Shown here one piece after another: positions 1-24,862 of a DNA stretch of 24,862 nucleotides. This stretch comes from a virus. Positions within the stretch are counted from its first letter, which is position 1, and the number at the start of each line of letters is the position of its first letter. The notes under the pieces are model-generated. The model saw only the letters and a program-made list of their open reading frames with translations. It was not told the DNA's origin and did not search any database. A program made the translations under genes and the position numbers. Location of the stretch: positions 1 through 24,862 of IMG/VR virus record IMGVR_UViG_3300030106_006004. The stretch is one strand, 5' to 3'.

Positions 1-1
1 T

Positions 2-580
2 GGAACAGACAGAATGTTCATGTTAGACCCAGCAAGCAGATTTTTTGATAGCAATGATGCTGGTAAACAAACCAATGCTTTGACAAGAATTTTGCCAACA
101 GCTGACTATCCTATTTACACCTGTGAATTAGATGAGAGAGTGCCATCTGCAAAGCTGTTTCCGATAGATGAAGTTACTAATTATGCAAAATGCGCGTATT
201 TTAATAATACAGTTGCCTATGCAATCGGTTTTGCTTTTTGGAACAAAGTCAAAGCCATTGATCTTTTTGGCATAGATTTTTCATATTCTACCGATTTACA
301 TTTTGCTGAAGCAGGAAGAGCATGTGTCGAATTTTGGTTATGCAAATTGATCGAAAACGGAGTTGAAGTCGGTGTTAGCCCTAGATCCACGGTACTGGAT
401 TCATCCGTTCCATTGAATGAAAGGCTTTATGGTTATCATCGTTTACCAGATCCTTTTGTTGCTGTACCGCATGATGGTAAATGGGTGGTTGGCACTGTCA
501 GTGATGTAGAGGGTGCTTTGCAAAAAGACAATCTCACTATTGTACAACATGAAAAACCGCCAGAACCGTACAAAGGATGA
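2..580 (+). CDS. Partial phage protein, possibly 'norphogenetic protein'-like
   Basis: The frame is open to the left edge of the window, so the N-terminus is missing; the first in-frame ATG (14) need not be the real start. The visible 188 residues hold a hydrophobic stretch (AFWNKVKAIDLFGIDFSYS, about residues 73-91) whose GIDF turn resembles the GxD loop of DUF115/sialyltransferase-like proteins and of marine phage genes labelled 'norphogenetic protein'. That resemblance is from memory and weak. The C-terminus is proline- and lysine-rich. The gene overlaps the next one by ATGA and heads a co-directional run of virion genes, so a morphogenesis or accessory role in the late operon is plausible. 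I am sure it is coding and unsure of its function. Confidence 0.6.
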   Translation, partial: GTDRMFMLDPASRFFDSNDAGKQTNALTRILPTADYPIYTCELDERVPSAKLFPIDEVTNYAKCAYFNNTVAYAIGFAFWNKVKAIDLFGIDFSYSTDLHFAEAGRACVEFWLCKLIENGVEVGVSPRSTVLDSSVPLNERLYGYHRLPDPFVAVPHDGKWVVGTVSDVEGALQKDNLTIVQHEKPPEPYKG

Positions 581-861
581 ACGATAGCTTCATAAAACTG
601 GGCAATGTAAGCGTCCATACAACACAAAACAAAGGGCATGATCCAGAGTTTTGGGCGGAGCAGGCAACAAAAAAAATATGCGATGTTTCGGCAGATGCGC
701 CAGAACATGTGAGACAACAAGCCAATGCTTACAGGAATTATATTTATCAAATTATTTTGATTGCTATGAAACATAGTATAGAATCTAATAAAGTGACTAT
801 GGTGAATTTATTAATTAGTCAAGGTCATGAAGACATGGCTAGAATTATTAAGGAACTATAA
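577..861 (+). CDS. Small hypothetical phage protein (94 aa)
   Basis: I do not recognise the family. The start ATG overlaps the stop of the preceding gene (ATGA), and its own TAA overlaps the next ATG (TAATG), so it sits inside a translationally coupled chain. The product is mainly polar, with a C-terminal helix-like half (about residues 45-94) rich in I, M and L that looks helical and could mediate oligomerisation. No signal peptide or membrane segment is seen. Its place just before virion genes suggests a small late-operon protein, but nothing in the sequence shows the role. Confidence 0.7.
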   Translation: MNDSFIKLGNVSVHTTQNKGHDPEFWAEQATKKICDVSADAPEHVRQQANAYRNYIYQIILIAMKHSIESNKVTMVNLLISQGHEDMARIIKEL

Positions 862-1286
862 TGGCAATAACATCTGCAATAGCAACAAGTTTTAAACAAG
901 AGATTCTTGTTGAAGGACACAATCTAACCAATGGCGCTGATTCGATTAAATTAGCGTTATACACAAGTTCAGCAACAATGGGTGCTTCGACTACTGCGTA
1001 TTCAACTGCACAAGAAGTAAGTGGTACTAATTATAGTGCTGGCGGTGGTACATTGACAAATGTGACACCAACAACTTCTGGAACCACAGCAATCTGTGAT
1101 TTTGCAGATTTAACTTTTGGTACAGCTACAGTCACGGCTAGGGGTTGTTTGATCTACAATTCAACCAACTCTAATAAAGCTATATGTGCTATCGACTTCG
1201 GTGGCGATAAAACATCGACTGCTGGAGACTTTACTATTGTTTTCCCTAGCGCTACAGCTACAGGCGCAATCATTCGCTTGGCTTAG
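861..1286 (+). CDS. Predicted virion structural protein (141 aa, beta-rich)
   Basis: The product is rich in T, S, A and G with alternating hydrophobic residues, giving a beta-sandwich look. It has the composition of many small structural proteins encoded beside marine phage tail genes: an N-terminal helix (MAITSAIATSFKQEIL), a motif near residues 29-36 (IKLALYTS), and a C-terminus ending in IVFPSATATGAIIRLA. The LALYTSSATM-type pattern is one I associate with conserved phage proteins of unknown exact place in the particle. The start is set by a TAATG overlap with the gene before. The gene is followed by a 41-base gap that holds a weak hairpin, then the large tail protein. It is probably a minor head or tail component. 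Confidence 0.65.
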   Translation: MAITSAIATSFKQEILVEGHNLTNGADSIKLALYTSSATMGASTTAYSTAQEVSGTNYSAGGGTLTNVTPTTSGTTAICDFADLTFGTATVTARGCLIYNSTNSNKAICAIDFGGDKTSTAGDFTIVFPSATATGAIIRLA

Positions 1287-1312
1287 TCTAGGAGTTTTAT
1301 GGTAGACTTTTT
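1285..1312 (+). terminator. Weak hairpin with T-run between virion genes
   Basis: AGTCTA (1285-1290) and TAGACT (1303-1308) can pair around a 12-base loop, followed directly by a run of five T (1308-1312). The stem is short and AT-rich, so it may only attenuate or be chance. It is the only real gap in the first virion genes. Confidence 0.25.
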
Positions 1313-1327
1313 GTAAGGAAGTTTACT

Positions 1328-3229
1328 ATGCCTCTATCTAAAGTAGAATTTAAAGCAGGAATCAACAAAGAAGAGACCGATTACTCAAACGAAGGCGGTT
1401 GGGTAGACGGCAATCTTATCCGTTTTAGAAAGAACCGTGTAGAAAAAATAGGTGGTTGGGTCAAATACTCGACCAATAGTTTTCTAGGCATTTGTAGAGC
1501 GTTACATCAATGGATCTCTTTGGGCGGTAGTCGATACATGGGTCTGGGAACCACGCTCAAATACTATGTCGAAGAGGGCGGTTCTTACAATGATGTCACA
1601 CCAATCAGATCAACAACATCTGCTGGTGATGTCACTTTTTCAGCATCCAATGGCGATGCAACAATAACTGTAACAGACACAGCCCATGGTGCTGTTCAAA
1701 ATGACTTTGTGACATTCAGTGGGGCTTCAAGTTTGGGTGGCAACATCATTGCTTCTGTCTTGAACCAAGAGTATCAAATAGCAACGATTGTGAACGCAAA
1801 CAGTTATACAGTAGAAGCCAAAGACACTTCTGGCGCTACAGTCACAGCAAATGCAAGTGATTCTGGCAATGGTGGATCCAGTGTTGTTGGTGCTTATCAG
1901 GTTAATGTTGGTCTCGATAATTATGTGCAGGGCACAGGCTGGGGTCTTAATTCTTGGGGAGATGGTGGTTTTGGGTCTTCGAGCTCTATATCAGCGCAAA
2001 ATCAACTCAGATTATGGACGCATGATAATTTTGGCGAAGATTTAATCATCAATGTTCGTGGTGGTGGTATTTATAGGTGGGTTGAAAACAATGGTGTTGG
2101 AACAAGAGCTGTGCAACTTTCATCTGTATCAGGCGCAAATAAAGTGCCCACAGTTGGTTTGCAGGTTGTCACATCAGAAACAGATCGTCATTTGATCGTT
2201 TTGGGTGCTGATCCAATAGAAAGCGGATCACGCTCTGGAGTTGTTGATCCAATGTTGGTGGCTTTTTCCGATCAAGAGAACGCTTTGGAATTTGAACCAA
2301 CAAGCACAAACACGGCAGGCTCGTTGAGGCTTTCATCAGGTTCACAAATTGTAGGTGGCATGAAGTCCAGACAAGAGGTTCTAATTTGGACCGATACTAG
2401 CATTTACAGCATGAACTTTATTGGACCGCCTTTGACATTTTCATTGAATCTAATCAATGAAGGCGCTGGTCTAATTGGACCAAAAGCATTTGTAAACGCG
2501 CCAAACGGCGTCTTTTATATGAGCAAACAAGGATTTTATTTTTATAATGGTGCCGTGCAAAAGCTGTCTTGCAGTGTGCAAGAATATGTTTTTCAAGATT
2601 TGGACCAGTCACAAGCGTTTAAGTGTCATGTTGCTTTGAATGCAGAATTTTCTGAAGTTTGGTTTTTCTATCCTTCGATTAGTGATGACACCAGAGAAAT
2701 ATCAAGATATGCGATGTACAACTATCAAGAAAATAATTGGTCTATAGGCTCTATGGTTCGTTACGCATGGCTTGACTCAGGCATAAAGAATAGACCGCAA
2801 GCATCTGGTGCTTCATCTAGCACATATTATATTTATGAACATGAGAACGGATTTAACGATGATGAAAGCCCAATGGACAATGTATATATAGAGTCGGCAG
2901 ATATTGACTTGCAGGACGGTCAGAATTTAGCTTTTGTTAAAAGGATTATCCCAGATGTTAAGTTTGTGACACAAACTGGCACATCGCCTGATCCTGCTGT
3001 TAATATCGTGTTGAAAAACCGTGATTTCAATGGTGAAAGCCTGACAACAAACTCAACCAATCAAATAAAAACGACCACGAATCAGAGTTTTGTTAGAGCC
3101 AGAGGCAGGCAGTTCGTGCTCCGTTTTGAGTCGGATGATGACAATAACACTGAGGATCGCAAAGATTATAAATGGCGTGTAGGCTCTACGCGCATTGACA
3201 TACAGCCTTCTGGAAGGCGCGGTGCATGA
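1328..3229 (+). CDS. Large phage tail protein (tail tube/nozzle or stabilisation type)
   Basis: The 633-aa product opens with MPLSKVEFKAGINKEETDYS and a WVDGNLIRFRKNRVEKIGGW segment. This is the N-terminal style of podovirus tail-completion proteins (P22 gp10 / T7 gp12-like tail tubular protein B families in marine phages). An Ig-like, T/S/A/G-rich insertion follows at about residues 93-190. The middle (about 225-400) alternates short beta strands with W and G residues in a propeller-like way (RLWTHDNFGEDLIINVRGGGIYRW). An AAGGAAG-type ribosome site stands before the ATG. The next ATG overlaps its stop (ATGA). It likely closes the head-tail channel or forms the nozzle; the exact family assignment is from pattern memory. 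Confidence 0.7.
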   Translation: MPLSKVEFKAGINKEETDYSNEGGWVDGNLIRFRKNRVEKIGGWVKYSTNSFLGICRALHQWISLGGSRYMGLGTTLKYYVEEGGSYNDVTPIRSTTSAGDVTFSASNGDATITVTDTAHGAVQNDFVTFSGASSLGGNIIASVLNQEYQIATIVNANSYTVEAKDTSGATVTANASDSGNGGSSVVGAYQVNVGLDNYVQGTGWGLNSWGDGGFGSSSSISAQNQLRLWTHDNFGEDLIINVRGGGIYRWVENNGVGTRAVQLSSVSGANKVPTVGLQVVTSETDRHLIVLGADPIESGSRSGVVDPMLVAFSDQENALEFEPTSTNTAGSLRLSSGSQIVGGMKSRQEVLIWTDTSIYSMNFIGPPLTFSLNLINEGAGLIGPKAFVNAPNGVFYMSKQGFYFYNGAVQKLSCSVQEYVFQDLDQSQAFKCHVALNAEFSEVWFFYPSISDDTREISRYAMYNYQENNWSIGSMVRYAWLDSGIKNRPQASGASSSTYYIYEHENGFNDDESPMDNVYIESADIDLQDGQNLAFVKRIIPDVKFVTQTGTSPDPAVNIVLKNRDFNGESLTTNSTNQIKTTTNQSFVRARGRQFVLRFESDDDNNTEDRKDYKWRVGSTRIDIQPSGRRGA

Positions 3230-3534
3230 GCAAATTACTTGCTACTCGTCTGCCTTTTGCCAATGGCGAGGTCACGCCAGAGCTATACAATCGTTTAATA
3301 AGAATTCTTGAGATCAACTTAAATGCAATCGATCCAGAGCAAATACCTAGTTTTAACGACACAGAAATTGATACTATACAGTTTGCAACTGGTGCGATAA
3401 TATTTAATACTACAAGAAGCATCCATCAGGGGTTTGATGGCACTCGTTTAAGAGATTTATATAGTCATCAGACATATCCTACTGGTTTAGGTGCTACAAT
3501 GAGTGTAGGGAGCGTTACGGTAACTACGAGCTGA
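3226..3534 (+). CDS. Small virion-associated protein (102 aa)
   Basis: The start overlaps the preceding stop (ATGA) and the next gene begins two bases after its stop. The middle (residues about 40-80) contains IQFATGAIIFNTTRSIHQG followed by FDGTRLRDLYSH. This resembles the 'fNTTT...yDGt.W..l' pattern found in phage fibre, receptor-binding and head-decoration proteins, usually in short beta repeats. Only one copy is present here, so this could be a small trimerising tail or head accessory protein. No membrane segment is visible. Its setting between the tail protein and the large internal proteins supports a virion role. Confidence 0.6.
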   Translation: MSKLLATRLPFANGEVTPELYNRLIRILEINLNAIDPEQIPSFNDTEIDTIQFATGAIIFNTTRSIHQGFDGTRLRDLYSHQTYPTGLGATMSVGSVTVTTS

Positions 3535-3536
3535 AT

Positions 3537-6131
3537 ATGGCGATAAGCGAAGAATTAAAACAAAGAATAGAAAATTTCGGCATGGGACGAAGATCCCCAG
3601 CCATGGACAAATTAGCTAACCCAGAAATTTCTATGGCTCCATTTGGTTCAATCGATACATCTGCTGATGTTCAAGCTATGAGAGATCTAGCTGGTAAAAC
3701 CAAAGGAGCCATTTCAAACAAAGATTTAGAAATTTTGAATCAAGCCAGTTCATTAACCCCAGAAGAACGCGCTCAACTCATGCAAGAGATTGAAAACGCG
3801 CGTATGAGAGAGATGGCACCACTTGGTCAAGTTTCTTCACAAATAGAGCAAATGGGCACAGGAGACGATCAATTTCTCGTTCACACTGAGTTTGGAGACA
3901 CAATCGTACCACCACAGATCATCAACGATGATCCAGAGCTTGAGGCAATGCTTCAACGAAAATTTGAGGAATACAACATAACGCCAGAAGAGCGTGTTGT
4001 GGGATCAGGCATTGCGACACTTAATCCGCAGACTGGTCTTCCAGAATACGGTTTCTTCAAGAAACTAATCAAAGGTATAGGCAAAGTCGTTAAGAAAGTT
4101 GCTCCTGTGGCTGCTTTTATACCCGGTATAGGAACTGCATTGGGTGGTGTACTGGGTGGCATAGGCGGTAAAGTTGTCAGTGGAATCAGCAAACTAGCAC
4201 CCGGTCTTGGTAGCACACTAGGAAGTATAGGCTCTTCTGTGATGAGTGGTATTGCAAATCTAGGAGTACCCGGTTTTTCATCGATTGCTGGCGGTACGGC
4301 TGGCGGTTTTCCCGGTATTAAAGGTGCTTTAACGACCAGATCTGGTTTATTTGGTGGCGGTCCTCTCGAAAGGATCATGGGCGCCGATCCCAGCTCAACT
4401 GCTGTAAGAAGTTTAGAGGCTGCTAGAGAAGCTGCGCTTGCTTCTGGTGATACTGCACAAGTTGCAGCGATAGATGCACAGCTTGCGACTTATAAAGCTG
4501 GTACAGACTTGTATAATCGACCACAAATTATTGGCACGGATCCAGCAACAGGTGCTCCTATTTATGCACAACCACAGCAAGGCGGTATTGGTGGGCTTTT
4601 TGGCGGTCAAGGCGGAGGTTTTGGCGGTCAAGGTGGCGGAATGGGCGCTTTAGGAATGGCTGGTTTGGCTGGTCTTGCTGGAACTTTAGGTAAAATGGCT
4701 TACGATGAAACCAAAAAAGACATGGGTGTTCCGATGACGCCAATGACAATGCTTGGTCCTGTTGGGCGTTTCAACATTGAGGCAGAGATTGCTAGAAGAA
4801 TGGGTCAGGAGGCACCAAACCCTGTTGAGTTCGGTTTATTGCCCCAAGGTACATTTCCAGAGCTTTCTGGTGGTAGACCACTAGAAAGTGAAATGATGCC
4901 TTCTATGGGCGTTTCACAGCCTCCTGTGATGGCACCGATTGACATGGTTGATCCAAGACCAATACCTAAAAGACCACCCAGCATTGAGCAGATTCAACCA
5001 CCAGTGATACAAAGACCACCTAGTATCGAATATATCCCAGAAGTTGTAGACGCTCCACCAGTGGTACAACAACCGCCTATGATGCCGATTGATATGCCAA
5101 TCAATATTCCACAGATTGCACAACTGGATATACCGATGGTCATGCCTGACATACCGTTAGGTGACATCACGGTGCCACCTCCAATGCCTGCTGTACAACC
5201 AATGCCTATGCCAAGAAGAGCAGTCGATTCGATTAGACCGCGTATTAGCAGAAGAAGAGGCAGAGGGGTAGGCGCGTTACGAAGAGCCAATGGTGGCGCA
5301 ATAATGAATTACGAAGGCGGTGGAAGTGCAAACAAATACCCAAACGAAGGCTTGGAAGCATTGGCTAGGGTTGCACCAGATGTTGTCAAGAGAATGGGAT
5401 ATGCTGGCGGTGGTCCAATTTACCCCATGGCTTATGCTGAAGGCGGAGCTGTTGCAATGAAAGGCATTAAACCAGAAACTATGGACAAAGTAAGAGGTGC
5501 TAGCGTCTATCCCCCGGAACCCGGAATATATGTTGGCGATGATGTAGATGAGATCATTCTTTCTAGGCAACCGATTCAGTATGACTATGAGAAGATGAAA
5601 AAATATATGGATGAAGCGAGATTGTTTGATGTGTCTCCACGATCTGTTTTGTATCAAGCGTATAAAAATAATGACATTTCCGAAGATGAATATTTCGAGT
5701 TTATATCTAGGGTAGACGATCTTCAAAGGTTAGAGGATGAAAGGAAGGATCAACGCGAAATGGAAAGTTTGTATGACGCGTTTAGTGAAAAAAGATATGA
5801 GAATCCAATGCTCTTAGGAAAAGGAGGCGAGATTCTCCCCATGGCTTATGCTGAAGGCGGTAATGTGAGCATGGAAGATTTTGAAAGAATGAATGGCGGT
5901 ATCAATGGCGCTGGTACAGAAACCAGTGACGATATACCAGCCATGTTATCGGATGGCGAGTTTGTTATGACTGGGCAAGCTGTTAGGGGCGCTGGATCTT
6001 ACGAGATGGCACAAGACAACAGAGGTATAATAAGTTTGATTCCAAACATGCAAGAAGATCGTGAACGCGGAACAAAGCTCATGTATGACCTCATGGATGC
6101 GTTTGATAGCAAAGCAGGGAGACTGTCTTAA
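3537..6131 (+). CDS. Large internal virion / ejection-type protein (864 aa)
   Basis: Several zones can be read. Residues about 50-70 hold KTKGAISNKDLEIL, a motif shared with the 489-aa virion protein downstream. Residues about 110-170 carry the FLVHTEFGDTIVPP and ITPEERVVGSGIATLNP blocks known from marine phage structural proteins. A basic patch (KKLIKGIGKVVKK) leads into a glycine-zipper, membrane-active-looking stretch (about 190-245). A Gly/Gln-rich linker, a Pro/Met-rich region (about 460-560) and an Arg-rich patch follow. Near the C-terminus (about 797-815) is SDDIPAMLSDGEFVMT, a hallmark of phage virion proteins. Two copies of PMAYAEGG occur. The architecture fits a protein stored in the capsid or tail and ejected with DNA. 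Its TAA overlaps the next ATG. Confidence 0.7.
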   Translation: MAISEELKQRIENFGMGRRSPAMDKLANPEISMAPFGSIDTSADVQAMRDLAGKTKGAISNKDLEILNQASSLTPEERAQLMQEIENARMREMAPLGQVSSQIEQMGTGDDQFLVHTEFGDTIVPPQIINDDPELEAMLQRKFEEYNITPEERVVGSGIATLNPQTGLPEYGFFKKLIKGIGKVVKKVAPVAAFIPGIGTALGGVLGGIGGKVVSGISKLAPGLGSTLGSIGSSVMSGIANLGVPGFSSIAGGTAGGFPGIKGALTTRSGLFGGGPLERIMGADPSSTAVRSLEAAREAALASGDTAQVAAIDAQLATYKAGTDLYNRPQIIGTDPATGAPIYAQPQQGGIGGLFGGQGGGFGGQGGGMGALGMAGLAGLAGTLGKMAYDETKKDMGVPMTPMTMLGPVGRFNIEAEIARRMGQEAPNPVEFGLLPQGTFPELSGGRPLESEMMPSMGVSQPPVMAPIDMVDPRPIPKRPPSIEQIQPPVIQRPPSIEYIPEVVDAPPVVQQPPMMPIDMPINIPQIAQLDIPMVMPDIPLGDITVPPPMPAVQPMPMPRRAVDSIRPRISRRRGRGVGALRRANGGAIMNYEGGGSANKYPNEGLEALARVAPDVVKRMGYAGGGPIYPMAYAEGGAVAMKGIKPETMDKVRGASVYPPEPGIYVGDDVDEIILSRQPIQYDYEKMKKYMDEARLFDVSPRSVLYQAYKNNDISEDEYFEFISRVDDLQRLEDERKDQREMESLYDAFSEKRYENPMLLGKGGEILPMAYAEGGNVSMEDFERMNGGINGAGTETSDDIPAMLSDGEFVMTGQAVRGAGSYEMAQDNRGIISLIPNMQEDRERGTKLMYDLMDAFDSKAGRLS
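5423..5446 (+). repeat. 24-bp direct repeat, copy 1
   Basis: An exact 24-base repeat encoding PMAYAEGG lies here and again at 5837-5860, 414 bases apart and in the same frame of the 864-aa virion gene. The identity holds at the DNA level, including third codon positions. Confidence 0.9.
5837..5860 (+). repeat. 24-bp direct repeat, copy 2
   Basis: Second exact copy of the PMAYAEGG-encoding repeat. It precedes the conserved SDDIPAMLSDGEF-type C-terminal block, while copy 1 precedes an acidic, Tyr-rich segment. The layout suggests duplication or recombination between virion gene modules. Confidence 0.9.
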
Positions 6132-7483
6132 TGGCGAATGGCAATCCTTATGTATCTGGAATCACTCGTGTAGAGGGTGGTTTTGACCCATACAGCACTC
6201 AACTTTTTTATGGTTTGGGTGGCAGAGGTGGATTTATACCCGGTGCAATGCGAGCAGCAGAGCGCACATTCTTCGATGAGCAAGGCAGAGCCAGAGTCAT
6301 ACCCAGACAAATCGCTGAATTTACACCAGATCAGCTACAAGCGATGCAGTTGGCAAGGCAACAAGTTGGCATACAACAACCATATATAGCAGGCGCAGAA
6401 CAAGCGATTAGAGGCTCTGTAAGCGAGCTAGGTACAGGATTAGACGAAGCCAGACGAAGGCGAATGGAGTCTTTGGATGTTCTGGCTGGCGGAATTGGTG
6501 GTTTGGGTGAAAGACTTGGTGAAGCTGAACAGCTTATTCGTGGCACAACAGGTGCTTACGATCCATCAATGGCACAACGATTCTTCGATCCTTATGAAGA
6601 TCGTGTGGTTCAACAAACCATTTCTGATGTCATGGAGCGTGGCGATCAGGCAGATATTGCAGCCAGAGCAAGAGATATTGGACGCGGTGGCGAGTCTGCT
6701 TTCGGTTCAAGAGCCAGATTAGGTGCTGAAGAGCGTCAGAGAGCCCTCGGTAGGGGTCTAGGTGAGGCACTAGCAGGGATTCGTTCTAGGGGCTTTACAG
6801 AGGCTCAGAGAGCAGGTATGGGTGAATTTGCAAGACAACAACAGGCAGCAAGGACTGCTGCAACAGGTTTAGCTGGTTTGGGTGGCACACGATTTGGCGC
6901 AGCACAAACATTGGCTGGCGGATTGACTGGTTTGAGTGGTCTTGAACAGCAAATTGCACAGCAAAGAGCTGGCGCACAGGCTGGACTAGGTTCTGGTTTG
7001 ATGCAGATTGGACAAGCACAACAACAGGCTGGCGCATTTGGTTTGGGTCAACTTATGAACATTGGTGGCTTACAACAACAGCTTGCACAGCAACAACTGG
7101 AAGCTCAAAGACAAAATTTGATGCAAGCACAACAAGCACCGTTGGCTCAATATCAATCATTGTTGCCTTTTATACAGGCAGCGCCACGCGCTTCATCGCA
7201 GACACAAACGACTTTTGGACCAAGACCAAGCCCATTACAAGCTGGATTAGGCGTTGGTTTAAGCGCATTGGGTGCATTGGGTAGTTTCTTTAATCAAGGA
7301 CAGCAACCACAGAATGTAAGATACCAGCAACCACAGGGATATTACCCACCACAACCGCAGGTACCACAACCACAGCCAGCCCCACAAGCAAGCATGGGTT
7401 TCCCAATCGGTAATCCAGCAAACTATGATCCAAGAATTGCGACAGGAGTAGGTAATCCTTACTCTGGTGGCGGAGGATTCTAA
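6131..7483 (+). CDS. Virion protein, ejection/adaptor-like, Gln/Ala-rich (450 aa)
   Basis: The central region (about residues 144-200) reads YDPSMAQRFFDPYEDRVVQ, then an alternating helix with RGGESAFGSRARL. This follows the 'NPY...vv...l.di...ag..GGSRqal' pattern common to internal or tail-associated proteins of podo- and siphoviruses. Residues 230-345 are heptad-like and rich in Q, A and G (LAQQQLEAQRQNLMQAQQ), predicting long helices. The tail (about 395-425) is Gln/Pro-rich and probably disordered. Start and stop are both fixed by TAATG overlaps with neighbours, so it is translationally coupled. It has no recognisable enzyme motif. I infer a structural or DNA-ejection role from order and composition. 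Confidence 0.7.
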   Translation: MANGNPYVSGITRVEGGFDPYSTQLFYGLGGRGGFIPGAMRAAERTFFDEQGRARVIPRQIAEFTPDQLQAMQLARQQVGIQQPYIAGAEQAIRGSVSELGTGLDEARRRRMESLDVLAGGIGGLGERLGEAEQLIRGTTGAYDPSMAQRFFDPYEDRVVQQTISDVMERGDQADIAARARDIGRGGESAFGSRARLGAEERQRALGRGLGEALAGIRSRGFTEAQRAGMGEFARQQQAARTAATGLAGLGGTRFGAAQTLAGGLTGLSGLEQQIAQQRAGAQAGLGSGLMQIGQAQQQAGAFGLGQLMNIGGLQQQLAQQQLEAQRQNLMQAQQAPLAQYQSLLPFIQAAPRASSQTQTTFGPRPSPLQAGLGVGLSALGALGSFFNQGQQPQNVRYQQPQGYYPPQPQVPQPQPAPQASMGFPIGNPANYDPRIATGVGNPYSGGGGF

Positions 7484-8952
7484 TGGCAATCAGCAGGGCA
7501 CAGATACCTGAACAGATCGATGCTTACCAAGAGGGTGGCGATGTCTTGGGTTCAGACGATAGGCAACAGCCGAGTATGCAAGAGCTTTCCGATTTTGATA
7601 AATCAGTAAGAGAATACGAACAGAGATTTCAAGGTTTAACTCCTCGTCCTGCACCCATGAATTTTTTTGATCTTGCTTCTGAGCTAGGCGCTGGGTTATT
7701 GCAGACTCCGAATGTTGGTGGGGCTTCTGCATTTACTGGTTTAGGTGTCGGTTTTAGTCGTGCTGCGGAGCGTTTGAAGAAAGAAGAAGAGGATTATCAA
7801 AAACAACTACAACAAGTCAGGATGCAAGCAATGCAACTTGCTTTAGAAGATGAGAGAAGAGCCGAAGAATATTTACAACAGGTGAGCTTGAAGTTAATGG
7901 GCGATACCAATAAAGAAGTAAAAACAATCGACATACAATACACAGATCCTAAGACTGGCAATGTCATTGAGACAGTTATGGACAAAAGTAGCGCTTTATT
8001 TAAAGAAATTATGGAGGATCCTGCAAAATTTAAAGCAAGGACCATAAAAACGCCATTGGTTGATATGTCTGGTACAAATAAACAGTATGAGGACATAACC
8101 AAGGAACTGGCGAAAGAAATTGTTGCTGGCTACAAAGTTTTAGCAGAAGAAGCAAGGGGTGCAACACAGACACTAGATAAGATAGAAGCTGCTAGATATT
8201 TCGCGGAAGGACTTACAGAGCAAGAATTTGGACCGATAGCACTGCTTCAAGTGGGGATTGGCAGTCTACTTACGCAACTGGGCTTTGGTAATCTAGTCGA
8301 TCAAGAAGCTCTTGCAGCACAGACTGCTGTAAACTCTGTGGGCACAGGTCTTGCAATGGGTTTGGTTGGTCAAACAAAAGGTGCAATCTCCAACAGAGAG
8401 ATGGACATGTTCTTAAAAGCATCGGCTACGCTAGGAAACAACAAGGCAGGTTTTCTTCAAATCATAGATATTACAGAACGCATAAATGAAAAGACGCTAA
8501 GAGCTTCTGAAGAATGGGGACGAGAGCTTGACAAGTTAATGGAAGAAGAAAAGGGCGTTGCAGAGATTGCCAGTGCATATACAACTTTTTTAGCTGATTT
8601 TCACAAGAGAAATCCATTGTTTGATTACGGATCTGGTAGTGCGAATGATTATGATGAGAATTTGTCTCTGGAAGAAAACCTTGAAAGATTGGACAAAAAC
8701 AGTGAGGCATACAGGATTTTGGCGCAAACAACTGCTGAAGGGATCGATGCTTTTAGAGGCATCAGCGCAAAACACGCTGCATACACGCCAGTCGGTAAAG
8801 TGGCTCAAGACATAAAAGGTGTGCCTGATGGTGCGAAATCTGCTGGTGTTTATTACAACCCAGATGACGAAGACGATCCACGCAACGGCAAACCGATGTG
8901 GCAAAGTTCTGATGGAAGATATCATGTAGAGGAAGACGAGGAGAGCCAGTAA
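7483..8952 (+). CDS. Internal virion protein (489 aa) with KGAISN motif
   Basis: The protein begins with a disordered, Gln/Asp-rich segment, then AAERLKKEEEDYQKQLQQVR (about 90-110), which should form a charged coiled coil continuing to about residue 145. The second half includes AMGLVGQTKGAISNREMDMF (about 286-306). This is the same short motif seen near the N-terminus of the 864-aa virion protein and one I associate with phage internal virion proteins. The C-terminus is acidic and ends in EEDEESQ. No catalytic motif is seen. TAATG junctions on both sides place it in the same coupled operon. I infer a capsid-internal or ejected protein. Confidence 0.65.
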   Translation: MAISRAQIPEQIDAYQEGGDVLGSDDRQQPSMQELSDFDKSVREYEQRFQGLTPRPAPMNFFDLASELGAGLLQTPNVGGASAFTGLGVGFSRAAERLKKEEEDYQKQLQQVRMQAMQLALEDERRAEEYLQQVSLKLMGDTNKEVKTIDIQYTDPKTGNVIETVMDKSSALFKEIMEDPAKFKARTIKTPLVDMSGTNKQYEDITKELAKEIVAGYKVLAEEARGATQTLDKIEAARYFAEGLTEQEFGPIALLQVGIGSLLTQLGFGNLVDQEALAAQTAVNSVGTGLAMGLVGQTKGAISNREMDMFLKASATLGNNKAGFLQIIDITERINEKTLRASEEWGRELDKLMEEEKGVAEIASAYTTFLADFHKRNPLFDYGSGSANDYDENLSLEENLERLDKNSEAYRILAQTTAEGIDAFRGISAKHAAYTPVGKVAQDIKGVPDGAKSAGVYYNPDDEDDPRNGKPMWQSSDGRYHVEEDEESQ

Positions 8953-11420
8953 TGGCTGAAGTCGATCCTAAATTTTTACAAAGGTCTCCAGAGCAAATTC
9001 GTTTAGAAGCATCTGATAAATCTGACGCATACGATGCTTTTCTTTCTGGTTTAACCAATGATGAAACAGCCAAGATTGCTTGGCTTGCGAACAAAAGATT
9101 CCCATACGCTGCTGAACAGGGTGATGATCCGATGGATTATTATTACATTGATGGCGATGGCGATATTGCATACAGAGACCCTGTATCAAAAGAATTTAAA
9201 AAAGAGTTTCAAGAGTTTGATATTTTTGGCTTCGGTGTTGATGTAGAGGATGTTTATGGTTCGGTCTTTCCTACTTTGCAATTTCTATCAGAAGTGATCG
9301 GTGGTGCTGGTGGATTAATGTACGGTGGTGTGACTGGCGGAATACCCGGTGCAATAACAGGTGGTGTCGCTGGTACTGCTACTGGTGGTGGGATAATGTA
9401 TGGGGTGAGGTCTGCATTATCGCAAATGCTCGATGGACCACTTTTAGAAACTGAAAAGATGACCAATGATCTTACAATTTCTAGTGCTGCTGGCGGTTTA
9501 CCTTTTGGGGCGCCTGCAAAAAGTTTTGGTTCTTTTGCTGGTGGTTTGGTCAAAAAATTCCCCGGTGCGGATGGACGAAAGCAATTACAAAACATAATCA
9601 CAGAGGGCGGTGATTCTGTTGATGCAAAAATACAGTTTGCGCAAGACAGGTTTGGAGTTACTTTGACTAGACCAGAAGCGCAAATGACGCTTACGAATGG
9701 TGCGCAACTACAATATTTTTTAAGTAAACAGCCCACATCACAAAAACTTTGGGACTTTTATCATGACAGAGCTCTACAGGTGCAAGACATTGCAGATGAG
9801 TTTTTCTCAGAACTACAATCTGGAAAATATGTAAGAGAAGGCGTCAAAAACAAATTGAGTGGGAAGGGCTCACTAAACGCACAGCTTGATGTAGCAAAAG
9901 CGTCAGATGCGGTTTTGAAAAAGATCGCAAAAAAGAGACAAGAAAGAGCAAGCAAAATTTATAAAGATGCTTTTGATATGCCAGATGTAAACATCGATGT
10001 GTCTGATCTGGTGTCTGGTTTAGATGAGAAACTTGCAGACAAAAATGTGAAAGGCAATTTGAGGAAGGCTTTTGTCGAGATGAGGAAGTCTTTAATCGAT
10101 CAAAACACAGGAAATGTTAAGAACACAACTGAGATGTTGCATGAGGGTCTTTATCAAGACTTTACGCCATTGATCGAAACGCTGACGAAAGACAATCAAA
10201 AATTTATAAAACGACAAGTTACGCAATTAAAAAATTCTGTTTCCAATAGGTTGAAAGAAGCCAACCCTTTGTACAAACTTGCAACCGATGTGTATGACCC
10301 AAGCAAAGGTCATTTACAGGTCCTTGAAAAAAGCATAGTAAATGCTTTTGCAAAAGCATCAGAAAGAGGCGGTCAAAGCGCTGTGAACACGGTGAATAGG
10401 ATGTTCAAGGGCAGTGCTACACCAAAAGAAATAACAGACCTTAAAAGATTGTTACAGGCTGAATTTGTAGATGAAGAAGGCATCACAAGATCAGGAGCTC
10501 AAGATTGGCAGAATGTAAAAGGCGCTTGGTTACAAACACAATTTGATGATGCAATATCTGGCAGTATCAATCCTCTTGGTGCTCCGAATAGATTTTTGTC
10601 TTCTATCGGTATTCGTGGAAATATAAAAACAGTATTTCCTGCTGCTGGCACAAGAGAGATTGGTCAAGAGGCAAGCGAGCTTGCTGCGGAACAAGCGGTT
10701 GTCAGAGGTAGAAAAGCAAAGATTTTAGAGGCTATATTGGAACCAGATGAATTGAATAACTTTGTTGATCTGGTTGAGCTTATGCAAATGACCAGTCACA
10801 TCGCAACACAATCTGCCTCTCCAACACAATCATTGCAAGCGATGAAAGACATTTTGGTGAACGAGGGCACAAGGTTGGGAGTTTGGGAAAAGGGCAAACA
10901 GATCACAATGGGCGCAGTGAATCTAATACCAAGAATTTTAAACAAAGGGTTTGGGGACATACAAGAAAAAGTTATTGCAACCCAAAAAGAGGCTTATGAA
11001 GAACTGTTGATTGAAGCGCTTATAAATCCAAAGAAGGCTGTAGAGCTTAGACAGTTTATGGATTCAATCGATCCCATGACTTATCTTATGGCACAAACTT
11101 TTGCCAGAGGTGGTGTCGAAGGTTTGACTGAACTAGCTGAGACCACAGATGAAAGAAATACAGCTTTGATGGAAGAAAAAATACAAAGAAGGGATGAAGA
11201 GGCTACGAGAAAACTTCTTGAACAAGAAGCTACACAAGCACAAGAGGCTCAGAACTTATCGACAAGAATCCAAGACTTCCAAATGCCACAGGTCGATGCG
11301 CCATTGTTTGAGCCAGAAGCAGATCTGGCACCACAGGAAATGTTGTCGCCAACTATTTTGCCCAGCGAAAAAGATCGTGAGATTGCTTCAAGACAACTCG
11401 GTATCGGCAGTCTCGCCTAA
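8952..11420 (+). CDS. Large internal virion / DNA-ejection protein (822 aa)
   Basis: This is the last gene of the virion operon. Residues about 112-155 form a glycine-zipper segment (GGAGGLMYGGVTGGIPGAIT and onward) able to insert in membrane, as in podovirus inner-core and ejection proteins. It is followed by long, charged, helix-rich regions (about 230-450 and 560-760) and a coiled-coil C-terminus rich in E, Q and R (MEEKIQRRDEEATRKLLEQE). No lytic transglycosylase or other catalytic motif was recognised. Coupling to the gene before is by TAATG. Its last 33 bases overlap the 3' end of a gene on the other strand. The call as an ejection protein rests on size, position and the zipper. Confidence 0.65.
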   Translation: MAEVDPKFLQRSPEQIRLEASDKSDAYDAFLSGLTNDETAKIAWLANKRFPYAAEQGDDPMDYYYIDGDGDIAYRDPVSKEFKKEFQEFDIFGFGVDVEDVYGSVFPTLQFLSEVIGGAGGLMYGGVTGGIPGAITGGVAGTATGGGIMYGVRSALSQMLDGPLLETEKMTNDLTISSAAGGLPFGAPAKSFGSFAGGLVKKFPGADGRKQLQNIITEGGDSVDAKIQFAQDRFGVTLTRPEAQMTLTNGAQLQYFLSKQPTSQKLWDFYHDRALQVQDIADEFFSELQSGKYVREGVKNKLSGKGSLNAQLDVAKASDAVLKKIAKKRQERASKIYKDAFDMPDVNIDVSDLVSGLDEKLADKNVKGNLRKAFVEMRKSLIDQNTGNVKNTTEMLHEGLYQDFTPLIETLTKDNQKFIKRQVTQLKNSVSNRLKEANPLYKLATDVYDPSKGHLQVLEKSIVNAFAKASERGGQSAVNTVNRMFKGSATPKEITDLKRLLQAEFVDEEGITRSGAQDWQNVKGAWLQTQFDDAISGSINPLGAPNRFLSSIGIRGNIKTVFPAAGTREIGQEASELAAEQAVVRGRKAKILEAILEPDELNNFVDLVELMQMTSHIATQSASPTQSLQAMKDILVNEGTRLGVWEKGKQITMGAVNLIPRILNKGFGDIQEKVIATQKEAYEELLIEALINPKKAVELRQFMDSIDPMTYLMAQTFARGGVEGLTELAETTDERNTALMEEKIQRRDEEATRKLLEQEATQAQEAQNLSTRIQDFQMPQVDAPLFEPEADLAPQEMLSPTILPSEKDREIASRQLGIGSLA

Positions 11421-11648
11421 GTCTGAATCGTTGGTCGCTTCGATCATCGCACCATAGACATCGAAATTTAACTCATGCCCCATGATGACTTCGCCATCAA
11501 TGTTGACCATTAGGTTTCTGGCAATCAATCGCAACATCGCGGTTTGATGAAATAAATTCATGCGATTAAACATTTCGAGAACTTCGCTGGGGTGCTCGAT
11601 TTCTTTAGAAGCAACGACTTGCTTCTGTTTCTTGGATTTGCCGAACAT
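11388..11648 (-). CDS. Small hypothetical protein, 3' end antisense to virion gene
   Basis: An 86-aa protein from the ATG at 11648; a TTG three bases upstream is an alternative start. The ATG overlaps the stop of the preceding minus-strand gene (TGATG), so the two are coupled. The sequence has a basic N-terminus (FGKSKKQKQ) and an amphipathic middle (LEMFNRMNLFHQTAMLRLIA). The last 33 bases overlap the end of the 822-aa virion gene tail to tail. I do not recognise the family. With its partner it forms a two-gene unit transcribed against the virion block, possibly regulatory. Confidence 0.6.
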   Translation of the reverse strand: MFGKSKKQKQVVASKEIEHPSEVLEMFNRMNLFHQTAMLRLIARNLMVNIDGEVIMGHELNFDVYGAMIEATNDSDLGETADTELS

Positions 11649-11845
11649 CAATTCTTCTCGTCTTGGATCACCAAGTTTTGATACGCTCTGTCGATCAGAA
11701 CTTTCAACTGGTCGATCTTAGATCGCATCTCTACATGGCAAACTGCTTCGAGCTTCTCATAGGTATCAAAGTCAACCGCTAGGCTCTTCCTGCCCTTTGG
11801 ATATTTGACCGTCTTCTCTGGTTTTTGTATTGCTTCTGCTTCCAT
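11648..11845 (-). CDS. Ribbon-helix-helix-like DNA-binding protein
   Basis: The core reads GRKSLAVDFDTYEKLEAV, then a second helix (MRSKIDQLKVLIDRAYQNLV). This is the strand-helix-helix arrangement of Arc/MetJ-type repressors: a basic, alternating beta strand, a helix starting after D, and a second helix beginning with S/K. Such proteins bind operator DNA as dimers. An ATG at 11857 is also in frame, but AGGAG stands four bases before the ATG at 11845, so I prefer the shorter 65-aa form. It starts at an AT-rich divergent region with TGTA/TACA repeats, where an autoregulatory operator would be expected. DNA binding is inferred from pattern only. Confidence 0.6.
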   Translation of the reverse strand: MEAEAIQKPEKTVKYPKGRKSLAVDFDTYEKLEAVCHVEMRSKIDQLKVLIDRAYQNLVIQDEKN

Positions 11846-11857
11846 TTCTCTCCTCAT

Positions 11858-12054
11858 AGATTGCTATTAGACCCTTGTAGGTTTTTACGATTATACACAA
11901 AGTTGTAAACATTTACACAAAAATATGCGTTTTTGCTCAAAAAATATGTGCAAAAAAAAGATGAAAATAAGTGTATAAATAGTTGTACATTTGTGTAAAA
12001 AAGTGTATATTGTAAATGTAAATGATGATTACTAACAAAAAAACGGAGAACAAA
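11858..12054. promoter_or_regulatory. AT-rich divergent regulatory region
   Basis: This 197-base gap separates the minus-strand repressor-like gene from the plus-strand early-type genes. It is very AT-rich and packed with TGTAAA, TTTACA and TGTATA-like words, many as near dyads (GTTGTAAACATTTACAC around 11901-11917). A TATAAT box for the minus strand reads at 11895-11890. It likely holds promoters for both directions plus operators. A minus-strand open frame across it (11854-12072) is not credible. Confidence 0.6.
11983..12011 (+). promoter_or_regulatory. sigma70-type promoter for the small-gene operon
   Basis: TTGTAC (11983-11988), a 17-base spacer, then TATATT (12006-12011). Transcription would start near 12018, about 37 bases before the ATG at 12055, which has a GGAG site. 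Spacing is ideal and both boxes are near consensus. Confidence 0.6.
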
Positions 12055-12174
12055 ATGAGTGAGATCTTTCACGACATTGTAGGGGTTAGATGCCCCATTC
12101 TTAATTTCAATATTTTTATCGCGTTGCCAGCAGGTCTAGTCTGGTACGCACTTTTTCTTATGGAGGTAATATAG
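12055..12174 (+). CDS. 39-aa predicted membrane peptide
   Basis: A short gene, easily missed by length cut-offs. The ATG has GGAG (12045-12048) six bases upstream and lies about 37 bases below a near-consensus promoter. The product starts MSEIFHDIVG and continues with a hydrophobic segment from about residue 15 to 39 (NIFIALPAGLVWYALFL), long enough for one membrane span with the N-terminus outside the hydrophobic part. The stop is two bases before the next ATG, and the GGAGG for that gene lies inside its last codons, so the two are coupled. It could be a superinfection-exclusion, lysis-timing or host-takeover peptide; the sequence does not say which. Confidence 0.6.
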   Translation: MSEIFHDIVGVRCPILNFNIFIALPAGLVWYALFLMEVI

Positions 12175-12176
12175 AC

Positions 12177-12659
12177 ATGATGTATTTTTACAATATACAC
12201 AACAAGAACGCCATTCTCGAAGAGGGTTTGGGAATTGAATCAAGAGACGGTAGCCCTGCTACTGGCTGGGATCTTTGGACCGAGATGATGCGAAATCCAG
12301 AGTCTTTTAAGACTGAGTATTTCAAATACTATAGCTGTGTCGCAACGATTGATTGCGAGCCGGGTACACATACTGAGGCTTGGTATTTAACCAACAGTGA
12401 GGAAGACTTTGCCAACAATTACCATGGAAGGGTTACTCCTTTGACTGGTTCTGGAAATATCCCATCAATGAGTGTTGGAGACATCGTGCTCCATGAGGGC
12501 AACGACACCTTGCCCAGTCGTAATGGCAAGTTCTTCATGTGCATGCCTGTGGGCTGGAAGTTGCTTGAGGAGTTGACTGCTGAAAGGGCTGAGAGCATGG
12601 CTAAGACGAAGGCTCTCATGGCTGATTGCTTGGAAGATTATAAAGAGGAGAGTGCATGA
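12177..12659 (+). CDS. Hypothetical accessory protein (160 aa), SMSVGD motif
   Basis: GGAGG at 12162-12166 gives a strong ribosome site ten bases before this ATG. The product contains PSMSVGDIVLHEG (about residues 97-109), close to the 'SMSVGDVI' block of YodL-like and related small phage or plasmid proteins, followed by a segment ending in GKFFMCMPVGWKLLEEL. The N-terminal half (YNIHNKNAILEEGLG, then WDLWTEMMRNPESF) has no family I can name. The C-terminus is an acidic helix. The stop overlaps the next start (ATGATG). It is one of several small soluble proteins in an early-looking operon. Function is unknown. Confidence 0.65.
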   Translation: MMYFYNIHNKNAILEEGLGIESRDGSPATGWDLWTEMMRNPESFKTEYFKYYSCVATIDCEPGTHTEAWYLTNSEEDFANNYHGRVTPLTGSGNIPSMSVGDIVLHEGNDTLPSRNGKFFMCMPVGWKLLEELTAERAESMAKTKALMADCLEDYKEESA

Positions 12660-12901
12660 TGTATGAAGAAAAAATCGGTAGGCATCGAGCTTACAAAATG
12701 TGGGTCGGCTATGGCATCAGAGAGGGTGAGACTTGGAAATTAGAGTTCAGCTCCAACGATGACATTACAGTTAGAGAGTATGTCAACAAAAAAATGGAAG
12801 ATGCGATTGCAAAAGCTCACGAGGAAAATCGTGGTTTGAATGAAGTCTGGAAATATGTCGATTACGGCACAGATGTAATAATTGAACGAGAAAATTGGTA
12901 G
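12656..12901 (+). CDS. Hypothetical small protein (81 aa)
   Basis: The start overlaps the previous stop; two adjacent ATGs (12656 and 12659) are possible and GAGGAG lies just upstream. The product is charged, with aromatic-rich short strands (YKMWVGYGIREGETWKLEF) and a helix (REYVNKKMEDAIAKAHEENR). No known domain was recognised. Only nine bases separate it from the DUF2958 gene, so it belongs to the same operon. Confidence 0.6.
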   Translation: MMYEEKIGRHRAYKMWVGYGIREGETWKLEFSSNDDITVREYVNKKMEDAIAKAHEENRGLNEVWKYVDYGTDVIIERENW

Positions 12902-12910
12902 GGGGAAATT

Positions 12911-13249
12911 ATGAAACTAATCACTAAAGAGATAGCTGCCAAACTATCAAAAAATATTGGCGATGCAAATGTTGATATGCCTTACTTGAAGTTGTTTAAC
13001 CCAGTGGGTTCAGCGACTTGGCTTATCACAGAATACAAGGAAGAGTCTGGTAGGCTCTTCGGCTTGTGTGATCTTGGCATGGGTTTTCCTGAGCTTGGTT
13101 ATGTGAGCCTGCATGAACTTGAGTCAATTCGTTTGCCGATGGGCTTAGGGATTGAGCGAGACATGTATTTTGAACCAACTAAAACTCTAGCTGAGTATGC
13201 AAGTGCTGCTCGAAAAGCTGGACACATTGACACTTATGGAGGTGCGTGA
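12911..13249 (+). CDS. DUF2958 family protein
   Basis: The product shows the DUF2958 signature almost end to end: LKLFNPVGSATWLITEY (about residues 27-43), then FGLCDLGMGFPELGYVSLHE (about 50-69), then LPMGLGIERDMYFEPTKTLA (about 75-94) and an Ala-rich helix. The length of 112 aa matches the usual full domain. The family is found in phages, plasmids and integrative elements, often beside replication or accessory genes; its biochemical role is not established as far as I know. GGGGGAAA precedes the ATG. Its stop overlaps the next start (TGATG). This is a confident family call without a function. Confidence 0.85.
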   Translation: MKLITKEIAAKLSKNIGDANVDMPYLKLFNPVGSATWLITEYKEESGRLFGLCDLGMGFPELGYVSLHELESIRLPMGLGIERDMYFEPTKTLAEYASAARKAGHIDTYGGA

Positions 13250-13746
13250 TGAACGATAAACCAATAAGGGAGAGTGTTGGAATGGAATTAAATAGTAATT
13301 ATTTCGTTCCAGACCATAAAAATTGGAGCTATGACAAGCCTAACTATTATGTGAGCAGAGTATTATATAGTTCTAGCAACTGGGCTTTTATAAATGATGA
13401 TCTTGATATTTTTCCCAATAGAAAAATCTTAGAAAAGAAAAAGAATTTAAGAATTATCTGGGACAGTAATGATCACAATCACCTTGATTACTGGGGCTAT
13501 TATGACAACTTTCCTTTTACACACAAAAACATTAGGAGATGGGTTATTTTAGAAGACATGACTGCTGTTGGTTTTAATGAAAATCCGAGCATTGGTTGGT
13601 CTTACCCAACAAAAAAAATGAAAGGGTTGCCGACATCTGGTGGCAGAATTTTGTTACCACGATGGAGCATAGAGGATCACAAATATATTCCAAGAGATAT
13701 AAAAGATAAGATATTGAGTTTGTTGAAAATTCATTGTGAACACTAA
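13249..13746 (+). CDS. Hypothetical aromatic-rich protein (165 aa)
   Basis: I chose the ATG at 13249 over the GTG at 13246 because GGAGG (13238-13242) lies six bases before it and the TGATG overlap matches neighbouring junctions. The product is unusually rich in W, Y, N and D (HKNWSYDKPNYYVSRVLY, DNHLDYWGYYDNF-like stretches) and rather basic toward the C-terminus. I recognise no family. Codon use looks more AT-rich than its upstream neighbours, which may mean separate acquisition, though I have not measured it. It is the last gene before an inverted repeat that covers the start of the oxygenase gene. Confidence 0.6.
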   Translation: MNDKPIRESVGMELNSNYFVPDHKNWSYDKPNYYVSRVLYSSSNWAFINDDLDIFPNRKILEKKKNLRIIWDSNDHNHLDYWGYYDNFPFTHKNIRRWVILEDMTAVGFNENPSIGWSYPTKKMKGLPTSGGRILLPRWSIEDHKYIPRDIKDKILSLLKIHCEH

Positions 13747-13763
13747 GACTGACTAACAATCTG

Positions 13764-13797
13764 ATCTGTCACATGGTATATTTATCGTGTGACAGAT
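13764..13797. promoter_or_regulatory. Perfect inverted repeat over the oxygenase start
   Basis: ATCTGTCACA (13764-13773) and TGTGACAGAT (13788-13797) are perfect 10-base arms around a 14-base AT-rich spacer. The right arm contains the GTG start (13789-13791) of the next gene. There is no T-run after it, so it is not a standard terminator. As DNA it could be an operator; as RNA a hairpin that hides the start. Confidence 0.55.
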
Positions 13798-14511
13798 TAT
13801 CATTTAAAGAACTATTTGCTATCGATGCAATCGCATTGGTGTATTAACCATGCGCTTTATGAATCCGTCCAAAACACATTGCCACTGATCGCAAAGTTCA
13901 ATGCTGGTGATGGCACTACTCGTCTGGAAGAAACACCGATCAAGAAACATCTAAAGAAGATCCACCCAGAGATTTACAAGGTGCCACTGTTTCGCAGGCA
14001 CTTTTGCAAACTGATGATGGACGAGATCAAGCACATGCAAAAGGAATTCAGTTTTGAGACCAACAAAGACGAGGACGAGTTGCGCCAGATCCCTGAGATC
14101 GTTCTGAGTGAGCGCTGCCCAGAGTTGTATCGCAACATGTGGTTCATTGTGCAAACCGTTTTGAATCCAATTTTCTTCTCGATCTGGCAAAGACATTGTG
14201 GATCCATAGCAAGTGTGCAGATCGCCAACTACAATCTGAAAGACAAACAACAAGGTGCATGGCATCATGACGAGAGCGCAGATCTCACGGTTGTCGTGCC
14301 ACTGAATACTGGGAAGTACGAAGGTGGCGGTACGGAATTTTATAATTATGGGATCGTAGATCCGTTACCGAGTGGTCATGCTTTGATCTTTCCAAGTTTC
14401 ATACACATGCACAGAGGTTTGCCAGTCGATACTGGAGATCGCTACTTACTGGTTTTCTGGCTGTATGATCGCAGTCGTGTCAACTACCTGTACGAAAACG
14501 CTCTACCATAG
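13789..14511 (+). CDS. 2-oxoglutarate/Fe(II)-dependent oxygenase (240 aa)
   Basis: The C-terminal half has the full 2OG-Fe(II) oxygenase signature: HxD at H159-x-D161 (AWHHDESADLTVVVPLN), a GGGTEF strand (about 178-183), distal histidine H208 (FIHMHRGLPV) and the 2-oxoglutarate-binding arginine R218, exactly ten residues later. Such enzymes hydroxylate or demethylate protein side chains, small molecules or nucleic-acid bases; the substrate here is unknown. The N-terminal 130 residues are helical and charged with no known domain. The GTG start lacks a clear ribosome site and lies in a perfect inverted repeat; an ATG at 13825 is the alternative. The 3' end overlaps the opposing exonuclease gene by nine bases. 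Confidence 0.8.
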   Translation: MTDYHLKNYLLSMQSHWCINHALYESVQNTLPLIAKFNAGDGTTRLEETPIKKHLKKIHPEIYKVPLFRRHFCKLMMDEIKHMQKEFSFETNKDEDELRQIPEIVLSERCPELYRNMWFIVQTVLNPIFFSIWQRHCGSIASVQIANYNLKDKQQGAWHHDESADLTVVVPLNTGKYEGGGTEFYNYGIVDPLPSGHALIFPSFIHMHRGLPVDTGDRYLLVFWLYDRSRVNYLYENALP

Positions 14512-15276
14512 ATCGTTTAGATCAACCGTCATGGGTCCTTCCATGTTGTAAGGCTTGAATGTGTTTTCCTTTTTGGCTCTCAACAAGGTTTGCAAGGCTT
14601 GCTCATTCTTGGCTGACGCATATTCAATGGCTTCATCGCTCATGCGATAAATTGCGTATGGATATGGGTGTTGTTTTTCTTGCGCCAAGAAATAAAACGA
14701 ATCGGCTCTGAGCCCAGTTGCACGGCAAGCATACAAATACAATGCTGCCTGCATGTGATAACGAAACATATTGATTGCTCTTTTGAATCCTTGTGGTGAA
14801 GCATCACGGCAGGTTTTTAGATCCCATGCGTTCTCACCGTCATACCAGTCCAGCCGAGACTTAAATGGCACACCGTGGTACATGTAACAAAGCGTGAGCT
14901 CAACTCTGTGATCGTCTTTTGGAATGTAATCGGACAGCACTTCTCTTCGATCCATGCAGGTTTCATACATGTCTTTCGTGATTGCGGTCATGTTTCCAAT
15001 CTCATCTATGAACTTCTGATACTCTTCTTTACCAGCTTTGGTTCTGCGGTTGATGTCTGGCTGGATCACAAACTCTTTATCAAAGTTGTGATGCTCCAGA
15101 AAAACCGTGTGTTGTACCCTGCCTTCTAAAAGCGCTGGTGTTTCTGATAATTCGCTTCGGTTCTTCCAAGTGTAAGGACACTTGGATATGGTCATGAGAT
15201 CGTGAGAACTGTGAGCATCGATTGCCCTGTACTCATCAAATGGTATGTCGTCAAAGACGCCTTCTTTAAATTCCAT
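14503..15276 (-). CDS. PD-(D/E)XK exonuclease, RecE / DUF3799-like
   Basis: The 257-aa protein has the RecE/lambda-exonuclease-like nuclease core. LLEGRVQHTVFLEH gives H56. VELTLCY supplies an acidic E126. SRLDWYDGENAWDLKTC gives D143 and the D152-x-K154 pair. YHMQAALYL gives Q176. These are the metal-binding and catalytic positions of 5'-3' double-strand-DNA exonucleases that start single-strand annealing recombination. GGAGGCAAC directly precedes the ATG. It is the last gene of a minus-strand unit with a predicted ssDNA-binding protein and DUF3310. No Redbeta/RecT annealing protein is seen in the window. It converges on the oxygenase gene with a nine-base overlap. Confidence 0.85.
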   Translation of the reverse strand: MEFKEGVFDDIPFDEYRAIDAHSSHDLMTISKCPYTWKNRSELSETPALLEGRVQHTVFLEHHNFDKEFVIQPDINRRTKAGKEEYQKFIDEIGNMTAITKDMYETCMDRREVLSDYIPKDDHRVELTLCYMYHGVPFKSRLDWYDGENAWDLKTCRDASPQGFKRAINMFRYHMQAALYLYACRATGLRADSFYFLAQEKQHPYPYAIYRMSDEAIEYASAKNEQALQTLLRAKKENTFKPYNMEGPMTVDLNDLW

Positions 15277-15284
15277 GTTGCCTC

Positions 15285-15527
15285 CTAGAATGGTTCATCT
15301 ATCGGAAACGGCTCTTCCAGCTCAACCTTTTGAACCAGTCGATCCAAATACCATTGCGCTTTTTTAAGGTCGTTCATTGGGTCTTTTTTATGTTCCCATC
15401 TGTGAAGATACTTGAACACGGATCCGAGTAGATAATATTTAAAATTTTTGCCCAGTTGTTGCTCGATGTACTCGATGCTTTCAAGTGGTGCTTTCTTGTA
15501 ATGTTCTGGATTGATTTTATCGGTCAT
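15285..15527 (-). CDS. DUF3310 family protein
   Basis: The 80-aa product matches DUF3310: INPEHYKKAPLESIEYIEQQ (residues 5-24), then FKYYLLGSVFKYLHRWEHKK and the NDLKKAQWYLDRLV helix. It is full length for this small domain. DUF3310 proteins are common in phage early and replication operons and are sometimes annotated as nucleotide kinases, but I know of no proven activity. The ribosome site is weak (AGAGAAA). The gene is eight bases upstream of the exonuclease and 152 bases downstream of the predicted ssDNA-binding protein; that gap holds two strong inverted repeats which may set its expression apart. Confidence 0.85.
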   Translation of the reverse strand: MTDKINPEHYKKAPLESIEYIEQQLGKNFKYYLLGSVFKYLHRWEHKKDPMNDLKKAQWYLDRLVQKVELEEPFPIDEPF

Positions 15528-15544
15528 AATTTTTCTCTATAGGA

Positions 15545-15602
15545 CATTGGGTGAACAGTATTTAACAAACAATGGTGAACACATTTAGGGATTCACCCAA
15601 TG
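15545..15602. repeat. 11-bp perfect inverted repeat, 36-base spacer
   Basis: CATTGGGTGAA (15545-15555) is mirrored by TTCACCCAATG (15592-15602). A partial third copy (ACAATGGTGAAC, 15570-15580) lies between. It sits just upstream of the DUF3310 start on the minus strand, where an operator or leader hairpin would act. Confidence 0.6.
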
Positions 15603-15616
15603 CCACAATTAGTTAA

Positions 15617-15667
15617 GGCGATGAGGTTGGGAGGTTATTTTTGATGATTACCTTTTTCCTCATCGCC
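15617..15667. repeat. 10-bp perfect inverted repeat after the ssDNA-binding gene
   Basis: GGCGATGAGG (15617-15626) and CCTCATCGCC (15658-15667) can form a GC-rich stem. Read on the minus strand it lies between the ssDNA-binding gene stop and the DUF3310 gene, with no T-run after it. It may be a processing or partial-termination element, or protect the 3' end of the upstream message. Confidence 0.55.
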
Positions 15668-15679
15668 CACCCTCTTGAC

Positions 15680-16327
15680 TCAAAAGGGGATTTTATCGTC
15701 AGCGAAATCAGTGGAGGTGTCTTCCTGCTGACTCTCCTCTTTTTTAGCTGCCAAGAGTTCGAAGCTCTCATTGATGTCGTTCTGGATAAACTCTGGGAGT
15801 CCATCGAACACATCGCACATCGCTTTTGTTTCATCATTGCTGTTGCCATCGAACTCGTTGCAATAAACATCGAGGTCGAATACAACCGCTTCATTGATGG
15901 TTTCTTTTGTGGTGAAATCATCTGGTTTAAAGATCGCTTTGATGACTGCGTTGCCATTGTCATTGTGCTCAACATGCAAAGTCGCTGGTGCGCCAACCAT
16001 TTTAGCAACATCGAACCCATCGAGCTCTTCTTTGCTGAATGGTTTACCGCGCCAAGTCACTAGATCTTTATATAGTGTTGCGTTTTCATTTAGAGATGCA
16101 GTGTACTTTCGACCCAAGACAAATGGTTTCCCAGCGTTGGCACCTTCGGTCATGAGTTGATCTTGCAACTCCCAAGTGACACGCAATGTCTTTCTTTTCT
16201 TTGGCGGATTATCTTTCCACTGTTCTTCTCTTGTACCGAGATCAACGATGCTATAACATACACCGAGGTACTCGCCTTCTGGACAGATTTCTTTTTCGAA
16301 ACCGTCAGCACTTATGTTTAGTCCCAT
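15680..16327 (-). CDS. Predicted phage single-stranded-DNA-binding protein (215 aa)
   Basis: The protein follows the pattern of phage replication-module ssDNA-binding-like proteins: ICPEGEYLGVCYSIVDLGTR (about residues 13-32), RKTLRVTWELQDQ (about 45-57), YTASLNENATLYKDLVTWRG (about 75-94), and LDGFDVAKMVGAPATLHVEH. It ends in an acidic tail with the terminal DDKIPF, like the partner-binding tip of bacterial and phage SSB proteins. An OB-fold is inferred, not shown. GGAGGG precedes the ATG. A promoter (TTGCAC-17-TATGAT) lies just upstream. It is divergent from the primase-helicase and heads the unit with DUF3310 and the exonuclease, consistent with DNA replication and recombination. Confidence 0.7.
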   Translation of the reverse strand: MGLNISADGFEKEICPEGEYLGVCYSIVDLGTREEQWKDNPPKKRKTLRVTWELQDQLMTEGANAGKPFVLGRKYTASLNENATLYKDLVTWRGKPFSKEELDGFDVAKMVGAPATLHVEHNDNGNAVIKAIFKPDDFTTKETINEAVVFDLDVYCNEFDGNSNDETKAMCDVFDGLPEFIQNDINESFELLAAKKEESQQEDTSTDFADDKIPF

Positions 16328-16418
16328 AAGACCCTCCTGATTTGATTATTTTATAAATTAGTGTAAGATCATATACATTTATACAATATAGTGCAACTTT
16401 TTATTTAGGGACAACATC
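16328..16418. promoter_or_regulatory. Divergent promoter region, ssDNA-binding / primase-helicase
   Basis: Ninety-one bases between two divergent replication genes. It is AT-rich with several TATA-like boxes (ATACATTTATACAATATAG). The two gene starts flanking it form a near-mirror: ATGTTTAGTCCCAT (16314-16327) against ATGGGACTGAACAT (16419-16432), 13 of 14 bases complementary. Confidence 0.6.
16368..16396 (-). promoter_or_regulatory. sigma70-type promoter for the ssDNA-binding unit
   Basis: On the minus strand TTGCAC (16396-16391), a 17-base spacer and TATGAT (16373-16368) make a good sigma70 promoter. Transcription would start near 16361, about 34 bases before the ATG at 16327. Confidence 0.6.
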
Positions 16419-18551
16419 ATGGGACTGAACATTAAACGACCAAACAAGAACTTCGACAAACCTTTTTCAACAGACTATCAAAATCAATTCCTGAGCTTCA
16501 TGCATGAACATGGCATGGAGCCTGACCCCAAGGTTGGGCTGGTGGTTGATGGGAGCATTGGTCGTGCTTACATCAACATCGGTGGTGACAGGAAGCTGTC
16601 GGGTTGGTACCAACTCTGGTTGAACCAATCCGTCCCTTTTGGAAGAATCGGAGATTACCGAATTTCGGTGGACGACCCGACAGCGACTTGGAAGCCAGAG
16701 AACGAAAACAATTATCGCATGACGCAAGATCAGATCGATGAGATCAAAAAATTGCGCAGAGATGTGGAGATCAAGAAGGCAGAAAAGTATTCCAAGACTG
16801 CAAAGAAGGCACAGGCTCTCTGGGACGAAGCCAGAGCTTGCGAGAAGCATCCATATTTAGAAAAGAAGCAAGTCCTCAGCTATGGTCTTAAAATTGATTC
16901 TGGTGGGCGTTTAATGATCCCAATGTATGACAAAGATTTGTCTATTGTCGGACTTCAATATATATCCGAGGACGGCACCAAGCGTTTCCTTACTGGTTCC
17001 AAAAAAAGCGGATGCTTTTTTGTCCTTGGACAAGAGGTGTTGAAAACCAGCGAGAAAGTTTATTACGCTGAAGGTTACGCCACAGCAGCTTCCGTTTACC
17101 AAGACATGTCACAGCCTGTCGTGATTGCTTGGGACGCTTACAACTTACAGAAGGTCGCAGAAACGCTATTCCCAAGCCTAAAGAACCATAAACACATATT
17201 TGTAGCTGACAACGATGAAAGTGGCACTGGCGAGAAAGAAGCGGTCAAAGCCAGCCAGTGGATCTTGAAGCAAAAAGGGCAGAGTGAGGTCCTTATGCCG
17301 ATGGAGAGAGGCGATTACAATGACCAGAAGGCTGAGGATCAGGATGAAAAGCCAGCGCTTCAAATCATCGATATCACGCCCAGCGAGATCGACTTCATGC
17401 GTTCTGAGAAAGGTCGTATGCTCAATACGAAAGAGAATGTACAGGCAATCATGGATATCCACGCGATACAGGTGCGATACAATGTCATTAAGAAGAAGAT
17501 CGAGATTGAGATACCCAACATGGACTTCAATGAGGACATGAAGGAAGAAGCCAGTCTGGTGGAACTGGAGGATCGCTGTATCAAGCAGGGCGTACCGTAC
17601 ACGCGAGTCAGAGACTATTTAAAGGTGTTGGCGAAGACATATAACCCTGTGGGTGAATGGATCGACAGCAAGGCATGGGATGGCACATCACGGATGCAAG
17701 GCTTTCTGGACACCATTACGAGCTCCAGCCCCACTGCTCTGAAAGAGATGTTGCTCAAGAAATGGCTCATTTCCTGTGTGGCAGCACTCTATGAGCCCAA
17801 TGGGGTCGAGTTAGAGGGCATCTTGGTGTTCCAAGGCGCACAGGGTCTCGGCAAGACATTGTGGTTCAAGCGACTGTGCGATTACAACAACGGCTGGCTA
17901 CTTGAAGGCGCGACCCTCAATCCATCGGATAAGGACTCTGTTAAGAGGGCGGTGTCGCACTGGATCGTTGAACTGGGTGAGATAGAATCGACTTTTAAGA
18001 AGTCAGACATAGACCAACTCAAGGCGTTTGTCACCAGTCGCACAGACGAGCTCAGGTTGCCTTACGACAGGGCTTTCACAACTTACCAAAGACGCACCGC
18101 GTTTTACGCGAGTGTAAACGCCAGAGAGTTTCTTACAGATACATCAGGCAACCGTAGGTTCTGGTGCATCGCAGTCGATGCGATTGATGTCAATCATGGG
18201 ATCAACATGCAACAGCTATGGGCAGAGGTTAAAGAGACCATGTATGTCAGAGGACAAAAAAACTGGTTTCTCAGTCCAGACGAGCGCGAACTGCTGAACG
18301 ACAGCAACGAGAGTTACCGCACACAATCGAGTGTCGAGGATCTCATCATGGAACACTGCGACTTCACCAGCAAATATCCGAGCGCTGTGCAGATGACGAA
18401 GTTGCTGAGAGATCTGGGGATTGCCAATCCGAGGATGCCAGACTTTAAAGAGGCATCTAGGGTGCTGGCTAACAATGGCGTAGAGCCACGCAGGACCAAT
18501 GGCAAGAAGGTCTATGATGTGGACTACACGAAAGCGACCAGTGAGTTCTGA
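16419..18551 (+). CDS. Toprim primase + VirE-family helicase/ATPase
   Basis: A 710-aa replication protein. The N-terminal 100 residues resemble the lead region of TraC/phage-type primases (SGWYQLWLNQSVPFGRIGDY) but lack a zinc finger. A Toprim domain follows: VYYAEGYATAASVYQ with catalytic E218, and FVADNDESGTG with D264 and D266. The C-terminal half is a VirE (PF05272)-type P-loop ATPase: Walker A GAQGLGKT at 473-480, then VELGEIESTFKKSDIDQLKAF and ASVNAREFLTDTSGNRRFW (to about 583). It should synthesise primers and unwind the phage fork. It is divergent from the ssDNA-binding gene. The zinc-ribbon gene that follows overlaps by TGATG and may supply the missing zinc module. Confidence 0.88.
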   Translation: MGLNIKRPNKNFDKPFSTDYQNQFLSFMHEHGMEPDPKVGLVVDGSIGRAYINIGGDRKLSGWYQLWLNQSVPFGRIGDYRISVDDPTATWKPENENNYRMTQDQIDEIKKLRRDVEIKKAEKYSKTAKKAQALWDEARACEKHPYLEKKQVLSYGLKIDSGGRLMIPMYDKDLSIVGLQYISEDGTKRFLTGSKKSGCFFVLGQEVLKTSEKVYYAEGYATAASVYQDMSQPVVIAWDAYNLQKVAETLFPSLKNHKHIFVADNDESGTGEKEAVKASQWILKQKGQSEVLMPMERGDYNDQKAEDQDEKPALQIIDITPSEIDFMRSEKGRMLNTKENVQAIMDIHAIQVRYNVIKKKIEIEIPNMDFNEDMKEEASLVELEDRCIKQGVPYTRVRDYLKVLAKTYNPVGEWIDSKAWDGTSRMQGFLDTITSSSPTALKEMLLKKWLISCVAALYEPNGVELEGILVFQGAQGLGKTLWFKRLCDYNNGWLLEGATLNPSDKDSVKRAVSHWIVELGEIESTFKKSDIDQLKAFVTSRTDELRLPYDRAFTTYQRRTAFYASVNAREFLTDTSGNRRFWCIAVDAIDVNHGINMQQLWAEVKETMYVRGQKNWFLSPDERELLNDSNESYRTQSSVEDLIMEHCDFTSKYPSAVQMTKLLRDLGIANPRMPDFKEASRVLANNGVEPRRTNGKKVYDVDYTKATSEF

Positions 18552-18745
18552 TGCAATGCTGGGCGTGTAAAGGAGAGCTCATCTGGGGCGGAGACCAAGA
18601 CATCGAAGATGAGAGTGAGGACTATGCCATCGAGACCAACTTGAGTTGCCCCAAGTGCGGAGCATTTGTGATGGTACATCACGGATCAAAAGGTAAATAC
18701 AAAGAATTAACGGAAAAGGATTTGAAGGAATGGACGAAGAAATAA
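18551..18745 (+). CDS. Stand-alone zinc-ribbon protein (64 aa)
   Basis: Two CxxC knuckles, C3-W-A-C6 and C33-P-K-C36, frame an acidic segment (GGDQDIEDESEDYA), giving a single four-cysteine zinc ribbon. This is a known small marine phage type (pattern CW.CK.ELIWGGD...SCP.CG). It overlaps the end of the primase-helicase gene by TGATG, so the two are made together. Primases of this class often carry an N-terminal zinc finger, which the neighbour lacks, so a trans-acting template-binding role is a fair guess but not shown. The last 16 bases overlap the next gene. Confidence 0.75.
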   Translation: MQCWACKGELIWGGDQDIEDESEDYAIETNLSCPKCGAFVMVHHGSKGKYKELTEKDLKEWTKK

Positions 18746-18921
18746 AGATTGAGTATCAGAGCAACGACTTCATGGAGTTTCTGGAGTTTGCACATCTGAT
18801 GTATGACCAGTACATCGAGTTGCATCGTGACGAAGGCACTCGACCAAAGAACTGGGAGCAGTATTTGAATGAAAACTTCTTCCTGCTTACGGAGTTGTTT
18901 CGTGAGAAACGAATACACTAA
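18730..18921 (+). CDS. Small acidic hypothetical protein (63 aa)
   Basis: It begins inside the 3' end of the zinc-ribbon gene with GAAGGA just before the ATG. The product is acidic and helical (FMEFLEFAHLMYDQYIELHR, then WEQYLNENFFLLTELFREK), with hydrophobic faces suited to protein-protein contact. I recognise no family. It closes the replication operon before a long noncoding region. Confidence 0.6.
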   Translation: MDEEIKIEYQSNDFMEFLEFAHLMYDQYIELHRDEGTRPKNWEQYLNENFFLLTELFREKRIH

Positions 18922-19058
18922 TGTGCAAAAGTTTATAATTGCAACAGTGTGAGGTGAGGGTAAGGTACACTGTGTTTGTAAATATGTATAAAAATGTGCA
19001 TTGTAAAGATTTATATTAATTTGAACAGATTTGTGAAAATGTACAAAAGAGTGAGGGT

Positions 19059-19072
19059 TAGGACATGTCCTA
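19059..19072. repeat. 14-bp perfect palindrome
   Basis: TAGGACATGTCCTA reads the same on both strands. It lies inside a longer near-perfect stem (18957-18968 with 19078-19089). It looks like a dimeric protein binding site. Confidence 0.7.
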
Positions 19073-19148
19073 TCACTGTACCTCACCCTGTACTCAAAGC
19101 TAACATTGGTGGTGGTTTCACTTATTAGGTAGTGTTAGGTATATACAG

Positions 19149-19169
19149 AATAATAATAATAATAATAAT
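19149..19169 (+). repeat. AAT microsatellite, seven copies
   Basis: Seven tandem AAT units run from 19149 to 19169, in the loop of the GGTATATA/TATATACC stem. It is easily melted DNA inside the noncoding region. Confidence 0.9.
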
Positions 19170-19188
19170 ATATACCATAGCAGTAGCG

Positions 19189-19225
19189 CCCCTATATACA
19201 ATACGGTTATACACCCCTATATAGG
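19189..19225. repeat. CCCCTATATA direct repeats and CCTATATAGG palindrome
   Basis: CCCCTATATA occurs at 19189-19198 and 19214-19223, 25 bases start to start. The second copy extends into the perfect palindrome CCTATATAGG (19216-19225). Spacing of about two and a half helical turns could suit paired protein binding. Confidence 0.6.
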
Positions 19226-19290
19226 AGATTGCCTAACACTCACCCCTGTTACTGCTGGTTTATAAAAAAATGTAAAAATGGAGATAAATA

Positions 19291-19497
19291 TTGAAAGGAG
19301 ATAAGATAGTCAAAAAAAGCTCATTCAAGTTTTTCGTTATGAGAATGTATCATGACAACAGGCAGGAGAGATGGATGAATGGAGTTGATCCATACAAAAA
19401 CATGTTCCGCTACTACAGAAGCAATAGAGCTTTTTTAATTAACAAGTACAAAGAGGAATCAGGCGTTGCCGAAGAAACCAAAGAAGCCACTGGTTGA
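19291..19497 (+). CDS. Small basic hypothetical protein (68 aa), TTG start
   Basis: A TTG start is chosen because GGAG (19280-19283) lies seven bases upstream; the first in-frame ATG would remove the first 16 residues or so. The product is basic and Arg/Tyr-rich (MRMYHDNRQERWMNGV, YKNMFRYYRSNRAFLINKYK) with an acidic tail. It overlaps the small terminase gene by 32 bases. The family is unknown; such small basic proteins beside terminases can be DNA-binding, but that is only a guess. Confidence 0.55.
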   Translation: MKGDKIVKKSSFKFFVMRMYHDNRQERWMNGVDPYKNMFRYYRSNRAFLINKYKEESGVAEETKEATG

Positions 19498-19960
19498 ACC
19501 ACCAGAGAAGTTTGAATTGATAATGAGTGAGTTCAAACTCACAGACATGCAAGCGTCATTCGTTTGGCATTACACTGAGGGTGCGTGTGGTCAGACAGAA
19601 GCAGCACGAAGGGCTGGTTACGAGTTCCCAGCAGCATCAGCGAATAAGCTACTGAAAACAGAGAGAGTGGTCAAAGCTGTCAAGATTAAACAAGACGAGC
19701 TGGCAGAGAAGTATGCGATCACACCACAGAAAACTGGAGCGATGCTCTGGAAGATTGCAGAGACATCGTATGAGAATGGTTACATGGGACCAGCCGTGTC
19801 AGCGATCAAAGAGTTGAACCAGCTTGCAGGGCTCTCAATCAATAGAAGTCAGAACATAAACATCAACGCGAATGTGGACAAGATGAGCAAGGAGCAGATC
19901 AAGGAGCGCTTGGAAAAACTGTTGGGAGTTTCCACAGAATATGAAGATGACGATTACTAA
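19466..19960 (+). CDS. Terminase small subunit
   Basis: The 164-aa product matches Terminase_2-type small subunits: LTDMQASFVWHYTEGACGQT (about residues 25-44), then EAARRAGYEFPAASANKLLK (a helix-turn-helix-like DNA-recognition unit) and RVVKAVKIKQDELAEKY. The middle contains NGYMGPAVSAIKELNQLAGL (about 104-123), the usual 'A.A...AL.ELN.l.GL' oligomerisation block, and a C-terminal helix (SKEQIKERLEKLLG). It recognises the packaging site and recruits the large subunit, which is not in this window. The start is TTG, with AGAGGA upstream, and is inferred from the basic MPKKPKKP lead typical of the family. A T-rich terminator-like hairpin follows. Confidence 0.88.
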   Translation: MPKKPKKPLVEPPEKFELIMSEFKLTDMQASFVWHYTEGACGQTEAARRAGYEFPAASANKLLKTERVVKAVKIKQDELAEKYAITPQKTGAMLWKIAETSYENGYMGPAVSAIKELNQLAGLSINRSQNININANVDKMSKEQIKERLEKLLGVSTEYEDDDY

Positions 19961-19974
19961 ATGAAATAACCAAG

Positions 19975-20017
19975 CTGAGAGCCTCGCCCCATTTAAATCG
20001 TTTTTCTCAGATTTTTT
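19975..20017 (+). terminator. Possible terminator after the small terminase
   Basis: CTGAGA (19975-19980) pairs with TCTCAG (20005-20010) and a run of six T follows (20012-20017). The loop is long (24 bases), so efficiency is doubtful, but the position 15 bases after the gene is right. Confidence 0.4.
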
Positions 20018-20129
20018 CTTCCCAGATCCCAAAAACCTTTATTTATCATATACTTACGCCACATTCCTGATGTGTACTTCTTTATAAATGTGTATATCTT
20101 TATGCACACAATGGTAATAACCCTTTGAA

Positions 20130-20145
20130 GGAACCCTATTGGATC
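20130..20145 (+). repeat. GGAACCCTATTGGATC element, copy 1
   Basis: A 16-base element repeated at 20293-20308 with two mismatches, and partly inverted at 20168-20179 (GACCCAATGGGG). The three copies bracket the terminator at 20258-20290. Confidence 0.55.
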
Positions 20146-20257
20146 GCCCTTTTTACTGGGGCGTGAGGACCCAATGGGGTGGCACCCCCCATATTTGAGA
20201 TCGCGTATAGCTGGCGTAGTTATAGTTGAGTTCGCCACATTATTTCAGCAAAAAAAA

Positions 20258-20290
20258 TGAAAAAAAAGCAGGACTCAGCCTGCTCTTTTC
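20258..20290 (-). terminator. Intrinsic terminator, strong on the minus strand
   Basis: AGCAGG (20267-20272) and CCTGCT (20279-20284) form a stem with a 6-base loop. Read on the minus strand a T-rich run follows at once; on the plus strand CTTTTC follows, so it may work both ways. It lies about 40 bases beyond the stop of the minus-strand 114-aa gene. Confidence 0.75.
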
Positions 20291-20292
20291 TT

Positions 20293-20308
20293 GGATCCCT
20301 ATTGGGTC
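20293..20308 (+). repeat. GGATCCCTATTGGGTC element, copy 2
   Basis: Second copy of the element at 20130-20145 (14 of 16 bases equal). Its last 12 bases are complementary at 11 positions to 20168-20179. Confidence 0.55.
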
Positions 20309-20321
20309 AGTCTTTTGGGAC

Positions 20322-20666
20322 TCAAACCTCCTTGATAAAATAAATTTCAGTTTGAAGTCCTTGTTTGGATCTCGCCTTCGTCTCAACCAATCGGTTCTTA
20401 ACCTTGATTTCTTCACGCGCCTCCATATCTGTTTTGAAATTAGGCAAACCATTTTTGTATTTACTTGCTTTGATATCCTCCCAAAAATCCCTGCTTATTT
20501 TGCTGTACCTATTTTTCTCACTACCCTTGGGTCTTGGTTCTCTCAAGTAAACCCATTTGGGTCCTACGGATCTGACCTCAACAGTTCTATAACCATGACC
20601 AATGCCTTTTTTCTCTAGCTTGTCCCACCAGTTACAGAAACGATACTTTTCAAGTTGCTCACTCAC
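20322..20666 (-). CDS. Hypothetical basic protein (114 aa), GTG start
   Basis: The GTG start overlaps the stop of the upstream gene (GTGAGTGA), showing coupling to the ribbon-helix-helix-like gene. The product is strongly basic. It has an N-terminal helix (LEKYRFCNWWDKLEKKG), a short beta portion (YRTVEVRSVGPKWVYLRE) and a Lys/Arg-rich C-terminal half. I recognise no family; the beta portion followed by ISRDFWEDIKASK recalls small phage SH3-like or KOW-like domains, weakly. A good terminator follows. With its partner it forms a two-gene unit that may be regulatory. Confidence 0.65.
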   Translation of the reverse strand: MSEQLEKYRFCNWWDKLEKKGIGHGYRTVEVRSVGPKWVYLREPRPKGSEKNRYSKISRDFWEDIKASKYKNGLPNFKTDMEAREEIKVKNRLVETKARSKQGLQTEIYFIKEV

Positions 20667-20886
20667 TGCTCACCTCCCAAGACATTTTGGCAATCGCTTT
20701 GGCAAACTCTTCAATTCCCATCTCATCTGGGATATTGCTTTGCACCTCCACCTGCTCTATGAACTTTCGAACCAAACGGTTCAGTTCTTTTCTGGTTATC
20801 ATTTTCTTGGCTTTCGTATTGTGATACTTCTGACCAAGGTTTAGTCTTTGCTCTTCATTGAGCTCGATTGATATATTGGTTTTCAT
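20659..20886 (-). CDS. Ribbon-helix-helix-like small protein (75 aa)
   Basis: It begins MKTNISIELNEEQRLNL, an alternating strand followed by a helix starting at NEEQ, then a second helix (TRKELNRLVRKFIEQV). This is the Arc/MetJ-like order seen in small phage repressors and antitoxin-like proteins. The acidic C-terminal 30 residues (DEMGIEEFAKAIAKMSWEV) could bind a partner. A GGAGG ribosome site precedes the ATG, and a promoter (TTGAGG-17-TATAAT) lies just upstream. It is coupled to the 114-aa gene by an eight-base overlap. The DNA-binding role is inferred. It could equally be an antitoxin for the basic partner. Confidence 0.6.
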   Translation of the reverse strand: MKTNISIELNEEQRLNLGQKYHNTKAKKMITRKELNRLVRKFIEQVEVQSNIPDEMGIEEFAKAIAKMSWEVSSE

Positions 20887-20913
20887 ATTACCTCCATAAT
20901 TAATTTATACTTT

Positions 20914-20942
20914 ATTATACATTTTTATAAACAATCCCTCAA
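20914..20942 (-). promoter_or_regulatory. sigma70-type promoter for the minus-strand pair
   Basis: On the minus strand TTGAGG (20942-20937), a 17-base spacer and a perfect TATAAT (20919-20914). The ATG is at 20886, so the leader is about 20 bases and includes GGAGG. Confidence 0.6.
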
Positions 20943-21005
20943 AGCACTGTCATTACTGCGTTTCAGAGCATCGACTTTTTTCCTAGCTCGCGTAAATTCT
21001 GGAAA

Positions 21006-21031
21006 TCAGGCGATTTTTGCCTGAGATTTTT
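21006..21031 (+). terminator. Terminator-like hairpin in a leader region
   Basis: TCAGGC (21006-21011) and GCCTGA (21019-21024) form a 6-bp stem with a 7-base loop, followed by GATTTTT. It stands about 120 bases before the 800-aa gene, with no plus-strand gene above it, so it may be an attenuator in a leader. Confidence 0.5.
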
Positions 21032-21048
21032 ACAAATCCTTGTTACTT

Positions 21049-21065
21049 TTTAGAACGATTCTAAA
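21049..21065. repeat. TTTAGAA/TTCTAAA dyad
   Basis: Perfect 7-base arms around CGA. It looks like a small operator and lies in the leader of the 800-aa gene. Confidence 0.5.
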
Positions 21066-21149
21066 GAAAACCCCTGTAAATAAAGGCTTTGCAAAATTCG
21101 CGCAATCCGATTTTTCGCATTTGTGCTGGTTTTATGATAACTTTCATCT

Positions 21150-23552
21150 ATGGATTTCTATGCCTCAAGACTGCCCTATCGCTCCAGCGAAGAAGAGAGA
21201 GCCTATCGCGAAGGACTGGGCGCTTTACCAGCTCAAGCCACTTGGATGGCTGGGCTTATGGCACCCAGCGCAGGACTGAGCGATTACTTTGGTTATTACC
21301 CAGAGATGCCCACTGCTGAACAACCGATACCGACTGAGTATCTACCCAGCTTTGCAGAAAACATAGAAAACAAAAGATACATGGACGCGCTCTATCAAGG
21401 TCTGGGCGTTTTGGGAGATGTCGCCTACGCCAGTACACCTGTGACTGGGATGATGGGACCCCTAGTGGGTGCAACATTGAAAGCAGGAAGTGGTATCGGT
21501 AAAGCCACCAAGGGCACCAAAGGAACAAAAGGCGGTTTGGAGTCCCTGCCAGAAAGTGCGCGTGTCGCAGATGAACTCAAAATCAAACGCGATGATCTCA
21601 TGAACCAGTACGGCAGATATGAACCTTATAGAAAAAATGTGGACTTTAAATTCGATTACAATTTAGAGACACCCACAGAAATGTATTCACCCAGCTTAGA
21701 GGCACTGATCTATAAAGCACCACCGAACTTAAAAGGAAAACAGATCTCTGAATGGTTAAAAGGGAACACCAACAAAGGCGTTAAACCCAAAGAGCTGGAG
21801 TTCTTAGACATAGATAATATCACCGAGACCTACCCAGACATCACCATACCTGAGCTCTTAAACGAGGTGCAACCAGTCAAGATTTCAAAAAGATACTATG
21901 AAGACACCGCCGATTTTCGATTCGATTACGATGTCGACACACCTACAAGAGACCCACTGGATGAATCCTATAAACTTTATGACAGCATCATAGAAGACAT
22001 CAATTATGACATTGAACAAGAAGATTTTTCTGGATTGGCAGAAGAATTTGCGGAGTATTATGAGGGCACCAGAGGCATAGATAATATAAGTACAGACCTG
22101 AATGAACCTAGTTATCCCAGAATGATAGAACAAATTAAAAAAGATCAGGCAAGTGGAAAGAGTAAAGAAACACTCGATGAAATCATTGAAGAGTTTGCAG
22201 AAAAAAGATATCTTGAATACCCTTACTATAAAATCACACCACGCAGTGTCGGTAACAACGAATTTTATATAGACAGAAATACCTTTGCCTTTGGCAACGA
22301 AGAGGTTGGTTATCAATTATTTGTAGATGGTGAAAGAGTCACAGACTTAAACAACATTGCATACAGTCAAAACGAGGCACAAATACAACTCCAAAGAGCA
22401 ATGGGTGCAGACGACCCAGATATGTACACAGGCGGTGGTACCATGTACAAACAATACATCGATGAAAACTTACCCGGTGGTTCGAATTACCAAGAAGTTG
22501 TATTCACATGGGATGATGCGCCTGATGGTGAACATAAAGTTTACATGACACATTTTGATGATGATAACCAAATAGCACACGCTTTGACCAGAGATCGAAT
22601 ATTAGAAGATGGTTCCAGCACAAAACACATCGATGAGCTCCAATCCGATCCAGCCAGAGAAGGATCTAGGCATGGTTATGTAGGCGATGAAAATTACATC
22701 AAAGCTAATGAGATCATTAATAGTAAACTCCCAGAATATGAAAAAAATATAAATGATCTTTTAGATATCTATGAGAGTCAAATAGAATTATCGTTTATTC
22801 CGTCCTCCAGAAAAGAAATAATGAAAGAAGAGTTATTGAGACTGAGAACGAAAGAAATGAATCAAATGAGAGAATTTGGAGCATACATGAGAGAATTTGG
22901 TTTTGAAGATGTAAAAACAAGTCTAAGATCCATAAGAAATGATTTACAAGATTTTGGTGACGATGGAATAGTAAACAATTTAATTGATAAGACCTCTGGG
23001 CTGGAAAGTCGTGCAGGAAGATTACGAACCGACATGTACGATCTAATCAGCAAAAATAAAAAAGCTGTTCCAAACATCCCATACAAAGACGATTACTACA
23101 AAATGGGAATCAAGAATCTACTCCTTGACGCCATCGATGAAGGCAAAGATGCAATCTCCATTTCTACTTCTGCTGTTATGAAAGCCAGATACAGCGATCA
23201 GTATGAAACTTTCTACGAAACACTCTACGACAAAAAAATCCCTTCGTTCATGAAGAAACTGGCAAACCAGTATGGCGGTAAGTTTAAGAAAGGTAGTTTA
23301 GATTTAGAAGATGTATATGGCAAAGGCATGGCTGAACTAGGAGAAAAACAGGGAACATACCTTAGATATGGCAGAGAGGGCAAAGATCCAATGATTTTTG
23401 AAAACTTAGATAAATTCGAAGCCACCATCATAGAAATCACCCCAGAAATGAAAGCCAAAATACTCGAAGAAGGCTTGCCAACATTTAAACGAGGCGGTGA
23501 AGTCAGATCTTCGCTGTACGATATTGACATTTTTGGAGCCGAGATGAGATAA
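21150..23552 (+). CDS. Polyvalent-protein-like large phage protein (800 aa)
   Basis: Several blocks match the conserved core of large phage 'polyvalent' proteins (LPD-type). YSPSLEALIYKAPPNLKG plus GVKPKELEFLDIDN lies at about residues 178-215. NYQEVVFTWDDAP, IAHALTRDRILEDG and IDELQSDPAREGSRHGYVG lie at about 447-512 and correspond to 'yrEvl.tl...aHir..dR....G...l.EiQSDwhQ.gr..GY'. A closing block (PNIPYKDDYYKMGIKNLLLD, then ISTSAVMKARYSDQ, then ITPEMKAKILEEGLPTF) runs to the C-terminus. The QSD-WHQ motif is degenerate here. An N-terminal Gly-rich stretch (about 90-115) and a repeated DFxFDYxxxTPT motif (residues 165 and 255) are visible. The biochemical role is unknown; ejection into the host is a guess. 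No good ribosome site is seen. Confidence 0.65.
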   Translation: MDFYASRLPYRSSEEERAYREGLGALPAQATWMAGLMAPSAGLSDYFGYYPEMPTAEQPIPTEYLPSFAENIENKRYMDALYQGLGVLGDVAYASTPVTGMMGPLVGATLKAGSGIGKATKGTKGTKGGLESLPESARVADELKIKRDDLMNQYGRYEPYRKNVDFKFDYNLETPTEMYSPSLEALIYKAPPNLKGKQISEWLKGNTNKGVKPKELEFLDIDNITETYPDITIPELLNEVQPVKISKRYYEDTADFRFDYDVDTPTRDPLDESYKLYDSIIEDINYDIEQEDFSGLAEEFAEYYEGTRGIDNISTDLNEPSYPRMIEQIKKDQASGKSKETLDEIIEEFAEKRYLEYPYYKITPRSVGNNEFYIDRNTFAFGNEEVGYQLFVDGERVTDLNNIAYSQNEAQIQLQRAMGADDPDMYTGGGTMYKQYIDENLPGGSNYQEVVFTWDDAPDGEHKVYMTHFDDDNQIAHALTRDRILEDGSSTKHIDELQSDPAREGSRHGYVGDENYIKANEIINSKLPEYEKNINDLLDIYESQIELSFIPSSRKEIMKEELLRLRTKEMNQMREFGAYMREFGFEDVKTSLRSIRNDLQDFGDDGIVNNLIDKTSGLESRAGRLRTDMYDLISKNKKAVPNIPYKDDYYKMGIKNLLLDAIDEGKDAISISTSAVMKARYSDQYETFYETLYDKKIPSFMKKLANQYGGKFKKGSLDLEDVYGKGMAELGEKQGTYLRYGREGKDPMIFENLDKFEATIIEITPEMKAKILEEGLPTFKRGGEVRSSLYDIDIFGAEMR

Positions 23553-23963
23553 GTGGTTGACTCAAGAAGAAAAGGTGCAGCGTTTGAACGCGAGGTAGTG
23601 AACAAGATCAACGCATTTGCAGAAGAAAACAACCTCCAGTTTTCCTGCAAGCGAAATCTCGATCAATACCAGACAAGAAATCAGTGTGACATTCCGATTC
23701 CCAACCATGCAATCGAGTGTAAGCACTACAACTCTGGTAATTGGTTGAAACCAGCTTGGTGGAAACAAGTGTGCGAAGCCAGCAACGGATCGATCCCAGT
23801 TTTGATCTTCAAATTCAATCGAGTACCGCCCAGAGTTTGCGTTCCTTTGTATGCAATCAACCTAGAAATGGAACGCACGAATGATATAACTGCCGTCCTG
23901 CCAATGGATGACTGGTTATACCTCCTAAAAACAAATTGGACCCAATACGAGACAATGAAATGA
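23553..23963 (+). CDS. Holliday-junction-resolvase-like PD-(D/E)XK nuclease
   Basis: The 136-aa protein has the Hjc-like nuclease core: SRRKGAAFEREVVNKIN with E12/E14, SCKRNLDQYQTRNQCDIP with D46, and HAIECKHYN with E55-x-K57. A helix with PAWWKQVCEA follows, as in small archaeal and phage resolvases. It should cut branched DNA to resolve recombination intermediates before packaging; the substrate is inferred. The GTG start follows the preceding stop with no gap, and an ATGA overlap joins it to the oxygenase gene. It complements the exonuclease and ssDNA-binding protein elsewhere in the window. Confidence 0.8.
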   Translation: MVDSRRKGAAFEREVVNKINAFAEENNLQFSCKRNLDQYQTRNQCDIPIPNHAIECKHYNSGNWLKPAWWKQVCEASNGSIPVLIFKFNRVPPRVCVPLYAINLEMERTNDITAVLPMDDWLYLLKTNWTQYETMK

Positions 23964-24514
23964 ACCAAAAAACCCCAAAACACGGCATCACAGGTGGCTT
24001 TTGCATCGAAAAAAACGAAGTTGTGAGGTATTTAGACCACATCAAAGGCAAAAAAGGTGTGAAAGGCGAGATTTACAGCGATAAAACCACGAAAAAGGAC
24101 GAAAAGTACCGCGATGTGATGATTTACCGCCTCGATCAGAGCGATATTGAGCTCTATGAGCCGATTCAGACCATCGCAAACAAGGTCAATCGCTATTTCA
24201 ACTACCAGTTGGATGGAATCGAGCAAGCACAGGTCATGAAATACCAATCTCCGTCCAATGGCTACGACTGGCACATGGATCTGGGAGCAGAGGGCGTGTC
24301 TCTGACCAGAAAAATAGGTGTATCGGTTTTGCTCAACGAAGATTACAAAGGCGGTGAACTTTTTTTTAGAGGTGGCAACAGCGAAGAGTCAATCAAACCC
24401 AAAACTGGTGAGGTGGTGGCTTTCTCTTCATTCGTTCATCACAAAGTCAACCCTGTGACGAAAGGAAAAAGATTGGTGCTGGTATTCTGGCTTACTGGTC
24501 CTTGTTTTCGTTAA
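23960..24514 (+). CDS. 2OG-Fe(II) oxygenase, PKHD-type (184 aa)
   Basis: The start is the ATG at 23960, overlapping the previous stop (ATGA); an in-frame TTG at 23936 is less likely. The product shows the prolyl-4-hydroxylase-like fold: VMKYQSPSNGYDWHMDLG with H105-x-D107, IGVSVLLNEDYKGGELFF (about 118-135), KPKTGEVVAFSSFVHHKV with H161, and R171 ten residues on. All three metal ligands and the 2-oxoglutarate arginine are present. Relatives are common in cyanophages and other marine phages; the substrate is unknown and could be a host or virion protein. Its TAA shares the four bases TTAA with the stop of the opposing gene. Confidence 0.85.
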   Translation: MNQKTPKHGITGGFCIEKNEVVRYLDHIKGKKGVKGEIYSDKTTKKDEKYRDVMIYRLDQSDIELYEPIQTIANKVNRYFNYQLDGIEQAQVMKYQSPSNGYDWHMDLGAEGVSLTRKIGVSVLLNEDYKGGELFFRGGNSEESIKPKTGEVVAFSSFVHHKVNPVTKGKRLVLVFWLTGPCFR

Positions 24515-24651
24515 GACCAATACTTCATGGCATGAAACAGTCTGCTCGACTCATGCTTGGGCAACCTCTTTTTGAGCTCAACCAGCGTCATCGAATCATC
24601 GTAGCTGTATTTTGCTTTCAAAGTATTCCAGTATCGTTTCCATTCTTTCAT
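24511..24651 (-). CDS. 46-aa basic hypothetical protein
   Basis: A short minus-strand gene. AGGTGAG precedes the ATG at 24651, and the product starts MKEWKRYWNTLKAKYSYDDS and ends SSRLFHAMKYWS. It is basic, W- and K-rich and helical, with no known domain. It converges on the oxygenase gene, the two stops sharing TTAA (24511-24514). It lies eight bases after the stop of the minus-strand gene that runs off the right edge, so they are likely one operon. Confidence 0.6.
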   Translation of the reverse strand: MKEWKRYWNTLKAKYSYDDSMTLVELKKRLPKHESSRLFHAMKYWS

Positions 24652-24659
24652 AACTCACC

Positions 24660-24862
24660 TCAAAGATTAACAAGTTTCATACCATACTCATTGACTCCTT
24701 TAGAAACAATTAAGCCATCTTTTTTGATGAGCTGATTTATTCTAAAAGGTCTATAGTCAACATGATGATGAACTCTATTCCATTTATCAGAAAGAAAAGC
24801 AACATCTGGGTGCATATCTACCAACATTTTGCTCTTCAAGTATGTACCATCTTTTTCATAAA
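24660..24862 (-). CDS. Partial minus-strand gene (C-terminal 67 residues)
   Basis: An open frame runs from the right edge to a TGA at 24660. The visible end includes YEKDGTYLKSKMLVDMHPDV, then FLSDKWNRVHHHVDYRPFRI and a KKDGLIVSKGVNEYG segment before the terminal MKLVNL. A helix followed by a DGLIVSKG turn and strand could be a winged-helix-like end, but that is weak. The N-terminus is outside the window, so the family cannot be judged. It is followed at once by the 46-aa gene. Confidence 0.55.
   Translation of the reverse strand, partial: YEKDGTYLKSKMLVDMHPDVAFLSDKWNRVHHHVDYRPFRINQLIKKDGLIVSKGVNEYGMKLVNL

Follow-up and report, generated by a model that had tools for sequence, protein, structure and literature searches.

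The 369-nt gap at positions 18922–19290 of the window, the 24,862-nt stretch of viral DNA that we analysed, is probably the phage's iteron-type replication origin, bound and opened by the primase-helicase encoded upstream. We put the probability of this reading at about 0.8. Such an origin type is already known from PICIs, SaPIs and P4; on the best reading, its bearer here is a large and abundant lineage of uncultivated marine phages. The proposal would give this abundant lineage, for which a close isolate was not found, a specific origin and initiator.

The gap follows the gene for a 710-amino-acid primase-helicase and two small ORFs. A 68-amino-acid ORF, and then the small terminase gene terS, lie downstream. 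The gap had been described as noncoding and, consistent with this, it holds no convincing gene; a search for tRNA and tmRNA found none. The repeats listed in the sequence-only reading are all present. We found the 12-base stem (18957–18968 with 19078–19089, matching at 11 of 12 positions), the 14-base palindrome (19059–19072), the 9-base stem (19131–19139 with 19232–19240), the 8-base stem (19138–19145 with 19169–19176) and the crossing 7-base stem (19179–19185 with 19250–19256). The two copies of CCCCTATATA, the CCTATATAGG sequence and the seven AAT units were also found where listed.

The same reading held that these repeats exceed chance. As copies of one short motif they are indeed far from random; as structure, their excess is weak. 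The gap contains 24 inverted 7-mer pairs, against 12.5 expected (18 of 1000 shuffles were as high), and 8 inverted 8-mer pairs, against 3.6 expected (84 of 1000 shuffles). For inverted 9-mers, 71 of 1000 shuffles were as high. RNA folding of the gap gave z = −1.6 for the + strand, where 9 of 100 shuffles folded equally well, and z = −2.7 for the − strand. Shuffled sequences had been named as a test that could overturn the claim and, for structure, these counts and folding scores came close to doing so. Taken together, the gap repeats are real, but they barely exceed chance when judged as hairpins or RNA structure. The long 'stems' are mostly copies of a short motif in opposite orientations: the 12-base and 9-base stems are each a pair of motif copies, and the palindrome covers two copies placed back to back. 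The (AAT)7 tract sits within the AT-rich centre of the array. Coordinates are listed in Table 1.

Table 1. Features of the putative origin and its candidate initiator gene in the window.
Feature	Position	Strand	Basis
Primase-helicase (Toprim_3 + VapE-like helicase), 710 aa, presumed origin-binding initiator, PriRep type	16419..18551	+	Pfam, PDB, Foldseek
Coding part for predicted C-terminal winged helix (residues 638-703), candidate origin-binding domain	18330..18527	+	AlphaFold model
Putative replication origin: AT-rich DNA flanked by iteron arrays of both orientations	18942..19260	.	Homologue of 157-locus element
Iteron CCTCACACTG	18945..18954	-	Motif copy
Iteron CCTTACCCTC	18956..18965	-	Motif copy
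Iteron AGGTACACTGT, family consensus form	18963..18973	+	PWM score 11.7
AT-rich stretch, 79% A+T (window 57%)	18974..19045	.	Base composition
Iteron CCTAACCCTC, overlaps one arm of 14-base palindrome	19053..19062	-	Motif copy
Iteron CCTATCACTG, 1 mismatch, overlaps other palindrome arm	19069..19078	+	Motif copy
Iteron CCTCACCCTG	19081..19090	+	Motif copy
Middle iteron CCTAACACTA, 1 mismatch	19130..19139	-	Motif copy
Candidate unwinding element: AT-rich centre (88% A+T) holding (AAT)7	19140..19180	.	Base composition
CCTATATAGGAGATTG, directly 5' of right-hand iterons	19216..19231	+	Sequence
Right iteron CCTAACACTC; degenerate copy CTCACCCCTGT starts ~7 nt further on	19232..19241	+	Motif copies

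A search of viral contigs with TerS identified 280 relatives, and the best 80 of the 280 were taken as loci. Three relatives are near-identical to the window; the others share ~70% TerS identity. Most of these loci carry, before terS, a conserved noncoding element that is ~200 nt long. We built a profile of this element (nhmmer) without the window. The profile matched the window at 19077–19171 (E 5e-4), and positions 19126–19170 align to the same place in relatives with 79–85% identity. On these alignments, the window is a diverged member of the element family. Profile searches found the element in 157 retrieved loci and, in each of eight long contigs, as a single copy that is always on the same strand. 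The primase lies before the element and terS after it, on the same strand, in 130 loci; in 24 loci terS is present and the primase was unmatched within the contig stretch, and in 3 the reverse was seen. Scanning for a DNA pattern, independently of TerS, gave 84 stretches with the same gene context. No isolated phage carrying the element itself was found, and a literature search on this element returned nothing specific. In L009 and L033, a gene of 113–114 amino acids with SET-domain-like residues (read by eye) lies between the element and terS.

In relatives, the element consists of arrays of TACMCTG, in both orientations, around AT-rich DNA. The window version has diverged to about CCTNACMCTS. 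The most over-represented words in the elements are CAGTGTA/TACACTG, AGGGTAT/ATACCCT and AGTGTAC/GTACACT, and every 200 nt of element holds on average 5.7 copies of the core (TA/TG/CA)CMCT, compared with 0.37 in the window's coding DNA (~15-fold denser). The left array of relatives advances in 12-nt steps. The middle pair is 7 nt apart, in one orientation, and the iterons of the right array have the same 7-nt spacing in the opposite orientation. AT-rich DNA separates the arrays, with a mean of 79% A+T for the family centre and 88% for that of the window (19140–19180). The position of CCTATATAGGAGATTG resembles that of the TTTATAGGGGTTGC box of relatives; in a PWM test in the window it did not score as such a box.

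A motif PWM derived solely from relatives detected 4 sites in the gap; the remainder of the window has 0.35–0.47 per 369 nt, and shuffles have 1.2–1.5. There are five exact matches to CCTNACMCTS in the 24.9-kb window, all within 18945–19241, where two further copies have one mismatch; this motif was taken from the region itself, so the count is descriptive and not a test. We also used a repeat-density statistic, based on exact 7-mer repeats in 300-nt segments across a locus. In 33 of 42 loci from marine relatives, the element was the top segment. In the window, by contrast, five other stretches are denser than the array by this measure because the array's motif copies are degenerate. The window element has several copies of a short motif, two iteron sets (left/middle and right arrays) around an AT-rich region, and a location 3' of the primase-helicase gene, as do iteron origins of the PICI/SaPI/P4 type. 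A phage origin had been listed among the options for this DNA, and it is supported by the conservation of the array as a single copy, by the AT-rich DNA at its centre and by its primase-linked place. Cumulative skew had been suggested as a check of that option; GC skew follows gene strand, with no clean switch at the element.

Another option was a structured noncoding RNA, or a 5' UTR switch that regulates terS and the small genes. The inverted repeats and folding scores described above point this way, as does a pairing between the middle and right arrays that outdoes slid controls. However, the best middle–right helix has one pair with two-sided changes, and RNAalifold predicted 0 conserved pairs from 26 aligned relatives. 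Hence, the covariation check proposed for the paired arms revealed no common fold; subgroups of relatives give differing folds. Furthermore, Rfam had no match to the window or 12 relatives, and the 8-base stem is broken at 19142, with no compensating change, in the near-identical L002 and L003. Repeat units of the left array switch orientation from relative to relative, and these flips fit protein sites on duplex DNA, not conserved RNA helices. We therefore consider an RNA element highly improbable. A central hairpin (TTATAAG...CTTA) was also considered as an RNA helix and rejected. It is kept in some groups and lost in others; the sequence of its 3' arm stays where the hairpin is lost, and so looks like a sequence constraint.

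The reading of the gap as a replication origin calls on the upstream primase-helicase as initiator. Phage records with this primase number 662. The window protein matches Pfam families PF05272 (2e-52) and PF13362 (5e-7), and its helicase domain matches PDB entry 7pds by sequence (4e-24). The top Foldseek match of its AlphaFold model is also 7pds, 'The structure of PriRep1 with dsDNA' (E 1e-11), and the VIA alignment covers model residues 320–703. The primase is kin, by sequence and fold, to PriRep1, its closest solved relative and one solved on dsDNA. Overall model quality is mediocre (pLDDT 68), and the helicase core is poorly predicted. The modelled C-terminus runs helix-strand-helix-helix-strand-strand, which is the order of a winged helix, and this block is predicted with fair confidence (pLDDT mostly 78–88). 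As modelled, the protein would be a PriRep-homologous initiator with a C-terminal DNA-binding domain.

The primase-helicase probably binds the motif repeats. We propose that it does so through the C-terminal winged-helix domain, a probable contact. Helicase rings would then assemble on the flanking arrays, either side of the centre, and the AT-rich centre would melt. The Toprim primase domain would prime synthesis at the melted centre. We infer primase binding, melting and origin activity at the array.

In the marine lineage both neighbouring genes are near the element, so position alone cannot decide which of them the array follows; distant primases can. The sole cellular match to the primase, at 33% identity, is a Toprim+VapE+zinc-ribbon protein encoded by a MAG contig of the Legionella family. 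Starting ~60 nt past its stop codon, this contig has nine AGGGTAT words in 300 nt, and mirror arrays surround AT-rich DNA; no terS match was found nearby. We searched viral contigs with the Legionella-family primase and obtained 16 distant loci. The distant primases are 32–44% identical, and arrays with different spellings lie directly downstream of several of them. In L188, L265, L267, L269 and L270, the 300 nt with the densest repeats in the locus directly follow the primase stop (0 of about 700–1085 other windows were as dense). The iteron words of L265, L267, L269, L270 and L188 differ (GGTGTAC, GTGACAC, AGGGTGG, CGACACC and AGGGTAT). No terS match was found in L188, and L265, L267 and L270 have a terS of another family 1–2 kb away. 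Among isolates, the densest array is at, or within ~400 nt downstream of, the primase in Marinobacter PS3, Aeromonas phiWae15, Acinetobacter Alexa and Pseudomonas LPPA36. In two Vibrio phages that encode VapE-type primases, by contrast, the densest repeats precede the primase (L286, 821–1120; L291, 851–1150), and the array of FoX1 is possibly upstream too. In ep3 the array is 2.7 kb from the primase. The repeat-density scan detected no array near the primase in L266, L268, Mano or podovirus ctype202. Taken together, these loci suggest that the array goes with the primase rather than with TerS.

These loci bear on two explanations that tie the array to terS. First, the small terminase could recognise it as a packaging (pac) site, much as the pac of phage P1 has arrays of hexanucleotides. 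In other phages, TerS often binds beside its own gene. In the marine lineage terS always begins 83–539 nt past the element, on the same strand, and is closer to it than the primase is; the latter is up to ~3 kb away in relatives, and precedes the element in every contig that extends to it. In the window, the first iteron is ~390 nt past the primase stop, and the two small ORFs lie between primase and array. In addition, Pelagibacter phage HTVC023P (L183), whose TerS is 27% identical, has five CTAGGAA direct repeats (7797–7887) in the 546-nt gap just before terS; a DNA polymerase gene, rather than an annotated VapE-type primase, is found in this region. Conversely, arrays directly follow distant primases where terS was not found nearby, is of another family or is 1–2 kb away. 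The repeat statistic also picks the known P4 and Sfi21 origins, and mirror arrays with AT-rich DNA between them are what melting would call for. We regard a pac site as unlikely, and keep it as the main doubt because terS is always close in the marine lineage and the HTVC023P array precedes a distant terS.

Second, the array could be an operator for a phage regulator, controlling a late-gene promoter. Repeated candidate binding sites upstream of terS would suit this, and the sequence-only reading had offered a switch controlling terS. However, the array of L269 is between convergent genes, and the genes that follow, one of them integrase-like, are on the opposite strand. In L188, the next + strand gene of any size is ~1.5 kb from the array. 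Distant arrays thus adjoin other genes, and replicons that are otherwise unrelated share the link between array and primase. There is very little likelihood that the array is an operator, and the terS switch is not supported.

A fixed genome end (cos or DTR) was rejected. Contigs read through the element, and its internal place in 157 loci, which also counts against a pac site, means that it is not a fixed physical end. The right end of one relative matches the left end of another, indicating a circular or permuted genome of ~56 kb. In L171 (G003), TerL lies near −33626..−32103 relative to the primase end. This places it ~22 kb from terS round the inferred 56-kb circle, or ~33 kb the other way, which is an unusual separation.

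The putative origin most resembles those of PICIs, in which two iteron sets flank an AT-rich region 3' of pri-rep (PMC6092414); SaPIs share this arrangement (PMC6092414, PMC7581432). The helicase domain of PriRep1 (7pds) is homologous to that of the window primase, and some islands have the same gene order of pri-rep, ori and then terS (PMC6092414, PMC7581432). Conversely, PICIs and SaPIs are satellites, whereas the window belongs to a lineage of tailed phages that encode structural proteins of their own. The window primase domain is a DnaG-type Toprim, unlike the AEP-type primases of SaPIs (PMC7581432). The window also differs in having two small ORFs between gene and origin, another iteron sequence and units in mixed orientation.

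In P4, crr is bound by the alpha primase-helicase and immediately follows the alpha gene on its 3' side; the type 1 iterons annotated in crr point in both directions, as do the iterons of the window. Our repeat-density statistic ranked crr first and ori1 second in P4. Unlike the marine element, of which there is one per long contig, crr is two 120-bp direct repeats, accompanied by a second iteron region (ori1); the iteron sequence is also different. For Streptococcus phage Sfi21, the annotated 302-bp noncoding origin ranked first. Like the window array, it is AT-rich, directly downstream of a putative primase and has repeats on both sides. It differs in iteron sequence and host, and terS is absent beside it in the examined region. 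The origin of plasmid pRN1 is also immediately downstream of a primase-helicase gene, and works via one conserved 100-nt stem-loop (PMC4234260); the window element has no conserved stem-loop.

An iteron origin beside the gene may, tentatively, be a widespread rule for VapE/PriRep-type primases of tailed phages and chromosomal elements, and not peculiar to PICIs, P4 and a few dairy phages. As part of this speculative generalisation, a second box (about GTTYATRNGGGTTT) might be shared, staying constant while iterons change. If so, these origins would have an unwinding or priming site in common, marked by this box. The marine second-box PWM scores best inside the origin of L188, L265, L269, L278, Alexa and phiWae15, and has no such match in the window, P4 or Sfi21. 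The distant loci offer naturally re-spelled initiator–iteron pairs for studying how DNA specificity changes in this helicase family. We also observed that a GTTYATRNGGGTTT-like box is the locus-best match inside the origin regions of L188, L265, L269, L278, L288 and L289, where iterons differ. Elsewhere in the window, the translations of 13789–14511 and 23936–24514 look like 2OG-Fe(II) oxygenases of a prolyl-4-hydroxylase-like kind (motifs read by eye).

What the first reader, a model, noticed from the sequence alone, without database searches (positions are those of the whole stretch)
21150..23552. Polyvalent-type protein with a degraded QSD-WHQ motif
The order of blocks matches the core of large phage polyvalent proteins as I remember it, yet the usual EIQSDWHQ-type run reads DELQSDPAREG, losing W, H and Q while keeping E, Q, S and D. 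It is also much shorter than typical polyvalent proteins and stands as a single gene next to a resolvase and an oxygenase rather than in a giant fusion. It may be a stripped-down version of a module whose activity is still unexplained.
Basis: partly seen in the sequence, partly recalled or inferred. Interest (0 to 1): 0.7.

Follow-up and report, generated by a model that had tools for sequence, protein, structure and literature searches.

The report
Swappable phage effector with GNAT-like fold
A marine phage gene in its DNA-packaging region joins a constant leader to one of several interchangeable, probably injected, weapon domains; here that domain is a widespread, unclassified module whose predicted fold resembles acetyltransferases, so the gene is not a decayed fragment of a giant protein.

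Summary
The ORF is real, and its C-terminal half is homologous to the EIQSDWHQ module found in many phage proteins (115 bits against a profile built without it; best of 1,000 shuffles 6.9). The "degraded" reading is mostly wrong. W and Q are replaced throughout its clade (ELQSDLHT/VHK/IHT); E, Q, S, D are near-invariant family-wide. Only the H-to-A change is peculiar to this copy. Its length, 800 aa, is the family median (811). No Pfam or NCBIfam model covers the module. AlphaFold models of the window protein and a canonical member both resemble GNAT acetyltransferases, with a coiled-coil hairpin inserted between β4 and α3. The gene's first ~120 residues are a leader shared by 79 ORFs in 76 loci, nearly all flanked by terminase, resolvase or oxygenase genes. 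About 26 carry this module; others carry ART-PolyVal, PBECR5 or RelA/SpoT-like payloads. In a close relative the flanks are 98% identical, the payload 83%. Best reading: a polymorphic, probably virion-delivered early effector with an exchangeable payload, here a GNAT-like domain. Delivery and activity are inferred. It works like polyvalent proteins and MuF toxins but fails strict membership of either.

The parts
21150..23552 (+). Whole gene (P0001, 800 aa): leader + pre-domain + GNAT-like module
21234..21515 (+). N-terminal leader (res 29-122), Gly/Ala-rich hydrophobic end; shared by 79 ORFs with different payloads
21690..21866 (+). Small helical pre-domain (res ~181-239; YS..LE..I..AP..LKG.QI..WL......GVK..ELE), also upstream of the module in canonical proteins
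22425..23501 (+). EIQSDWHQ-family module (res ~426-784), predicted GNAT-like fold
22635..22679 (+). Motif ELQSDPAREGSRHGY (res 496-510): E496, Q498, S499, D500 kept; the H position (502) is A
22689..23060 (+). Coiled-coil / helical insertion between beta-4 and alpha-3 (res ~514-637); length varies in the family
23070..23192 (+). PNIPYKDDYYKMGIKNLLLDAIDEGKDAISISTSAVMKARY (alpha-3 and beta-5; canonical PDAPFK..WHELALKR..)
23217..23501 (+). LYDK helix (invariant Y693) to closing ITPEMKAKILEEGLPTF block
19466..19960 (+). Terminase small subunit, upstream border of the payload slot
23553..23963 (+). RusA-like/PDDEXK resolvase, slot neighbour
23936..24514 (+). 2OG-Fe(II) oxygenase, slot neighbour

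Best explanation
The gene encodes a single-payload early effector. A leader of about 120 residues, probably for packaging into or ejection from the virion, is joined to one of several interchangeable payloads in a fixed slot between the small- and large-terminase genes. Here the payload is the widespread EIQSDWHQ module, most likely a divergent GNAT-fold transferase: E496 and Q498 lie on beta-4, where GNAT sheets splay open, and Y693 and the K block before alpha-3 may complete the site. It would modify a host macromolecule as the DNA enters. Shown: module homology, leader sharing, slot conservation, payload turnover, fast payload divergence. Predicted by model: GNAT-like fold. Inferred: delivery, catalysis, substrate.
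For: Homology: 115 bits vs 6.9 for the best shuffle. Fold: canonical L006 model (pLDDT 85.5) and window model (79.8) both align to GNATs, Z up to 9.9 (132 residues, 4.2 A) and 9.2 (130, 3.9 A); 43 and 31 of the 50 listed chains are acetyltransferases, and most of the rest match only the coiled coil. Leader: 79 ORFs, about 26 with the module; other payloads hit ART-PolyVal (2.5e-9), PBECR5 (5.9e-20) and RelA_SpoT (1.2e-5, just under cut-off). Slot: TerS, resolvase, oxygenase or TerL flank it in nearly all loci. Turnover: window vs L002 flanks 98.4% nt identity (dN/dS 0.12-0.13), module 83.5% (0.67); L357 and L388 share TerL at 98.5% but their leader genes differ almost wholly. Delivery hint: in HTVC028P the module ends a protein encoded among the internal virion proteins; L112 joins it to an SLT transglycosylase.
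Against: Direct Foldseek against PDB is weak (best E 0.04). Profile-profile comparison with 29 GNATs aligns only 27 columns, P about 0.005-0.009. No contiguous acetyl-CoA pyrophosphate loop is present: the coiled coil interrupts it, and the conserved R is S in most of this clade. Virion packaging is not shown for any leader protein. The missing H and a dN/dS near 1 in part of the module could mean lost activity.
Confidence: 0.55

Rival explanations
1. The module is a GNAT-fold pseudoenzyme or binding scaffold. The conserved E/Q/S/D block is structural or binds a host partner, and the protein acts by binding, for instance as an inhibitor of a defence protein.
For: No recognisable cofactor loop; H lost here; high dN/dS (0.98-1.03) in the stretch before the motif and in the coiled coil.
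Against: E, Q, S and D are nearly invariant over 285 diverse sequences, along with H, Y and K/W positions, a pattern more typical of an active site. Sibling payloads in the same slot are enzyme families.
Confidence: 0.25
2. It is a virion structural or ejection protein (channel or scaffold), not an effector.
For: HTVC028P gp34 lies among the internal virion proteins; the slot is in the packaging region; the leader has a hydrophobic Gly/Ala-rich end.
Against: The window phage already has separate ejection and tape-measure-like proteins at 3537-8952. Structural proteins would not be swapped for ART, PBECR5 or RelA/SpoT payloads or diverge far faster than the flanking genes.
Confidence: 0.1
3. 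This copy is a decaying allele: an effector losing function after the H-to-A change.
For: QSDPAREG occurs in no other module found; four adjacent codons are changed between identical stretches of DNA; raised dN/dS.
Against: The frame is intact over 800 codons; the leader is under purifying selection (dN/dS 0.04 with L003) and so is the C-terminal third of the module (0.37). H is also L in HTVC028P and two other members, so H is dispensable in some lineages.
Confidence: 0.2

Closest known systems
Phage polyvalent proteins (Iyer et al. 2017, PMC5512222)
   Same: Same payload classes (ART-PolyVal, PBECR, RelA/SpoT) in the same slot; the module itself occurs fused to LPD22 and SLT in large proteins; GNATs are also reported among polyvalent domains
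   Different: One predicted effector domain per polypeptide plus a constant leader, not several disparate domains in a giant; the module matches no Pfam LPD model
MuF polymorphic toxins of temperate phages (Jamet et al. 2017, PMC5576092)
   Same: Constant N-terminal part plus exchangeable C-terminal toxin (ART, RNase, RelA-like), gene beside portal/terminase, proposed loading into the head
   Different: No MuF domain found by Pfam in the leader proteins scanned; contigs related to aquatic phages such as HTVC023P/HTVC027P; no search for an immunity gene was made
GNAT toxins AtaT/KacT/TacT/GmvT
   Same: Among the closest solved folds for both models
   Different: No significant sequence similarity; insertion in the beta-4/alpha-3 loop; no toxin-antitoxin pair seen
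T4 Alt (head-packaged ADP-ribosyltransferase)
   Same: Concept of a packaged early host-modifying enzyme (as told in PMC5512222)
   Different: Different fold; packaging is demonstrated for Alt, not here

Membership tests
EIQSDWHQ module family (unnamed) | Profile similarity over the ordered blocks SSH..., EIQSD, PDAPFK..W, FYDK, ITPEM | tested here: met
   115 bits in two collinear segments; best shuffle 6.9
EIQSDWHQ module family (unnamed) | Invariant E, Q, S and near-invariant D of the motif | tested here: met
   E496, Q498, S499, D500 retained
Polyvalent proteins sensu Iyer 2017 | Two or more effector domains of disparate activity in one polypeptide | tested here: not met
   Only one predicted effector module; no significant Pfam or NCBIfam domain in P0001
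Polyvalent proteins sensu Iyer 2017 | Contains domains recurrent in polyvalent proteins | tested here: met
   The module co-occurs with LPD22; BFVD matches named LPD and ART-PolyVal
Polyvalent proteins sensu Iyer 2017 | Injected with the DNA | not testable with these tools
   Context only
GNAT superfamily | beta/alpha fold of GNATs | tested here: met
   Two AlphaFold models, Z up to 9.9 and 9.2; predicted, not solved
GNAT superfamily | Sequence-profile similarity | tested here: inconclusive
   No Pfam GNAT hit; hhalign 27 columns, P 0.005-0.009
GNAT superfamily | Contiguous R/Q-x-x-G-x-G/A acetyl-CoA loop between beta-4 and alpha-3 | tested here: not met
   Loop split by the coiled-coil insertion; S506-R-H-G509-Y510 in the window
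MuF polymorphic toxins | N-terminal MuF domain | tested here: not met
   No MuF hit in P0001 or in ten other leader proteins
MuF polymorphic toxins | Constant N-terminus with exchangeable toxin-like C-termini, near packaging genes | tested here: met

The most novel reading that the evidence does not exclude
Uncultured aquatic phages carry a polymorphic-toxin-like system not described in the sources searched: a leader family fused to exchangeable payloads (a GNAT-like module, ART-PolyVal, PBECR5, RelA/SpoT-like, others) at one TerS-TerL slot, delivered with the genome; and the EIQSDWHQ module, absent from Pfam, is a large new clade of GNAT-fold transferases with a coiled coil in its cofactor loop.
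Probability: 0.5. Interest if true: 0.72.

Novelty: new variant of a known kind. Interest (0 to 1): 0.6.

Why it matters
A GNAT-like fold prediction makes its activity testable. The leader gives a sequence handle for finding further early effectors in uncultured phages: whatever follows the leader in the slot is a candidate. It would extend the MuF idea of a constant delivery part with exchangeable toxins to an aquatic phage group related to pelagiphages HTVC023P/HTVC027P.

Tried and rejected
Pfam, NCBIfam, PHROGs and PADLOC scans of P0001: nothing significant. PHROG 'endolysin' (phrog_7348) for canonical members was rejected as a function: it is a 2,564-position family and the label probably comes from a fused SLT domain such as in L112. 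A sequence search of solved structures with profile A3 found nothing. Foldseek's top PDB row (an RNA ligase) has probability 0.09 and TM 0.12. A compensating frameshift as the source of DPAREG was rejected, because the DNA alignment with L002 is gap-free with identical flanks. Other QSDPAREG hits in viral contigs are in unrelated proteins. No leader was found in named phages. The papers searched held no mention of the motif.

Full report
Observation. The ORF at 21150-23552 (+) encodes 800 aa. It is followed by a RusA-like/PDDEXK resolvase (23553-23963) and a 2OG-Fe(II) oxygenase (23936-24514) and preceded by a terminase small subunit at 19466. The window is an IMG/VR virus record of 24,862 bases. 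P0001 itself matches nothing at significance in Pfam, PHROGs or NCBIfam.

Homology to the canonical module. A profile from those sequences alone gives P0001 115 bits in two collinear segments; 1,000 shuffles reach at most 6.9. Canonical proteins also carry an upstream FYS...KGTG...GVK...E block, and the window has the corresponding YSPSLEALIYKAPPNLKGKQISEWL...GVKPKELE.

Is the motif degraded? A second pattern on PDAPFK..WHE, unbiased for the motif, gave 86 usable sequences. In the combined set of 285, E, Q, S and D are almost invariant, with W 274, H 283 and Q 279. The close relatives read ELQSDVHK (L002) or ELQSDLHT, and all other leader-bearing relatives keep H but not W or Q. So W and Q are clade-wide replacements, and only H to A is specific to the window. 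HTVC028P reads EMQSDLLQ, so H is dispensable elsewhere too. The window and L002 DNA differ in four adjacent codons between identical stretches, without a gap. QSDPAREG in a module occurs in no other viral contig searched.

Size. Of 130 complete module ORFs, the median is 811 aa, 95 are at most 1,000 aa and 11 exceed 2,000 aa. The window protein is of ordinary size.

Fold. AlphaFold2 models were made for canonical L006 (81 sequences, pLDDT 85.5, pTM 0.76) and for window residues 151-800 (86 sequences, pLDDT 79.8, pTM 0.70). The order of strands and helices (three strands ending in beta-4, a coiled coil, then alpha-3, beta-5, alpha-4, beta-6, beta-7) is that of GNATs with an insertion between beta-4 and alpha-3. 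VIA-align Z reaches 9.9 over 132 residues (L006 vs AtaT) and 9.2 over 130 (window vs AtaT). Acetyltransferases fill 43 and 31 of the 50 listed rows, the others being mainly coiled-coil matches and the ICL2 C-terminal domain. Limits: plain Foldseek gives E no better than 0.04, and hhalign against 29 GNATs aligns only alpha-3 and beta-5, P 0.005-0.009. The insertion varies from about 5 to 234 residues. Invariant columns in the 86-row alignment are E449, H468, E496, Q498, S499 and Y693 in P0001 numbering.

Leader and slot. Residues about 29-122 recur in 79 ORFs of 76 loci (some duplicates), about 26 of them followed by the module. Other payloads hit ART-PolyVal, PBECR5 and RelA_SpoT (just below cut-off), and one has an HELIH zinc-peptidase-like stretch seen by eye. 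L125 and L379 contain two leaders in one polypeptide, and L387 and L381 have two adjacent leader genes. Almost every locus has TerS, resolvase and/or oxygenase upstream or TerL directly next to it. In the window the leader gene precedes resolvase and oxygenase; in most module-bearing relatives it follows them. TerL itself is not in the window.

Turnover. Window vs L002: resolvase and oxygenase 98.4-98.5% nt identity, dN/dS 0.12-0.13; module 83.5%, dN/dS 0.67, near 1 before the motif and in the coiled coil, 0.37 in the last third. L358 vs L361: flanks 93.9-97.8%, payload 70%. L357 vs L388: TerL 98.5%, while the stretches after the leader are only 23% identical in protein. Raised synonymous divergence in the payload points to allele exchange as well as faster protein change. 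This fits an arms-race locus.

Delivery. The nearest annotated case is HTVC028P gp34, whose C-terminus is the module and whose gene lies between internal-protein genes. L112 joins the module to an SLT transglycosylase. In PH1 the module opens a 1,299-aa protein encoded directly after a gene annotated as putative TerL, which PHROGs calls a portal. None of this shows packaging.

Comparison. Iyer et al. 2017 (PMC5512222) describe polyvalent proteins, two GNAT families and 40 LPDs, but the text holds no 'QSD' string. Their supplementary alignments were not readable here, so the module may be one of their LPDs without a Pfam model. Jamet et al. 2017 (PMC5576092) describe MuF toxins with the same logic beside portal/terminase genes. 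The window protein works like both but lacks a defining feature of each.

Verdict. Not a decayed giant, but one allele of a polymorphic effector gene whose payload is a widespread, unclassified, probably GNAT-fold module.

Noticed in passing
L125:5732-9151 and L379:3643-7248: Two leader copies in one polypeptide, each followed by a different payload; suggests fusion of neighbouring slot genes.
   Followed up: partly
L127:4197-5153 and 5157-5756: Leader plus pre-domain and the module are in two consecutive ORFs: a split gene or a frameshift.
   Followed up: no
C-terminal tails of leader ORFs (window 23489-23552, FKRGGEVRSS...): A GG(x)V-type tail occurs in 59 of 79 leader ORFs vs 100 of 384 other ORFs; possibly a processing or packaging signal.
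   Followed up: partly
L002:2166-2951 (-): A gene next to the oxygenase resembles Mom-like GNAT DNA modification proteins by eye.
   Followed up: no
window 13789-14511 and 23936-24514: Two separate 2OG-Fe(II) oxygenase-like genes in one phage contig.
   Followed up: no
window 12911-13249: DUF2958 gene (E 9e-36), function unknown.
   Followed up: no
L407:3-1199: Leader payload with an HELIH zinc-peptidase-like motif but no Pfam hit; several other payload clusters also have no known family.
   Followed up: partly
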